Shown one piece after another: positions 1-64,000 of a stretch of DNA of 64,000 nucleotides. Below the pieces are notes generated by a model, which worked only from the letters and a program-made list of their open reading frames with translations, was not told the origin of the DNA and ran no database searches. Every line of letters begins with the position of its first letter. Within the stretch, counting starts at the first letter, position 1. The DNA lies in assembly GCF_000526375.1 (NCBI RefSeq), contig NZ_JAFY01000007.1:434001-498000 (forward strand), given 5' to 3'. Origin of the DNA: Aminiphilus circumscriptus DSM 16581 (GTDB taxonomy: Bacteria; Synergistota; Synergistia; Synergistales; Aminiphilaceae). Made by a program: the position numbers and the translations under genes.

Positions 1-301
1 TTTCCAAACCTGTCCCGTACCTGTGAAGCGTCCCCTTCCTATGAATCTTCTCCGAACCTGCACCGGCCTTCGGAGGGAATGCCGCCGCCCTCGGCGCATC
101 CCGTCACCGGAGGTGCACCCGGAGATTTTTCGAGAAGCGTTTCCCTCCGGATTCCGGCTCCGCTTGCCAGTGTCGCTTTTTCGGGACTCCGTTTGTACTA
201 TTGTCTGCGCCGCAACCCTTCCGCAAACGCTTCGAAACATCCAGATACCAGGGACACTCCCTTTTTTCGGCCCCGCTTTCGGCGCGCTTTCCGGCGCCGT
301 T
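1..301. other. Stretch without a recognisable gene, left of the IS element
   Basis: Short frames are open on both strands, but none has a credible ribosome binding site or a recognisable product. The composition resembles other intergenic stretches of this window, with many TCCGG-type words. No tRNA, terminator or complete promoter was recognised. Confidence 0.5.
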
Positions 302-305
302 TTAA

Positions 306-1541
306 GGAATCTCTGAAAAACTCCGCGCGGATGTCGCCGTTTTTTCCTTGAGACCGTAAAATGAATCCCAAAGCCACCATGTTCCTCCGGTGCGACCTTC
401 TTTCCAGGGGGCTGAGGTACGATGAAGCGACAGAAAACTTTCGCGAGCGCCATTTCGTTCGAGAAATACCGAAAACCCACCAAACGGGAACTCTTTCTCG
501 CCGAAATGGAACAGATAGTTCCTTGGAAAGAGCTTTGCGCTCGTCTCGAACCCTTCTATCCGAAAGAGGGAAGAGGACGTCCTCCCATAGGGCTGGAGAG
601 AATGCTCCGGATCCACTTTCTCCAGAACTGGTTCAACCTCAGCGATAGGGGTGTAGAAGAAGCCCTCTATGACGTGGAGTCCATGCGGCGCTTCGCCCGT
701 ATCGATCTCGGCAACGAACCCGTTCCGGACGAGACCACGATTTGCAAGTTCCGCCATCTTCTGGAAACCCACAAGCTCGCAGAGAAACTCTTCGAGGCGG
801 TGAATCTTCATCTCGCCTCCCGGGGCTTAAAACTCTCCGAGGGAACCATCGTGGATGCCACGATCATCCATGCTCCTTCATCGACGAAAAACCGGGAGAA
901 GAAACGCGACCCGGAGATGCATTCCACGAAGAAGGGCAACCAGTACTACTTCGGTATGAAAGTCCATGTCGGTGTGGACAAGGAAAGCAAACAGGTCCAC
1001 AGTCTCGTCACCACTCCGGCGAACGTGCACGACTCCACCCGAATCGGTGAACTCCTGCACGGAGAAGAAAAAGAAGTCCGGGGAGATTCGGCCTACATGG
1101 GCAAAACCGAAGAGATCCGGACGAAAGCCCCGCGCGCCGTGGATTATACCCAAAAAAGAGCCACGAAGCACAAAAAGCTCACCGAAGAAGAGAAAGAGCA
1201 AAACCGTCTTCTTTCAAAAGTCCGTTCGCGGGTTGAACATGTCTTCCACGTCGTCAAATGCGTCTTCGGATTCACCAAAGTGCGCTATAAAGGTCTCGCC
1301 AAAAATACCGGTGTCGTGTACGTGCTCTTCGCTCTGTGCAATCTCTACATGGCGAGAGGTTTTCTCCTGTCCACAGGGGGGTAGTGTCTCTAAAAATCGC
1401 TACCGGGGTTAAAAAGGGTTGGAAGACGGAGATAATTCCTCACGTTTCGCTGCCAAAGGTGCGGGAAACGTGGTCTTTGCGGGGCATTTCCTCTTTTCCT
1501 CCCGCTGTGAACATTTTTAGAGAAGCTTGTTCAGGGTTTCC
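306..1541 (+). mobile_element. IS5-family insertion sequence, apparently intact
   Basis: The element encloses one full transposase gene. Its ends are imperfect inverted repeats of about 16 bp: GGAATCTCTGAAAAAC on the left, and GGAAACCCTGAACAAG read inward from the right. It is flanked on both sides by TTAA (302-305 and 1542-1545), which fits a 4-bp target duplication. Size (about 1.24 kb), a single DDE gene and short target duplications fit the IS5 family. The same terminal motif caps short non-autonomous elements at 20198, 30010, 33752 and 62024, so this copy could supply transposase in trans. Confidence 0.88.
422..1384 (+). CDS. IS5-family DDE transposase
   Basis: A 320-residue transposase that would cut and join the ends of the surrounding IS. 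The N-terminal region (about residues 40-110) is the DUF772-type domain with GRPPIGLERMLRIHFLQNW. The catalytic triad is visible: Asp in VDATIIHAPSS (about 155), Asp in RGDSAYMG (about 221) and Glu in RSRVEHVFHVVK (about 271). The reading frame is uninterrupted and of normal family length, so the element may be active. The ATG at 422 lies about 115 bp inside the left inverted repeat. An internal promoter was not identified. Confidence 0.93.
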   Translation: MKRQKTFASAISFEKYRKPTKRELFLAEMEQIVPWKELCARLEPFYPKEGRGRPPIGLERMLRIHFLQNWFNLSDRGVEEALYDVESMRRFARIDLGNEPVPDETTICKFRHLLETHKLAEKLFEAVNLHLASRGLKLSEGTIVDATIIHAPSSTKNREKKRDPEMHSTKKGNQYYFGMKVHVGVDKESKQVHSLVTTPANVHDSTRIGELLHGEEKEVRGDSAYMGKTEEIRTKAPRAVDYTQKRATKHKKLTEEEKEQNRLLSKVRSRVEHVFHVVKCVFGFTKVRYKGLAKNTGVVYVLFALCNLYMARGFLLSTGG

Positions 1542-1573
1542 TTAAGGTTTTACTTTCGATTCCACATTCAGAC

Positions 1574-1602
1574 TTGACGGGATGGGGTACCGTGCATATA
1601 AT
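1574..1602 (+). promoter_or_regulatory. Sigma-70-type promoter of the tRNA cluster
   Basis: TTGACG at 1574-1579 and a perfect TATAAT at 1597-1602 are separated by 17 bp. The first mature tRNA base is 12 bp further on. It lies just outside the right end of the IS element, so insertion left the tRNA promoter intact. Confidence 0.85.
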
Positions 1603-1613
1603 GTTCCTCGCTG

Positions 1614-1698
1614 GCCGGGCTGGCGGAAAGGTAGACGCATGGGACTTAAAATCCCAGGGAGCGAATCCATGCGGGTTCGAGTCCCGCGCCCGGCACCA
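1614..1698 (+). tRNA. tRNA-Leu (UAA)
   Basis: An 85-nt class II tRNA with acceptor stem GCCGGGC/GCCCGGC, a long variable arm, TUC arm GGTTCGAGTCC and encoded CCA. The anticodon loop CTTAAAA places UAA at the decoding position, giving leucine. It is the first gene of a three-tRNA transcript. Confidence 0.95.
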
Positions 1699-1707
1699 AG
1701 AGGGTAT

Positions 1708-1785
<78 letters not shown>

Positions 1786-1786
1786 C

Positions 1787-1863
1787 GGCGGTGTAGCTCA
1801 GTTGGCTAGAGCATGCGGTTCATACCCGCAGTGTCACTGGTTCAATTCCAGTCACCGCCACCA
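1787..1863 (+). tRNA. tRNA-Met (CAU), elongator type
   Basis: A 77-nt tRNA with fully paired acceptor stem GGCGGTG/CACCGCC, CAU anticodon and encoded CCA. The sequence resembles elongator methionine tRNAs. A lysidine-modified Ile tRNA also has a CAU gene anticodon and is not fully excluded by eye. It is last in the cluster and directly precedes the terminator. Confidence 0.9.
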
Positions 1864-1873
1864 GGAATTCAAG

Positions 1874-1904
1874 GCGGTTCACCGACGAGGTGAACCGCTT
1901 TTTT
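1874..1904 (+). terminator. Intrinsic terminator of the tRNA cluster
   Basis: A perfect 10-bp stem (GCGGTTCACC / GGTGAACCGC) with a 5-nt loop, followed by six T residues. It lies 10 bp after the last tRNA. Confidence 0.93.
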
Positions 1905-2013
1905 CGTATCGTCCGCGACGGCAGAAGAGACTTGGTTATCTCTCCCCTGTCGCTGCCTATGAGAAACAATTTTTCAAAGAGCAGTAGGCTGCTTACATGT
2001 TTTGGTGTCCGCT

Positions 2014-2062
2014 ATTGACGACCGACCCCATGATGACCGATCCCAATTGACGACCGACCCCA
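2014..2062. repeat. Three short direct repeats in the tRNA-tilS gap
   Basis: Two identical 17-bp copies of ATTGACGACCGACCCCA (2014-2030 and 2046-2062) flank a diverged 15-bp copy with GATGACCGATCCCA (2031-2045). Repeated GACCCC words resemble the multi-repeat ends of some IS21-type elements, but no transposase gene is nearby. A second small tandem repeat, TTTTAGGTAGTG twice, follows at about 2110-2135. The rest of the 1905-2195 gap shows no gene. Confidence 0.6.
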
Positions 2063-2208
2063 GTCGCTTTTCTCGCCTTGCTGGCCGCTTTTTCCGCGTG
2101 ACCTATCGCTTTTAGGTAGTGTTTTAGGTAGTGTCTGTCGAGGTGGTCGCGTCACCTCGGGTGCTACTTCCAGAAAGAAACCGATGACCCGAAAGGAGGC
2201 GAACTGCC

Positions 2209-4191
2209 ATGGCGCGGCCTGATCCCGACTCTGGCGCCGACTTCACCGTCAATCCCGGCCCGGCATCCGGCGCTTTTCCCGCATCTACTTCCACCACCGC
2301 GCCGCGCCTGCGCGTTCCCCCCGACGTGGCCCGGGCCTTCCGCGAGGCGGGAAAGCGCCAGGGGTGGTGGCAGTGCACGGACCCCCTCGTCGTGGCCGTC
2401 TCCGGGGGTGGCGATTCCATGGCCCTGCTCCTGCTCTTCGCCTCGCTTTGGCACCGGCAGCGGCTTGTGGTGGCCCATCTGGAGCACGGCATCCGCGGCG
2501 AAGCATCCCTGGCGGACGCCCGCTTCGTGGAGGAGTGGGCGCGGCGTCTCGCCCTTCCCTTCGAGATGGAGCGGGGAAACGTGCTCGGCCGCAGAGAAAA
2601 GGGCGAGAGCGTCGAGGCCGCGGCGCGGCGGATCCGCTACGCCTTCCTCGACGACGTGCGCCGCCGCCGGGGCGCTCGCTGGGTGGCCACGGCGCACACC
2701 CTGGACGATCAGGCGGAGTCCGTGCTGCACCACATCCTCCGGGGGACGGGCCTCCGTGGGCTCGCGGGCATTGCCGAAGTGCGCGACGGATTCGTCCGGC
2801 CCCTGCTCCGCCTGGGCGGGGAAGCGCTGCGCCGCATGCTCCGCGACTCCGGAATCACCTGGTGCGAGGACGCCACCAACCGAGAGACCACCTACCTGCG
2901 CAACCGTCTCCGCCGGGAGGTGCTTCCCTACCTGGCCAAGACCGTCAACGAGAACGCCTTGGCCCATCTCGCGGCCCTCGGAGAGGACGCCGCCGAGGCG
3001 GAGTCGCTCCGGCGGCGGCGCACCGAAGCGCTGCTGCCCACCCTGAGGGTGGATCTTCCCTACGGAAAGTGTGTCTGGCGCGTCGCCGCGGCCCGCCGGC
3101 TGGGGAGCTACGACCTTCGCCACGCCCTGCGCGACGAGGGCGAACGCCTCGGGCTGCCCCTGCTCTCGCGGCGCCGCCTGGAAGAGCTGGAACGGCTGCT
3201 TTGCACCTCGGGCACCTGGCGCTTCCAGTGGAGCGGCGAGGAGGAACTCCTCTGCGGCGGGGGCTTTCTGTGCTGGGGAAACCGGTCCATGCTCGTTCCG
3301 CCTCCGGAGGCGCGGCTGGAACTGGAGCTGTGCTTCCGTCCGAACCGTGCGGTCACCCGGGGGGCGTTCCTCTGGGGGACATGGCGTGTCCGGTGGAGCC
3401 TGGAGATCCTGGAAACCCCGGAGACTTCGCAAACTCCGGCAAGCCCGGAGACCCTGAAGACTCCGGAACCCTTGGAAACCCTTGATGCCTTGGGAACTTC
3501 GGCGCCTTCGGTAGCCCCGACAACCACGAAGACGCCGACAATTCCGGCACCTTCGGAGATCTTGGCACCTTCGGCAAACCCGAGGACTTTGGCGGCCCCG
3601 AAAATCGGAGAGATCTCCGAGTGCCTGGCGTCCCCCGAATGTGCCGCAGCCTTGGAAAGCCGGAGTGCCAGGTTTCCGGAACTCCTTCGGACACCAGGAA
3701 AAGCAGCGCCCCCAGGACATTTCCACGGCTGCCCCGCCTCGGAGAAGTGCCCTGCCTCCGCATGCTTCTCCGCGCCGTGTCCCGATCCGTGCGCCGGATC
3801 GTCTCTCGCCGTCTCCGTCGTTCTGCGTTCCGTGGAGCACCTCGACCTCGCCCCGGAGGAGAAAGCCCGCGTGCCCTGGTGGTGCCGCCCCGGAACCCCC
3901 GCCGTCCTTTTTCCCGGCCTGCCGCCCCTGATTCCCCTGTGGTCTTCCCCGCAGGAGACAACGGCGGCGACCTCGACTTGCGTCCTGGCTTCGACGACCA
4001 CACCGGCTTCCGCCACGGTCCCTGCGCTTTCCCCGGAAGCGTCAGCGTCTTCGGCGGACCCCGCAACGGACACCCCCTCCACGGAGGCGGATGGCTCCGC
4101 CGCAAGGGCGCAGCTCTTTTGTTTCGCCTCTTTTCGGAATCATGCTAGAATAACAAGGTTCTCCGTCGTCCTGGAACGAACATCGGAATAA
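2209..4191 (+). CDS. tilS: tRNA(Ile)-lysidine synthase with long low-complexity insertions
   Basis: Ligates lysine to C34 of the CAU-anticodon tRNA-Ile with ATP, so that it reads AUA. The PP-loop motif SGGGDS is at residues 65-70. The N-terminal N-type ATP pyrophosphatase domain runs to about residue 250 and contains AHTLDDQAESVLHHILRG. Start: AAAGGAGG lies 11 bp before the ATG. At 660 residues it is far longer than typical TilS (about 430-480). A Pro/Thr/Ser/Glu/Ala-rich block at about 398-540 and a second at about 581-629 interrupt the C-terminal region, leaving small conserved-looking pieces such as EEKARVPWW between them. The frame stays open throughout, so it is annotated as intact. Confidence 0.9.
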   Translation: MARPDPDSGADFTVNPGPASGAFPASTSTTAPRLRVPPDVARAFREAGKRQGWWQCTDPLVVAVSGGGDSMALLLLFASLWHRQRLVVAHLEHGIRGEASLADARFVEEWARRLALPFEMERGNVLGRREKGESVEAAARRIRYAFLDDVRRRRGARWVATAHTLDDQAESVLHHILRGTGLRGLAGIAEVRDGFVRPLLRLGGEALRRMLRDSGITWCEDATNRETTYLRNRLRREVLPYLAKTVNENALAHLAALGEDAAEAESLRRRRTEALLPTLRVDLPYGKCVWRVAAARRLGSYDLRHALRDEGERLGLPLLSRRRLEELERLLCTSGTWRFQWSGEEELLCGGGFLCWGNRSMLVPPPEARLELELCFRPNRAVTRGAFLWGTWRVRWSLEILETPETSQTPASPETLKTPEPLETLDALGTSAPSVAPTTTKTPTIPAPSEILAPSANPRTLAAPKIGEISECLASPECAAALESRSARFPELLRTPGKAAPPGHFHGCPASEKCPASACFSAPCPDPCAGSSLAVSVVLRSVEHLDLAPEEKARVPWWCRPGTPAVLFPGLPPLIPLWSSPQETTAATSTCVLASTTTPASATVPALSPEASASSADPATDTPSTEADGSAARAQLFCFASFRNHARITRFSVVLERTSE

Positions 4192-4377
4192 CCCGTCGAA
4201 GTGCCGTGCAGGCATGCCGTTCATTTGCGCCGCATTCCGTTTCCGGAAGCCCCCACCGGGGCACCGTTTTCCGATGCGGGGGACATGTGAGCGGCCGAGC
4301 GAAAGACGGCGGCGTGAAGACGCGCGGAACATGCGGCGCACGGGAGAGAACGTGTGCGAGAGAAGAGGGGAGCGTCG

Positions 4378-4920
4378 GTGCGAATGGCGTATTCTGTGGG
4401 GGAGATCCTGCTCTCTCGGGAGCAGATCGCGCAGCGCGTTCGGGAATTGGGGGATGAGGTGTCCGCCGCCTACGAGGGACGGAATCTCGTCGTCGTGGGC
4501 ATCCTCAAGGGCGCCGTGGTCTTTCTGTCGGATCTCGTGCGGACCCTGCGTCCCCAGGTGGAGGCATCCCTCGACTTCATGGCCGTGTCGTCCTACGGCG
4601 CGTCCACGAAGACCACGGGAGCGGTGAAGATTCTCAAGGACCTCGACGCGGACATCAGGGGAAAACACGTCCTCGTGGTCGAGGACATCGTCGATACGGG
4701 GCTCACCCTGTCCTACCTTCTCAAGATCCTTGAGGAGCGCGAGCCGGAATCGCTTGCGGCGTGCGCGCTGCTCGACAAGCCCGAGCGGCGGCAGGCCCCC
4801 GTGGCGGTCCGCTTTTGCGGGTTCTCCATACCCGACGAGTTCGTCGTCGGCTACGGACTCGACTGCGGAGGGCGGTGGAGGCACCTTCCCGACATCCACA
4901 AGGTCGAGATGACAGACTGA
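4378..4920 (+). CDS. hpt: Hypoxanthine phosphoribosyltransferase
   Basis: Salvages hypoxanthine (and usually guanine) with PRPP to IMP/GMP. The PRPP-binding motif VLVVEDIVDTGLTLSYL is clear, as are the early segment VVGILKGAVVFLSDL and the C-terminal IPDEFVVGYGLD. Length (about 180 residues) fits the family. The start was chosen as GTG 4378, five bases after AGAGGGGAG. An in-frame ATG at 4384 is an alternative, and a GTG at 4354 would add an unconserved tail. It sits just upstream of ftsH, the tilS-hpt-ftsH order common in bacteria. Confidence 0.92.
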   Translation: MRMAYSVGEILLSREQIAQRVRELGDEVSAAYEGRNLVVVGILKGAVVFLSDLVRTLRPQVEASLDFMAVSSYGASTKTTGAVKILKDLDADIRGKHVLVVEDIVDTGLTLSYLLKILEEREPESLAACALLDKPERRQAPVAVRFCGFSIPDEFVVGYGLDCGGRWRHLPDIHKVEMTD

Positions 4921-5044
4921 CGGCGCTCCCGCGCCCGGAAAAAAAGCCCGACCGGCGGCCTCGCCCGAGAGAAATCCGGTTGACGGCGCCCCCGCCCGAA
5001 GACGGCGGACCGAAGACAAAAGACTGAAAGGGAGTGGTTTCGGT

Positions 5045-6979
5045 TTGAAACGACTGGTGAAGAACCTGGGATTGTACCTGGTCCTCATCGTCCTGGTCGT
5101 GAGCATCGTAAATGTGTTCCTCACACCGACGAAGGGACCGCTCGAAGCCCGTCAACTGAGCTACAGCGCTTTTCTGCACCACGTGGAGAACGGGCAGATC
5201 CAGAAAGTGACCATCTCCGAGGAAGGACTCCGGGGAACCATGACGGACGGGCTGCCCTTCACGAGCTACGCCGTGGGCGTGGGCGACCTGGCTCCGAAAC
5301 TCGTGGAGAAGGGTGTGGAGGTGGAAGTGCTCCCCCCCCAGAAGACACCCTGGTGGGCCAGCCTCATGTCCACCCTCTTCCCGACGCTGCTGCTCATCGG
5401 TGCCTGGATCTTCATCATCTACCACATGCAGGGCGGCGGCAGCAAAGTCATGAACTTCGCCAAAAGCAAGGCCAAACTCTTCCTGGACAACCGTCCCAAG
5501 GTCACCTTCGCCGACGTGGCCGGATGCGACGAGGCCAAGGAAGAACTGCAGGAGGTCATCGAATACCTCAAGGACCCGGGCAAGTTCGCCCGGTTCGGCG
5601 CCAAGGTCCCCCGGGGCGTGCTGCTTCTGGGACCCCCCGGCACGGGCAAGACCCTGCTCGCCCGGGCCGCCGCCGGTGAGGCGGACGTCCCCTTCTTCAG
5701 CATCAGCGGCTCCGACTTCGTGGAGATGTTCGTCGGCGTGGGTGCCGCCCGCGTGCGGGACCTCTTCGACCAGGCCCGGAAATACCAGCCCTGCATCGTC
5801 TTCATCGACGAGATCGACGCAGTGGGGCGCCAGCGCGGCGCCGGGCTCGGTGGAGGCCACGACGAACGGGAACAGACCCTCAACCAGCTCCTTGTGGAGA
5901 TGGACGGCTTCGAGGCCGGAAGCGGCATCATCCTCGTCGCCGCCACGAACCGGCCGGATATTCTCGACCCGGCCCTACTGCGTCCGGGGCGTTTCGACCG
6001 GCACATCGTGGTGGACCGGCCCGACCTCAAGGGGCGCGAAGCCATTCTGAAAGTGCACGCCAAGGAAAAGAAACTCGCGGAGGGTGTTAACCTGGACATC
6101 ATCGCCCGGCGCACCCCCGGCTTCGTGGGGGCCGACCTGGCCAACCTGGTCAACGAGGCGGCGCTCCTCGCGGCGCGGCGTAACAAGCCCGCCGTCGGAA
6201 TGGACGAGCTCGAAGAGGCCATCGACCGCGTCATTGCCGGCCCCGAGCGCAAGAGCAGGCTCATCAGCAGGAAAGAAAAGGAGATCATCGCCTACCACGA
6301 GGCGGGGCATGCCCTGGTGGCCAAGTTCGTGCCCGGCTCCGACCGGGTGCACAAGATCTCCATCATCCCCCGGGGACACCGCGCCCTGGGATACACGCTC
6401 CAGATCCCCGAGGAGGACCGGTTCCTCATCTCCAAGAAGGAACTCTTCAACCGCATCAAAGGGCTTCTGGGAGGCCGCGTCGCTGAGGAGATCCAGTTCG
6501 GCGACGTCACCTCGGGAGCGCAGAACGACCTGGAGCGCGCCACCCAGACGGCCCGACAGATGATCACCGAGCTGGGCATGAGCGAGAAACTCGGCCCGGT
6601 CACCCTGGGCAGAAAACAGCACGAAGTCTTCCTCGGCCGGGACATCGTGGACGACCGCAACTACAGTGAGGAGATCGCCTTCGCCATCGACCAGGAAGTG
6701 CGCTCCATCATCGACGGCTGCTACGACGAGGTGCGGACCCTTCTCCTGGAGAAGAAGGACCTCCTCGTGCGCATCGCCGACACCCTGCTGGAACAGGAGA
6801 TCATCGAGGCGGAGGACCTTGACGCCATCATCGACGGCACCTACGTGCCCCCGGTGAAGGCCGCCCAGGAGCAGCCCGGCGAGACCCCCGCCGACCCCGC
6901 CAAGGCCAAGGCCGACCGGCGTCCCGACGCTGCCGGGGGCGTCCCCTCCCTGGACGGGCCACCATTGGAGACCGCCTGA
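5045..6979 (+). CDS. ftsH: ATP-dependent zinc metalloprotease FtsH (first copy)
   Basis: Membrane-anchored AAA+ protease that extracts and degrades membrane and regulatory proteins. Two transmembrane segments lie near residues 10-27 and 105-125 around a periplasmic domain. Walker A GPPGTGKT is near residue 196, Walker B IVFIDEID follows, and the second region of homology includes [17 protein letters not shown]. The zinc site HEAGH is near residue 419. Length of 644 is normal. The start is TTG, with GGGAGTGG upstream. The C-terminal tail after the protease domain is Ala/Pro-rich. A second ftsH lies at 36606. Confidence 0.95.
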
Positions 6980-7381
6980 TCCGCCGCGCCGCGCCCTGAA
7001 AGGAACTGCGGCATCGCAATGCGCTCCCCGGAATGCCGCATCGGAACGCCGCCGCGCCGTGAAACACCCGCGGCAGCACGGCAGCGAAAGAGGACGTCGC
7101 AGCGCGGCATCGCAGTGTGACAGCAGAACCCGGCAGACGGCGGAACGTGACAGGCATCGGACGTGCCACCGCACCTGCGGCGCGCCGCCGCCGGAGGAAT
7201 TCCCGAGCCCGCGCCGGAACCGGAGACACTTTCGGCTCCGGCGCGATTCCTCCCGAAAACGCGTTTTCCCGAACCCCGCCGTTTGCGAGAGATATGCCGT
7301 TCCTGGGGGCACCGCTTCCGCAGGCGCGTTCTCCCGGAACCCACCATTCCGAAAGGATTTTGATCCCGAAAGGACTCGATC
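6980..7381. other. Intergenic stretch between ftsH and uvrB
   Basis: About 400 bp with no gene that can be supported. Short inverted GCGGCAT...ATGCCGC words occur near 7010-7045, and GC-rich low-complexity sequence follows. The last bases hold GAAAGGA, the ribosome binding site of uvrB. No clear promoter or terminator was found. Confidence 0.5.
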
Positions 7382-12195
<4,814 letters not shown>

Positions 12196-12212
<17 letters not shown>

Positions 12213-13311
12213 GCGCCGCGGAAGCGGCGGAAATCGCAAGAGCAGTGGAAACGACCGCCGGTCCCCCGGACGCTTCGGAACCGGGCGCCCCGGCAACCGC
12301 GAGGGCGGCGACCGCTCTGAACGTCCCGAAAACCGTGACCGCCCCGGTGACCGTGACCGCCCCGGAACCTCCGGCCGCCCTGACAACCGCGAGGGGAGCA
12401 ACCGCGATATCGGCAACGAGCGCCGAACCTCCGGGCATCCCGGTTCCAGCAGCGGCGGGCGTTCCGAGAATCGTGCCGACCACTCCAGCGACCGGCAGTT
12501 CCGGCCCCGGAAGCCTCAGCCTCCACGGCCCGCGGACGCGCAGCCCCCGCAGGGACAGACCGACGACTCCTTCTACTGGGGGCGGCACGCCGTGCTCTCC
12601 CTCCTGGAGGAGACCCCCGAAAAAGTCCTCAAAGTCTACCTCCGCAAGGGGAGCGACCCCCGTCTCGCCGCCCGGGTCACCGAATTCTGCAAAGCCGCAA
12701 GCATTCCCTTCCTCTTCCTGGAGGCGGATGCCCTGGAGCGGCTTTGCCCAGGAGCCAACCACCAGGGACTCGTCGCCCAGGCCGCCCCGGCGGAACTGCG
12801 GGACATCGAAACCCTCCTGCCGCTCCTCCGGGAGAAGAACGCCCCCGCCCTCGTGGTCGTCCTCGACCACCTGAAGGACCCACACAACCTGGGCTCCATC
12901 ATCCGCTCCGCCGAAGTGGCGGGAGCCCTGGCGGTGATCCTGCCCCGGCGGCGGGGTGCCCTTCCCACTGGCACCGTCGCGAAAGTCAGCTCCGGCGCCG
13001 CCCTGCGCATCCCCCTCGTGGGCGTGACCAACCTCGTCGCCGCCCTGGAATTCCTTAAAGAACAGGGACTGTGGGTGCTCGGCCTCCACGCGGAAGGCCC
13101 CGACTCCCTCTGGAAAGGTGACGCCTGCCCCTCCCGCCTGGCCCTCGTGGTGGGCGAAGAAGAGACCGGCCTCTCCCGCCTCGTGGCGGAGACCTGTGAC
13201 TTCCTGCGCTTCATCCCCATGCGGGGACGCACGGGTTCCCTCAACGCCGCCGTGGCCGCGGCAATCGGTATGTTCGAATGGGTCCGGACGGTTGACGACA
13301 CCCCTCGCTAG
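12196..13311 (+). CDS. rlmB: SpoU/TrmH-family RNA 2'-O-methyltransferase (RlmB-like) with disordered N-terminus
   Basis: Predicted to methylate a ribose 2'-OH in RNA, most like 23S rRNA Gm2251 methyltransferase. The substrate-binding domain starts at FYWGRHAVLSLLEE (about residue 118). The knotted catalytic domain has DHLKDPHNLGSIIRSAE, VVGEEETGLS and the C-terminal motif GRTGSLNAAVAAAIGMFEW. The first roughly 117 residues are an Arg/Gly/Asn/Pro-rich disordered extension, longer than usual. It overlaps uvrA. A decayed copy of its last 90 bp lies at 14672-14760. Confidence 0.88.
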
Positions 13312-13339
13312 GACCGTGTGATCAGCGCGGGGCAGAGAG

Positions 13340-13363
13340 CGCGGAACAAACCGTTCCGCGTTT
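13340..13363 (+). terminator. Probable terminator after uvrB-uvrA-rlmB
   Basis: An 8-bp perfect stem, CGCGGAAC / GTTCCGCG, with a 5-nt loop is followed by only three T and a pyrimidine-rich stretch. It lies 28 bp after the rlmB stop. The short T tract lowers confidence. The remaining 13364-13616 gap holds no gene, only a TACTATAT word near 13505 that could be a -10 element for the next gene. Confidence 0.5.
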
Positions 13364-13616
13364 CCTGCCCTTCGCCCTCTCGGGACCGGGACCTGTCCGA
13401 CGAGGCCGTCGTCCTTCGCCCTCCGCGAAATCTCTGCTGAAATCCCGGGTCAAAGCTCTGAAAGTGGGGGAGCGGTGGCTCGCTCTCTCGTCTCCATGCC
13501 CGTGGTACTATATCCGTGCGGGAATGTCTTCGGCAGAGTCTGGCGTGTGGCCGCATCGCGCCCCTTCGCCCTCCATCGAACTCCTGCGCGGGAATCCCCT
13601 GAAGGAGCGTGGAGCA

Positions 13617-14603
13617 ATGCAGACTAGTGGTCGCAACAGAGCCACTTCCTGGCCGTATCCCCGGCACGAGGATTTCGAGTCGGAGCTTCGCGGTCGCGCC
13701 GCCGCCTTTTTCCGGGCCAGGGGATATCCGGTGCGGAAAAAATACCCCTTCATTCTGGCCGACTGGGAACAGTGGCCGTCCAACATCATTCTCGGAAACG
13801 TCGCCGCATACATCCGCCGGGAGAGGGAGCGCCGGGCGGAACAAGGGAGCGGTTTTCCTCTCCATCACTACCTGCATCACGGTTTAAGCAGCCAGGCCAT
13901 GCTCTTCAACCTCGTCGGTCCGTTGGTCCTCGAAAACGACTTCGAACCGATCCGAAGCGTGCTTGCGGCAAAAGGCGCGGCATGGGGTGGCGATGCCGTT
14001 TCGGCGCACTTTGAGATCGAGGACCGAACCGTGTTCAACGAAGCGTACGGCCAACCTACATCCGTCGACCTGGTCGTTTCCGACGGGTCGTCTCCCGACC
14101 TGTTCGTCGAAGCCAAGTTTGTCGAGCGGGAGTTTGGCGGATGCTCGGTTTTCAAGCGAGGGGACTGCGACGGCAGAAACCCTGCGGAGCGTTTCTCGCT
14201 CTGTTACCTGCATCACATCGGCCGCACCTATTGGCCGCTGCTTCAGAGTCACGGCATCCTCACCCCGGCGTGGTCGGCGAGCCCGGTTTGTCCCCTGTCC
14301 GTCTATTACCAGTTTTTCCGCGAAGTGCTCTTTGCCCTGCACCGGAACGGCGTGTTCGTCCTTCTGCACGACGAGCGAAATCCCACCTTCTGCTGCAGAG
14401 GCCCCGACGGGGACCGGGGCCTCTTTCCCTTTCTCGTTGCGATGCTTCCTCCGGAGATCCGTTCCCGCGTCATTGCCATCAGCGTACAGGAAGTCTTTCA
14501 GGCGGTCGTGACAGGCTCCGGGCGTGACGGCAGACACAAGAACTGGACCGGTGAATTCGCGGAGAAATACGGTATGCCCCTCCCCGCGGCAAAACCCGCG
14601 TGA
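13617..14603 (+). CDS. Putative PD-(D/E)XK-type nuclease / restriction-like protein
   Basis: A 328-residue protein of uncertain function. The segment SVDLVVSDGSSPDLFVEAKF contains a D...ExK pattern typical of PD-(D/E)XK nucleases, and it is followed by VEREFGGCSVF. The overall look recalls solitary restriction-endonuclease-like families (for example PGN_0703-like), but that link is from memory and unverified. No signal peptide or membrane segment is seen. The start was chosen at ATG 13617 because GAAGGAG lies about 11 bp upstream; the frame stays open back to 13464. No methyltransferase partner is adjacent. It lies between rlmB and a decayed duplicate of the rlmB 3' end, which suggests the gene was acquired. 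Confidence 0.6.
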   Translation: MQTSGRNRATSWPYPRHEDFESELRGRAAAFFRARGYPVRKKYPFILADWEQWPSNIILGNVAAYIRRERERRAEQGSGFPLHHYLHHGLSSQAMLFNLVGPLVLENDFEPIRSVLAAKGAAWGGDAVSAHFEIEDRTVFNEAYGQPTSVDLVVSDGSSPDLFVEAKFVEREFGGCSVFKRGDCDGRNPAERFSLCYLHHIGRTYWPLLQSHGILTPAWSASPVCPLSVYYQFFREVLFALHRNGVFVLLHDERNPTFCCRGPDGDRGLFPFLVAMLPPEIRSRVIAISVQEVFQAVVTGSGRDGRHKNWTGEFAEKYGMPLPAAKPA

Positions 14604-14671
14604 AACGCCAGACGGTCCATAAGTCCGCGAGCTCACCGGCCCTTGGGTCGGACCGCATGGTACCCTGACTC

Positions 14672-14760
14672 GTGCGGAGGCGCACGAGTCCCGAAGCGTC
14701 ACTGTGGCCGCAGCAACCGGAATGTCCGAATGGCTCCGGATGGTTGACAACCTCCGGTAG
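14672..14760 (+). pseudogene. Decayed duplicate of the rlmB 3' end
   Basis: These 89 bp align with rlmB 13219-13311. The blocks run from the region encoding MRGRTGSLN, through VAAAIGMFEWVRTVDD, to the stop. Here the readable versions are RRRT, then after a one-base shift VAAATGMSEWLRMVDN and a TAG. Identity by eye is roughly three quarters. The TTGACA of the tRNA-Val promoter lies inside this remnant, where rlmB has TTGACG. Confidence 0.8.
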
Positions 14761-14772
14761 GGCGGGTACAAT
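14744..14772 (+). promoter_or_regulatory. Sigma-70-type promoter of tRNA-Val
   Basis: A perfect TTGACA (14744-14749) and TACAAT (14767-14772) are separated by 17 bp. The tRNA starts 15 bp downstream. The -35 element is within the rlmB-like remnant. Confidence 0.88.
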
Positions 14773-14786
14773 TCCTTTGCGCTTGC

Positions 14787-14861
14787 GGGTGGTTAGTTCA
14801 GAGGAAGAACGCTTCCTTGACGCGGAAGAGGTCATAGGTTCGAGTCCTATACCACCCACCA
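14787..14861 (+). tRNA. tRNA-Val (GAC)
   Basis: A 75-nt tRNA with acceptor stem GGGTGGT/ACCACCC, anticodon stem CTTCC/GGAAG enclosing TTGACGC (anticodon GAC), TUC arm GGTTCGAGTCC and encoded CCA. It is a single-gene transcript with its own promoter and terminator. Confidence 0.95.
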
Positions 14862-14873
14862 TATGCAAGAAGT

Positions 14874-14920
14874 GACTCCTTCTTTCGCCTTTCGGCGCGG
14901 GGAAGGAGTCTTTGTTTTTT
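14874..14920 (+). terminator. Intrinsic terminator after tRNA-Val
   Basis: A 9-bp perfect stem GACTCCTTC / GAAGGAGTC is followed by TTTGTTTTTT. It starts 12 bp after the tRNA. Confidence 0.9.
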
Positions 14921-14936
14921 CTCCGGCTGGGCATGT

Positions 14937-15047
14937 CCGGCAACGTACTCTCCCGGCGGGGTGCCGCACGTTACGGCGGGAGTGCCTATGCTCTTTCGCG
15001 GTTCTTCCGCGCCGCGTGGTACATGCTGTGTGTCGTTTCCTCTGCCG
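14937..15047 (-). pseudogene. Degenerate 5S rRNA-like remnant
   Basis: Read on the minus strand, the last 50 nt resemble the 3' part of bacterial 5S rRNA, above all GGGAGAGTACGTTGCCGG, preceded by a hairpin CGGC-ACCCC-GCCG in the helix IV position. The 5' end CGGCA can pair with the terminal TGCCG, as in helix I, and the span (111 nt) is 5S-like. The 5' half and loop C (GCGGAAGAACC) match only weakly, and no promoter was found on this strand. It is probably a decayed copy rather than a working 5S gene. Confidence 0.45.
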
Positions 15048-15072
15048 TTTTTCGCTTTTTCGCGTTTTTCCC

Positions 15073-15101
15073 TTCGTCACGTCCCCGGAACGGACTATAA
15101 T
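15073..15101 (+). promoter_or_regulatory. Possible promoter of the acpS-nnr-tsa operon
   Basis: A perfect TATAAT at 15096-15101 has only a poor -35 match (TTCGTC, 15073-15078) at 17 bp. It would give a leader of about 310 nt before acpS. That leader has GC-rich inverted words but no riboswitch that I recognise. Confidence 0.4.
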
Positions 15102-15419
15102 GTGTGAGGAAAAGCACGAGGCCATCCTCCGACGGAGGCGCTCTCGACAGTGGGCGATGAAGCCGCGCAGCGGAGCCGGTCCACCGGTTTTTCCGTTTTT
15201 CCTTGGTGCGCCCGGCGCGTCCGGAATGTCCGGTGCGTTCGGGCGGTACTGGGTGGCTGGTTCCGGGCCTGGGTCCGAAGTCGTGTTCGATATGGTTTGC
15301 TTTGCGTGTCTTTCGGCTGCGATTCAGCCTCCTCCGGTTTCTCTTCGGAACAGAAGAAGACGGCGGGACGGAGGCAGTCGGCCGTCCGGCGGAAGAGGGG
15401 CGGAAGGGGTAGCAATGCG

Positions 15420-15785
15420 ATGATCAGAGGAATCGGAGTGGACCTGTGCGGCGTGTCGCGCCTGCGTCGCTCCATGGAGAATCCGCGGTTTCTTGAGAAG
15501 GTCTTCTCGGAGGAGGAGATCCGCTATGCCATGGAGCGCAGCGACCCCGCGAAACACCTCGCCGCGGCCTTCGCGGCGAAGGAGTCCTTCGCCAAGGCCG
15601 GAGGATGGGGCCTTGCCGCGACGGGGCTCCGCAACGTGCGTCTCCGGCGGACCGACACCGGCCCCGTGCTCCTGCTCACCCCTCCTGCGCAGGATCTGCT
15701 CGCCCGCATCGGCGCCGACAGGTGCTGGGTGAGCGTCAGCCACGACGGAGACTACGCGGTGGCCATGGTGGTGTTGGAAGGATAG
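15420..15785 (+). CDS. acpS: Holo-[acyl-carrier-protein] synthase
   Basis: Transfers 4'-phosphopantetheine from CoA to the serine of acyl carrier protein. The N-terminal metal/CoA motif GIGVDLCGVSRLRR and the AAFAAKESFAKA motif are present, with the C-terminal VSVSHDGDYAVAMVV. At 121 residues it is normal size. The frame is open back to 15150, but conservation begins at the ATG at 15420, with AAGGGG upstream. It heads a cluster with nnrDE, tsaE and tsaB, a common bacterial order. Confidence 0.93.
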   Translation: MIRGIGVDLCGVSRLRRSMENPRFLEKVFSEEEIRYAMERSDPAKHLAAAFAAKESFAKAGGWGLAATGLRNVRLRRTDTGPVLLLTPPAQDLLARIGADRCWVSVSHDGDYAVAMVVLEG

Positions 15786-16001
15786 AAGGAGAACAAGGGG
15801 GAGGAGTGTCGGTGCGGCTTTCCGTCCCGGGATCGGCCCCACAGCCCGACTTTTGAGCGGCATTGGCGCGGAATTTTCACACCAGAGTGCTTGGTTCACC
15901 CCTACGTTGGCGTTCTCGTGGTGTTTTTCGCCCCGGTGGCGGTGTTCTCCACATTGGTTTGTTTCCGTGGCGTCACCAGGTTCTTTGCGAGAGAGGAGCG
16001 G

Positions 16002-17753
16002 ATGTCCATGATGCCTCTGTTTTCCTCCCGGGCCATCCGGGAGGCGGATCTCCGGGCCTCGGAGGAGTACGGCCTTGCCGGAATGGTGCTCATGGAGAAT
16101 GCCGGAGCCGGGGCGTACCGGTTTCTCCGGGAGCGCTTTCCCAGGGCGCGGCGCCTGGTGGTCCTCGCCGGGGCGGGAAACAACGGCGGGGACGGTTTTG
16201 TCCTCGCACGTCACGCCCTTCTGGATGGCCTTTCCTGCCGGGTCTTCCTCGTCGCGGACCCTGAAAACTACCGGGGAGACGCACGGAGCAACCTCGATGC
16301 GCTTCGCCTGCTCGGGGGGGATCTCCGCTGCGCCGCAGCCTGTTCGGACGCGCATCTCCTGGAGGAGCTGTCCCGGGCGGACGTGCTCGTGGACGCTCTT
16401 CTCGGAACGGGAAGCACCGGCGCTCCCCGGGGACAGGCGGCCCGGCTCGTCGCTCTCGCCGGGACCAGTGCCGTCCCGGTCTTCGCCCTCGACCTACCCA
16501 GCGGCATTGATGCTGACACGGGAGCGGCCCACGAACCCCACGTCTCCGCCGTGGCGACTGCCACCTTTCTCGCCCCCAAGCGGGGGCTCTTCATCTTTCC
16601 CGGAGCGGATGCCGCGGGAGAGGTGCGGGTGATTCCCATCGGCGTTCCCCCGGCGGCGGTGCTGCCCCGGGGGACCGACGCGGTCCTCTTCGACGCAGAG
16701 GATGTGCGACGGTTCTTTCCCTTTCGTCGGAGGGACACCCACAAGGGGAGGCAGGGGACGGTGCTCGTTCTGGGCGGTTCGGCGAACTATTCCGGCGCGC
16801 CCCTGCTCGCCGCTTTGGGAGCACTGCGCTCCGGGTCGGGACTCGTTGTCCTCGTCGTACCCGAGGCCATCGCGGACCGCTGCGCCGCGGCCCTTCCCGA
16901 GGCGGTGCTCGAACCGGTTCCGGGAACGCGGCACGGCCCGGGGACCTTTGCGGTGCTGGAGAACTGGAAATCCCGGGCGGAGGTGCTCCTGGCCGGCCCC
17001 GGGCTCGGAAGAGATCCCGAAACCCTGGCTTGCGTGCGGAAGCTCTGGCGCACCTGGACCACCCCGGTGGTGTTCGACGCGGACGCCCTCTTCGCCCTGG
17101 CGGATCCCTCCGGAGGCATTCCTTTTCGGGCTGACGCCGTCGTGACCCCCCACGAGGGAGAGTGCGCCCGTCTACTCGGCCTTCGGAGCACCGACGTGGC
17201 CGCCGCCCGCCTCGATGCGGTCCGTCGTCTCGGAGAAGCCCTGGGGTGTGCGGTGCTCAAGGGGCCACACACGCTAGTCCATTTGCCGGATATACCGAAT
17301 ATCCTCGGCGTTCCGGGCATGTCCGATCTTCCAGCGGCCTCCGAAACGCGGGAGACGCCGACGCCCGGCACATCGGACGTGCCGCCGATGCCGGAAATCT
17401 CCGCCGCGGCGGGTGCGCGGAGAGCGAACACGCTCCAGGTGCCCGGTGCGCCGGGAACGACCCTCGTCATCGCTGCGGGCTCGCCTGGCCTTGCTGTTCC
17501 AGGCTCTGGGGACGTGCTTGGGGGCGTTCTCGCGGGGCTGCTGGCCCGGGGGCTTGCGCCGGGAGACGCTGCGGGAGTGGCCTGCTGGCTTCACGGCGCC
17601 GCGGGGGAGCGCCTGGCGGCGGAACGGGGCGAGGAAGGGCTTCTCGCCTCGGAGATCGCGGAGGCTCTTCCCGGTGTCATTGAGGAGGTACGCCATGGAA
17701 AGACTGGAAAAAGAGCGACAAAAGAAGCGGAAACACCGTGTAGACTGGGATGA
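16002..17753 (+). CDS. nnrDE: Bifunctional NAD(P)H-hydrate epimerase / ADP-dependent dehydratase
   Basis: Repairs damaged NADHX/NADPHX. The N-terminal YjeF-type epimerase domain has VLMENAGAGAYRF, GAGNNGGDGFVLARH and FALDLPSGIDADTG. The C-terminal ribokinase-like dehydratase domain (from about residue 240) has HKGRQGTVLVLGGS, VVTPHEGECARLLG and the PGSGDVLGGVLAGLLA motif. The start at ATG 16002 follows GAGAGGAG; the frame extends upstream to 15891 without conservation. An unusual Pro/Ala/Ser/Thr-rich insert occupies about residues 427-486, inside the dehydratase domain before the active-site loop. Confidence 0.92.
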   Translation: MSMMPLFSSRAIREADLRASEEYGLAGMVLMENAGAGAYRFLRERFPRARRLVVLAGAGNNGGDGFVLARHALLDGLSCRVFLVADPENYRGDARSNLDALRLLGGDLRCAAACSDAHLLEELSRADVLVDALLGTGSTGAPRGQAARLVALAGTSAVPVFALDLPSGIDADTGAAHEPHVSAVATATFLAPKRGLFIFPGADAAGEVRVIPIGVPPAAVLPRGTDAVLFDAEDVRRFFPFRRRDTHKGRQGTVLVLGGSANYSGAPLLAALGALRSGSGLVVLVVPEAIADRCAAALPEAVLEPVPGTRHGPGTFAVLENWKSRAEVLLAGPGLGRDPETLACVRKLWRTWTTPVVFDADALFALADPSGGIPFRADAVVTPHEGECARLLGLRSTDVAAARLDAVRRLGEALGCAVLKGPHTLVHLPDIPNILGVPGMSDLPAASETRETPTPGTSDVPPMPEISAAAGARRANTLQVPGAPGTTLVIAAGSPGLAVPGSGDVLGGVLAGLLARGLAPGDAAGVACWLHGAAGERLAAERGEEGLLASEIAEALPGVIEEVRHGKTGKRATKEAETPCRLG

Positions 17754-17955
17754 GGAGGAGCGCCTCACTGAACGGAGCCGGATTCGGGGGCTCAAGTGGC
17801 ATCTCGTGACCTTTTCCGCGGTGCTCCTCTTCCTTCTCATGATAAAGATACAGCACCGCGAATGGCCCCTCGGACCGTCGTTCCTTGTTCTCGGGGGACT
17901 CGCCTCGGGGACGCTTCTCATGATTTTGCTGGCTGGGAGGAAAAACAAAAAGTGA
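17695..17955 (+). CDS. Small two-helix membrane protein of unknown function
   Basis: An 86-residue protein that I do not recognise. It has a highly charged N-terminus (rich in Lys, Arg and Glu, residues 1-32) and two hydrophobic segments at about 36-53 and 62-82, ending in GRKNKK. A strong GAGGAGG lies just before the ATG. Its start overlaps the end of nnrDE by 59 bp, and its stop overlaps the tsaE GTG start (GTGA). The arrangement argues that it is a real, coupled gene of the operon. Confidence 0.7.
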   Translation: MERLEKERQKKRKHRVDWDEEERLTERSRIRGLKWHLVTFSAVLLFLLMIKIQHREWPLGPSFLVLGGLASGTLLMILLAGRKNKK

Positions 17956-18644
17956 CGCGAAACATCATGCCCCAAGGCGCGCAACTATCCCGGGAGGGCC
18001 TCTGCTCCGGGGGGGGCGTTTCGTCCTACTCTGGAGACACCTCCTCCGTTGATTCCTTTCTTTTTGTCGCCGCATCTCCCGAGGAGACGGCGCGTCTCGC
18101 CCGGGCCTGCGCCGCCCGGAGCTTTCCGGGGCTCGTCATTCTCCTCGAGGGCGACCTCGGCGCGGGGAAAACCCAGTTCGTGCGCTTCTTCGCGGAGCAC
18201 TTCGGCAGGCGCGGCGTGCGAAGTCCCTCCTTCACCTTGGTGAACGAATACAAAGGAGACCCCCTCCTCGTGCACGCCGATCTCTACCGCATTTCCTCCG
18301 GCGATCCGGTCCTCCGCGACCTGGAGGAGGCGCTTCGGGCCGGGGCCATTCTTCTGGTGGAATGGGCGGACCGCTGGACGGACGTTGCCGGAGAGGAGCA
18401 GTGGCGCCTCGTCTTTGCCTTCGACGAGGGCGAAGAGGGAGGGGGAGGAACCAAGTCTTTTCCCGCGCGGCGGCGCATCCACTGTACAGCTCTGGGAGAG
18501 CGGGCCCGGCGGAGCCTCGGAGCGGTAAAAGAGGACATGGACCTTTCCGGCACGAACGGCCCGGGTGCGACCCTCTTCGGCACGAACGCCGGAACGAACA
18601 ACGCGGGTGGAGCACGGCCCGGAGAAGGAGGCGAAACGCCATGA
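17952..18644 (+). CDS. tsaE: tRNA t6A biosynthesis ATPase TsaE with C-terminal extension
   Basis: Works with TsaB and TsaD in making N6-threonylcarbamoyladenosine at tRNA position 37. Walker A is LLEGDLGAGKTQFVR, followed by SPSFTLVNEYKG and HADLYRI, all typical of the family. The core ends near residue 160, as in normal TsaE (about 150). About 70 further residues are Gly/Asn/Ala-rich low complexity. The GTG start overlaps the upstream stop; ATG 17967 is an alternative. The stop overlaps the tsaB start (ATGA). Confidence 0.9.
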   Translation: MTRNIMPQGAQLSREGLCSGGGVSSYSGDTSSVDSFLFVAASPEETARLARACAARSFPGLVILLEGDLGAGKTQFVRFFAEHFGRRGVRSPSFTLVNEYKGDPLLVHADLYRISSGDPVLRDLEEALRAGAILLVEWADRWTDVAGEEQWRLVFAFDEGEEGGGGTKSFPARRRIHCTALGERARRSLGAVKEDMDLSGTNGPGATLFGTNAGTNNAGGARPGEGGETP

Positions 18645-19372
18645 GCCTGGTTCTGGGCATCGACTGCTGCACAAGGTGGACGAGCGTCGGTTGCTGTGAA
18701 GACGGAGCCCCTCTGGGGGACATCTCTCTCGATCTGGGGCGGCGCCAATCCGCCCTGTTGCCCTTTCTCGTGGAACAGCTCCTCCGGAATGTGGAGGCTA
18801 CCCTCTCCGACGTGGATCTTATCGCCGTGACCACCGGACCTGGGGCTTTTACGGGTGCGCGCGTGGGCGTCGCTTACGCATCGGCCCTCGCGGAGGGGCT
18901 GGGTGTTCGGATCGCCCCCATGTCCACCCTGAAGGTCCTGGCCATGGCGTTCCCCGTGCCGGAGTTCCTCGTGGTACCCTACCTGCGGGCCCGGAAGGGG
19001 CAGTACTACCTCGCCGCCTACCGTTTCGCCGCCGTTTCTCCGGGCGACGCCGCGTTGCCGAATGCCGTCGTACCTCCGGGTGCGCCGGGCGCACCGAACG
19101 TTCCGGCTCTTCCGGCGGAGTCGGTGCTGGAGCCCACGGTCCTCGCCGAAGAGGAGGTCGCCCGCTTCCTGGCGGAGCACGCTTGCCGAAAGATGCTCGT
19201 CGGTGTAGGAATGGAGCACCTCGCCGCCGCCCTGGGGCCGGAGATCTCCCTGCTGTCCGCAACGGTCCTTCCGGGCAGCACCGTGGCCCTTCTCGGCGAG
19301 TTTTCCGGAGAGAAGTCCCTCGCACCACAGGAGGTCCGCCTGGACTATCTCCGGGGTGCGGACATCGGCTGA
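18641..19372 (+). CDS. tsaB: tRNA t6A biosynthesis protein TsaB
   Basis: Inactive TsaD paralogue that scaffolds the TsaB-TsaD-TsaE complex. The N-terminal ASKHA-type fold begins LGIDCCTRWTSVGCCEDG, and the hallmark VTTGPGAFTGARVGVAYA is near residues 70-87. Length is 243. A Pro/Ala-rich insert at about 130-163 (around VVPPGAPGAPNVPALPAES) separates the two halves. The ATG overlaps the tsaE stop by 4 bp. It is the last gene of the acpS operon as seen here. Confidence 0.92.
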   Translation: MSLVLGIDCCTRWTSVGCCEDGAPLGDISLDLGRRQSALLPFLVEQLLRNVEATLSDVDLIAVTTGPGAFTGARVGVAYASALAEGLGVRIAPMSTLKVLAMAFPVPEFLVVPYLRARKGQYYLAAYRFAAVSPGDAALPNAVVPPGAPGAPNVPALPAESVLEPTVLAEEEVARFLAEHACRKMLVGVGMEHLAAALGPEISLLSATVLPGSTVALLGEFSGEKSLAPQEVRLDYLRGADIG

Positions 19373-20032
19373 GGACATGCGGGCATCTCCGGAGCCTGCT
19401 TCGATCGATCCTGTTTCTCTTCCGCAAGGGATTTCCGGCAATGGGAACATCGAAAGGGGTGCCATCGGGCAGCGATGTTCCCCATGGTTGGACGCGGAGT
19501 CCTCGTTTTTTCAGGTAACGTCGGGCGGCATCGTTTCTCTTCAGCGAGAATTTCCGGTGCATGCAATGGGAACACCGGAAGGGGTGCCATCGGGCATCGA
19601 TATTCTCTTTTCGCAAGGATTTTTGAGAATCGTCGTTTCTTTCGCAAGAATTTTCGCCGCCTTCTCCGGAACTCCGGAAGGGCTTTCCGGAAATCCTGCA
19701 CAGTGCAGTGCCGGAGGGGTTTCAAAGAACCTCCCAATGTAATTGGGAGATTTTCGCGGTCCCTCCGGATAACTTTCCCTGTTCCGCCGGAATTTTTCGG
19801 GATTTTCGCAGGTTCTTCACGGGGCTTTCCCGACTCTGCGGAAAGTTCCGCCGCCGCCCGCAGTATTGGCGGCATTGTCGCGACATCTTCGCCATTTTGG
19901 GGAGTGGATTTACACTTCAAACGCAACAAGGGCTAAGGAACAGTCCCCCAAGAAAAAAACAGGGAGGCCCATGGCAAGCCCTTCGCTAAGATGGAGTCAC
20001 CATAACAGCCAACTAGCGGGGAGGAACCGGCC
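19373..20032. other. Repeat-rich gene-free stretch
   Basis: No credible gene is present. A direct repeat of about 43 bp, beginning GCAATGGGAACA and containing GGGGTGCCATCGGGCA, occurs at 19438-19480 and 19563-19605. A perfect hairpin, CTCCCAAT-GTA-ATTGGGAG, is at 19731-19749, and many TTCCGG words are present. The last 100 bp probably belong to the left end of the IS30-type remnant that follows. Confidence 0.55.
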
Positions 20033-20185
20033 ATGAGCCACCACCATCTTGCCAGAGACGAGCGCGAGATCATCGTCATCGGCCTGCGAATCGGAGTATC
20101 CCAGCAGGAGATCGCTTTCCGGATCGGGCGTTCCAGGAGCACCATCCGCCGGGAGATTCCGCGCTCCAGCGCCGCATTGTCGTGA
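20033..20185 (+). pseudogene. Truncated IS30-family transposase (N-terminus only)
   Basis: A 50-codon frame starting MSHHHLARDEREIIVIGL. It continues with a helix-turn-helix segment, GVSQQEIAFRIGRSRSTIRREI, the typical N-terminal DNA-binding part of IS30-family transposases, then stops. Full-length family members exceed 300 residues, and no catalytic region follows. GGGGAGG precedes the ATG. A MITE begins 12 bp after the stop. Confidence 0.75.
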
Positions 20186-20197
20186 GGATTTTCATAA

Positions 20198-20297
20198 GGA
20201 AGCTCTGAAGAAAGACCTTTCGCTTTCCTTTGACTCGGGTCGCGTCAGGCTCTGCGAGGCGCCCTGTGGGGCTGGCGTAGCCCTATTCAGAGATTCC
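20198..20297 (+). mobile_element. MITE copy 1 (IS5-type ends)
   Basis: A 100-bp element with ends GGAAGCTCTGAAGAAAG and (right, inward) GGAATCTCTGAATAGGG, flanked by ATAA on both sides (20194-20197 and 20298-20301). Its core is shared with copies at 30010 (same orientation) and 33752 (opposite). The ends match the IS5-type element at 306-1541. It carries no gene. Confidence 0.85.
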
Positions 20298-20732
20298 ATA
20301 AGTTTTCCACAGCACCTTAGCACCTTCCCGATCTTGCGGGAATTTTCGCGGTTCTCAAGAAAACTTCTCCAGTGCCTCTGCGACTCCTCTCCGGTTGCGG
20401 TACGGTTCCGCGGAGAATTTTCGTGAGATGTCCCCGCTTTTGCAAGTATGTTTGCGAAACATCTCGCTTTCGTGGTGATTTCCGGAGCTCCCCTCTCCGA
20501 CGGAGCCGAAAGGGGAGAAAAGGAAGGAAAATGGATCTGGCATATCTCTGATATATACGGTATACTTTACTCTGTACATCAGATTGAATTCAGCAGTGGG
20601 TGTCCCTGTGGATTCGGAAAGGTTTTTTGCGACTGTTCTGAATTTGGTCCCATTCCAAGGAGGTGACCGGAGAGTTTCGAGAACGCGGTCATTGTGGGGA
20701 AGATATCATATACTTTTTGGGGAGGGGTGGCA
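20298..20732. other. Upstream region of the amino-acid dehydrogenase operon
   Basis: No gene is supported in this 435-bp stretch. Candidate -10 words are TATACT at 20561-20566 and TATACT at 20709-20714, each without a good -35 box. An AAGGAGGTGA word at about 20657 looks like a strong ribosome binding site but is not followed by a start codon at a usable distance. Confidence 0.4.
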
Positions 20733-21074
20733 ATGGCAATGCGACTCATCCAGGAACATCCCATACTCGATTTCGAGCATGGGAAGAAGAAGAAAGTGCG
20801 TTTCACCTTCGACGGCAGCGAGATGGAAGGCTTCGAAGGAGAACCCATCGCCATGGCGCTTCACGCCGGAGGCGTGCGGATCTACCGTGAGACGCCGGAG
20901 ATGAAGCGTCCCCGGGGATTCTTCTGCGCCATCGGCAAATGCTCGTCCTGCTTCATGGTCGTGGACGGAGTTCCGAACGTGCGGACCTGCATCATCCCCC
21001 TTCGCGAGGGCATGAGCGTCGAAACCCAGCGCGGCCGCGGCGAAGTGCGCAGCGAAGAGGAAAGGAGGGTTTGA
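20733..21074 (+). CDS. (2Fe-2S)-binding subunit of an amino-acid/amine dehydrogenase
   Basis: A 113-residue ferredoxin-fold protein like the small subunit of heterotetrameric sarcosine oxidase-type and HcnA-type dehydrogenases. FFCAIGKCSSCFMVVDGVPN, followed by RTC, gives the cysteine pattern for one 2Fe-2S cluster. The segment GEPIAMALHAGGVRIYRE is typical of the family. The ATG at 20733 follows GGGGAGGGG by 5 bp. It is first of five tightly spaced genes and probably passes electrons from the flavoprotein subunits. Confidence 0.85.
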   Translation: MAMRLIQEHPILDFEHGKKKKVRFTFDGSEMEGFEGEPIAMALHAGGVRIYRETPEMKRPRGFFCAIGKCSSCFMVVDGVPNVRTCIIPLREGMSVETQRGRGEVRSEEERRV

Positions 21075-21076
21075 GC

Positions 21077-22177
21077 GTGCGGACCACGGAAATCCTCGTC
21101 ATCGGAGGCGGCCCCGCCGGCCTCTCCGCCGCCATCGAAGCCGCCACCCTCGGAGCGCAGGTCACCGTCGTCGACAGCGACTTGAAGCTCGGAGGCCAGC
21201 TCATCAAACAGACCCATAAATTCTTCGGTTCCAAGGACGAATACGCCGGAACCCGCGGGTACAAGATCGCCGACATCCTCTTCGACGACCTCAGGAAAAA
21301 CGCCGACCGCATCGAAATCCTCTCCGACTGCACCGCCACCGGCTACTACCCCGAGGACGGCATCGTCACCTGCATGATCGGAGAAGAGAAATACTTCCGG
21401 ATACGGCCCAAGAAAATCGTCGTCGCCACCGGAGCCCAGGAACGGCTCATCCCCTTCCCCGGCAACGACCTTCCCGGCGTCTACGGAGCCGGAGCCGTCC
21501 AGACCCTCATGAACGTCTACGGCGTCACCCCCGGCGACCGCGTCCTCATGGTCGGAGCCGGCAACATCGGCCTCATCGTCAGTTACCAGCTCCTTCAGGC
21601 CGGAGTCCAGGTGTGCGGCGTCGTCGAATTCATGCCCAAAGTCGGCGGATACTGGGTCCACGCCGCCAAGATCCGCCGTCTCGGCGTGCCCATCTACCTC
21701 CAGCACACCATCGTCGAAGCCCTCGGTGAACGCACCGTCACCGGCGCCATCATCGAGAACCTCGCCCCCGACTGCACCCCCGGCGGCAAACGCACCACCA
21801 TCGACTGCGACATCATCTGCATGGCCGTCGGGCTCGCCCCCACCTGCGAACTCCTGTGGCAGGCCGGATGCGCCATGAAATTCATTCCCCAGCTCTGCGG
21901 ACACGTCGCCCTTCGCGACCCCTCCATGCGGACCAGCCATCCCGACATCTGGATAGCCGGAGACGCCGCAGGAATCGAAGAAGCCTCCTCCGCCATGGTC
22001 GAAGGCCGCATCGCCGGACTCGGCGCAGCCGGAGCCTGCGGACACGGCACCCCCGAAGAACGCAAAGAGCGGTTTGCCCACTACAGCGAACGCCTTGCCG
22101 ACCTCCGCGCCGGAGAAGTCGGCGAAAAGATCCGCATCGGCGTCAGCGCCGCCGGCGTCCAGAAATGGGAGGAATAG
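21077..22177 (+). CDS. FAD/NAD(P)-dependent oxidoreductase subunit (alpha-type) of amino-acid dehydrogenase
   Basis: A 366-residue flavoprotein with two dinucleotide-binding folds. FAD motif EILVIGGGPAGLSAAIEAA is near residue 5 and a second GxGxxG, VLMVGAGNIGLIVSYQLL, near residue 155. VVATGAQERLIPFPGNDLPGV and IWIAGDAAGIEEA are typical of HcnB/SoxA-N and the alpha subunit of dye-linked L-proline dehydrogenase. The start was chosen as GTG 21077, seven bases after AAAGGAGGG. Unlike many homologues, the 2Fe-2S domain is a separate upstream gene. Confidence 0.85.
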   Translation: MRTTEILVIGGGPAGLSAAIEAATLGAQVTVVDSDLKLGGQLIKQTHKFFGSKDEYAGTRGYKIADILFDDLRKNADRIEILSDCTATGYYPEDGIVTCMIGEEKYFRIRPKKIVVATGAQERLIPFPGNDLPGVYGAGAVQTLMNVYGVTPGDRVLMVGAGNIGLIVSYQLLQAGVQVCGVVEFMPKVGGYWVHAAKIRRLGVPIYLQHTIVEALGERTVTGAIIENLAPDCTPGGKRTTIDCDIICMAVGLAPTCELLWQAGCAMKFIPQLCGHVALRDPSMRTSHPDIWIAGDAAGIEEASSAMVEGRIAGLGAAGACGHGTPEERKERFAHYSERLADLRAGEVGEKIRIGVSAAGVQKWEE

Positions 22178-22181
22178 CCCC

Positions 22182-22685
22182 ATGACCGACAACGAGAAGA
22201 CCTTCAACAGCGGCATCCTCACCGGAGAGCGCCCCGGCGCCGTCCTTCCCCCCAAAGAGCTTTGGGAGACCAAGAAGAACGGCCTCGTCCTCATCGAGTG
22301 CCCCCAGCGCATCCCGTGCAACCCCTGCGCCACCAGCTGCCCCACCGGCGCAGTCATCCCCTTCGAGGACATCAACGACACCCCCCGGATCGACTACAGC
22401 AAATGCACCGGCTGCGCCCTGTGCGTCGCCAAGTGCCCCGGCCTCGCCTGCTTCGTCGCGGACCTTACCTGGGGAGAGAAGGAAGCCCTGTTGAAACTCC
22501 CCTACGAAATGCTTCCCGTCCCCGAGAAAGGGCAGACCGTCGCGTGTCTGAACCGCCAGGGCGACGAAGTGCACCGCACCCAGGTCGTGAACGTCACCCA
22601 GCCGTGGAAGGACAGGACCTACGTCGTCTCCGTGGCCGTACCGAGAGAACTCGTCTCGGAAGTCCGGGCCGTGAAGGTGGTGTGA
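22182..22685 (+). CDS. 4Fe-4S ferredoxin-type subunit of the dehydrogenase operon
   Basis: A 167-residue iron-sulfur protein. Cysteines in ECPQRIPCNPCATSCPTGA and CTGCALCVAKCPG give two cluster-binding sets. The remainder is a beta-rich tail. Four bases separate it from the alpha-type gene. It corresponds in position to the ferredoxin-like gene (F) of the archaeal pdhAFXB cluster, and is predicted to wire the flavoproteins to a soluble carrier. Confidence 0.82.
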   Translation: MTDNEKTFNSGILTGERPGAVLPPKELWETKKNGLVLIECPQRIPCNPCATSCPTGAVIPFEDINDTPRIDYSKCTGCALCVAKCPGLACFVADLTWGEKEALLKLPYEMLPVPEKGQTVACLNRQGDEVHRTQVVNVTQPWKDRTYVVSVAVPRELVSEVRAVKVV

Positions 22686-22688
22686 GAC

Positions 22689-22964
22689 ATGGAGAAGGAA
22701 GTCATCGTCTGCCGTTGCGAGGAAGTGACCATGGAAGAGATCCGGGAATGGATCGGCAAGGGATACGATACCTTCGACGAACTGAAGCGCGTTCTCCGTG
22801 TGGGGATGGGTCCGTGCCAGGGCCGGGGTTGCCGTGAGATCATCCTCCGGGAGATCGCCAAGATCACCGGAACCCCCTACGCGGAGATTCCTCCCGGAAC
22901 CATCCGTCCCCCGGCAAAACCCGTCAAGCTCGCTCTGCTGGCGGAAGGAGGCGACGAGCGATGA
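22689..22964 (+). CDS. BFD-type (2Fe-2S)-binding protein
   Basis: A 91-residue protein with the BFD-like pattern VCRCEEVT, then GMGPCQGRGC, giving the four cysteines (CxC...CxxxxC) for a 2Fe-2S cluster. It lies 3 bp after the ferredoxin gene and overlaps the next gene by 4 bp. It corresponds in place to the X gene of pdhAFXB-like clusters. Confidence 0.85.
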   Translation: MEKEVIVCRCEEVTMEEIREWIGKGYDTFDELKRVLRVGMGPCQGRGCREIILREIAKITGTPYAEIPPGTIRPPAKPVKLALLAEGGDER

Positions 22965-24112
22965 GCTGGAAAACACACGCGGATGCGGTCATCGTCGGCG
23001 GGGGCATCCAGGGGTGCGCCATCGCCTACAATCTCGCCAAGATGGGCATGAAGAACGTGGTGGTTCTGGAGATGAACACCGTCTCCTCCGGTTCCACCGG
23101 ACGGTGCGGCGCAGGCATCCGTGCCCAGTGGGGCACGGAGATGAACTGCCGCCTCGGAGGCGCCGCCCTCGACCTCTTCGAACAGCTCAGTGACGAGCTG
23201 GGCATGGATATCGGGCTCAACCAGTGCGGTTATCTCATGGTTGCCTACAAGGAGAGCGAGTACGAGCGGCTCAGGCAGAGCATGGTCCTGCAGAACAGCC
23301 TGGGCATCAAGACCCGGACGGTCACCAAGGAAGAGGCCTACGAAATCTGCCCCGCCCTGTGGGCCGAGGACGCGGTGGGTTTCACCTTCCACCAGCGCGA
23401 CGGACACGCGGACCCCTTCCTCACTACCTTCGCCTACCAGGAGGCGGCGAAACGCCTCGGCGTGGTCTTCCACAAGTTCACCAAGTGCACGGGCATCACC
23501 GTCGCAAACGGCAGGGTGACCCAGGTTGCCACCACAAAGGGAACCATCGACACCCCCGTCGTGGTCGATGCCGCGGGACCTTACTCCCAGCACATCTCCA
23601 AGATGGTGGGCATCGAGATCCCCAACTTCTCCGAGCGCCACGAGATCCTCATCACCGAGCCGGTGGAGTTCGGCGTCTGCCCGCCCATGCTGATGAGCTT
23701 CTCCGGAAACTATTATATCCAGCAGCGCCCCCACGGTTCCATCATCGGCGGGTGCAGCCCCGAGGGGCATCCCGAGGACTACGAGAACAAAGCTACCTGG
23801 AACTTCCTGGAGCATATGTCGAAGACCTTCACGAAACTGCTTCCCCGGACGAAGGGCATCCGGGTGGTGCGGCAATGGTCCGGCATGTACAACATGACTC
23901 CGGACAAGCAGCCCATTCTCGGCCAGGCCGACGAGGTGAAGGGCTTCTACTATTCCTGCGGTTTCTCCGGCCACGGGTTCATGTTCGGTCCTATCACGGG
24001 CCAGCTTCTCGCCGAGGACATCCTCACCGGCAAGACGTCGATTCCCATCGACATGCTGCACTATCGCCGCTTCGCGAAGGGAGAACTGATCCTGGAGCCC
24101 GCGGTGGTGTAG
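22961..24112 (+). CDS. FAD-dependent amino-acid dehydrogenase catalytic (beta-type) subunit, DAO family
   Basis: A 383-residue flavoprotein of the D-amino-acid oxidase/sarcosine oxidase-beta fold. It probably carries out substrate oxidation. FAD motif ADAVIVGGGIQGCAIAYNLA is near residue 7; SGSTGRCGAGIRAQWG follows at the flavin site; the C-terminal YYSCGFSGHGFMFGPITGQL is the conserved FAD-contacting segment. The substrate is not fixed by sequence: L-proline, hydroxyproline, sarcosine or glycine-type amines are all possible. It is last in the operon and is followed by a strong terminator. Confidence 0.85.
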   Translation: MSWKTHADAVIVGGGIQGCAIAYNLAKMGMKNVVVLEMNTVSSGSTGRCGAGIRAQWGTEMNCRLGGAALDLFEQLSDELGMDIGLNQCGYLMVAYKESEYERLRQSMVLQNSLGIKTRTVTKEEAYEICPALWAEDAVGFTFHQRDGHADPFLTTFAYQEAAKRLGVVFHKFTKCTGITVANGRVTQVATTKGTIDTPVVVDAAGPYSQHISKMVGIEIPNFSERHEILITEPVEFGVCPPMLMSFSGNYYIQQRPHGSIIGGCSPEGHPEDYENKATWNFLEHMSKTFTKLLPRTKGIRVVRQWSGMYNMTPDKQPILGQADEVKGFYYSCGFSGHGFMFGPITGQLLAEDILTGKTSIPIDMLHYRRFAKGELILEPAVV

Positions 24113-24139
24113 GGAGAAATCCTGCGGAGGGAAAAGCCC

Positions 24140-24173
24140 GCGAGGGGGGAAGCGTATCCCCCCTCGCTTTTTT
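24140..24173 (+). terminator. Intrinsic terminator of the dehydrogenase operon
   Basis: A perfect 10-bp stem GCGAGGGGGG / CCCCCCTCGC with an 8-nt loop is followed by six T. It lies 27 bp after the stop of the catalytic subunit. Confidence 0.93.
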
Positions 24174-24240
24174 GGAGTTCGCGTGTCGCCTGGAACCTGA
24201 AAAAACGATGGAAAATTTCGAATATGACTGTACAATTATT

Positions 24241-24299
24241 GCGAATATGGTTCATTCGCGAACTTTGTGCTTGAAACCTTGTGCGCAAGGTGTCATAAT
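24241..24299 (+). promoter_or_regulatory. Promoter and possible operators of the kor operon
   Basis: TTGAAA (24271-24276) and CATAAT (24294-24299) are 17 bp apart. Within the spacer is an inverted repeat ACCTTG-TGCG-CAAGGT. Upstream, GCGAAT-atggttc-ATTCGC (24241-24259) is a second palindrome. Either could bind a regulator; which one is unknown. Confidence 0.65.
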
Positions 24300-24348
24300 G
24301 CCGGTGGTGCATCTTGGCTGAGTCTCTAAAGGGAGGATGGTGCATTTC

Positions 24349-24558
24349 GTGAGCAAGCAGTTCGACGTACTCATCAACAAAGGATGGTGCAAGGGATGCG
24401 GACTCTGCATCGCCGTCTGTCCGAAGAACGTTCTCGAACTCGACGACCGTGTGAAGTGCGAGCCGGTGAGAATGGACGACTGCATCGGATGCAGACAGTG
24501 TGAGAATATCTGTCCGGATCTTGCCATTACGGTGAAGGAGCGTGAACAGGATGCCTAA
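24349..24558 (+). CDS. korD: 2-oxoacid:ferredoxin oxidoreductase delta (ferredoxin) subunit
   Basis: A small two-[4Fe-4S] ferredoxin subunit that collects electrons from the Kor complex. Cysteine motifs CKGCGLCIAVCP and CIGCRQCENICP are complete. The start is uncertain: GTG 24349 is 12 bp after GGGAGG; GTG 24340 and ATG 24337 are in frame but sit too close to it. It overlaps korA by 8 bp. Subunit order D-A-B-C is typical for anaerobes. Confidence 0.9.
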   Translation: MSKQFDVLINKGWCKGCGLCIAVCPKNVLELDDRVKCEPVRMDDCIGCRQCENICPDLAITVKEREQDA

Positions 24559-25681
24559 GATCGCATTTTGGCAGGGGAACATGGGCATCGCCATGGGAGC
24601 CATCGCTGCGGGATGCAGATTCTTCGGCGGCTATCCCATTACGCCCTCGACGGAAATCGCGGAGGTGATGGCGGAGGAACTGCCCCGCCTCGGCGGTAAG
24701 TTCATCCAAATGGAAGACGAGATCGCCGGCATCGCCGCGGCCATCGGTGCCTCCATCGCGGGCGTCAAGTCCATGACTGCCACCTCTGGTCCCGGCTTCT
24801 CCCTGAAGCAGGAAAACCTGGGCCTGGCCTACATGGCGGAGATCCCCCTCGTGGTGGTGGACGTCATGCGCGGCGGTCCCTCCACGGGACTTCCCACGAA
24901 AATATCCCAGCAGGACGTCATGCAGGCCCGCTGGGGCTCCCACGGCGACCACGGCACTATCGCCTACGCACCGTCCTCCGTGCAGGAGTGCTACGAAATC
25001 ACCGTCGAGGCGTTCAACATGGCGGAACGCTTCCGGCAGCCCGTGCTCATCATGAACGACGAAGTGCTTGGCCACATGCGCGAAAAAGTCATCGTTCCCG
25101 AGGAAGACACCCTTGTGCTCGTGGACCGCAAGCGCCCCACGGTTTCCCCCGATGAATTCGTGCCCTACCGGGCGGACGAACAGGACGACATCCCCCCCAT
25201 GGCAGGCATGGGAGACGGGTACCGCTGGCATGTGACGGGTCTCACCCACAACGATTGGGGATTTCCCACGAACAACGCCGCGGAAATAGAGAAGAAGATG
25301 CTGCGCCTCATGCGGAAGATCGACCGCTTCCGGGACGACATCGTCAAGTACGATACGGAGTCCGTGAAGGATGCGGACGTGCTGGTGCTCTCCTACGGCA
25401 GCGTGGCCCGCACCGCCCTGAGCGCCGTGCGCATGGCCCGAAAGAAGGGAATCAAGGTCGGGCACTTCCGGCCCGTCACGCTCTGGCCCTTCCCGGACAA
25501 GGAGCTGGAGGCCATCGCCTCCCGCGTCAAGACCATCCTCGTTCCCGAGCTCAACTGCGGCCAGATGGTCCTTGAAGTCGAGCGGGTCGTCGGCAAGGAA
25601 CGGGTCGTCCGCCAGAACCTGGTGAACGGAGAGCTTTTCAAACCCGTGGAGATTCTCTCCAAGATTGAGGAGGTGGCCTGA
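24551..25681 (+). CDS. korA: 2-oxoacid:ferredoxin oxidoreductase alpha subunit
   Basis: Binds substrate and CoA side of the reaction 2-oxoglutarate (or a related 2-oxoacid) + CoA + oxidised ferredoxin to acyl-CoA + CO2. GGYPITPSTEIAEVMAEEL near the N-terminus and MTATSGPGFSLKQE are family hallmarks, with RGGPSTGLPTKISQQD following. The 376-residue length fits a stand-alone alpha subunit. The ATG at 24551 was chosen over GTG 24542, which abuts GAAGGAG. The neighbouring glutamate dehydrogenase favours 2-oxoglutarate as substrate. Confidence 0.93.
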   Translation: MPKIAFWQGNMGIAMGAIAAGCRFFGGYPITPSTEIAEVMAEELPRLGGKFIQMEDEIAGIAAAIGASIAGVKSMTATSGPGFSLKQENLGLAYMAEIPLVVVDVMRGGPSTGLPTKISQQDVMQARWGSHGDHGTIAYAPSSVQECYEITVEAFNMAERFRQPVLIMNDEVLGHMREKVIVPEEDTLVLVDRKRPTVSPDEFVPYRADEQDDIPPMAGMGDGYRWHVTGLTHNDWGFPTNNAAEIEKKMLRLMRKIDRFRDDIVKYDTESVKDADVLVLSYGSVARTALSAVRMARKKGIKVGHFRPVTLWPFPDKELEAIASRVKTILVPELNCGQMVLEVERVVGKERVVRQNLVNGELFKPVEILSKIEEVA

Positions 25682-25683
25682 TC

Positions 25684-26499
25684 ATGCCTCGGGAAGAAGT
25701 CATGAAATGGCTTCGGGCGCGCTTTTTCCCCCATATCTGGTGTCCCGGATGCGGACACGGAATTGTCATGCACGCCCTGCTCCGCTCTCTCGTCGCGCTC
25801 GACAAGAAGCCCGAGGAGACGGTCATCGCGTCGGGAATCGGCTGCTCCAGCCGTATGCCCGGCTACATCAACGCCTGCACGGTGCACACCACCCACGGCC
25901 GCTCCCTCGGGTTCGCCACGGGGATCAAGCTCGCCAAGCCCGAACTGACCGTCATTGACGTCATGGGAGACGGGGACTGCACCGCCATCGGCGGCAACCA
26001 CTTTATCCACGCCTGCCGCAGAAACATCGGCATCACCGCCATCGTCATGAACAACAACATTTACGGTATGACGGGCGGGCAGGCCTCGCCCACGACGCCT
26101 CCGGGAGCCAGGGCGACCACCGCTCCCTACGGCGCCATCGATCCCCCCTTCGACATCTGCAACCTTGCCGCGGGAGCCGGGGCCACCTACGTCGCCCGGG
26201 CCACCATCGCCCAGCCAGCTCTGTGCGAGCAGTACATCAAGAAGGGAATCCAGCACAAGGGCTTCTCCGTGATCGAGATCGTCACTCACTGCCACACTCA
26301 GTTCGGACGGAAGAACAAGCGGAGTACCCCCGTGGACAACCTGAACTTCTTCAAGCAGGCGAGTGTCGCCAAGGCCAAGGCGGACCAAATGTCCCCGGAA
26401 GAGCTGGTGGGCAAGATCATCACCGGCGAGTTCGTCAACAAGGACATTCCCGAATACACAGAGCAGTACGATAAACTCATCGCCAAGGTGAGGGGGTAG
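25684..26499 (+). CDS. korB: 2-oxoacid:ferredoxin oxidoreductase beta (TPP-binding) subunit
   Basis: Carries thiamine diphosphate and, with its cysteines, usually a 4Fe-4S cluster. WCPGCGHGIVMHALL near residue 20, GIGCSSRMPGY, and the TPP/Mg motif MGDGDCTAIGGNHFIHACRR with NNNIYGMTGGQ are all present. Length of 271 is typical. It is separated from korA by 2 bp and from korC by 4 bp, so co-translation is likely. Confidence 0.95.
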   Translation: MPREEVMKWLRARFFPHIWCPGCGHGIVMHALLRSLVALDKKPEETVIASGIGCSSRMPGYINACTVHTTHGRSLGFATGIKLAKPELTVIDVMGDGDCTAIGGNHFIHACRRNIGITAIVMNNNIYGMTGGQASPTTPPGARATTAPYGAIDPPFDICNLAAGAGATYVARATIAQPALCEQYIKKGIQHKGFSVIEIVTHCHTQFGRKNKRSTPVDNLNFFKQASVAKAKADQMSPEELVGKIITGEFVNKDIPEYTEQYDKLIAKVRG

Positions 26500-26503
26500 C
26501 GAC

Positions 26504-27052
26504 ATGAGCGAGCGTTACGAAATCCGCGTGGCCGGTTCGGGGGGGCAGGGGGTTATCCTCGCGGCGGTCATTCTCGGCGAGGCGGCGGTTCTTCACGAGG
26601 GAATCAACGCCGTGCAGAGCCAGGCCTATGGTCCCGAAGCGCGTGGGGGCTCCTCGAAATCGGAAGTGGTGGTTTCCCGGGGCGAAATCGATTATCCTAA
26701 GGCCATGGCGCCGAACCTCCAGGTGGCGCTCACCCAGAAGGCCTGCGATGAGTATGTGAAGGACACGGCGCCTGGTGGTATCGTTATCCTGGACGACTTC
26801 TTCGTCACCGATCTTCCCTCGGTGGATGCGGAGATTCTGCATCTCCCCATCGTGCGCACCGCCCGGGAGAAACTCGGCAAGGAGATCGTGGTCAATATGG
26901 TTGCCCTTGGTGCTGCGGCCAAGGTTCTGGAGAAGAAGGGGCTTTACAACCCCGAGTCGATCCGGAGTGCCATTCTCGCCCGGGTTCCCAAGGGAACGGA
27001 GGAGCTGAACTCCAAAGCCTTTGAGGCTGGGTACGAGCTGGTACGCATGTGA
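26504..27052 (+). CDS. korC: 2-oxoacid:ferredoxin oxidoreductase gamma subunit
   Basis: Subunit of the Kor complex. The motif RVAGSGGQGVILAAVILGEAA at the N-terminus and SYGPEARGG-like AYGPEARGGSSKSEVVVS are diagnostic. Length of 182 is normal. It ends the korDABC set. Glutamate dehydrogenase begins 95 bp downstream with no terminator between, so one transcript is plausible. Confidence 0.94.
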   Translation: MSERYEIRVAGSGGQGVILAAVILGEAAVLHEGINAVQSQAYGPEARGGSSKSEVVVSRGEIDYPKAMAPNLQVALTQKACDEYVKDTAPGGIVILDDFFVTDLPSVDAEILHLPIVRTAREKLGKEIVVNMVALGAAAKVLEKKGLYNPESIRSAILARVPKGTEELNSKAFEAGYELVRM

Positions 27053-27147
27053 GAAACTCCGTGTCTCGGAACAGGGGGCACGGTTTTGCGTTGTGGGTGC
27101 GGTATGGAGAGAAAGGAACCAACGAGACAAGCAAGGAGGGGTACCTC

Positions 27148-28425
27148 ATGGCGATCCAGAAACGGACGTCAACGAATGTGTTGCTCGATACGGCTCTTCG
27201 GAACTTCTACGCTGCCGCGGAGGAAATGCGGCTGGACGAGGGACTTGTGGAGATCCTGAGCCATTCCGAGCGCAGAACGTGTGTTTCCATCCCCGTCGAG
27301 ATGGACGACGGCTCCGTGAAAGTTTTCGACGGCTACAGAGTGCAGCATTCCACGGCTCTCGGTCCCTCGAAGGGCGGCATTCGGTTCCATCCTGACGTGT
27401 GTCTCGACGAGTGCGAGGCCCTCGCCATGATGATGACCTGGAAGTGTTCCCTCGCGGGGATTCCCTACGGCGGCGGCAAGGGCGGTGTGTCCTTCAACCC
27501 TCTGGACTACTCCCAGAAGGAGCGGGAGCGGCTCACGAGAACCTTCGCCGCGCGGATCGAGCCCGTGGTCGGCACCTGGACCGACGTGCCTGCGCCGGAC
27601 GTGAACACCGGCGGTCCCGAGATGATCTGGTTCATGGACACCATCAGCAAAATGCGGAACCAGCTCGAGCCCGCCATCTTCACCGGCAAGCCCATCTCCC
27701 TCTGGGGATCCAAGGGCAGAACCGCCGCGACGGGCCTCGGCGTCGCCACCTGCGCCATGGAGGTCCTCAAGGTCTCCGGCAAGCCCGTCGAGGGTGCCAC
27801 CGTGGCCATCCAGGGCTTCGGTAACGTCGGTACCTACGCGGCTCTCACCATGGTGAAGGCCGGCGCGAAGGTCGTGGCCATCAGCGACATTACCGGCGCC
27901 TACTACTGCCCCGCAGGTCTGGACATCCAGAAGTGCTTCGACTTCGTCAGCTCCCACCCCAAGAAGCTCCTCGAAGGGTACCAGCAGGAGGGCATGCAGA
28001 AGCTCGCCGGTGAGGACCTGCTCTTCCTCCCCGTGGACGTCCTGCTCCCCTGCGCGCTCGAGGGCGCCATCAACGGCAAGAACGCCGACAAGGTGCAGGC
28101 CAAGTTCATCATCGAGGGAGCCAACGGCCCCGTCACTCCCGAGGGCGACGAGATCCTCGACAAGAAGGGCACCCTCGTCGTGCCTGACTTCCTCGCCAAC
28201 AGCGGCGGTGTCATCGGCTCGTATTTCGAGTGGTGCCAAAACCTGGGCGGCTTCTTCTGGTCCGAGGAAGAGTACAACGACCGCCTTCTCCGGATCATGC
28301 GGGACAACTTCCACCGCGTCTGGGACTACAGCACGGCGAACGGCGTCAAAATGCGCAGGGCCGCCTTCATGGTCGCCATCAAGCGGGTCGCCGACGCAGT
28401 GCGCATGAGAGGGGTTTTCCTCTAG
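27148..28425 (+). CDS. gdhA: Glutamate dehydrogenase
   Basis: Oxidatively deaminates glutamate to 2-oxoglutarate and ammonia with NAD(P). The substrate-binding segment STALGPSKGGIRFHPDV, the GGGKGG motif with catalytic lysine, and VPAPDVNTGGPEM are in place. The Rossmann fold is GATVAIQGFGNVGTYAA, and IIEGANGPVTPEGDEIL follows. The 425-residue length fits hexameric enzymes. The ATG at 27148 lies after AAGGAGGGG; the frame is open back to 27049. With Kor it makes a glutamate to succinyl-CoA module. Coenzyme preference cannot be read with confidence. Confidence 0.95.
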   Translation: MAIQKRTSTNVLLDTALRNFYAAAEEMRLDEGLVEILSHSERRTCVSIPVEMDDGSVKVFDGYRVQHSTALGPSKGGIRFHPDVCLDECEALAMMMTWKCSLAGIPYGGGKGGVSFNPLDYSQKERERLTRTFAARIEPVVGTWTDVPAPDVNTGGPEMIWFMDTISKMRNQLEPAIFTGKPISLWGSKGRTAATGLGVATCAMEVLKVSGKPVEGATVAIQGFGNVGTYAALTMVKAGAKVVAISDITGAYYCPAGLDIQKCFDFVSSHPKKLLEGYQQEGMQKLAGEDLLFLPVDVLLPCALEGAINGKNADKVQAKFIIEGANGPVTPEGDEILDKKGTLVVPDFLANSGGVIGSYFEWCQNLGGFFWSEEEYNDRLLRIMRDNFHRVWDYSTANGVKMRRAAFMVAIKRVADAVRMRGVFL

Positions 28426-28553
28426 GATCCACCTTTTTTCCGCAGCATGCGGAACTTTCGGGACTTCGGGGTTTCGCGGCGGCGCTCCCTGCGGGGGCGT
28501 GTCGCCGGAGCGTGTGCGGACCGGTGGATGTGCGCGAAAGAACATCAAGAAAA

Positions 28554-28588
28554 GGGGCGGTGGGCGACCACCGCCCCTCGGATCTTTT
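28554..28588 (+). terminator. Strong stem-loop between gdhA and rlmD, possible terminator
   Basis: A perfect 10-bp GC stem GGGGCGGTGG / CCACCGCCCC with a GCGA loop. It is followed by TCGGATCTTTT rather than an immediate T tract. It lies 130 bp after gdhA and 38 bp before rlmD. Confidence 0.5.
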
Positions 28589-28615
28589 GTGCCGGGATGT
28601 ACGGGGAGGAAGCGC

Positions 28616-29992
28616 ATGCGGGAACTTTCCAGGGGATCGGCGCTCACGGCACTGCGCGTTGAGGACATGAACAGCCGCGGCGAGGGCATCGCCCGTCTCG
28701 ACGGCGGCTTCGTGCTGTTTCTTCCCGGGGCGCTTCCCGGGGAGACCGTCCATGTCCGGATCGCGGAGGTGAAAAAACAGTACGCCGTCGGAGACGTGAC
28801 CGGCCTCGACGAGGCGCACCCCTCCCGGGTGACGCCCTGCTGCCCCTGGTTTGCGCGCTGTGGGGGATGCCAGTTGCAGCACGCCTCGGAGCCGCTCCAG
28901 CTCGAACTCAAGCGGAACCTTGCCCTCCAGGCGATGCGCCGCATCGGCCACCTCGCCTCCGAGGAGGACGTTCCGGAATGCCGCAAAAGCCCCCTTGCCC
29001 TGCACTACCGGAACAAGGCCGCCTTTCCCGTCGTCCGGGGGAGGGGAGCCCTCCGTACCGGCTTCTACCGCCGTGGCTCCCACGAGGTGGTCCCCGTGGA
29101 CCGATGCCCCGTCCTCGACGAGACCCTGGAGGCCCTCTACGGAACCCTCCGGGACCTTCTGCCGCAAGCCCCCTTCGATGGTTACGACGAAAAGACCCAC
29201 CGGGGTCACCTGCGCCATCTCGTGCTGCGCCGGGGCACCCGGTCGGGATGCCTCGCCGCGATCCTCGTGTGCCGCACCCGTCCCGATGCGCGGCAGGAGG
29301 CGTGGATCCGCCGGGTTCTCACTCCCGCCCTTCGGGAGCTGGACGAAGAGGCCCGGGTGGCGGTGCACGTCAACGACCGGCGAGGGAACGTCATCTGGGG
29401 CGGCGACACCCTTTCCTACGCGGGGGGCGAGCGCTTCATCGAGGGCCTCGGCGACCGCCTCTTCTCCTTCGACCTCACCTCCTTCTCCCAGGTGAACACC
29501 CTCCAGGCAGAACAACTCTACGCCCACGTGGCCGAAGAAGTGCAGGCCCTGGAGGGACGGCGAATCCTGGAGCTGTACGCCGGAGCGGGGACCCTGACGG
29601 CCTTTCTCGCCGACCGGGCCGAGACCGTGACCGCCGTGGAGGAGTGGACGCGCTCCGTGGAGAACGGCCGGGAAAACATGCGCGCCCTCGGACTGGACAA
29701 CGTCCTTTTTACGGCGGCCGACGCCGGGGCCTTCCTGCGGGACGCCCTTCCCGGCGGCTTCGACACCGTCGTGCTGGATCCGCCCCGGGGCGGCTGCGAC
29801 GAAGAGGTCGTCCGGAACCTGCTCCGCCTTGCCCCCCGGAATCTCGTCTACGTCTCCTGCAAGCCCGCCACACTCTTCCGGGACCTGGCCCTCCTCACCC
29901 AGGGAGGCTTTCGCTTCCTGCGGCTCCGCCTCTTCGACATGTTCCCCCAGACCGCCCACGTGGAGTGCGTCGCCACCCTCCGGCGCCCCTAG
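28616..29992 (+). CDS. rlmD: TrmA/RumA-family RNA (uracil-5-)-methyltransferase
   Basis: SAM-dependent C5-methylation of a uridine, most likely U1939 of 23S rRNA. An N-terminal TRAM domain (about residues 8-65) is followed by a cysteine set, TPCCPWFARCGGCQLQHA, that would hold a 4Fe-4S cluster. SAM motifs LELYAGAGTLTAFLA and TVVLDPPRGGCDEEV, and the catalytic YVSCKPATLFRDL, are present. Length of 458 is typical. The ATG follows GGGGAGGA; the frame is open further back without conservation. RlmC/TrmA-type paralogues cannot be wholly excluded. Confidence 0.9.
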   Translation: MRELSRGSALTALRVEDMNSRGEGIARLDGGFVLFLPGALPGETVHVRIAEVKKQYAVGDVTGLDEAHPSRVTPCCPWFARCGGCQLQHASEPLQLELKRNLALQAMRRIGHLASEEDVPECRKSPLALHYRNKAAFPVVRGRGALRTGFYRRGSHEVVPVDRCPVLDETLEALYGTLRDLLPQAPFDGYDEKTHRGHLRHLVLRRGTRSGCLAAILVCRTRPDARQEAWIRRVLTPALRELDEEARVAVHVNDRRGNVIWGGDTLSYAGGERFIEGLGDRLFSFDLTSFSQVNTLQAEQLYAHVAEEVQALEGRRILELYAGAGTLTAFLADRAETVTAVEEWTRSVENGRENMRALGLDNVLFTAADAGAFLRDALPGGFDTVVLDPPRGGCDEEVVRNLLRLAPRNLVYVSCKPATLFRDLALLTQGGFRFLRLRLFDMFPQTAHVECVATLRRP

Positions 29993-30009
29993 CACCACGA
30001 AAGCGTTGG

Positions 30010-30109
30010 GGAAGCTCTGAAGAAAGACCTTTCGCTTTCCCTTGACTCGGGTCGCATCAGGCTCTGCGAGGCGCTCTGCGGGGCTGACGTAGCCTTATTC
30101 AGAGATTCC
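30010..30109 (+). mobile_element. MITE copy 2 (IS5-type ends)
   Basis: A 100-bp element that differs from the copy at 20198 at about six positions by eye, all transitions. It starts 17 bp after the rlmD stop. The left flank TTGG and right flank TTAA do not match, so no target duplication survives. Its right edge abuts a truncated reading frame. Confidence 0.85.
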
Positions 30110-30355
30110 TTAAGGTCGAATCCATCCACGGCAACCGACTCCAGACGTGCGAAACCATGCTCCGGACGGTCTTCGAGTACATTGTCGTTAATTACAATTG
30201 CATTCGTTGTCACAGTTCCAACGGGAACGCGAGCCCCGAATTCTTCGGGGCGACGTTTGCCGCTTAGTCCGGGGCCACGGTTGGTGGACAAAATCACTTC
30301 CCCGAAGTAGCCTGCCCCGGTGTGCACGGCCGTTTCGGGAAACGTGTTTCGGAAT
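30110..30355 (-). pseudogene. Truncated gene fragment of unknown origin
   Basis: A minus-strand frame reads HTGAGYFGEVILSTNRG, later VGTVTTNAIVINDNVLED and HGFARLESVAVDGFDL, then enters the MITE. The segment is less GC-rich than its surroundings and protein-like, but I do not recognise the family. The upstream part is lost in the 3' end of the adjacent SDR gene, so both ends appear missing. It could also be a chance open frame. Confidence 0.4.
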
Positions 30356-30359
30356 GTTC

Positions 30360-31112
30360 TCAGCGGTAGATCATCTTTCTGGTCATGCCGCCATCGACGA
30401 GAAATTCCTGTCCCGTCACGAAGCCGCTCCGGGAGGAGGCGAGAAAAAGCACGAGGGCCGCCACGTCCTCGGGGCGTCCCACTCGTCCTGCGGGATGCTG
30501 CAGATGGTCCTCCGGAGTGAGGATCGGTTCCTCCCTTAGAGAGGGTTTTTTCCAATCTCGCACCTCGATCCAGCCAGGGCTGACGGCGTTCACGCGCACT
30601 TCCGGCCCCAGGCTCACGGCTAGAGCGTGGGTCAGCGCCACGAGTCCTCCCTTCGAGGCGGCGTAGGACTCCGTGTGCGGCTCTGACATGTGGGCTCTCG
30701 TGGAGGCGATGTTCACGATGCTTCCCCGGTTCGCCCGGAGCGAAGGGGCGCACTCCCTGGCGCAGAGAAAGGCCCCGGTGAGGTTTGTGGCGAGCACGAG
30801 GTTCCATTCCTGGAGCGAGAGTTGTTCCAGCGGTTTCTCGCACATGATCCCCGCGTTGTTCACCAGCACGTCGATGCGGCCGAACCGTTCCAGGCAGGAA
30901 GCGACCATGGTCCGCACGGAATTCTCATCGCACAGGTCGGTCTCCAGAAAGACTGTTTCTCCCCGGGGGGCCAGCTCTTCCTGGGCGGTGCTTCCCGCCT
31001 CCACGTCCTTTTCGGCAATGACCACTCCCATGCCCGCTTCGGCGAACATTTGGGCGATGCATCGGCCGATTCCCTGGCCTCCTCCCGTGACGACGACGAC
31101 TTTTCCCTTCAT
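30360..31112 (-). CDS. Short-chain dehydrogenase/reductase
   Basis: A 250-residue classical SDR using NAD(P)(H). Cofactor motif TGGGQGIG is at residues 9-16, NNAG near residue 87, and the catalytic Ser (in IVNIASTRA) with YAASK near residue 150; VNAVSPGW follows. The C-terminal VTGQEFLVDGGM is standard. The substrate is unknown. It starts at ATG with GGAGGGAA upstream on the minus strand. It is flanked by a MITE and a gene fragment, in an accessory-looking region. Confidence 0.88.
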   Translation of the reverse strand: MKGKVVVVTGGGQGIGRCIAQMFAEAGMGVVIAEKDVEAGSTAQEELAPRGETVFLETDLCDENSVRTMVASCLERFGRIDVLVNNAGIMCEKPLEQLSLQEWNLVLATNLTGAFLCARECAPSLRANRGSIVNIASTRAHMSEPHTESYAASKGGLVALTHALAVSLGPEVRVNAVSPGWIEVRDWKKPSLREEPILTPEDHLQHPAGRVGRPEDVAALVLFLASSRSGFVTGQEFLVDGGMTRKMIYR

Positions 31113-31323
31113 CGTGGTTCCCTCCTTTGTTCTCGCTCAATGCTCAATGCCCAATGCGAATACTCTTGCCGGATTTCGGCGCGGTGTGACAAGTGCGCTC
31201 GTGCCTTTCCTGCCATGGTCTGCGTCGCTTTCTACACGATCGGATTACGACGAGTCGAGGACACGCCTCAAACTCCTCCGAAAAAGTCCTCAAGCTGACG
31301 TCTTTCTTTCGGGCACGCCTTGG

Positions 31324-31393
31324 ACGAATACCCTGCGGCTGCAGGTGTTTTTTCAAGGGAGCCTGTGCGCGGAGGAGGCCGCAGGGCATTCGT
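31324..31393. repeat. Imperfect 16-bp inverted repeat between SDR and MFS genes
   Basis: ACGAATACCCTGCGGC (31324-31339) is nearly the reverse complement of GCCGCAGGGCATTCGT (31378-31393): 15 of 16 positions pair. The intervening 38 nt include TTTTTT. It may form a large hairpin in RNA or be an element remnant. The rest of the 31113-31453 gap shows only a small tandem GCTCAATGC repeat near 31135. Confidence 0.6.
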
Positions 31394-31453
31394 CTGGAGC
31401 GTTCTTGTTCTCTATAACGCGTTGTCTGTCTCTTTGCCGGTCGTTTTGCCTGC

Positions 31454-32653
31454 CTATTCCGCCTGTTCCGTCTCCGCTGCTCCCGCGAACACGTGCTCGT
31501 CCGGAAGTGATCTTCCCGAGAGAAGGAGCACCAGAGCGGCCAGGGCGAGAAGGAGCGCGAAGGTTTCGAAGGCTCCGGTTTCCTGTCCGTACTGTACGGC
31601 CTTTCCGAAGAGCAGGGGGCCGAGGAAATAGCCGGCTCCCCAGAAGAAGAAGTAGGTTCCGGCGATGCCGCCCCGGATCTCCTCGGGAACGGTTTCGTTG
31701 ACGAAGGCCAGGGAAGCCAGGTAGAAGATGCCCAGTCCCGTTCCTGAGGCGCCGAGCGCGCACAAGGCGGCGGCGTCGCCGAGGAAGGGAAAACCACCGA
31801 TTCCCGCAGCGGCGAGAAGACAGCCGCCGATCATGAAGCGCCGGGTGCCGAACCGGTCGCAGAGAGGACCGCTCACGAGCTGGGTAAGGCTGATGGTGGC
31901 ATAAAAGAGCGTGAAATACACGCCCATTCCCTCCGGGGAGAACCCCCGGACGGCGATGAAATCTCCGGGAATGTGGGTGATGAAGAGGCCGTATCCGGCC
32001 CCGTAGAGGGCGATGCCCGCCAGCGCGGGAGCGACGCTTCGGGACGCGACGATCCTGCGGAGCACCGCGAGGCTCGGTTTCGGCGTTTTCGCAGTCTGCT
32101 GCCCCCGGCCCGTGTTGCGGATCGTGACGAGCACGAGCAGTGCTCCCAGGCCGCTCAGCAGCGCGAAGACCAGGAAGAGGGAGTCCTCTCCGGCGGCCCT
32201 GCTCAGAAGAAGCCCCGCGAAGGGCCCTGCGGTGAGTCCAAGGTGAATGGCCGCGTTGTAGAGTCCCACGACCTTTCCCCGCATGTCGGGAAAGAGGGCG
32301 GCGAACAGCGCCGGCCCCAGTGCCCAGATGGGCACTTCTCCCGCTCCCTGGAGAAGGCGTCCCGCGAAGAGGAAGGACAGGGACGTGCCGCTCCAATAGA
32401 GCAGTCCCGCACCGGCGCAGAGGAGGTATCCTCCGGCGAGAAAGGGCTTGAAGCCCAACCGGTCGGCGAGCATGCCCACGGGAACCTGGAGTGCCACATA
32501 GGAAACGGCGAAGGCGGAGGCGAGATAACCCACGGCATGGGTGGATCCGGCGGCGATCATGGTTTTTCCGGGAAGAACGGACATGATCATGCCCACGCCG
32601 AGCATGAGCAGCAGTGCGGAGACGATGAGCCCCACGAGTGATGTGATGCGGGA
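31454..32653 (-). CDS. Major facilitator superfamily transporter
   Basis: An inner-membrane transporter of about 399 residues with roughly 12 hydrophobic segments. The loop 2-3 signature ADRLGFKPFLAGGYLL, its second-half counterpart CDRFGTRRFMIGG, and ALFPDMRGKVVGLYNA between helices place it in the MFS. The substrate cannot be inferred. The start was chosen as GTG at 32653, nine bases after GAGGAG; the frame extends upstream to 32755. It has no obvious partner gene. Confidence 0.85.
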   Translation of the reverse strand, partial: SRITSLVGLIVSALLLMLGVGMIMSVLPGKTMIAAGSTHAVGYLASAFAVSYVALQVPVGMLADRLGFKPFLAGGYLLCAGAGLLYWSGTSLSFLFAGRLLQGAGEVPIWALGPALFAALFPDMRGKVVGLYNAAIHLGLTAGPFAGLLLSRAAGEDSLFLVFALLSGLGALLVLVTIRNTGRGQQTAKTPKPSLAVLRRIVASRSVAPALAGIALYGAGYGLFITHIPGDFIAVRGFSPEGMGVYFTLFYATISLTQLVSGPLCDRFGTRRFMIGGCLLAAAGIGGFPFLGDAAALCALGASGTGLGIFYLASLAFVNETVPEEIRGGIAGTYFFFWGAGYFLGPLLFGKAVQYGQETGAFETFALLLALAALVLLLSGRSLPDEHVFAGAAETEQAE

Positions 32654-33420
32654 CACGACGATCAACTCCTCGTTTCGACGATAAAAAGCATTTTGAAGTA
32701 CCGCATCGGAACAGCGGTACCCGTCGAACCCGTAGGGGCGACCGGCTTGCCTCAAAAGACGAACGGAAAGAGAAGCGGTGACGGGACAATCAGGGACACA
32801 CCACCAATAGTTCCCGCAGTGAATCTTCGGGGGAACTGCGCCGCAGAAAACACTGCGGCCCTTCTTCTTCCTTCGGAGAGACGAGAAATGATCCGAGGGT
32901 CAGACGAGACTGTTCCGGCGGTACTTCGCCCGTGTCGCAGTCATGCCCTTCGGAGGTGGGGGAGAGGGAAGAAACGGTGTTCGTCTCATGAAATGTCCCT
33001 CCTTTCCGTGTTTTGTCGAGGGGAGATAGCGGTGGTTCGGCGTTCTTTCGGGGAAAATTTTCGCGGGAAGGTGTGGTCTCCTTCCGGATTCCCTCCCGTA
33101 CCGTCCCCCATCATCTGTCTTCCACGATCCTTTCCCGCAGAGGCAAGCGGGAAAAATCGTTCGTTTCCGTTTCGGAGCGCCTTCGCAGAGAAGCCTTTTT
33201 GCACACACAGATGTTTGCATTGCGGCATCGTGCAGCGCGTTTGCGCAACGAGACGGGAAAAAGCATTCCTGACGCAAGTTTTACAGGAAAGCACCTAGGT
33301 CGTCAAGGGCGATACGGGGTGTGTGTGACGGAACAGGGCAAATACTATCTACCATTCTTCGTGGATGAGGAGGGGAGCGGTGTTTTTCCGGGCCTGGAGG
33401 CACGATGTTTTCGTTGTGTG
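32654..33420. other. Gene-poor accessory stretch
   Basis: Open frames here (for example 32693-33298 on the plus strand) have no family-like features and poor ribosome sites, and I do not call them. Base composition is less GC-biased than in neighbouring genes. No clear promoter or terminator was found. Confidence 0.45.
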
Positions 33421-33645
33421 TCACGTCTGCGCAAGAAGGTTTTCATGGTGTTCGGCGGTCGCCTGCGACGATGAGCCGCACTTGTCCAGGAATGCCTTTT
33501 TGTGTCCGATCAACAGTCCCATGTTGCGGTAGCGGCTGGACCCCAGCCACGCCTCGTTGGTTTCGGCGCACAGTGCCCGTAGCAGACGCTGGCATGGGTC
33601 GGTGTTCGGGAAGGTACGGACGGCAGGGTGTTTTTTTGCGTCTGA
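33421..33645 (-). pseudogene. C-terminal remnant of an IS256 (Mutator)-family transposase
   Basis: A minus-strand frame ending in TGA at 33421 reads VRTFPNTDPCQRLLRAL, then ETNEAWLGSSRYRNMG and KAFLDKCGS. It has the look of the C-terminal tail of Mutator-type transposases (FPN...RLL...E...W...RY). The catalytic region is absent upstream. The assignment is by eye only. Confidence 0.5.
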
Positions 33646-33751
33646 AGGGAGCGAAAAAAAGCGACGGTTCCGGACAGAGGATGAAAAGGAGAAAATGGCG
33701 GCGGAAGAGGCGATTCGTCTGGGACGGGGAAGAAGCGGTTCTTCCGCCTAA

Positions 33752-33852
33752 GGAATCTCTGAATAAGGCTACGTCAGCCCCGCAGGGCGCCTCGCAGAGC
33801 CTGATGCGACCCGAGTCAAGGGAAAGCGAAAGGTCTTTATTCAGGGCTTTCC
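33752..33852 (-). mobile_element. MITE copy 3 (IS5-type ends), inverted
   Basis: A 101-bp element nearly identical to the copies at 20198 and 30010 but in the opposite orientation. Its plus-strand left end is GGAATCTCTGAATAAGG and its right end, read inward, GGAAAGCCCTGAATAAAG. TAA flanks both sides (33749-33751 and 33853-33855), fitting a 3-bp duplication. It lies 67 bp beyond the 3' end of the DUF1847 gene. Confidence 0.85.
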
Positions 33853-33919
33853 TAAAAGTGACGTTTCGGGAATCGGCTCTTGCTCTCCTGTCTCCCGGAA
33901 ACCGAAACAGAGCGCTGGA

Positions 33920-34516
33920 TCAGGAGAAATCCGCCTCGGTACGCTCCCGGGGTTTTTTGCCCAGGTGCTTCCGCAGATAGGGACAGTAGATCGCGGCGAG
34001 GGGATTGTGTCCGAGCTTGCGGTCCTTGACGGCAAGGGTCGTCACGGGGCGGGTCCAGTTCTTGTGGAAGAGCATGTCGTGACCGACGCAGAGTCCGAGG
34101 AGCACTGCAAGCTCGCAGTCCGCCTCGGCGAGGACCTTTGCCTGCTGGGCTGGATTGCACGAGGCCTCGCCGAGCCAGGGCGCCCCCACGACGCCCAGTT
34201 CCTTTTTGCTGACGCCTCCCACCTTGCAACACACCGAGTGAAGGGTGAACTCCCGGGCGAAAATCTCTCCCACCACGGCGGCTTCTTCGGCCAGTCCCAC
34301 GCAGAAGGCGAGGCCGATGCGGGAAACGCCCATGCGACGGGAGAACTCGAGAATCTCGTCCAGGCGGCAGAGCATGCCGTAGTATTTCGCCTCCACCTCG
34401 GCGCCCACGGCGAGAATACGCGCCGATTCCGGGTCCAGGTAGAGGGAGCGGCTTTCCTTGGGAACGCAGGGGTTCCCTTCGGCACAGGGTTTTTCCTTGC
34501 ACAGATCACAACGCAT
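33920..34516 (-). CDS. DUF1847 metal-binding-type protein
   Basis: A 198-residue cysteine-rich protein of unknown function. An N-terminal CDLCKEKPC, a central AFCVGLAEEA, CCKVGG and SCNP, then LGLCVGHDMLFHKN and IYCPYLRKHL match the DUF1847 pattern found in anaerobes. The spaced cysteines suggest metal or iron-sulfur binding. It starts at ATG with GGAGGA upstream on the minus strand. A MITE lies downstream; no functional neighbour is evident. Confidence 0.8.
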   Translation of the reverse strand: MRCDLCKEKPCAEGNPCVPKESRSLYLDPESARILAVGAEVEAKYYGMLCRLDEILEFSRRMGVSRIGLAFCVGLAEEAAVVGEIFAREFTLHSVCCKVGGVSKKELGVVGAPWLGEASCNPAQQAKVLAEADCELAVLLGLCVGHDMLFHKNWTRPVTTLAVKDRKLGHNPLAAIYCPYLRKHLGKKPRERTEADFS

Positions 34517-34852
34517 GAGAGAGTCCTCCTTCTTGCTTTCCGGCGTATTGCCATTGTGCCGAATGTCGGTTGTTCAGGGTCGAAGCGTGCACTGGAAGAA
34601 ACGCGGGGATCTGTTCACGGGTGCTCGAATTCGCCGAGTGCGGCTGGTTCGGATTTTTCTCGTTGTTTTTTCCCCGACTCTTCCAACTATACTACGGTAT
34701 AATGACCTTCGATAGTGGTTCCCGTAACTGACTCGGCGAAACACTTCTCCGGCGCGCCAAGCACCTTCTGTCTGCGGAGGTGCGTCGGCGCTCTGCGGAA
34801 GCAGCGGTGTGCCCCGGAAAGTCGAAGGGAAAATCAAGGAGGGAGTGGAACT
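34517..34852. other. Divergent intergenic region with candidate promoter
   Basis: It separates the DUF1847 gene (minus) from the lipoprotein gene (plus). A TATAAT at 34698-34703 on the plus strand could be a -10 box for the lipoprotein gene, but no good -35 lies 16-18 bp upstream. AAGGAGGG at 34836-34843 is the ribosome site of the next gene. Confidence 0.45.
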
Positions 34853-36169
34853 GTGAAAACGTCATCGAAAATGTGGTTTCTTGGGCTCTTTTGCGGCCTG
34901 TCTCTATTTCTCCTCGGCGGGTGCGGCGGAGGCGGCGGGGGCGGAAGCGCTCCGCATCCGGCGGACAGGGCGGTGTCGGTGACCAACAAGGGGAACTACT
35001 ATGAGATCGTGCTGAACTACAACGAGGGTTTTTCTCCCTTCGAGGTGGGGCAGGAGTACGGAAGAAAGGTGCTCGTCACTGTGCCTGGGTACGAATCGGC
35101 CCTTGACTCCTACCTCGCCGAATTGGCGGAGAAGACGGACTTCCTCTACCAGCTCTTCCTCTCCCGTGCCGAGGAGATCCGAAAGAACCTGGATGCCACC
35201 TACCTGGAGGAACTGGAGGGCTTCGCGGACAACCTCATCACGGAGAACAAGCTCGGCGACGGCCGTCTTTCCGTGGACGAGTTCTTCCTCCTCAATCTCG
35301 TTCCCGACGTGGCTCGGGCCACGGCCTGCAACGTCCTCGCCGTGTGGGGAAACCGCTCTGTCACGGGAAAGACCCAGCTCGTCCGCAGCCTGGAATGGTT
35401 TTCCGGAAGCCAGGAACAGCTCTCCCGGGTGAACGCCGTGACCGTCGTGAAGAACGGTACCCGCTCCTACGCCATGGTGGGGTACGTGGGAATGCTCGGC
35501 ATGCTCACGGGCTTCAACAGCCGGGGAGTCTTCGCGGCTGTCCTCGATTCCCAGACGGGAAGCGAGTACAGCTACACGGGATGCCGCTCCTACACCTTCG
35601 ATCTGCGGCGCGCCGTGGAGAACGCCGCAGCGCTCGGCGACGTAGCGGACGACATGAGAAATCCCCAGAGAAGCTACACGGTGAACCACCTGATCTTTCT
35701 CGCGGACGGACGGGAGGCGCGGGTGCTGGAGAACAACTTCCGGGGCCCTGGTACGAACGTCTCCAGACGGGTGCGCACCGTCGGCTCCGAGACGAACCCG
35801 GGTTTCAATCCTGGCATCGCCTGGGGAATCGACGAGTCCATCGCGGCGGTCAACTCCTTCATTCTCCTGGGAAACACGGACAACCACACGCCTTTTCCCA
35901 CGAACGCCATGCGTTGGAGCTCTATGGCGACGCAGCTCCGCCTCGCGGGGGAACTGGTGACGGGGACGGAGCTGAAGGCCGTCGCATCCTATTCGAGCAC
36001 GGGCAAGCCGGGCAATCGGGACCAGGGAGACCTGTATTCCACCCATACCGCGCAGCTCCTCTATTTCTGTCCGGAGACGCTTGAGCTGGAGGCGTTCTTC
36101 CGGAAACCCTCCGTTGCCGCTCCGTTGCCGGACAAACCGACCTTCCAGGCCGTGCCCGTCAAGTTCTGA
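34853..36169 (+). CDS. Lipoprotein with Ntn-hydrolase (peptidase C45/acyltransferase-like) domain
   Basis: A 438-residue exported protein. The N-terminus KTSSKMWFLGLFCGLSLFLL then GGC is a lipoprotein signal with lipobox; a run of glycines follows the acylated Cys. The segment ACNVLAVWGN, followed by QLVRSLEWF, resembles the nucleophile region of C45/choloylglycine-hydrolase-like Ntn enzymes, making Cys159 the likely nucleophile after processing. Later GNTDNHT and TAQLLYF fit the fold. It would act at the cell surface on an amide substrate that cannot be named. The start is GTG, with AAGGAGGG upstream. Confidence 0.72.
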   Translation: MKTSSKMWFLGLFCGLSLFLLGGCGGGGGGGSAPHPADRAVSVTNKGNYYEIVLNYNEGFSPFEVGQEYGRKVLVTVPGYESALDSYLAELAEKTDFLYQLFLSRAEEIRKNLDATYLEELEGFADNLITENKLGDGRLSVDEFFLLNLVPDVARATACNVLAVWGNRSVTGKTQLVRSLEWFSGSQEQLSRVNAVTVVKNGTRSYAMVGYVGMLGMLTGFNSRGVFAAVLDSQTGSEYSYTGCRSYTFDLRRAVENAAALGDVADDMRNPQRSYTVNHLIFLADGREARVLENNFRGPGTNVSRRVRTVGSETNPGFNPGIAWGIDESIAAVNSFILLGNTDNHTPFPTNAMRWSSMATQLRLAGELVTGTELKAVASYSSTGKPGNRDQGDLYSTHTAQLLYFCPETLELEAFFRKPSVAAPLPDKPTFQAVPVKF

Positions 36170-36605
36170 CCTTGTCTCGAAAGGGACGTGGAATATTCGG
36201 GCTGGTCCGGCACCGTCGTTCCGTGAACTCGGGAAAAAATCCGCCAGGATCCTCCGAATCGCGTGCAGGATGGTGTGCACAGAGGTTCTTCCGAGGCAAA
36301 GGGGGTCACTGTGAACGCAACGAAGCGGGGCCAGCCCCCAAAAGACGTCCACCAGGGCGTTTTTCGGAACGACGCGGCAGTTTCTTCGGGAGTTTTCGAC
36401 TTCAAGGGAAGGACTTCCGGAGCGTGAACCGGGAGGAGTCGAGGTGGGTGCGTGCGGCTTTCGCAACGGAAGGCTCGAACATGCCTAGGATGACCCACTC
36501 GGAAGAGTCTCTGTTGCGGTTGAAGTGTCCCCTCCATGTAGAGTCAAGAGGCGCAGCGGGGAAAAGAGAAAGAAAAAAGGTCCGGCAAAGAGGGGAGGTG
36601 GGAAC
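36170..36605. other. Intergenic stretch before the second ftsH
   Basis: No gene could be supported. GC-rich hairpin words such as GGGGCCAGCCCC occur near 36329. The end of the stretch holds GAGGGGAGG, the ribosome binding site of ftsH. No convincing -35/-10 pair was found. Confidence 0.4.
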
Positions 36606-38486
36606 GTGGATCCGAAACGGAAGCAGAAACAGATGAAATTCTCCATGGGGTATATGCTGATAGCCCTGCTGGTCGTTTGGCTTTTCAACGACCTGATTTT
36701 CCGCCCTCTCTTCATCAGCGAGACCGAAGTGACCTACAGCGATTTCCTGAGGGATCTCGAAGCGGGCAAGGTGGAGCACGTCTCCATTGGCGGCGACAGA
36801 ATTCTTTTCAATCTCAGAAACGAGAGCACCGGCAAGACGGGACTCCGGAACGCGGTGCGCGTGGATGACCCGCAAATCGTGGAGCGGCTCCTCAAAGCGA
36901 AAGTTCCCTTCGAAGCCCAGAGCCAGGCAAAGGGACTTGTAGAGGCCCTTCTTGGCTGGGTGCTGCCTTTCCTGCCGCTTCTCGTGATCTGGTACTTCTT
37001 CTACAAGCGCATGTCCGAAGGCGGCGCGGGGGTCATGTCCATCGGCAAGAGCAAGGCCCAGGAGATCCACGGAGAGCTGACGGGCATCAAGTTCTCCAAC
37101 GTGGGTGGCGTGGGGGAGGCGGAGGTGGAGCTGCGGGAGATCATCGACTATCTCAAGGAACCCTCCCGGTTTAACCGCCTTGGGGCCAAGTTGCCCAAGG
37201 GCGTCCTGCTCGTTGGGCCTCCCGGAACGGGAAAGACGCTTCTCGCCAAGGCAACTGCGGGAGAGGCGGGAGTTCCCTTTTTCTTTCTCACCGGATCGAG
37301 CTTCGTGGAGATGTTCGTCGGCGTCGGGGCCGCACGGGTGCGGGATCTCTTCGAGCAGGCCAAGCGCAAGGCTCCCTGCATCATTTTCATCGACGAGATC
37401 GACGCCATCGGCCAGGCCCGCTCCTCCGTCGCCGCCGTGGGCGGCAACAGCGAGCGGGAGAACACGCTGAATCAGCTCCTTGCGGAGATGGACGGTTTCG
37501 CTCCCAACACGGGAGTGGTCATCATGGCCGCCACGAACCGCCCGGAAATCCTGGACCAGGCACTGCTCAGGCCGGGGCGGTTCGACCGGCAGGTGCAGGT
37601 GGTGCTCCCTTCCGAGTCGGGGCGCCTTGAGATTCTCCGCATCCACACCCGGGAAATGCCCCTGGACCAGGACGTCAGCCTGGAACGGCTCGCTAAGGTC
37701 ACCCCGGGCTTCTCCGGGGCCGACCTTGCGAACATCGCCAACGAGGCGTCCCTTCTCGCGGTGCGCCGCAAGGGGGAGAGCGTCACCATGGCCGATTTCG
37801 ACCTCGCCATCGAGCGCGTCGTGGCGGGACTCCAGCGCAAGACTCCTCTCTCGGGGGAGGTGCGGCGCAAGGTGGCCTACCACGAGGCGGGGCATGCCCT
37901 CGCCGCCCATTACCTTCCCCACACCGATCCGGTGCACAAAGTGAGCATCATCCCCACCGCGAAGGGCGCGCTGGGATATACCATGCAGATGCCCGAGGAG
38001 GACCGGTACCTCATCGGCGAGGAGGAACTCCGCTCCCGCATGGCGGTCATGCTTGGGGGGCGGGCGGCGGAGCTTCTGGTCTTCGGCGAGGCCACCACGG
38101 GCGCCGCGAACGATCTGGAGCGGGTCACCGAGGTGGCGCGGCGGATGGTCACGGAGTTCGGCATGTCCTCCCGGCTGGGGCCGGTGCGCTATGCCGCGCC
38201 GGCGGGCATGTACCTTCAGGGCATGGCAGGAGGGCGGAGTGACCTGAGCCCCGAGACTATCGCCTGCATCGACGAGGAGATCCGGCAGCTCGTCAAGGAA
38301 TCTCAGGAGAGAAGCCTCGATATTCTCCGGAAACACGAGACGGCGCTCCACGAGGTGTCCCGGATCCTCCAGGAAGAGGAGATCATCAGCGGCGAGCGGA
38401 TTCGCTGGATCGCCGAAGAGTGCGACCGGAACGGAGTGTCCGTTCCCGGAGGCAAGAACGGAAACGACGTGGGAGGAACGGCATGA
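36606..38486 (+). CDS. ftsH: ATP-dependent zinc metalloprotease FtsH (second copy)
   Basis: A second membrane AAA+ metalloprotease, 626 residues. Transmembrane segments lie at about 16-35 and 115-137. Walker A GPPGTGKT is near residue 204, [16 protein letters not shown] follows, and the zinc site is [12 protein letters not shown] near residue 425. The core is clearly related to the copy at 5045, but the N-terminal periplasmic domain and C-terminus differ. The start is GTG, seven bases after GGGGAGG. Its stop overlaps the start of yjbQ by 4 bp (ATGA). Confidence 0.95.
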
Positions 38487-38896
38487 GAGCACATACGGAA
38501 TATCTCTGGTTTTCGACGAAGGAGCGCCGGGAGATTCTGCGCATCACCCAGGATGTGGAGCGCGTGGTGGAGCGGAGCGGCATCCGGGAGGGCATGGTTC
38601 TGGTTTCGGCTATGCACATCACGGCGGCAATTCTCGTGAACGACGACGAGCCCGGGCTCCACGAGGACATTTGGGAGTGGCTCGAAACGCTCGCTCCGGC
38701 CCGACGGGACTACCGTCACCACAGGACCGGCGAGGACAACGGGGACGCTCATCTGAAGCGCATTCTCGTGCATCACCAGGCGCTCGTCCCCATCACCGAG
38801 GGACGGCTCGACCTCGGCCCCTGGGAGAGCCTCTTCTATCTCGAGTGCGATGGGCAGCGGAAGAAGCGGGTGATCGTGAAGGTCATGGGAATCTAG
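38483..38896 (+). CDS. yjbQ: YjbQ-family protein
   Basis: A 137-residue YjbQ/UPF0047 protein. [44 protein letters not shown] and the C-terminal [13 protein letters not shown] are conserved family segments with clustered histidines. Some members show weak thiamine-phosphate synthase activity; the physiological role is unsettled. It overlaps ftsH by 4 bp and is therefore probably translated with it. Confidence 0.9.
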
Positions 38897-39261
38897 CGTT
38901 TTTCCCTCGCGTTCATGTTCCTCTCCGTTCCTCACCCTTTTTTCGGGGTTTGGGTTTTTCCGAACTCTCGGGACCACGGACCTTGGACAAGGGGCACGTA
39001 GAATGGACGGAGGGGCTGCGCTCGTCTCTGTTCGTGATTGTGGCGCACCTGAGAACCAACGCTCCCATGGCTTGGGGTGAAGGAAGCATGTTCCATTTCT
39101 GTGGTGCCTCGGTAAAGTCCAGGTGTCGCAGTCACAACTTTGGGAGGAAAGACAGGTTTTGCGGTGTTTCGGGAGATTCCAACGTCGTAACGTCCTTGCC
39201 TCGGAAGAGAGGGAGGCAGTGGGAGGCGCCGGAAAGGCAACGATTCTCGGGAGGTGTCCTC
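38897..39261. other. Intergenic stretch before the hydantoinase-like gene
   Basis: The frame of the downstream gene stays open through much of this region, but without conservation. No convincing promoter, terminator or RNA gene was found. CGGGAGGTG at about 39249 serves as the ribosome site for the next gene. Confidence 0.4.
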
Positions 39262-40614
39262 ATGTTCGATCTGGTCGTCAAGGGTGGTACGGTGGTCACG
39301 TCTCGGCACTGCTTTCGGGCCGACGTGGCGATTTGCGGCGAATCCATCGCCGCCGTCGGAGAGGGACTGGAGGGGCGGCGGGTTCTTGACGCGGAGGACA
39401 GACTCGTCCTTCCCGGCTGTATCGACGCCCACGTCCACCTCGATCTTCCCGTGGGAAAATTCCGGTCGAGCGACGATTTCGCCTCGGGAACGCGGGCGGC
39501 GCTCTGCGGTGGTGTGACCACCCTGGTGGATTTCACCGTGGGGAGTGCCGAGACCACTCTTGCCGAGGACATCCGGGTCCGCCTGGAGGCGGCCCGCGCC
39601 TCCGTGACGGATTACGCGCTGCACGGAGAGATCGTCGGATGGCAACGCTCCAGGGCCGGAGAAATCCGGGAGGCCCTGGAAATGGGCGTCCGGAGCTTCA
39701 AGTTTTTCACCGCCTACGGTGCCTCGGGGCGGCGCACCGACAGGGGGCGCCTGCTCGACGCCTTCGGCGTCCTCTCCGGCGTGAACGCTCTCGCCCTGGT
39801 TCACGCGGAGGACGAGGAGATCGTGACCTCCCTCCAGGAGGAACTTTCGCCGGAGGAGGAGTGCATGGTCTCTCTCGCCCGGACTCGTCCTGCCTCGTGC
39901 GAAGCCGCGGCGATCCATGACGTGGCCTGGATCGCCGCCCGGACGGGGACACGGGTGCACATCGTCCACGTGAGTTCCCGGGACGGCGTGGAGGAGGTGC
40001 GGCAGGCCCGGCGGCGCGGCGTTTCTCTCACCGCCGAGACCTGTCCTCAGTATCTGCTCCTTACGGAGAAGGTTTATGCAACGGAGGAGGGGCACCTCTA
40101 CTCCGCCGCGCCCGCCCTGAGGACGGCGATGGACCGAGAGGCGCTCTGGAAGGCCCTGGCGTCGGGAGAGCTGGACATGGTCGCCACCGATCACTGTCCC
40201 TTCACCCGGGAGCAGAAGTGCTGGAAAGGATCGTTCCGGAACCTTCCCTATGGTCTTCCCGGCGTGGAGACGCTCCTTCCCCTGCTTCACTCCGAAGGCG
40301 TCGTCAAAGGACACCTTTCTCTTCCGGCGCTGGTCCGGCTTCTCGCGGAGGCGCCCGCACGCATCAACGGCCTTTATCCGCACAAGGGGTCCCTTCTCCC
40401 CGGAGCCGACGCGGACCTGGTCGTCCTCGACCCCCACGAGACATGGACCCTCTCCGCGAAGACGCTGCACATGCGGACCGATTTCTCCCCCTACGAAGGG
40501 CTTGCCGTAACGGGAAAGGTCTGCGCCACTCTCTCCCGGGGAGAACTCGTCTTCGCCGACGGGACATTTCTGGGACATGCTGGAAGGGGACGTTTTCTGG
40601 CAGTGCGGTTCTGA
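39262..40614 (+). CDS. Dihydropyrimidinase/hydantoinase-type amidohydrolase
   Basis: A 450-residue cyclic-amide hydrolase of the dihydroorotase/hydantoinase superfamily. Metal ligands are visible: DAHVHLD near residue 57, the carboxylatable lysine in SFKFFTAYG (about 152), VHAEDEE, RVHIVHVSS and ATDHCPF (about 313). NLPYGLPGVETLLPLL is typical of dihydropyrimidinases and hydantoinases rather than PyrC. The ATG at 39262 follows GGGAGGTG. No pyrimidine genes are adjacent, so a role in hydantoin, pyrimidine or ureide breakdown is likely but unproven. Confidence 0.85.
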   Translation: MFDLVVKGGTVVTSRHCFRADVAICGESIAAVGEGLEGRRVLDAEDRLVLPGCIDAHVHLDLPVGKFRSSDDFASGTRAALCGGVTTLVDFTVGSAETTLAEDIRVRLEAARASVTDYALHGEIVGWQRSRAGEIREALEMGVRSFKFFTAYGASGRRTDRGRLLDAFGVLSGVNALALVHAEDEEIVTSLQEELSPEEECMVSLARTRPASCEAAAIHDVAWIAARTGTRVHIVHVSSRDGVEEVRQARRRGVSLTAETCPQYLLLTEKVYATEEGHLYSAAPALRTAMDREALWKALASGELDMVATDHCPFTREQKCWKGSFRNLPYGLPGVETLLPLLHSEGVVKGHLSLPALVRLLAEAPARINGLYPHKGSLLPGADADLVVLDPHETWTLSAKTLHMRTDFSPYEGLAVTGKVCATLSRGELVFADGTFLGHAGRGRFLAVRF

Positions 40615-40668
40615 GCGGGATCGCCCCGGATGCGGGCGTTTCCGCGACGAGTTTTGGGAGGCTGAGCG

Positions 40669-41766
40669 CTAGGAGAGCAGCAGCCACTTGAAAAGCGGGG
40701 GCATGACGATCAGAATCGTGAAGAGGCGGATCAGGTGGAGGATGCTCACGGCCACGGGATCCGCGCCGATATCCTCGGCGATGATGCCCATCTGGGAGAG
40801 CCCACCCGCGCAGGTGGAGACGAAGCAGGTCATGATGTTCCAGCGGGTGAGTCTGTACAGGAGGAAGGCCAGCACGAACCCCCAGAGGAGCATGAACACT
40901 GTGGTGAAAAGGATGGGCAGGAGCAGATTTCCCAGGGAGCGGAGCATCTGCATGTCGAAGCGGCTTCCGATGATCGCTCCGAGGCCGATTTGGGCGACCG
41001 TGCGGAGCTTCGGGGGTAATTCCGCAAGGCGAATGCCGAAGAATCCCAGAATTCCCGTGGAGAGAAAGGCTCCGAGAAACGCTCCGGCGGGGACGTGGAG
41101 GAAGGAGAAGAGCGCTCCCCCCGCCGCGGCCACCGACACCGAGAGGAGACGACCGCCCGCAGCGAGAGGGGGTGTCGTTCCGCCGTTTCTCGTGGATGCC
41201 CCTTTCGCTTCCCGCCTCGCAGGTTTCTTTTCCGGGGAACAGTGCGAGGTATTCGCTCCGCCGCCGAAGCGGCGCTGTACGTAGGGTGTCAGAAGGGGAA
41301 CGCAGAAGAGCACCGAGGCGAGGCGCAGGGATTGGAGCAGCGCCACCATGGCGGGATTGCCTCCCAGAGAGAGGGAGAGGAGACTCATTTCCGCCACACC
41401 CCCCGGAACGGAGGAGAGCAGTGCCGTTGCGAGGTCGAGGGAAGTAAACCGGTAGAGCAGCGCTCCCGTGAGCAGTGCGGCGACAAGCCACCAGATGCTC
41501 ACGAGCATGGCTGGTTTTCCCATGATGCGGAGCACCTGACGTGTTTCCGGGGTAACCCGAAAGCCGATGAAAAGCCCCAGAAGGATCTGGAGGAGAACGT
41601 TGAAGAGCGGTGGAGCGACGACATGTCCCGCGCCGAGCATGGTGAGCGCTCCCGCGGAGAACATGGCTCCCACGATGGGAGCGGCAGGCATCCGCAGCCT
41701 TTCAAGGAGAAACCAGCCAGGAATCCCGAAGGCGAAGAGTTTGGCGATCTCGATAAACCAGGTCAT
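40669..41766 (-). CDS. AbrB-family (ammonia monooxygenase-like) membrane protein
   Basis: A 365-residue integral membrane protein with two homologous halves: GALLSSVPGGVAEM-like LLSSVPGGVAEMSLL and its counterpart FVSTCAGGLSQMGIIAEDIG. These motifs define the AbrB/YP_ family (PF05145), sometimes called regulator or transporter; the function is unknown. A hydrophilic Lys/Arg/Ser-rich loop of about 40 residues separates the halves. The ATG at 41766 has GGAGG upstream on the minus strand. It is divergent from the sirtuin gene. Confidence 0.82.
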   Translation of the reverse strand: MTWFIEIAKLFAFGIPGWFLLERLRMPAAPIVGAMFSAGALTMLGAGHVVAPPLFNVLLQILLGLFIGFRVTPETRQVLRIMGKPAMLVSIWWLVAALLTGALLYRFTSLDLATALLSSVPGGVAEMSLLSLSLGGNPAMVALLQSLRLASVLFCVPLLTPYVQRRFGGGANTSHCSPEKKPARREAKGASTRNGGTTPPLAAGGRLLSVSVAAAGGALFSFLHVPAGAFLGAFLSTGILGFFGIRLAELPPKLRTVAQIGLGAIIGSRFDMQMLRSLGNLLLPILFTTVFMLLWGFVLAFLLYRLTRWNIMTCFVSTCAGGLSQMGIIAEDIGADPVAVSILHLIRLFTILIVMPPLFKWLLLS

Positions 41767-41965
41767 GTGTCGGCCTCCAGAGCCGCGTCGAGTGTTTCGG
41801 ACTGCGCGAGCGGGAATGAATATGGACGTGTTACGAGTATTCTTTGTATAACATAATACGCTGAGGCAGAGGGTTTTTCGAGGGGCAATTCCCTCCGTGC
41901 GGTTCCGGCCAATTTCCTCTTGTCGGATCTGTTTCGGAAGCGCCCCGAAAGAAGGGAGGTTCCGT

Positions 41966-42760
41966 ATGGCGAATGCGCGACAGGAACGGGAACAGAAACA
42001 GGGCGATTCGGAACGGACCTTCGCGACGGTGCTGGCGGAGCGGATTCTTCGGGGCGAGGGCATCACGGTCTTCACCGGAGCTGGCATGAGCACCGAGTCG
42101 GGCCTGCCGGATTTCCGGTCTCCCCAGGGGCTGTGGAAGGACCGGGATCCGAGGGAGTTCGCCACGCTGTGGGCTCTGGAGCGAAATCCCGAGGCGTTCC
42201 GAGAATTTTACCGGTGGCGCATCGAAACGCTCCTCGCGGTGCAACCCAACCGGGGGCACCATATCCTGGCGGAATGGGAGCGGCGGGGCATCGTTCGGTG
42301 CGTCATTACCCAAAACGTGGACGGCCTGCATGGAATGGCCGGTTCGCGGAACGTCATTCCTTTGCACGGCGACCTGCGCAGTCTTCGCTGTTCCCGGTGC
42401 CGGCAGGAATACGGGGCGGAACTCTTTCTGAAGCGACACGAGTGCCCCGACTGCGGCGGAGCGCTCCGGCCCAACGTAGTCCTCTTCGGCGAGAACCTGC
42501 CCGAACGGGCCATGGAGGAGGCGGAGGAAGCGGCTGCTTCGGGAGGGCTCTTCCTGGTCCTTGGCTCGTCCCTCACGGTGTCCCCCGCCAACTGGTACCC
42601 CCGTCTCGCCAGGGCCTCCGGAGCCTTTCTCGCCATCGTGAACGCCGAACCGACACCGCTCGACGGTCTGGCTCACGCGGTCTCCCGAAGAGCCATCACG
42701 GAGGAGCTCCGGGCTGTGGATGCGCTGCTGCACGATGCAGGATCGGAAGGAGGGCGTTGA
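41966..42760 (+). CDS. cobB: NAD-dependent protein deacylase (sirtuin)
   Basis: Removes acyl groups from lysines using NAD+, releasing nicotinamide. The NAD-binding motif FTGAGMSTESGLPDFRS is near residue 35, the catalytic TQNVDGLHGMAGS and PLHGDLRSLRC follow, and a four-Cys zinc site is CSRC...CPDC. NVVLFGENLPE and VLGSSLTVSPA are standard. Length of 264 is slightly longer than usual, owing to a charged N-terminus. The ATG follows GGGAGG. It is 2 bp from niaR, linking NAD use and NAD control. Confidence 0.93.
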   Translation: MANARQEREQKQGDSERTFATVLAERILRGEGITVFTGAGMSTESGLPDFRSPQGLWKDRDPREFATLWALERNPEAFREFYRWRIETLLAVQPNRGHHILAEWERRGIVRCVITQNVDGLHGMAGSRNVIPLHGDLRSLRCSRCRQEYGAELFLKRHECPDCGGALRPNVVLFGENLPERAMEEAEEAAASGGLFLVLGSSLTVSPANWYPRLARASGAFLAIVNAEPTPLDGLAHAVSRRAITEELRAVDALLHDAGSEGGR

Positions 42761-42762
42761 CC

Positions 42763-43317
42763 ATGCCTCTCAGGGGGGAGGACCGCCGCAAGGAGATCCT
42801 GGCTCTCCTGTTCCGGGATGCGTCCAACCACAAGGGAAGCGATCTGGCCCTCCGTTTCGGTGTGAGCCGTCAGGTCATCGTGCAGGACATGGCGATCCTC
42901 CGCGCCGCGGGCGTTCCTGTCCTCTCGACGCCCCAGGGGTACGCGCTTCTCGGCGACGCGGCGCCACAAGGAGAGGTGCGCCTTCTCGTGACGCGCCACA
43001 GGACGAACGACGCCATGGAGGAGGAACTCTGCCTCATCGTGGACAACGGAGGCAAGGTCCTCGATGTGGTGGTGGAGCACCCTCTTTACGGTGAGATGAC
43101 GGGCGCCCTCATGCTCGCCTCCCGGGCGGACGTGGCGGAGTTCATGGAGAAGGTTCGCGGGGAGGGCGTCACGCCCCTCTCCGCGCTCACGGACGGGCTC
43201 CATCTGCACCATGTGGAGGTCCGGGACGGAAAGATCTTCGAACGGATCCGCGCCGCCCTGCGCAAGGCGGGATACTTGATCGAAAGCGACGAGGCTGGTA
43301 TAGTGGCGGAACGCTAG
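42763..43317 (+). CDS. niaR: NiaR-type transcriptional repressor (HTH + 3H domain)
   Basis: Predicted niacin-responsive repressor of NAD biosynthesis or niacin uptake. An N-terminal winged helix (KGSDLALRFGVSRQVIVQDMAILRAAG, in two segments) is followed by the 3H domain, named for three conserved histidines: here in VTRHRTND, VVEHPLYGE and LHLHHVEV. Length of 184 fits. It lies between a sirtuin and a membrane transporter, with a palindrome just after its stop that could be its operator. Confidence 0.88.
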   Translation: MPLRGEDRRKEILALLFRDASNHKGSDLALRFGVSRQVIVQDMAILRAAGVPVLSTPQGYALLGDAAPQGEVRLLVTRHRTNDAMEEELCLIVDNGGKVLDVVVEHPLYGEMTGALMLASRADVAEFMEKVRGEGVTPLSALTDGLHLHHVEVRDGKIFERIRAALRKAGYLIESDEAGIVAER

Positions 43318-43320
43318 GTG

Positions 43321-43333
43321 ACAAGACACTTGT
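43321..43333. promoter_or_regulatory. Candidate operator upstream of the transporter gene
   Basis: The palindrome ACAAG-ACA-CTTGT has perfect 5-bp arms. It starts 4 bp after the niaR stop and 55 bp before the next ATG. Its place between a repressor gene and a membrane-protein gene makes it a plausible NiaR site. This rests on position and symmetry only. Confidence 0.45.
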
Positions 43334-43375
43334 AAAGTCATTTTGCGAACCCTGTCCACGAGAGGATGCGTTGCC

Positions 43376-44404
43376 ATGAACCGGCCCAAAGAGAGAACAG
43401 TCGCGTTTCGGGAGTACCTGGTGAACGTGTTGAACGGAATGGCCCTGGGGTTGTTCTCGTCCCTCATCATCGGGCTGATTCTCAAGCAGCTTGGCACACT
43501 TCTCGGGGTGGAGCAGCTTCTGCGTTTCGGCACGGTGGCCCAATACCTCATGGGACCGGCCATCGGCGCCGGGGTCGCCTTCAGCGTCAAGGTGCCTCCT
43601 CTCGGGCTCTTCGCGGCCATCGCGGCGGGAGCGATCGGCGCTGGAACAGTGACGCCGGGAGCATCCGGAATCGTCTTCCAGATCGGGGAGCCCGTGGGAG
43701 CTCTCGTGGCGTCCCTTGCCGGCGCTGAGTTCGCCCGTCGTATCGCCGGGCGGACCGGGGTGGACATCGTCCTCGTTCCCGCCTGCACCATCCTTGTCGG
43801 AGGACTGGTGGGCATCACCGCCGGTCCTGTCGTGGCAAAGGGCATGGCGCTTCTCGGCGATGCGGTCAATCTGGCCACCCAGCTCCATCCTCTTCCCATG
43901 GGCATTCTCGTGGCGGTTCTCATGGGCATGATTCTCACGCTTCCCATCAGCAGCGCCGCTCTCTCCATCTCCCTCGGCCTTTCCGGGCTCGCCGCGGGCG
44001 CTGCTACCGTGGGGTGCGCCTGCCAGATGATCGGCTTCGCAGTGCAGAGTTACCGCGAGAACGGCGTGGGAGGGCTTCTTTCCCAGGGGCTCGGCACATC
44101 CATGCTACAGATGCCCAACATCGTGCGCAACCCCTGGATCTGGGTGCCGCCTACACTGGCCGGAGCGTGCCTCGGTCCCGTTGCGACGGTGCTCTTCCAC
44201 ATGGAGAACAGCCGTATCGGAGCGGGCATGGGCACCAGCGGCCTCGTGGGACAGCTCGCGACGCTGGACGTCATGGGTGCCGGGGCCTGGCCTGGCATTC
44301 TCCTGCTTCATTTTCTTTTTCCCACGGTTCTCACCCTGGTCTTCGCCGCCGTTCTCCGGCGACGGGGTCTCATTCGCGACGGAGACATGAAGCTCTCCCG
44401 GTAA
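43376..44404 (+). CDS. PTS_EIIC_2/PfoR-like membrane protein
   Basis: A 342-residue integral membrane protein rich in Gly and Ala, with about 8-10 hydrophobic segments. It resembles the PTS EIIC type 2-like family (PfoR-like, COG3641), which lacks the usual phosphotransfer domains. MGPAIGAGVAFSVK, TLPISSAALSISLGLSG and MGTSGLVGQ are notable conserved-looking stretches. No EIIA or EIIB gene is near. The location next to niaR suggests, without proof, transport of niacin or a related compound. Confidence 0.72.
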   Translation: MNRPKERTVAFREYLVNVLNGMALGLFSSLIIGLILKQLGTLLGVEQLLRFGTVAQYLMGPAIGAGVAFSVKVPPLGLFAAIAAGAIGAGTVTPGASGIVFQIGEPVGALVASLAGAEFARRIAGRTGVDIVLVPACTILVGGLVGITAGPVVAKGMALLGDAVNLATQLHPLPMGILVAVLMGMILTLPISSAALSISLGLSGLAAGAATVGCACQMIGFAVQSYRENGVGGLLSQGLGTSMLQMPNIVRNPWIWVPPTLAGACLGPVATVLFHMENSRIGAGMGTSGLVGQLATLDVMGAGAWPGILLLHFLFPTVLTLVFAAVLRRRGLIRDGDMKLSR

Positions 44405-44622
44405 TGCCCAGAGGCGTCGGGGGGGCGATCAGCCGGAGAGATCGCATCTCAGACACTGCGCAACGTCCGAGAGTGTCGGGGCGAGCCGTCCTCGTACCGT
44501 TGGTATTTCTGTGACACCCCGTTCCGCTGCTTTGGACTTTTGTGCGCTTCCTCCGTCCTCGTTAAAATGTCATCCGAGTATGGGGCAATGAAGCGGAGAA
44601 TGTTTTCCCGTTCCCTGGAAGC

Positions 44623-44891
44623 GCAACGCGTTTTGTCTCCGGGGCGACCACGCCCCTTCTGCCGGATTGTGCGGGAGCCCTCCGAAGCATGTGTGCAACG
44701 CGCTTTGTCTCCGGGGCAGCCATGTCCCCCGAGAGAAAAGACGAGAGAAAAGAACCCATGGTTGCACCGAAACCGCCCTTTTCCGGAAAGCCCGTGACAT
44801 GTTTCGTATCCGTAGGCGCGAGGAGAAATCGCGAAACGCCCTCCCTCCTCCATGACGCCCGCCTTCGTATCCGTAGGCGCGAGGAAAAATC
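44623..44891. repeat. Two pairs of direct repeats upstream of the T-box
   Basis: Pair one: GCAACGCGTTTTGTCTCCGG with its continuation (44623-44656), and a diverged copy at 44695-44729. Pair two: TTCGTATCCGTAGGCGCGAG with its continuation, at 44803-44830 and 44864-44891. Spacing and divergence do not fit a CRISPR array. The last copy ends 4 bp before the argG promoter -35 box. The 44405-44895 gap holds no gene. Confidence 0.65.
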
Positions 44892-44895
44892 AGGG

Positions 44896-44923
44896 TTGAC
44901 AATTGCCGCTTCCGTGATACAAT
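44896..44923 (+). promoter_or_regulatory. Promoter of the T-box/argG transcript
   Basis: TTGACA (44896-44901) and TACAAT (44918-44923) are 16 bp apart, with TG one base before the -10 (TGATACAAT). Transcription would begin near 44930, in front of the T-box leader. Confidence 0.82.
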
Positions 44924-44930
44924 CTTCCAC

Positions 44931-45278
44931 AACTTAGTTTCGAGGAGGATTGCTGTGAACGCTCTGCATGGCTTCCGGCGAGCTAGACGCATAAGACCTG
45001 TGACCGCCTTCATTTCCCAGAATCGGGTGATGACGGGGAGAGTAGGTCGTCGTCTCGTCGCCAGAGAGGAAGCGCCTTAGGCTGAGAGCGTTTCCCGGCG
45101 AACACGGCTGAAGAGAACCTCCGAGCCCGCTCCGAAGAAAGGACGAAAGTCCAAGTAGGAGCACGGAAGCCTCCGTTATAGGGCGTCGAGAGGGAAGAAT
45201 CGGCAACGCTTCTTCCAAGTAGGGTGGTACCGCGGGTTAATGCCCGTCCCTTGTTATGAGGGACGGGCATTTTTTTTA
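44931..45278 (+). promoter_or_regulatory. T-box riboswitch leader with arginine specifier
   Basis: The T-box sequence AGGGTGGTACCGCG is at 45221-45234, followed by an intrinsic terminator: stem TGCCCGTCCC / GGGACGGGCA (45241-45269) and nine T. Upstream, a Stem I-like region runs from about 45025, with GGGGAGAGTAGG, CAGAGAGG and a distal hairpin. The block CTGAAG-AGA-ACCTCCGAG has the usual context of the specifier, giving AGA (Arg) at 45114-45116. Uncharged tRNA-Arg would then favour read-through into argG. Confidence 0.88.
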
Positions 45279-45351
45279 TCCTGGCGAACTTCGAGTCGAA
45301 AAAACGGAATTCGGGACGATGTGCCCAACAATTACAAAGGAGGAGACGACA

Positions 45352-46671
45352 ATGACGTGCAGCAAAAAGGCAATGGCAATGCCCAAATGTGAGGAATACA
45401 AGGGAAAGGTCGTTCTGGCCTACAGTGGAGGGCTCGACACCTCCGTGGCAATCGCATGGCTCAAGGACCAGGGATACGACGTGGTGACCTTCACGGCGGA
45501 CGTCGGTCAGAGCGTGAACCTCGAGGTAGCAAAGGACAAGGCCCTCAAGACCGGTGCGTGTAACGCCTACGTGATGGATCTCACCTCCGAGTTCGTCTCT
45601 GATTTTGTCTGGCCCGCCCTGAAGGCGAATGCCATGTACCAGGGGACCTACCCCCTCAACTCCGCACTCTCCCGTCCTCTCATCGCCAAGTACCTGGCCT
45701 GGATCGCCAAGGAAGAAAATGCTGTTGCGGTCGCTCACGGCTGTACTGGCAAGGGGCAGGATCAGGTCCGCTTCGAGGTGTGCGCCAAGGCGAACCATCC
45801 CGACCTGAAGGTCATCGCCCCCGTCCGGGACTGGCATTTCTCCCGGGACGCGGAGATTGCCTACGCGGCGGAGCACGGCATTCCCGTTCCCGCGGAGGGG
45901 TCCGGTGTGTACAGCATCGACGAGAACCTCTGGGGTCGTTCCATCGAGTGCGGTATTCTCGAAAACCCCTGGAACGAGCCTCCCTCCGACGCCTTCACCC
46001 TCACCAAGGATCCTTGGGATACTCCGGACACGCCCCTATATCTGGAGGTGACCTTCGAGAAGGGAATTCCCGTGGCGCTGGATGGAGAAACGCTCGACGG
46101 TCCCACCCTCATCAAAAAGCTCAACAAGATCGCCGGTGACTACGGCGTGGGACGGATCGACATGCTCGAGGATCGCCTCGTGGGCTTCAAGAGCCGTGAA
46201 GTGTACGAATGCCCCGGCGCCCATGTTCTGATCTCCGCCCACAAGGCTCTCGAAACGCTTACGCTCTCGAAAGACGTGCTCCAGGGGAAGGTCGCCATGG
46301 AACAGCAGTATGCCAAGATGACCTACGAGGCGAACTGGTTCTCCCCCTACAAAGAAGCCCTGGACGTCTTCTTCGACCACGTGAACCAGTACGTGAACGG
46401 CGTCGTGCGGCTGCGCCTCTACAAAGGGCAGGCCGTGGTGGTGGGGGTCAAGTCGCCGAACGCCCTCTACAAGGAAGATCTCGCCACCTATTCCGAGGGA
46501 GATGCCTTCGACCACGATGCCGCGGTGGGCTTCATCAAGATCTGGGGGCTGCCCGTGGTGACCTGGCGACAGGAGCATCCCGCCGACCTCGGCGCGCTGC
46601 AGCTGCTCCCGGGGATGAAGGTCTCCGCCGAGGAGACTGTTCCTCTGAACAACGCTGTGGGGGGCAAATAG
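45352..46671 (+). CDS. argG: Argininosuccinate synthase
   Basis: Joins citrulline and aspartate with ATP in arginine synthesis. The N-type PP-loop LAYSGGLDTSVAIAWL is near residues 22-37; FTADVGQ, HGCTGKGQDQVRFE and SIDENLWGRSIECG are family hallmarks. Length of 439 includes about 15 extra N-terminal residues; ATG 45352 was chosen because AAAGGAGGAG lies about 10 bp upstream. It is alone in its transcript, under the Arg T-box. No other arg genes are in the window. Confidence 0.95.
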   Translation: MTCSKKAMAMPKCEEYKGKVVLAYSGGLDTSVAIAWLKDQGYDVVTFTADVGQSVNLEVAKDKALKTGACNAYVMDLTSEFVSDFVWPALKANAMYQGTYPLNSALSRPLIAKYLAWIAKEENAVAVAHGCTGKGQDQVRFEVCAKANHPDLKVIAPVRDWHFSRDAEIAYAAEHGIPVPAEGSGVYSIDENLWGRSIECGILENPWNEPPSDAFTLTKDPWDTPDTPLYLEVTFEKGIPVALDGETLDGPTLIKKLNKIAGDYGVGRIDMLEDRLVGFKSREVYECPGAHVLISAHKALETLTLSKDVLQGKVAMEQQYAKMTYEANWFSPYKEALDVFFDHVNQYVNGVVRLRLYKGQAVVVGVKSPNALYKEDLATYSEGDAFDHDAAVGFIKIWGLPVVTWRQEHPADLGALQLLPGMKVSAEETVPLNNAVGGK

Positions 46672-46893
46672 GAGAGTCCCGCCTCCGTCTTTCCTGTCGG
46701 AGAAGATGTCGGAACCATCTCTGGAGGCAATCTCCGGAGACGCCTCCGATATCTTAGAGGTCCGAACGGCACAGGTTTCCCGTTGCGAAAGAGCTTCCGA
46801 AAGAATCGAGGTCTCAGGCACCGGAGAATCGAAGAAGGCCTGGATTCGGGAGGAACGGACAGGATACTCTTCACAGTCACCTCCGGAACGAAC

Positions 46894-46943
46894 GCAGACG
46901 CTCCCGGGATTGTGCCCGGGAGCGTCTGCTCATTTTTCGTTTT
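46894..46943 (+). terminator. Strong intrinsic terminator downstream of argG
   Basis: A 15-bp perfect stem GCAGACGCTCCCGGG / CCCGGGAGCGTCTGC with a 6-nt loop is followed by TCATTTTTCGTTTT. It lies 222 bp after argG, in the gap to the convergent dapB-like gene. The 46672-46893 stretch holds no gene. Confidence 0.88.
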
Positions 46944-47014
46944 ACGGGGGTTTCCGGAATGTTCCGGAGAAGAAGTGCTCCGGCGGCAACCCCTTTCGTG
47001 GGCGATGTGTTCGG

Positions 47015-47809
47015 TCAGCTCACCTCGCGTAGGCTGCGGAGCAGTGTTCCCGGGGGCAGGGTCGGGAGCGTGCGCGCCACGAGAAAAACGCCGTCCACGT
47101 AGACGTCGCTCGAGAAGTCCCGAACCTCAATGCGGATGATCTCATCCTTGCGGGCGAGGGTGATCTCGTGTTCCGAATGGCCTCCCGGAACGGGAAGGCG
47201 CTCGGAGTGGACGGGAACGCCGTCGATGTTGCCGCCGAGCACGCTCTTGAAGATCTCGCGGCTCTGAACCTCTCCCAGGGATCCCGTGGCGGCGGCGTGT
47301 TTCGCCAGCATGGCCGCCGTGCCGCTCGGGGCGTTGGCCATAGTCGCCGGATGACGATCCAGGATGGTCACGTAGGGGTAGAACTTCCGGGCCTTTTCGA
47401 GGAAGTCCAGGACCAGGTTGATGCCGAGGCCGAAGTTGGGGATCACCGCCCAGCGGAGGCGTTTCTCCGCGACAAGGCGTTCCACCCGGGCCATGTTCTC
47501 GTCGTCGAGCCCCGTGGTGCCTACCACTGCGATGAGCCCTCGCTCGGCGTAGCACTCCAGATTTTTCATGAGAATCGTCGCAGAGGTGAAGTCGATGACG
47601 AGGTCTGGTTTTGCCGTCTCCAGCCCCTTTGCGAGATCCCCCGACGCGGTGATGCCCAGGGGCTCGATGCCCGCCAGCGTGCCCAGATCCTTCCCCGCCT
47701 CGCGACACCATCCTCCCGCGAGTCGCAGATCCTCCGAGACCGCCAGGGCGCGGACGAGACTGCGCCCCACGTTGCCCGATGCGCCGGATACAAAAACTTT
47801 GATGGTCAT
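47015..47809 (-). CDS. dapB: 4-hydroxy-tetrahydrodipicolinate reductase-like protein (DapB family)
   Basis: A 264-residue DapB-fold oxidoreductase; canonical members reduce HTPA with NAD(P)H in lysine/diaminopimelate synthesis. The Rossmann motif VSGASGNVGRSLV, VVGTTGLDDE, PNFGLGINLVLDF and APSGTAAMLA are present. The active-site segment is DRHPATMANAPSG, whereas the usual pattern is HHxxKxDAPSG: the second His is Pro and the catalytic Lys position is Met. It may be a divergent DapB or a DapB-related enzyme with another substrate. No lysine-pathway neighbour is present. It is transcribed alone toward argG. Confidence 0.75.
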   Translation of the reverse strand: MTIKVFVSGASGNVGRSLVRALAVSEDLRLAGGWCREAGKDLGTLAGIEPLGITASGDLAKGLETAKPDLVIDFTSATILMKNLECYAERGLIAVVGTTGLDDENMARVERLVAEKRLRWAVIPNFGLGINLVLDFLEKARKFYPYVTILDRHPATMANAPSGTAAMLAKHAAATGSLGEVQSREIFKSVLGGNIDGVPVHSERLPVPGGHSEHEITLARKDEIIRIEVRDFSSDVYVDGVFLVARTLPTLPPGTLLRSLREVS

Positions 47810-48023
47810 CTTTCGTTCCCTCCCTCTGCGAGCGTGTGCTTCCTTCGGCGAAAGAAGGAGCCGATATGCCGCCGGACCGAAACCTGTACCGGAACATCGG
47901 GAGCGTCACAGGTCTTGAAAGAGGCGGTCCCGTGGAACTCCGAGCCGACGGGCACGGTCTCTCTTCCGGAAAAGAAGCATCACGAAAGAAGTATCACGAA
48001 GGAAGAAATTGTGCAATTCCCAT

Positions 48024-49001
48024 CTACGGCTGCGGTGTCCTTCGGGCGATCATGTCCTCCAGCCGGGCGAGGACGTCGTTCTTGCGGGCGATCCATTCCG
48101 GGGCGATGAGCCGGGGTGGGTGGGCATCGGCGGTGAGGCGCTGGACGATTGTCCCCTCGGGAAGGGCGAAGAGGGCGCCGACGAGGCATCGGCAGTAGTC
48201 GTCAAGGGAGAGTGGGGTGAAGGTCCCCTCGCGGTAGAGCCGCTCCAGTTCGGTGTCCCGGAGGACGTGCAGCGGATGGAACTTGACGGCCTCCGCGCCG
48301 AGGCGGGTCACGAAACGAGCGGAACGTTCGAGCTGGTCTTGTGCCTCGCCGGGGATGCCCGCGACGAGGTGGGCGCAGAGGTGTAGTCCTCTTTGTCGGG
48401 CGCGGGAAAAGGCGTCTTCGACGGCCCCTAGGTCGTGTCCGCGGTTGAGCCAGGCGAGCCCTGCGGGGTCGGTGGTCTGGACTCCCAGTTCGAGCCAGAT
48501 TTGAAGCGTTTCCGGGAAGGGAGGACAGGTTCCTTCCGTGTTGCCCCGGACGGTGTCCTTTTGGAGGACGGGGCGCTCCGCAAGGGAGGCCAGAAAATCG
48601 AGCACGCTCTCGGGAACGAGGTCGGGGCGTGTGCCCACGGCCACGCCCACAACGGTGATGGCCCGGGACGCCTCCGCCAGTGCCTCCTCCACGCGACGGC
48701 GCAGCTCCTCCAGGGGGAGGAATGTGGCGGAATAGCTCTGAAAGTAGAGGATCGCCCTGGTGGCACCGAAGCGGCGCAGACAAGTCTCGGCCCCTTTTCG
48801 GACCTGTTCCGCCAGGGAGATTCCCGAGAGGGCGGCGCCGCTTCCGCCGCCCCGGGCATCACAGAAGATGCACCCCTTCCGTTGGAGCCCCTCTCGGTGG
48901 GGACAGCCGGCTCCGAGATCGAGGGAGATCTTGTGCACCCTGGCGCCGTAGGTCTCCCGGAGGACGGTGGACCACATGTGCCAGGGGTGATGTACGGACA
49001 C
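48024..49001 (-). CDS. TIGR01212/YhcC-family radical SAM protein
   Basis: A 325-residue radical SAM enzyme of unknown substrate. The cluster-binding cysteines are in the family's unusual spacing, CPHREGLQRKGCIFC, after ARVHKISLDLGAG. FQSYSATFLPLEELR, VGTRPDLVP, ELGVQTTD and AHLVAGIPGE are typical YhcC-type segments. The GTG start is 3 bp after the purDE stop, so it appears to be the last gene of the purine operon. Confidence 0.85.
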   Translation of the reverse strand: MSVHHPWHMWSTVLRETYGARVHKISLDLGAGCPHREGLQRKGCIFCDARGGGSGAALSGISLAEQVRKGAETCLRRFGATRAILYFQSYSATFLPLEELRRRVEEALAEASRAITVVGVAVGTRPDLVPESVLDFLASLAERPVLQKDTVRGNTEGTCPPFPETLQIWLELGVQTTDPAGLAWLNRGHDLGAVEDAFSRARQRGLHLCAHLVAGIPGEAQDQLERSARFVTRLGAEAVKFHPLHVLRDTELERLYREGTFTPLSLDDYCRCLVGALFALPEGTIVQRLTADAHPPRLIAPEWIARKNDVLARLEDMIARRTPQP

Positions 49002-49004
49002 TGT

Positions 49005-50798
49005 CTACGCGTCCTCTCCGTCCGAAGAAAAGGCCGCCTCCGGCGCCAGCGGCAGGGGCGCGAGCTTCTCCCGCGAGAAGGCCACTCCCCGTGCCGCCTC
49101 GGCGATCCATGCGTCGAGGCGCGTCGCCGTGTCGCGGTCCTGCAGGGCCAGTATTCTCACGGTGAAGAGCGCCGCGTTGCGTCCACCGTTGATGCCCATG
49201 GAGGCCACGGGGACGCCCGGAGGCATCTGAGCCACTGCGAGGAGCGCGTCCATGCCGCCGAGGGTTCCCGACGCAACGGGGACCCCCACCACGGGAAGTG
49301 CGGTGTGGGCCGCAAGTACTCCCGGCAAAGCTGCGGAAAGTCCCGCCACGGCGATGATCGCCTTCAAACCCCGGGGAGCGGCGTTTCGTGCGTAGGCGGC
49401 GACGGCGTCGGGAGTCCGGTGGGCGGAGGAGACGGTGACCTCGTAGTCGATGTGAAGCTCGTCGAAAGTCTTGGCGATCTCCTTCGCGAGGGGCGCGTCC
49501 GAAGCCGAGCCCAGGACGATGCCGACGAGAGGTGCGGAAAGCGCCTTGGAGGCGATGTCCCGCCGGAAGTGGACATCCTTGAAGAAGATCTTCTCCACCC
49601 CCGCATAGGCGCGCTGCCGGGCCTCGCGGAGCGACTCCGCCACGCCCACCACGGTGAGCACCCGTCCTCCCGCGGTCTCGACGCCCGCGTTTCCGAAGAC
49701 TGTTCCCGCGTGAAAGACCGTGACGCCTTCCCGTTCTGCCGCGTCGATGCCCGAGATGGGATAGCCCTTCGTGTAGGCGTCGGGGTAGCCCCCCGAGGCG
49801 AGGACGACGCCCACGGCGGCCTTCTGCTCCCCGGGCCAGGCGATGCGGTGCAGCTCGCCCCGGCAACAGGCGGCGAAGACCTTCGCCCAGTCCACCCGAA
49901 GTGCGGGAAGCACCACCTGTGCCTCGGGATCGCCGAAGCGTACGTTGTACTCCAGAAGCAGGGGATTCCCCTGCACGACCATGATGCCCGCGTAGAGGAC
50001 GCCGCAAAAGGGAATGCCCTCCTCGGCGAGCCCCCTCACCGTGGGTTCGAGGACCTGGGTCCGGATTTTCTCGAGCAGGGCCGGCGTTGCCTGGGGGACC
50101 GGCGTGTAGGCGCCCATGCCCCCCGTGTTCGGTCCCCGGTCTCCGTCGCAGGCGCGTTTGTGGTCCTGGCTGAGAGGAAGGATGCGGATCGTTTTGCCGT
50201 CCGTCACGGCGAGGACCGTGACCTCCCATCCCGGCAGATGGTCCTCCACCACGATTTGTGCTCCCGCGTCGCCGAGGACACGCTCTTCGAGAAGCGCCCG
50301 GCAGATCCGCTCGGCCTCTCCCGCCGAATCGGGGAGGAATGCGCCCTTTCCTGCGGCGAGTCCGTCCGCCTTGACGACGAAGGGCGCCCTGCGTGCCGCG
50401 AGGGCCTTTTTCGCCTCGTCGAGGGTGGTGCAGACCGCGAATGGTGCCGTGGGAATGCCGTGGCGCTCCATGAAACGCTTGGCGAAGACCTTGCTTCCTT
50501 CGAGACGCGCCCCCGCTGCTCCGGGACCGAAGACGGCGAACTCCTTTTTCCGGAGGGCGTCCGCCACTCCCGCCACGAGGGGTGCCTCGGGACCGATGAC
50601 GACGAGGTCGGCGGAAAGTGCCTCCGCGAGGGCCGTGACTCCTTCGGCATCCGTGATGTCCACGCCGTGAAGCGTCGCGAGGGAGGCAATGCCCGCGTTG
50701 CCTGGTGCGCAGTGAAGCGCCTCCGTGAGAGGGCTTGCCCGCAGGGCCATTGCCAGCGCATGTTCCCTGGCCCCGCCACCGAGAAGTAATATCTTCAT
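49005..50798 (-). CDS. purDE: PurD-PurE fusion: glycinamide ribonucleotide synthetase with C-terminal AIR/N5-CAIR carboxylase-type domain
   Basis: A 597-residue fusion. PurD (about 1-425) ligates glycine to phosphoribosylamine: LLLGGGAREHALA, APGNAGIA, FVVKADGLAAGKG, SQDHKRACDGDRGPNTGGMGA (in two parts) and LEYNVRFGDPEAQ are all present. PurE (about 430-565) begins VGIVLGSASDAPLA and has VSSAHRTPD, AVAGLSAALPGVLA and VPVASGTLGGMDALL, most like class I PurE. Class I PurE normally works with PurK, which is not in this window. The ATG follows CCAAGGAGG. The two enzymes are usually separate proteins. Confidence 0.9.
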   Translation of the reverse strand: MKILLLGGGAREHALAMALRASPLTEALHCAPGNAGIASLATLHGVDITDAEGVTALAEALSADLVVIGPEAPLVAGVADALRKKEFAVFGPGAAGARLEGSKVFAKRFMERHGIPTAPFAVCTTLDEAKKALAARRAPFVVKADGLAAGKGAFLPDSAGEAERICRALLEERVLGDAGAQIVVEDHLPGWEVTVLAVTDGKTIRILPLSQDHKRACDGDRGPNTGGMGAYTPVPQATPALLEKIRTQVLEPTVRGLAEEGIPFCGVLYAGIMVVQGNPLLLEYNVRFGDPEAQVVLPALRVDWAKVFAACCRGELHRIAWPGEQKAAVGVVLASGGYPDAYTKGYPISGIDAAEREGVTVFHAGTVFGNAGVETAGGRVLTVVGVAESLREARQRAYAGVEKIFFKDVHFRRDIASKALSAPLVGIVLGSASDAPLAKEIAKTFDELHIDYEVTVSSAHRTPDAVAAYARNAAPRGLKAIIAVAGLSAALPGVLAAHTALPVVGVPVASGTLGGMDALLAVAQMPPGVPVASMGINGGRNAALFTVRILALQDRDTATRLDAWIAEAARGVAFSREKLAPLPLAPEAAFSSDGEDA

Positions 50799-50826
50799 GG
50801 TCGTCCTCCTTGGATGGGTTTGAAAC

Positions 50827-52356
50827 TCAATGGCGGAAGGTTCGCCGTCCGCTGAGGAACATGGAGACTCCGGCCTTGCGGGCGGCCTCGGCCACGTCCT
50901 CGTCTCGCAGGGAGCCTCCGGGTTGGATGATCGCCGCGATACCCGCGGCGGCGGCGTGCTCCACACCGTCCGGAAAGGGGAAGAAGGCGTCTGAGGCGAG
51001 AACCGCTCCCCGGCTTTGCTCTCCCGCCTGTTTCACCGCCCAGTCCACTGCGTCCACACGGCTGGTGAAGCCCCGTCCGATGCCGAGGGTGCAGCCGCCC
51101 GAGACGATGGCGATGGCGTTGCTCTTGCTCAGCGCCGCGATTTTCCAGCCGAAGAGCAGGTCCTCCCAGAGGTCTGGGCGGGGGGTACCGATCCATTCGC
51201 CGCCCGAGGGCGTGGGCAGTTCGGGAAGCGCGTCGTCCTGAAGCAGCATGCCGCTCCAGGTGCTCCGGAACTCCACGGGGAAGACTCGGCCGCCCTTCCA
51301 GCGGAGCACGCGGAGATTGGGGCGGCTCTTTCTGAGAAGGTCCAGCCCCTCCTCGTCGTAGTCGGGGGCCACGACGATCTCCAGGAACTGTTCCGCAAGA
51401 GTGTGGCACGTGGCCAGGTCCGCCCTACGAGTGAAGCCCACGATGCCACCGAAGGCGGAGACGGGATCGCACTCCCGGGCTCTGAGGAAGGCTTCGGAGG
51501 GCGTTTTTCCGGTGGCGGCTCCGCAGGGGGTAGTGTGCTTCACCACGAGAGCGGCACAGGTGTCCGCGAGAAGAGCGCTGCCCCGGAGAGCTGCGTCGAG
51601 GTCGAGGATGTTGTTGTACGACAACGGCTTTCCTCCCAATTGCTCCCAGGGAAGGTCCGACAGGGGCGGCAGAAGCAGGGTTGCCCGCTGGTGAGGGTTT
51701 TCGCCGTAACGGAGTTCCTGGGCGGCGCGAAGACCGAGGACGCGCACCGGTTCCTCCGGGCCGCTCGCTGTGCCGAGTTCCGCCTGGAGCCCCTGGACGA
51801 TGGTAGCGTCGTAGAGGGATGTGGCGGCAAAGGCCGACAGGGCGAGGCGCTGCCTTGTGGCGGAGGTCACGTTTCCCTCGGCGCGGAGTTCGTTGAGCAC
51901 GGTCTCGTAGTCGCCGGGGCAGGGGACGACCACCACGTGGAGATAGTTTTTCGCCGCCGCCCGGAGGAGGGTGATGCCTCCGATGTCGATGTGCTCCAGA
52001 AGTTCCGCCAGGTCGGCGCCGCTCCGGGCCACCTCCTCGAAGGGATAGAGATTGCAGACCACCATGTCCAGAAGGGGGATTCCGTGGGCGTTCACGTCCG
52101 CCATGTCCGCGGGAAGGTTCCTCCGGGCGAGGATGCCTCCGGCGATGGCGGGGTGCAGGGTCTTCACGCGTCCGCCGAGAAGATGGGGATAACCGGTGAG
52201 ATCCGCCACTTCGGTACAGGCGATGCCCGCTTCGGCGAGGGCCTTTGCGGTTCCTGAGCTGGAGACGATCTCCCAGCCCATGTCGGCGAGGGTTCGTGCG
52301 AAGGGGACGATCCCTTCCTTGTTCCATACAGAGAGAAGTGCTCTACGGGTGTTCAC
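50827..52356 (-). CDS. purH: Bifunctional AICAR transformylase/IMP cyclohydrolase
   Basis: Last two steps to IMP. The N-terminal MGS-like cyclohydrolase domain has LLSVWNKEGIVPFARTL, SSSGTAKALAEAG, GRVKTLHPAI and NLYPFEEV. The transformylase domain has LRYGENPHQRA, KHTTPCGAA and SDAFFPFPDGVEHAA, ending with FLSGRRTFRH. Length of 509 is normal. The start is GTG, overlapping purN by 14 bp. Confidence 0.95.
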   Translation of the reverse strand: MNTRRALLSVWNKEGIVPFARTLADMGWEIVSSSGTAKALAEAGIACTEVADLTGYPHLLGGRVKTLHPAIAGGILARRNLPADMADVNAHGIPLLDMVVCNLYPFEEVARSGADLAELLEHIDIGGITLLRAAAKNYLHVVVVPCPGDYETVLNELRAEGNVTSATRQRLALSAFAATSLYDATIVQGLQAELGTASGPEEPVRVLGLRAAQELRYGENPHQRATLLLPPLSDLPWEQLGGKPLSYNNILDLDAALRGSALLADTCAALVVKHTTPCGAATGKTPSEAFLRARECDPVSAFGGIVGFTRRADLATCHTLAEQFLEIVVAPDYDEEGLDLLRKSRPNLRVLRWKGGRVFPVEFRSTWSGMLLQDDALPELPTPSGGEWIGTPRPDLWEDLLFGWKIAALSKSNAIAIVSGGCTLGIGRGFTSRVDAVDWAVKQAGEQSRGAVLASDAFFPFPDGVEHAAAAGIAAIIQPGGSLRDEDVAEAARKAGVSMFLSGRRTFRH

Positions 52357-52960
52357 GGCGCATGCGCCTCCTTCCTGTCTTTGTGAAACGTCCTTCCAGG
52401 AGATCTTTAAGGCAGCGCCAGTACAGATCGTGCTCCACGCAGTGGATGCGCTCCTCGAGGCGGGCCGGAGTGTCGTTCTCCTCTATGGGTACCGCCGCCT
52501 GGGCGAGAATGGGGCCGTGATCGACTCGTTCGTCCACGAGATGGACCGTCACTCCCGTGACCTTCACGCCGTAGTCCCAGGCCTGGCGAATGGCCTCGCT
52601 CCCCGGAAAGGCGGGAAGGAGGGAAGGGTGGATGTTCACGATTCTCTCCGCGAACTCGTGGACGAAGGATGCGGAGAGGACCCGCATGAAACCCGCGAGG
52701 ACGATCCACGAGGCGAGGTGTTCGTGCACTGCCGCGGCGAGCGCTCGCTCGGCCCGCTCCCGGCCCAGTTCGGCATAGGAGCAGACAACGGTGGGAAGGC
52801 CGAGGGTTCGGGCCGTCTCGATGCCCGGCGCTCCCTCCCGGTCGGCGGCGACGAAGGCGATCTCCGCGGAAAGGCTGCCGTCCCGGATGTGTTCAGCGAT
52901 GGCGGTCATGTTCGATCCCCTTCCGGAGATGAAGAGGGCGATCCGCGAGGGCATCATCAC
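52343..52960 (-). CDS. purN: Phosphoribosylglycinamide formyltransferase
   Basis: Formylates GAR from 10-formyl-THF. FISGRGSNMTAI near residue 11, VLAGFMRVLS, then IVNIHPSLLPAFPG with the catalytic His, and GVTVHLVDERVDHGPILAQ with the catalytic Asp are complete. A 205-residue length is typical. It overlaps both purM (4 bp) and purH (14 bp), so the genes are translationally coupled. Confidence 0.95.
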   Translation of the reverse strand: MMMPSRIALFISGRGSNMTAIAEHIRDGSLSAEIAFVAADREGAPGIETARTLGLPTVVCSYAELGRERAERALAAAVHEHLASWIVLAGFMRVLSASFVHEFAERIVNIHPSLLPAFPGSEAIRQAWDYGVKVTGVTVHLVDERVDHGPILAQAAVPIEENDTPARLEERIHCVEHDLYWRCLKDLLEGRFTKTGRRRMRREHP

Positions 52961-54024
52961 GCCGCACCTTGCTGGACGACCTCGCCGAGGACGAAGGGAT
53001 CTCCCGCGGAGGTCCGGAAGGAGGCGAGGGTCTTCCGGAGATCCGCCTCATCATCGGGGGAGACGACGAAGACGAATCCCGCACCGAGGTTGAAGACCCG
53101 GCGCATCTCCTCCTCGGCGATGCCGAGGGAGGCGAGAAGGGAAAACACCGCCGGCCGCTTCCAGGAGCCGTAGTCCACGGCGGCTCGGTATTTCCCGAGG
53201 ACCCTGTTCACGTTCTCCTCCAGGCCGCCTCCCGTGATATGAGCCATGGCCTTCACCACACCGGTACGGGCCGCAGCGAGGGCCTCCCGGACGTAGAGCT
53301 TGGTGGGGCGAAGCAACGCCTGTCCCAGCGGTTCATCGAGTCCAGGAGGAGTTGCGGCGAGAGAGAGTCCCGCTTTTTCGACGGCCCTGCGGACGAGGCT
53401 GAAGCCGTTGCTGTGCAGCCCGGAACTCGGCAGCGCCACGAGAAGATCGCCGGATGCCACGCCTGAGCCGTCCACCAGGCGCTCCTCCTCCACCATGCCC
53501 ACGGCGAATCCCGCCAGGTCAAATCCCTCCCGGGGATAGACGCCGGGCATCTCCGCCGTCTCGCCGCCCAGAAGAACACAGTCCGAGGCGGCGCAGGCGT
53601 TCACGATATCCTCGACCACTTCGGCGTAGCGCTCTGAATCGAGAAAGCCGCAGGCGATGTAGTCGAGAAAGAAGAGCGGCACGGCGCCGCAGGTGACGAG
53701 GTCGTTCACGTTCATGGCCACCAGGTCCTGGCCGAGTCCGCGGAGGTTGCCGACCTCCCGGGCGATTTCCAGCTTTGTTCCCACTCCGTCGCAGCAGGCC
53801 GCGAGAAGTTTTCCTCCGCCGATGCGGAACAGCCCGGAGAAGCCTCCGATGCCTCCGGCGACGCGGGGATCCTTTCCCCCGCGCTCCACGAGGGAGCGGA
53901 TCACGCCTACCCAGGCGTTTCCTCTGTCGATGCTCACGCCAGCGCTCTCGTAGCGCAGAGCACTCTCCTTGCCGGACGTTTCCTCCCCCGCGACGCGGGA
54001 GCGGGGGAACGCGTAGTCGTCCAT
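52957..54024 (-). CDS. purM: Phosphoribosylformylglycinamidine cyclo-ligase (AIR synthetase)
   Basis: ATP-dependent closure of FGAM to AIR. YESAGVSIDRGNAWV near the N-terminus, CCDGVGTKLEIA, DLVAMNVNDLVTCGA, LLGGETAEMPGVY, LPSSGLHSNGFSL and AHITGGGLEENVNR are all typical. Length of 355 is normal. The ATG at 54024 was chosen from conservation; the frame continues upstream as an Arg-rich shadow. It lies 41 bp after purF. Confidence 0.95.
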   Translation of the reverse strand: MDDYAFPRSRVAGEETSGKESALRYESAGVSIDRGNAWVGVIRSLVERGGKDPRVAGGIGGFSGLFRIGGGKLLAACCDGVGTKLEIAREVGNLRGLGQDLVAMNVNDLVTCGAVPLFFLDYIACGFLDSERYAEVVEDIVNACAASDCVLLGGETAEMPGVYPREGFDLAGFAVGMVEEERLVDGSGVASGDLLVALPSSGLHSNGFSLVRRAVEKAGLSLAATPPGLDEPLGQALLRPTKLYVREALAAARTGVVKAMAHITGGGLEENVNRVLGKYRAAVDYGSWKRPAVFSLLASLGIAEEEMRRVFNLGAGFVFVVSPDDEADLRKTLASFRTSAGDPFVLGEVVQQGAA

Positions 54025-54065
54025 GTTCGTCCTTCCCTTCCTTGCGAAGTCGGTCCCTGCTCTGT

Positions 54066-55439
54066 TCAGGAGATCTCCAGGTCGAGGCCGTTCTCCTCGT
54101 CCATGTAGTCGCCGCAGAAACAGGCGGTGCAGACGGAATTCTCGGGCTTGCCGATGGCGGCGAGCAGGTCCTCTCGGGAGAGATAGGCCAGCGTGTCCGC
54201 GCCGACGAGACGCTCCAGGGCCTGTCTGTCCAGTCTGGCCGCGGCGAGTTCCTCGCTGGTGGGAGTGTCGATGCCGTAGTAGCAGGGGAAACGCACGGGT
54301 GGGGAGGCGATGCGGAGGTGCACTCCCTTCGGAGATGCCTCGCGGATCATGGAGATGATCCGCTGGGAGGTGGTGCCCCGCACGAGGGAATCGTCCACCA
54401 CCACCAACTCTCTTCCGGCGATGCAGGCCTCGATGGGGTTCAGTTTGATCCGAACGCCGAGTTCCCGAACCCGTTGGGTGGGCTGGATGAAGGTGCGCCC
54501 CACGTAGCGGTTTCTGGTGATGGCCTTCTCGTAGGGAATGCCCGCCTCCTGGGCGAAGCCGATGGCTGCGGGGGTACCGCTGTCGGGCATGCCCACCACG
54601 AAATCCGCCTTCGCGACGGGAGTCCGTCTCGCCAGATAGTTGCCGAGGCGCTTTCGTGTCTCGTAGACGGAGATGCCGTCGATGACGCTGTCCGGGCGGG
54701 CGAAGTAGACGTATTCGAAGGCGCAGGAGTAGCAACGCTTCGCCTTGTGCGAGATTGAGAGGGAGCGGAACCCCTCGTCGCCGATGAGCACCACCTCTCC
54801 GGGAGCGACGTCCCGGACGAACTCGGCGCCCACGATGTCCAGAGCGCAGCTCTCCGACGCGACGTAGAAGACGTCCTCCCGTCGGCCCAGCACGAGAGGA
54901 CGGAATCCCCAGGGATCCCGGGCGGCAACGAGGCGACCGTCCAGGAGAACCGCCAGGCTGTAGGCCCCCCGAAGGCGGAGCAGGGCTGAGAGGAGCGCAT
55001 CCAACGAGGGTTTGTGCGCCTGGTGTGCCATGAGATGGAGGATGACCTCCGTGTCCGACGTGGAGTGAAAGATCGCTCCCCGTCCCTGGAGATACGCCCG
55101 GATTCCGTCCGCGTTGGTGAGATTGCCGTTGTGGGCGATGGCCACGTGCCCCCTGGCGTAGGTGGCGGTCAAGGGTTGGGCGTTGGCGAAGAAGGATCCT
55201 CCCGCGGTGGAATAGCGCACGTGTCCCACCCCGACCGAGGCGGGAGTTCTGGCGAGTTCCTCCTGGCGAAGGGCCTCGTGGACGAGCCCCATGCCCTTCG
55301 CGGTGGAGAGTTCACGGCCATCGAACCAGGCGATGCCCGCCGATTCCTGGCCGCGGTGCTGCAGCGCGTAGAGGCCGAGATAGATGTCCTCCAGAACGGG
55401 TCTCGATGTGGTGGAAAAGGCTCCGAAGACGCCGCACAC
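54066..55439 (-). CDS. purF: Amidophosphoribosyltransferase
   Basis: First committed step: PRPP + glutamine to phosphoribosylamine. Cys2 (CGVFGAF) is the glutaminase nucleophile, with no propeptide encoded. LQHRGQESAGIAW, HNGNLTNAD and the PRPP loop LVVVDDSLVRGTTSQRI are clear. Cysteines in KRCYSCAFEYVYFARPDS, FPCYYGID and CTACFCGDY match the 4Fe-4S ligand pattern of B. subtilis-type enzymes. It is separated from purL by 3 bp. Confidence 0.95.
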   Translation of the reverse strand: MCGVFGAFSTTSRPVLEDIYLGLYALQHRGQESAGIAWFDGRELSTAKGMGLVHEALRQEELARTPASVGVGHVRYSTAGGSFFANAQPLTATYARGHVAIAHNGNLTNADGIRAYLQGRGAIFHSTSDTEVILHLMAHQAHKPSLDALLSALLRLRGAYSLAVLLDGRLVAARDPWGFRPLVLGRREDVFYVASESCALDIVGAEFVRDVAPGEVVLIGDEGFRSLSISHKAKRCYSCAFEYVYFARPDSVIDGISVYETRKRLGNYLARRTPVAKADFVVGMPDSGTPAAIGFAQEAGIPYEKAITRNRYVGRTFIQPTQRVRELGVRIKLNPIEACIAGRELVVVDDSLVRGTTSQRIISMIREASPKGVHLRIASPPVRFPCYYGIDTPTSEELAAARLDRQALERLVGADTLAYLSREDLLAAIGKPENSVCTACFCGDYMDEENGLDLEIS

Positions 55440-55442
55440 GGC

Positions 55443-57602
55443 TCATCGCCTCCAGCTGTCGCGAAGTTCCGCGAGAGAGAGGGAGAAACCCCGCTTCACG
55501 TCGAGGATGTTCCCCGTGGCCACGCCCAGTTCCGTGAGAGGGAAGCCGCGCCAGATGTTGCGGAAGAGTGGAAGGGACACGGATGGCACCGCGTAGAGTG
55601 CTCTGGGACCTCCCTCTCCGAAGAGGAAGACATCGGGCCGCGTGGGAATCTGCACATCCAGGCGAGCGCCGATGCCGGACTCCATAGCCTCCTTGGCGAG
55701 GGCCACGGCGAGGCCTCCTCCCGCAAGGGCGCGGGCACTCCGGGCGGCCCCTTCTTTTGCGGTGCGGCGTGCCCGAGCGGCGAAATCCTGTTCCGCCCCG
55801 GCGTCGAAGGAAAGCGTCTTTCCTCGCAGCAGGCCGAAGGTGCGCAGGAGGTAGCGGCTCGCCCCCAGAGCGGCACTGGGCATTCCCGCGAGAAAGAGGT
55901 GGTCCCCCTCACGCCAGCGGCTCCACGGAAGAAATCCGTCGAGATCGGAAAGGAGTCCTGCGGCGACCACGAGAGGAGTGGGAAGGATTTTCCTCTGGGG
56001 GGTTTCGTTGTAGAGGCTCACGTTCCCCGAGACAACCGGGCAGGAAAACGCCCTTGCGGCGTCCGCCATGCCCTGGACGCACTCCCGCATCTCCCAGAAG
56101 ACCTCCGGATCCTGGGGCGAAGGGAAGTTGAGGCAGTTCGTCCATCCAAGGAGGTCCGCTCCGCAGACCGAGAGGGAGCGCAGGGAGCGGGCCAGCGTCT
56201 CCGCGCCGCCGCCTCTGGGATCGGTGCGGCACTTCCAGGGGTCGGCCTCCATGGAGAAGGCGACGAAGACCGGAGATCTGTCTCCGCGGAGAACGCGAAG
56301 AACGCTCACCGGGCCTCCCGGCCCGAGCACCGTGTTGGTCTGGACCATGGAGTCGTACTGCTCGCTGATCCAGGCCTTGTTCCCCAGATTGGGGTCTTCC
56401 AGAAGCGAGCGGAGAACGGCGCCGAGATCCTTCGGCGGGGAAAGTTCCTCCACCTTGAGCCGCTGCCGCTCCTCCAGGTCTCGTGGTTCGCGGGAGGGCC
56501 AGTGGATGATGGGGGCGTTGCCTCCGATGAAGGCTGGAGGAAGATCCACCACCGTCACGCCTCCGGCCTTCATGACGAAGCGGCCGTCCCCGGTGGTCTC
56601 ACCGAAGACCGTGCAGTCCAGTCCCCATTTTGCCGCTACCTGAAAAACCTGTTCCATGCGGTCCGGATTTACGACGAGAAGCATTCGCTCCTGGGATTCC
56701 GAAAGGGCGATCTCCCAGGGGGTCATGCCCTTTTCCCGAAGGGGGACGCGGTCCAGGTCCAGCACCATGCCCACGCCGCTCTTGGCGGCGATCTCGCTGG
56801 AGGAGGAGATGATTCCCGCGGCGCCCATGTCCTGCATGGAATCGATGAGGCGTTTCTCCAGAAGCTCCAGGCAGCATTCGATGAGGAGCTTCTCCGCGAA
56901 GGGGTCTCCGATCTGTACCTGGGGGCGACTGGCGCTGGTGTCCTCCGCCAGTTCCACCGACGCGAAGGCCGCTCCGGCGATGCCGTCCCTTCCTGTCTTT
57001 GCCCCCAGAAGCACCACGAGCCTGCCCGGTTGCGCCGTGTCGGAGCGCACCATGTCCTCCAGGCGGACGACTCCGGCGCAGAAGGCGTTCACGAGGGGAT
57101 TTTCCGTGTAGGCCTCGTCGTAGACCGTCTTGCCTCCCACGGTGGGAACGCCCACGGCGTTGCCGTAGCCGCCGATGCCCGCCACGATGCCCTGCCGGAG
57201 CGCTTTGGTCTTCCGCAACTCCGGATCACCGAAGAAGAGACCGTCCATGGATGCCACGGGGCGCGCCCCCATGGCGAGAATGTCCCGGATGATGCCCCCC
57301 ACGCCCGTTGCGGCGCCCTGGTAAGGCTCCACCGCGGAGGGGTGGTTGTGGCTCTCTACCTTGAAGGCGAGCCCGAAGCCCTCTCCGAGGTCCACGACGC
57401 CCGCGTTCTCCCCCGGCCCCTGGACGACTGCCTTCCCCTCGGTGGGGAAGAGGCGCAGCAGGGGGCGGGTGGATTTGTAGCTGCAGTGTTCGGACCACAT
57501 GACGCCGAAGAGGCGCAGCTCTGTCTCGTTGGGAGTGCGCCCCAGTTCCCGAAGAATCGTCTTGTATTCGTTCTCCGTCAAGCCGACGGTACGGAAATCC
57601 AC
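55443..57602 (-). CDS. purL: Phosphoribosylformylglycinamidine synthase, large subunit (small-type PurL)
   Basis: ATP-dependent FGAM synthesis with PurQ and PurS. At 719 residues it is the short PurL that needs both partners. [51 protein letters not shown] and [13 protein letters not shown] are conserved. The GTG start at 57602 sits one base after the purQ stop, with GAAGGGGG in the end of purQ. The upstream frame extension to 57686 lies inside purQ and is not conserved. Confidence 0.95.
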
Positions 57603-57603
57603 G

Positions 57604-58305
57604 TCAATGACCCCCTTCGATCCAGTTCGCGACGGACTGCCACACGAGGAGGCCGTCCCGTCCTCCCAGAACCGGGTCGCTCGCACGCTCCGGATGGGGC
57701 ATGAGCCCGAGCACGTTGCCCCGCTCGTTGACGATACCCGCGATGTTGCGGAGCGAGCCGTTGGGGCTCGCCTCGGGCGCGACGGATCCCTCCGGCGAGG
57801 CGTAGCGGAAGACCACCTGTCCGCGCTGTTCCAGTCCGTTCAGCTCCTCTTCGGGAAGATAGAAGAGTCCCTCGTGGTGGGCGATGGGAAACTGCACCAC
57901 CTGCTTCGGGCGGAACGCTCCGGTGAAAGGCGTGTCCGTCCGCTCCACCCGGAGTGTGCAGGGCTTGCAGACGAAGGTCAGCGTCTTGTTCGGCAGGAGT
58001 GCCCCCGGAAGGAGGCGTGCCTCGGTGAGGATCTGGAAACCGTTGCAGATGCCGAGCACCAGCCCGCCCGCATAGGCGTAGCGGCGGACGGCCTCCATGA
58101 TGGGCGAGCGGGCGGCCATGGCGCCGGTGCGGAGATAGTCCCCGTAGGAGAATCCTCCCGGAAGGATAACCAGGTCCGTCGCGGCGGGAAGTGCCGGATC
58201 TCCGTGCCAAACCTGCGCGACGGGGCGCCCCGTGAAGGACGCGAGGGCCCTCACCGCGTCCTGGTCGCAGTTGCTTCCGGGAAAGACGACGACGGAGACG
58301 TTCAT
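57604..58305 (-). CDS. purQ: Phosphoribosylformylglycinamidine synthase, glutaminase subunit
   Basis: Supplies ammonia from glutamine to Pur[17 protein letters not shown] opens the protein; [30 protein letters not shown] with the nucleophile Cys, and [14 protein letters not shown] with the catalytic His are present. Length of 233 is typical. The ATG at 58305 overlaps the purS stop by 4 bp, though the frame is open further upstream. Confidence 0.96.
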
Positions 58306-58559
58306 TGCTCCGCCGCCTCCAGGGAGATCCGATATTCCTCGATGAGTTCGTTCACGAGGAGGTCTTCGCACATGCCTCGGGCGAGTTCCCGTGCCTTTTC
58401 GGGGGTTGGGGCGTCAAGGAGGAGGTGGATCACCTTGCCCACCCGGACGTCCTCCAGTTCTCCATAGCCGAGCTGTTGCAGGGACTGGAAGACCGCCTTG
58501 CCCTGGATGTCCAGGACGCCGCTTTTCAGCGTCACGATGATTTCGGCACGGTGGCGCAT
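58302..58559 (-). CDS. purS: Phosphoribosylformylglycinamidine synthase, PurS subunit
   Basis: Small structural subunit bridging PurL and PurQ. An 85-residue protein with AEIIVTLKSGVLDIQGKAV, LGYGELEDVRVGKVIHLLLD and CEDLLVNELIEEYRI, matching PurS throughout. Its ATG overlaps the last base of the purC stop (TGATG), and its own stop overlaps purQ. Confidence 0.95.
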   Translation of the reverse strand: MRHRAEIIVTLKSGVLDIQGKAVFQSLQQLGYGELEDVRVGKVIHLLLDAPTPEKARELARGMCEDLLVNELIEEYRISLEAAEQ

Positions 58560-59278
58560 CAGGCCCTCCCCTCTCCCGAGAGGCGGTTCCAGATGGTCTC
58601 GTAGGCTTCGAGAACGTTGCCGAGGTCCTTGCGGAAGCGGTCCTTGTCGAGGCGATCTCCCGAAGCGCGGTCCCAGAAGCGGCAAGTGTCGGGGGAGATC
58701 TCGTCGGCGAGGATGAGCGTTCCGTCCGCGGTCTTTCCGAACTCGAGCTTGAAGTCCACCAGGAGAATTCCTCTGCTCTCGAAGAGTGCCTTCAGAAGTT
58801 CGTTCACCCGGGTGGCGGTCTCCTTGATCTTTCTCAGATCCTCTTCCGACGCCCAGCCGAAGAGAAGGGCGTGATCCTCGGTGACCAGGGGATCGCCCAG
58901 AGCGTCGTCCTTGAGGTAGAACTCGATGAGGGGCCGGGGAAGCGTCATGCCCTCGGCGATGCCGAGGCGCTTGCAGAGGGAGCCCGTGGTGACGTTGCGC
59001 ACCACTACCTCCAGGGGGAGGATGGTCACTCGTCGCACGAGCTGGTGTCTGTCGTCGAGAAGTTCGATGAAGTGGTTGGGGATGCCCTTTTCGGAGAGGT
59101 AGCGGAGAAGATGGGCGCTGATCCGGTTGGTGTAGGTTCCCTTGCCTTCGAGAGAGTCCTTTTTCAGAGCGTTGAACGCGGTGAGGTCGTTCTTGTATTC
59201 GAGAAGGAGCGTTTCCGGATCGTCCGTCAGGTACATTTTCTTTGCCTTGCCCTCGTAGAGAAAACGAGACTTATCCAC
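58559..59278 (-). CDS. purC: SAICAR synthetase
   Basis: Condenses CAIR with aspartate. FLYEGKAKKMYLTDD, YKNDLTAFNALKKDS, LPLEVVVRNVTTGSL and ADEISPDTCRFWD are family hallmarks. Length of 239 is normal. The start was chosen as GTG 59278, eight bases after GGAGG; a GTG at 59287 overlaps that ribosome site. It is the first gene of the purine operon, in an order (purC first, purDE last) that differs from many bacteria. Confidence 0.95.
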   Translation of the reverse strand: MDKSRFLYEGKAKKMYLTDDPETLLLEYKNDLTAFNALKKDSLEGKGTYTNRISAHLLRYLSEKGIPNHFIELLDDRHQLVRRVTILPLEVVVRNVTTGSLCKRLGIAEGMTLPRPLIEFYLKDDALGDPLVTEDHALLFGWASEEDLRKIKETATRVNELLKALFESRGILLVDFKLEFGKTADGTLILADEISPDTCRFWDRASGDRLDKDRFRKDLGNVLEAYETIWNRLSGEGRA

Positions 59279-59312
59279 TGCATGCACCTCCAGGGTTGCA
59301 TTTTATACTGAC

Positions 59313-59341
59313 ATTATTTATCTCGTGAAGAAAAAAGTCAA
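59313..59341 (-). promoter_or_regulatory. Promoter of the purine operon
   Basis: On the minus strand TTGACT (59341-59336) and AATAAT (59318-59313) are separated by 17 bp, 35 bp before the purC start. The leader is too short for a purine riboswitch. No PurR-type palindrome was recognised. Confidence 0.75.
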
Positions 59342-59739
59342 GCATAAATCGCCCTTTTGCCGCGCTTTCGAAAGTCACCTGGAGAAATCGGTGAAAATAC
59401 GTAGGAGAGGCTAGGGAGACTTCCGTATGCGGAAAACGTCTGCGAGGCGTATGGTCCATGTCATAGGGGATGTCTTTTCCCGGATGCATTTCCGCTGGAG
59501 AAACGCCTTTGCGGTGTGATGGAAAAAGGCACACGTTCCGTTTGGTCTCCCATCACGTCACGACGGGAGCATGGTATGTTTGTTTTCGGCCGGGCCGTCC
59601 TCATCTCCGTCCTTCTTCCGCACAGGGTGGTGACGGATCCGGAGGGGACGTTCGGAGTTATCGAAGGCTTTCCCCGGCGGGGGCGCCCCGTTCTGCCGTT
59701 ACCTTTCTGAAACTTGACCTCGAAGGGGGAGGATGGATA
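59342..59739. other. Divergent intergenic region, purine operon to glycosyltransferase
   Basis: About 400 bp with no supported gene. A long plus frame runs through it into the small peptide gene below but lacks features. No clear plus-strand promoter was found. Confidence 0.4.
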
Positions 59740-59832
59740 ATGAGGCTTATGCTGATTCTCACGACCCTGATGGTGTTGTGCACCATTGCGGGAGCTGTTT
59801 TGATTCTTCCCGGAGCCCGGCGGCAGCACTGA
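59740..59832 (+). CDS. Small single-helix membrane peptide
   Basis: A 30-residue frame, MRLMLILTTLMVLCTIAGAV then LILPGARRQH. It is essentially one transmembrane helix with a short basic tail. GGGGGAGG lies about 7 bp before the ATG, a strong ribosome site. It ends 36 bp before the glycosyltransferase gene and is probably co-transcribed with it. I do not recognise the family. It could act as a membrane anchor or leader, or be spurious. Confidence 0.5.
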   Translation: MRLMLILTTLMVLCTIAGAVLILPGARRQH

Positions 59833-59868
59833 CGTTTGGGCGCCGGGATCTCTTTTGGAGGAAGGTCC

Positions 59869-61014
59869 ATGAAACCCGTTCACTTGCTTCACGTGACGGC
59901 GGGAAACGGACACCGCATGGCCGCGAGGGCACTCCGGGAAGCTCTCGACGACAGGCGGATTCCCAACGTCGTTCTGGATCTCATTGATTTTTCCAACGAC
60001 CTGTTCAAGTGGTCCTACAGCGATGTCTACAAGTTTATCAGCGAACACGCTCACTTGGCCTGTAAAATCATGTATGAACTCACGGATCAGGATCGGGACA
60101 AGAGTCTCATGCTCCGTTTCGTGGAGCGGATCAGCCTGGAGAACGTGAAGCGTTTTCTCGGCTATGTCCGGGAGAACGAGCCCGAGATCTGCGTGTGCAC
60201 GCACTTCTTCCCGGCAAATGTGCTCTCCCGCATGAAGGAAGAAGGGCTCTACCTGGGGCGGATCTACACGGTGGTCACCGATTTCGCTCTGCACAGGATG
60301 TGGATGAGTCCCGGCGTGGACCGCTATTTCGCAGCCAGCCCCATCGTCGTCGAGGATCTGTGCGGGCTTGGTGTTCCACGAGAGCGCATTTCCCTGACGG
60401 GCATTCCCGTCCTCAAAAAATACCGGGAAGCCCGGGAGCGCGCCGCTGCGTCGCGGCAGCTCCGCCGCGACGCAGGTTCCCCCCTCTCGATTCTCTTCGT
60501 GACGAGCGGCATCTCCGATTCCCTGGCGTTGAACATCCTTGACGACCTCCGCCGGTTGGGAACGCCCGCGGATGTCACTGTCGTGGCGGGGAGGAACAGG
60601 GACCTCATGGGGAGACTCGAAGGATACCGTCCCCGAGAGGGGTGTTCGTTCCGTGCGTTCGGTTTCGTGGAGAATCTGGAGGAGTATCTGGCGGAGGCGG
60701 ATCTTCTCGTCACGAAGCCCGGAGGGCTTACAGTGAGTGAAGCCCTGAGCGTCGGGGTCCCCATGATCCTCGTCAGCCCGATTCCCTACCAGGAAGTCTA
60801 CAATGCCACGTATCTCGAGCGATGTGGCGCGGGCGTTCTCGCCGCCACGTCCGAGGACGTGATGCGCCTTCTGACCGACCTGGTCCGGGAGGAGGGGCGT
60901 CTCGACCGCATGCGGGAAAAGGCGCTCGAAGCGGGCTTTCCCGGGGCGTCGGACGCGGTCATCTCGGAGATTCTTCGGGACGCGACGTCATCCGGCGGCG
61001 TTCCCCTCTTCTGA
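59869..61014 (+). CDS. MGDG-synthase/MurG-type glycosyltransferase
   Basis: A 381-residue GT-B glycosyltransferase resembling diacylglycerol glucosyl-/galactosyltransferases. The N-terminal motif LLHVTAGNGHRMAARALREAL, then VCTHFFPANVLSRM and VVTDFALHRMW, are typical of that group. The C-terminal nucleotide-sugar domain has VTSGISDS, FVENLEEYLAEADLLVTKPGGLTVSEAL (in segments) and PIPYQEVYNA. It would act at the inner face of the membrane, probably in glycolipid synthesis; the sugar is unknown. Its 3' end overlaps the convergent EamA gene by 27 bp. Confidence 0.85.
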   Translation: MKPVHLLHVTAGNGHRMAARALREALDDRRIPNVVLDLIDFSNDLFKWSYSDVYKFISEHAHLACKIMYELTDQDRDKSLMLRFVERISLENVKRFLGYVRENEPEICVCTHFFPANVLSRMKEEGLYLGRIYTVVTDFALHRMWMSPGVDRYFAASPIVVEDLCGLGVPRERISLTGIPVLKKYREARERAAASRQLRRDAGSPLSILFVTSGISDSLALNILDDLRRLGTPADVTVVAGRNRDLMGRLEGYRPREGCSFRAFGFVENLEEYLAEADLLVTKPGGLTVSEALSVGVPMILVSPIPYQEVYNATYLERCGAGVLAATSEDVMRLLTDLVREEGRLDRMREKALEAGFPGASDAVISEILRDATSSGGVPLF

Positions 61015-61992
61015 CGAGACCGCGGCGAGAGGTGCCGCGACGACCTCGTCCGCATCCGGGGGACTTTCCTTGCGCGTTCGAGCGGTGGTGATGAGCACCA
61101 CCGAAAGGATGATCGCTCCGGCGGCGATGAGCATCGTTCCCGTGATGCTCTCGCCTGCGAGGAGCCAGCCGAGAAAGAGCGCCACCAGAGGATTCACGAA
61201 GGTGTGTGTGGCGACGCGGGAGGCTTTCTCCACTTTCATCAGCCAGAGAAAGGCGGTGAAGGCCACGAGGGAGCCGAAGATCACGAGGTAGAGCAGCGCC
61301 CAGAGAGATTTCGCCGTCATTGCCTCAGGACGAACCCGGAAGGCTTCTCCCGCGAGAAAGCCGATGGCGGAAAGCGACACGCCTCCGGCGAGCATTTCCA
61401 TCGCGATGCCCAGAAGATCCGACGTGGCGATCCGGGCCTTTCGGGAGTAGAGGGAGCCGAAGGTCCAGCACACGGTGCTTCCCAGAATGACTGCCATGCC
61501 GAGAAGCAGGTCTCCGTCTCCGGAAGCCGCCGAAGTCCCGCCGCCCTCGGAAAGGACGAGGGCGATGGTGCCGGCGAAGCCGAGGAGAAGCCCCAGGCTT
61601 TCGATCTTTCCCGGACGCCCGGATTTGAAGATGAGCCAGTCGAACAGGACGAACCACAGAGGTTCCACGGTGATAATGAGCGCCGTCAGCCCCGAGGGGA
61701 CCACCTGTTCCGCCCACATCACTCCTCCGTATCCACCGACGAGCATGATCCCTCCCACCTTGAAGGCCTGTTTCCAGCCGTGCCGTGTCGGTCTCTCGGG
61801 GGTCCTGGTGAGCGCGAACAGGTAAAGAAGTCCTCCAGCGGCGAGAAAGCGGACGCCTCCTCCCAGGAAGGGGGGGATGGTCTCCACGGCGAAACGGATG
61901 GCCAGATAGGTGGAGCCCCAGATAAGATAGATGGCCGCATAGGCGGCGAGGAGAAGGGGTAGAGGGGGACGTCGGGTCGTTGCGGATGTCAT
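60988..61992 (-). CDS. EamA/DMT-family transporter
   Basis: A 334-residue membrane protein with about 10 hydrophobic segments in two EamA repeats. YLIWGSTYLAIRFAVETIPP near the N-terminus and GSLVAFTAFLWLMKVEKAS, THTFVNPLVALFLGWLL in the second half are typical of RhtA/YdcZ-like drug/metabolite exporters. The substrate is unknown. The ATG at 61992 follows AGGAGGAA on the minus strand. A short element inserted 31 bp upstream of the start may carry or disturb its promoter. Confidence 0.88.
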   Translation of the reverse strand: MTSATTRRPPLPLLLAAYAAIYLIWGSTYLAIRFAVETIPPFLGGGVRFLAAGGLLYLFALTRTPERPTRHGWKQAFKVGGIMLVGGYGGVMWAEQVVPSGLTALIITVEPLWFVLFDWLIFKSGRPGKIESLGLLLGFAGTIALVLSEGGGTSAASGDGDLLLGMAVILGSTVCWTFGSLYSRKARIATSDLLGIAMEMLAGGVSLSAIGFLAGEAFRVRPEAMTAKSLWALLYLVIFGSLVAFTAFLWLMKVEKASRVATHTFVNPLVALFLGWLLAGESITGTMLIAAGAIILSVVLITTARTRKESPPDADEVVAAPLAAVSSEEGNAAG

Positions 61993-62023
61993 GGAAGTTC
62001 CTCCTCTATCGGGGAAAATCATA

Positions 62024-62114
62024 GGAAACCCTGATCAAGTAGGAATCGCCCTCTCTCGATTTTCGATCGCATCGCGTTTTCCCGAGGGCGACGTGGTGTT
62101 TTTTCAGAGCTTCC
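62024..62114. mobile_element. Second type of MITE with IS5-type ends
   Basis: A 91-bp element. Its left end GGAAACCCTGATCAAG differs from the right inner end of the IS5-type element (GGAAACCCTGAACAAG) at one position; its right end read inward is GGAAGCTCTGAAAAAA. CATA flanks both sides (62020-62023 and 62115-62118). The interior contains an inverted CGCCCTC/GAGGGCG pair and is unlike the other MITE copies. No gene is inside. Confidence 0.78.
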
Positions 62115-62459
62115 CATATGTATGTATCCTACATCGTTTGCTCCCGCACCTCTAGTGCCGCGGAATTCCTCTCGACATCCGCCAAGCCCGCCGGAAAAAA
62201 TCTCGTCCATGCACCCGGAAGGTGCTTGTCCGCTTTTTGTCGCTCGGGCAGGCTCGGAAACAGTCCATCGGCCCATGGTACTCCTGCGGCATTGTAGACT
62301 TTCTCCGAGGCGCGCCGAAAAAACCAACGCTTACCGTGTTTGCGAAGGATGCAGCAATGCGATATGCTTGCGGGCAAAAGACGCGGGGGAGCATTCCTGC
62401 GCCTTCCCATCAGGCCGGCTTTCCGTCACCAGGAGCGGGCTTGCGCGGAGGTGAAGGTC
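62115..62459. other. Intergenic stretch before the HD-GYP gene
   Basis: No gene supported. The downstream frame stays open to 62340, but the conserved part begins later. An AT-rich patch, CATATGTATGTATCCTACAT, lies at 62115-62134. No clear promoter pair was found. Confidence 0.4.
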
Positions 62460-63608
62460 GTGAAAGAACGAAATACCTATGCCAAAACGGTTCCTGTAGA
62501 GGAGATGTTCCGCTATCCCGAGGCGGTGCTCGTGAACGATATCGTCTCTCCCGAGGACGGCATTCTCATCGTCTCCCGAGGACGCCCCCTGAAGAATTTC
62601 GCCAGAAAGGCGGAGATTATCACGGGAGCACTGCGTTCCTGGGGCGTCCGGGAGATCAAGCTCGAATTCGAAGCCCAGGTCACCGTGGAGGAGATGACCA
62701 CGCTCCTCGATCACATCGATCCGTCGGTGCGCCAGATCGACCGGGAAGTGAGCGGCAAGGTCTTGGATCGCCTCTCCGGCGTGCATCGGGCGCTCTCGGG
62801 AAACGATGCCAAGACCTTTCCCCGGGAGGAGATCGAGGATGCGGGACGCATGCTCAGCGAGGAGATTCACAAATCTTCTCAGGTGCTTCTCTCCCTCGGC
62901 GTCGCCCACGACGCGGACGAGTACACCTATGTCCATTCGCTGAACGTGGGGCTTCTCGCGGGCTATCTGGCGAAATGCGTTCAGCGCTCCAGGGGGCTGG
63001 CCTACGACATCACGAAGACCGCTGTCACGACGGGACTTCTCCACGACATCGGAAAGGCGAGGATTCCCCGGGAGATTCTGAACAAGCCGGAGCGCCTCAC
63101 CGACGAAGAGTTCGATCTCGTCAAGACCCACGCGGAGCTGAGCTTCACTCTCGCGAAGGAATCCGGTGTCGAGGATTCCCTTGTGCTCTCGGGCATTCTG
63201 AGTCATCACGAACGCTGGGACGGGTCGGGTTACCCCCAGGGGCTGAAGGGGGAAAAGATCCCCCTTCTCGCACGGCTCGTCGGTGTCGCCGACGTCTTCG
63301 ACGCCCTCACCACGAAGCGGGTCTACAAGGAGCCCGTATCGGCCAAAAAGGCGCTGAGCATCATTCTGGCGAACAGCGGAACCGGATTCGATCCCGGGAT
63401 CTGCAACGTTCTGCTCTCCGGCGTGGGCATCTATCCGCCCAGCACGGTGGTGGAACTCTCCGACGGCACCGTGGGGACCGTGGCGCTCACGGGCGATGGA
63501 AATCTTCTGCAGCCGAAGGTGCTGGTGAAAGAGAGCGGAGGGAATTGCCGCATCGTCGATCTTCAGGCGGCCGGTCTCTACATCGCCAGATGCCTCGACC
63601 TGTCCTGA
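62460..63608 (+). CDS. HD-GYP domain phosphodiesterase
   Basis: A 382-residue predicted cyclic-di-GMP (or related) phosphodiesterase. An N-terminal regulatory region (about 1-130) precedes the HD-GYP domain: HSLNVGLLAGYLA, GLLHDIGKARIP with the HD pair, KTHAELSF, LSHHERWDGSGYPQG for the GYP motif, and VGVADVFDALTTKRVYK. No membrane segment is present, so it is cytoplasmic. The start was chosen as GTG 62460, nine bases after GGAGG; the frame extends upstream to 62340. Confidence 0.9.
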   Translation: MKERNTYAKTVPVEEMFRYPEAVLVNDIVSPEDGILIVSRGRPLKNFARKAEIITGALRSWGVREIKLEFEAQVTVEEMTTLLDHIDPSVRQIDREVSGKVLDRLSGVHRALSGNDAKTFPREEIEDAGRMLSEEIHKSSQVLLSLGVAHDADEYTYVHSLNVGLLAGYLAKCVQRSRGLAYDITKTAVTTGLLHDIGKARIPREILNKPERLTDEEFDLVKTHAELSFTLAKESGVEDSLVLSGILSHHERWDGSGYPQGLKGEKIPLLARLVGVADVFDALTTKRVYKEPVSAKKALSIILANSGTGFDPGICNVLLSGVGIYPPSTVVELSDGTVGTVALTGDGNLLQPKVLVKESGGNCRIVDLQAAGLYIARCLDLS

Positions 63609-63643
63609 GCCGGACGCGGAAGCAACGCAGGAGGGAGACAGCC

Positions 63644-64000
63644 ATGTCGAAGAGAACGGACAAATCTTCTGCCGGTCATGACGAACCCCTTCCGAATCCC
63701 TTTGCTCTCGCCTTCGGCGAGCCGGGCGGTTCCCGGACCGACCCTCCGGGGGAGGACGCCTCCTGTACCGCCGATGGCGCGGTTTCTTCGAAAAACGGCG
63801 TGTCCTCCGTCCGCGGTGACGAGGGCGGGTTTTCCGATCTGAGCACCCTCCCCAGAGTTGTCCTTCGCCGGGAGCGGAAGGGGCGGGGAGGTAAGACCGT
63901 GACCGTGGTCGAGGGAGTTCCCGTTCCTCTCGCGGAAGGGCTCGCCTGTGCGCTCCGAAAGGGGTTGGGATGCGGATCCAGGGTCGAGGAGGGAGTGGTC
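63644..64000 (+). CDS. SUI1/YciH-family translation factor-like protein (cut by window end)
   Basis: The frame starts at ATG 63644, after CAGGAGGGAG, and is still open at the window edge (119 codons). The first roughly 70 residues are polar and unconserved. Then RRERKGRGGKTVTVVEGVP and ACALRKGLGCGSRVEEGVV match the SUI1/eIF1 fold (YciH in bacteria), which would continue as a short C-terminal end. It may influence start-codon fidelity. It lies 35 bp after the HD-GYP gene. Confidence 0.82.
   Translation, partial: MSKRTDKSSAGHDEPLPNPFALAFGEPGGSRTDPPGEDASCTADGAVSSKNGVSSVRGDEGGFSDLSTLPRVVLRRERKGRGGKTVTVVEGVPVPLAEGLACALRKGLGCGSRVEEGVV

Follow-up and report, generated by a model that had tools for sequence, protein, structure and literature searches.

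A five-gene flavin/iron-sulfur dehydrogenase cluster of Aminiphilus circumscriptus, a candidate L-proline dehydrogenase with a duplicated redox module

The window, a 64,000-nucleotide stretch of the genome of Aminiphilus circumscriptus DSM 16581, carries at positions 20733-24112 of its forward strand five closely packed genes. Their Pfam domains confirm the order [2Fe-2S] protein, flavoprotein, ferredoxin, BFD protein and DAO-type protein set out in the original prediction and, with one domain type per ORF, each redox domain is indeed its own gene. The first gene (20733..21074, start taken as ATG) encodes a [2Fe-2S] protein that resembles the gamma subunit OdhC (Fer2_4, 104 bits against a cut-off of 22.8), and the second (21077..22177, GTG) an FAD/NAD(P)-type flavoprotein that forms an alpha core (Pyr_redox_2, 122 bits against 26.1); PDB matches and sequence motifs agree with both assignments. 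The third (22182..22685, ATG) encodes a ferredoxin with two predicted [4Fe-4S] clusters and an additional beta domain at its C terminus, recognized by Fer4_7 and Fer4_10 over their cut-offs, an eight-cysteine pattern and a structural model. The fourth product (22689..22964, ATG) is a BFD-type [2Fe-2S] protein equivalent to the sarcosine oxidase A3 domain (SO_alpha_A3 and Fer2_BFD, 45.3 and 44.2 bits, both over their cut-offs, with PDB matches and a motif). Its gene overlaps by 4 bp that of the FAD catalytic (beta) subunit, which we call DAO1 (22961..24112, ATG; DAO, 252 bits against 27.9) and which PDB matches, a model searched with Foldseek and trees mark as PDH1-beta-like. The same gene order was found in 61 of 80 homologous loci, far beyond chance; no flavoprotein match was obtained in 12, many of them short contigs, and the remaining seven are variants of the order. 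Synergistota and Bacillota commonly carry the cluster, which is not peculiar to this genome. Downstream on the same strand, as had been predicted, lie the genes of a 2-oxoacid:ferredoxin oxidoreductase (Kor), namely a ferredoxin-type delta subunit (24337..24558, Pfam/NCBIfam) and alpha, beta and gamma (24551..27052, NCBIfam; likely of the 2-oxoglutarate type), followed by glutamate dehydrogenase (GDH; 27142..28425, Pfam/NCBIfam).

The cofactor motifs of these proteins are strongly conserved. The Fer2 protein has C-X4-C-X2-C-X12-C, read from its sequence and found in 89 of 90 distinct homologues, and the BFD protein has C-X-C-X32-C-X4-C, found in 105 of 107. The ferredoxin motifs are C-X5-C-X2-C-X3-CP and C-X2-C-X2-C-X3-CPG; the eight-cysteine pattern was present in all 96 distinct sequences when no proline was required, whereas a pattern demanding proline after the fourth cysteine missed 25 of 94 ferredoxins. 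Both the FAD GxGxxG and a second GxGxxG, the NAD site, are present in the flavoprotein, the second being kept in 89 of 91 homologues. The R-X-W FMN motif occurs in DAO1 as VVRQWSG and in 91 of 92 DAO1 loci, as well as in all 28 loci of DAO2, a catalytic paralogue described below. The cluster products thus have four predicted Fe-S clusters, which matches the proposed total of up to four carriers. Their placing between two flavins, a putative wiring, is the weaker part of that proposal: the R-X-W motif leads us to expect, by homology, an interface FMN as well. For the C-terminal beta domain of the ferredoxin (residues ~100-167) Foldseek gave nothing below E 0.07 and the best VIA-align Z was 5.1, too weak for use, and we claim no new fold.

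The closest characterized counterpart is PDH1 of Pyrococcus horikoshii, an alpha4beta4 L-proline dehydrogenase (1y56, PH1363/PH1364). DAO1 matched PDH1 beta (1y56_B) with E 2e-83 and 284 bits, the next family reaching 131 bits, and its model shares the catalytic fold (TM 0.94, rmsd 1.4 Å), heading all Foldseek matches in the PDB. PDH1 alpha combines a Fer2 fold, an FAD protein and a BFD domain in a single chain, in the order of the separate genes here, and our Fer2 protein, flavoprotein and BFD protein map to residues 6-88, 109-259 and 411-491 of 1y56_A. This mapping, together with the match to PDH1 beta, supports the suspected kinship with archaeal dye-linked L-proline dehydrogenases. The two systems differ in that A. 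circumscriptus has separate genes and an added gene for a two-cluster ferredoxin. Moreover, the Fer2 domain of PDH1 alpha lacks the cysteines (sequence comparison; PMC1949818) and its NAD-site GxGxxG is not conserved, whereas the A. circumscriptus proteins keep all four cysteines and the NAD site; the BFD cysteines are kept in both. The alpha-beta-gamma-delta L-proline dehydrogenase of Thermococcus profundus (pdhAFXB) is encoded by a cluster in which beta follows alpha and two small subunits, the gene order described in PMC4364671 for the homologues of T. litoralis, but in A. circumscriptus the alpha part is split into two genes, and the ferredoxin would be PdhF/X-like, by its size and place.

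A separate 2Fe-2S gene had been presented as a departure from the archaeal alpha-F-X-beta order. The gene is there, but the arrangement is a familiar one, as the OdhC gamma subunit of opine dehydrogenase is encoded in this way (PMC4575208). Flavin-dependent OdhABC and D-hydroxyproline dehydrogenase (alpha4beta4gamma4) share with our cluster the separate gamma gene, whose C-X4-C-X2-C-X11-12-C corresponds to the motif found here, and the R-X-W motif of the beta subunit. They carry the BFD-type motif inside alpha rather than in a separate BFD protein and, in the sections of that work available, a two-cluster ferredoxin is not reported. In heterotetrameric sarcosine oxidase (SoxBDAG) the beta fold (TM 0.93-0.95 to the DAO1 model) and the N-terminal parts of alpha are shared, but SoxD, SoxG and the C-terminal aminomethyltransferase-like part have no equivalent among the five genes. 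In hydrogen cyanide synthase (HcnABC), three genes encode a 2Fe-2S, an FAD/NAD and a DAO-type subunit, and the system is not known to have a ferredoxin or a separate BFD gene.

The phylogeny of the DAO-type subunit that had been called for, run with SoxB, DMGDH and PDH1 beta, separated DAO1 from DAO2 but did not settle the deep order. PDH1 beta was not a supported sister of DAO1, long branches met, and both a grouping of DAO with PDH1 (p 0.27) and one of PDH1 with SoxB (p 0.32) survived the AU test. We used the tree solely for the separateness of DAO1 and DAO2, which form distinct clades, and for their distance from L004, a DAO protein of the same genome with 25% identity to DAO1 that adjoins BFD and flavoprotein homologues, and left the deep order aside. 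Rows L127, L128, L141 and L152, named DAO1 by best tblastn match, are other paralogues outside the main DAO1 clade.

What do the genes around the cluster suggest about its substrate? Kor adjoins it in 17 of 44 Synergistota loci. Near the 33 Bacillota loci we found GSA dehydrogenase (TIGR01236) in five, AOR or its ferredoxin in 19, one or other of these in 24, and PrdR in 15. Among the Synergistota loci HypD (hydroxyproline dehydratase) or its activase lies near seven and proline genes near only 10, and in the 64-kb window no such proline gene was found beside the cluster. The proline dehydrogenase family PF01619 was found in none of the 185 Synergistota genomes searched, nor in the cluster. 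The DAO family is present in 95 of these genomes and absent in 90, and in raw counts, which ignore kinship and whose negatives come mostly from a few clades, the former exceed the latter in this AOR type (68 vs. 2), GSADH (41 vs. 0) and HypD (78 vs. 3). The A. circumscriptus genome itself encodes two GSADH and a HypD over cut-off and an AOR at 57-58% identity.

A second copy of the four redox genes exists elsewhere in the genome (G000:C2), matching 20737..22946 (+) with 97.0% identity over 2210 bp (blastn) and adjoining DAO2, which is 43% identical to DAO1. Homogenization of this module was detected in at least five lineages: flavoprotein pairs within a genome are sisters while DAO1 and DAO2 are separate, and a single clade of DAO2-linked flavoproteins was rejected (AU p 1.2e-8). 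The two copies may be held near-identical by gene conversion or by repeated re-duplication. Did they instead arise by recent independent duplications beside DAO2, with no conversion of old copies? We regard this as quite possible, if a little short of an even chance. DAO2 has no adjacent module in ten of the genomes examined, which leaves room there for a newly copied one; in four genomes the identical tract takes in the four genes and no more; and G009 has a free-standing module copy 99.3% identical to its DAO1 module. Yet G119, G120 and G152 retain old, diverged second modules that are not homogenized (65-79%), and in G163 and G134 the BFD proteins have diverged (75-77%) but the remaining three show 100% identity, the pattern that tracts ending inside an older pair would leave; in G166 the modules are homogenized only in part. 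Plasmid pTi_Tun176 adds another instance of a module flanked by two catalytic genes (DAO-(2Fe-2S)-flavoprotein-DAO); it is one of five records examined among 1623 that matched, the others serving as outgroups or for comparison.

On balance, we favour the joint reading that the products of the five genes assemble into a single heteromeric L-proline dehydrogenase of the flavin/iron-sulfur type, and that the four redox genes make up an interchangeable module, bound to no single substrate, which would serve both DAO1 and DAO2, the latter probably in a branch for D-proline or hydroxyproline. The gene order, the mapping to PDH1, the motifs, the homogenization and the context are all taken from sequence, whereas we infer substrate, electron route, acceptor and pathway. 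DAO1, with its FAD, would oxidize L-proline to P5C, and electrons would pass via the interface FMN to the redox module (BFD protein, flavoprotein, [2Fe-2S] protein and two-cluster ferredoxin) and leave to a putative ferredoxin- or NAD-linked acceptor. P5C would open to glutamate semialdehyde, which GSA dehydrogenase or AOR, with genes at other places in the genome, would oxidize, and the neighbouring GDH and Kor would convert glutamate to 2-oxoglutarate and a CoA ester. L-proline is favoured because of the GSA dehydrogenase, AOR, PrdR and HypD context elsewhere and the lack of PF01619 in 185 genomes; these points and the PDH1 homology also support it as the leading candidate among the substrates proposed earlier. 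In the literature searched we met no characterized enzyme of exactly this layout with a tested substrate.

Homology does not fix the substrate, since type 2 opine dehydrogenase (BjOdhB2) is near archaeal L-proline dehydrogenase yet does not use L-proline (PMC4575208). A sarcosine, opine or other N-methyl amino acid dehydrogenase of the same superfamily would fit with this, with soxB as the best NCBIfam family of DAO1 (181.6 bits, under its 529 cut-off) and with a DAO tree compatible with a SoxB link. We nevertheless think it improbable: SoxD and SoxG are absent from the five genes, the flavoprotein, at only 366 aa, covers just residues 169-485 of the 996 of soxA (159 bits against a cut-off of 1164), and the 24 annotated of 60 listed neighbour groups include no gene for an opine synthase or for folate or glycine metabolism. 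Equally unlikely, in our judgement, is that DAO1 resembles D-hydroxyproline dehydrogenase and oxidizes D-proline or cis-4-hydroxy-D-proline after a racemase or epimerase, to yield a 2-carboxylate pyrroline for a Pyr2C reductase or deaminase. A Cys-Cys type proline racemase/epimerase, assigned by alignment of the catalytic cysteines, does lie beside DAO1 in four of 33 Bacillota loci and one of 44 Synergistota loci, and OCD/Pyr2C-reductase-family genes lie near seven of the latter, but the racemase mostly adjoins DAO2 (L122, L136, L137, L140, L145, L146 and L147), so that a D-proline function fits DAO2 better, and the neighbours of DAO1 include GSA dehydrogenase, which requires P5C and not Pyr2C. 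The outcome that would have told against an amine substrate, a GlpABC-like glycerol-3-phosphate or other non-amine dehydrogenase, seems to us extremely improbable. Although the BFD protein matched the BFD part of GlpA with 40 bits, DAO1 reached only 63.8 bits to GlpA (cut-off 552.8) as opposed to its soxB score, its best structural match is PDH1 beta, and L004 is a very long outgroup in the tree.

Assuming that L-proline is the substrate, what takes up its electrons (about -120 mV) in an anaerobe that lives by fermentation? A speculative answer, to which we give a low likelihood, is that the enzyme is electron-confurcating, passing electrons from proline and from ferredoxin reduced by Kor or AOR together to NAD+, with the flavoprotein FAD as the confurcation site and the four Fe-S clusters of the module as its two branches. 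If true, this would explain why the anaerobic version retains every cluster as well as the NAD-type motif that PDH1 alpha has lost, why the operons adjoin enzymes that reduce ferredoxin, and why two different amino-acid-oxidizing subunits are served by a universal module whose copies stay identical.

The exchange of beta subunits on common alpha and gamma subunits is known from OdhB1-C-A-B2 of B. japonicum, where the sharing is within one cluster, whereas the A. circumscriptus module is shared also across distant, homogenized copies. Module homogenization extends this subunit exchange; the new point is that the four redox genes are duplicated and homogenized, with a second catalytic partner elsewhere in the genome. 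Our search, over part of the literature and thus weak evidence of novelty, found no recognizable description of the cluster, its AOR link or the homogenization, and PMC8097209 has no mention of proline, sarcosine or dye-linked.

Synergistota are amino-acid fermenters. In an ecogenomic study, the conversion of proline to glutamate in one Synergistota bin was assigned to P5C reductase and GSA dehydrogenase (PMC8674449). The five-gene cluster is a better candidate for the missing proline step in this phylum, in which none of the 185 genomes searched has a textbook proline dehydrogenase, and would tie the metabolism of proline to that of hydroxyproline (HypD) and of ferredoxin. The homogenized module would, in addition, be an example from nature of evolution singling out the subunits that together make up an exchangeable electron-transfer unit.

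The five genes and the gene order proposed in the original prediction were borne out, with all Pfam domains over their cut-offs. On the forward strand lie genes for a Fer2_4 protein (20733-21074), a Pyr_redox_2 flavoprotein (21077-22177), a ferredoxin with two [4Fe-4S] clusters (22182-22685), an SO_alpha_A3/Fer2_BFD protein (22689-22964) and the DAO catalytic subunit, DAO1 (22961-24112), within a genome of 3.2 Mb of which the window covers positions 434001-498000 of contig 7. The C-terminal beta domain of the ferredoxin (22482-22685; model pLDDT mostly >90) is without a clear PDB fold match. Just 5' of the operon, a short ORF (20033-20182) with an HTH_38 helix-turn-helix (Pfam, 43.8 bits against a cut-off of 27) ends after 50 aa and resembles a leftover of an IS30-type transposase. 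A dispersed repeat of 109 bp also lies 5' of the operon (20189-20297): its match close to the second copy of the module (locus L116) shows 89% identity, and that match has a further relative in locus L117 near 16011. The window also holds a T-box leader at 45021-45254 (108.7 bits, gathering 93).

The best solved relative of DAO1 in a PDB sequence search was the beta subunit of Pyrococcus horikoshii L-proline dehydrogenase PDH1 (1y56_B; E 2e-83, 284 bits), with dimethylglycine dehydrogenase the next family at 131 bits. The same chain ranked first among PDB chains against the DAO1 AlphaFold model (pLDDT 89; TM 0.94 and 0.96, rmsd 1.4 Å, 37% identity), with sarcosine oxidase beta behind. Fer2, flavoprotein and BFD map in order on the single PDH1 alpha chain, 1y56_A (6-88, 109-259 and 411-491). 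However, the Fer2 domain of PDH1 alpha is without cluster cysteines, both in our alignment and as stated in excerpts of PMC1949818, whereas window-type homologues retain them (89/90 distinct sequences gathered); likewise, the second GxGxxG, not conserved in PDH1 alpha, is kept in 89/91 distinct flavoproteins. The eight-cysteine pattern was present in all 96 ferredoxins and the BFD cysteine motif in 105 of 107 BFD proteins gathered. The cysteine motifs predict four Fe-S clusters, in line with the up to four carriers originally proposed, but three flavins are expected instead of two, because DAO1 (91/92 sequences) and its paralog DAO2 (28/28) carry the R-X-W motif, an FMN site according to PMC4575208.

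A single scan of genome contigs gave 216 relatives, and we compared the best 80 loci: 44 labeled Synergistota, 33 Bacillota, one Pseudomonadota and two unplaced. The exact order Fer2-flavoprotein-ferredoxin-BFD-DAO occurs in 61 of these 80; 12 are without a flavoprotein match, two have DAO first and five are variants, one with two catalytic genes behind a single module. The window's relatives are Synergistota, the closest named record among the best 80 being Synergistaceae bacterium UBA5560 (DAO 99% identical). A DAO1/DAO2-family protein (E 1e-77 or better) is encoded in 95 of 185 Synergistota genomes. The analogy originally drawn to a known enzyme kind is a good one.

The four redox genes behave as a unit. 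Window positions 20737-22946 have a 2210-bp copy on contig C2 of the same genome (G000) at 97.0% identity, adjoining DAO2, which is only 43% identical to DAO1 and lies upstream of the module instead of downstream. Within-genome identities (Fer2/flavoprotein/ferredoxin/BFD versus DAO, percent) were 98/99/95/94 versus 43 in G000, 97/100/100/100 versus 39 in G121 (flavoprotein value from the longest open piece), 100/100/100/91 versus 39 in G021, 100/100/100/75 versus 39 in G163, 100/100/100/77 versus 40 in G134 and 90/91/80/71 versus 40 in G166. Modules are not homogenised in G120 (71/67/67/71 versus 42), G119 (66/65/68/69 versus 40) and G152 (79/69/65/66 versus 35); in G160 only BFD (71) and DAO (36) were comparable. 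In G000, G121, G021 and G163 the DNA tracts (97-99.6% identity) stop near the edges of the four-gene block, and the G134 tract (94.1%) reaches ~200 bp into the catalytic gene. The DAO tree keeps DAO1 and DAO2 in groups of their own, whereas in the flavoprotein tree the sequences pair by genome. A single clade of the ten DAO2-linked flavoproteins was rejected (AU p 1.2e-8). Misassembly is an unlikely source of the near-identical copies because G121, G021 and G134 are single-contig genomes. At least five independent events are needed (G000, G121, G021, G163 and G134; G020 repeats G021 and is not an extra event). In G121 the DAO1-side flavoprotein is split over two frames (L178 3303-4390; G121:C1:1486302-1487388) and the DAO2-side copy is whole, so that either the gene is broken and depends on the intact copy, or the sequencing was at fault.

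In ten genomes DAO2 is without an adjacent module (L122, L133, L134, L135, L136, L138, L140, L145, L146 and L147, some stretches being short); eight of these carry one flavoprotein copy and G009 carries two, whereas no copy reached the threshold used in G007, whose genome is 56% complete. The second G009 module (L202 4139-6354, contig C6) is free-standing: it follows a regulator containing an FCD domain, no catalytic gene adjoins it, and it matches the DAO1 module of G009 at 99.3% identity. Locus L124 is arranged DAO2-module-DAO1. Since DAO2 adjoins proline racemase genes of the Cys-Cys type, a type assigned in PMC4364671 to proline racemase or hydroxyproline epimerase, it likely serves a D-proline or hydroxyproline branch. 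Subunit exchange on the same principle is described for Bradyrhizobium opine dehydrogenase in PMC4575208, but the sharing here is phylum-wide, apparently in trans, and accompanied by repeated homogenisation.

What, then, would the cluster oxidise? Among the best 80 of 216, AOR or its ferredoxin adjoins it in 19/33 Bacillota loci, L-glutamate-semialdehyde (GSA) dehydrogenase in 5/33 and one or the other in 24/33, with PrdR nearby in 15/33 and proA/proB/P5CR genes in 5/33. Only 10/44 Synergistota loci have any proline gene near. HypD (hydroxyproline dehydratase) or its activase is near in 7/44, an OCD/Pyr2C-reductase-family gene in 7/44 and Kor in 17/44. Representative neighbors exceeded their cut-offs (GSA dehydrogenase TIGR01236 789 bits/613.6, HypD 1171/1100, PrdR 811/795). 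HypD yields P5C, which would be consumed by GSA dehydrogenase and presumably by AOR. Canonical proline dehydrogenase (PF01619) was found in 0/185 Synergistota genomes searched versus 8/14 control genomes. Comparing the 95 Synergistota genomes having the DAO family with the 90 lacking it, shared ancestry ignored, AOR of the same type (E 1e-160 or better) occurs in 68 versus 2, HypD (E 1e-200 or better) in 78 versus 3, GSA dehydrogenase above cut-off in 41 versus 0, and D-proline reductase PrdA (>=680 bits) in 0 versus 5 (G049, G067, G078, G091 and G105; four above cut-off, the G091 fragment just below). This count leaves out weaker PrdA-like matches in G006 and G009 (~555 bits, cut-off 700), which do carry the DAO family, and in G011 (74 bits). 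PrdA and the DAO family in separate genomes would set proline as acceptor against proline as donor. Several AOR matches in G170, G172, G121, G171, G158 and G011 span one in-frame TAG, through either alignment past the true end or recoding. In the window's genome we found HypD, two GSA dehydrogenases above cut-off, and an AOR with its ferredoxin; compared with the cluster-linked proteins, the AOR shows 57-58% identity and the ferredoxin 50%.

Gene context, the absence of PF01619 and these co-occurrences make proline to P5C the best reading. It is not certain, because type 2 OpnDH, near archaeal ProDH, is inactive on L-proline according to PMC4575208, and because our DAO tree gave no firm placement of PDH1 beta with DAO1. 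Electrons from L-proline would pass from the DAO1 FAD to the interface FMN, the BFD cluster, the flavoprotein with the Fer2 and ferredoxin clusters, and a soluble acceptor. As proline/P5C lies at ~ -120 mV and NAD at ~ -320 mV, plain reduction of NAD+ or ferredoxin would be uphill, requiring a higher-potential acceptor or, as a bold reading and not a result, confurcation with reduced ferredoxin, which would come from the adjacent Kor and elsewhere from AOR.

We conclude that the cluster is real and widely conserved, and that it represents an already known kind of enzyme split over five genes. What is new is that the textbook proline dehydrogenase is absent from the phylum as far as searched, and that the four redox genes evolve together as a single module that is shared.
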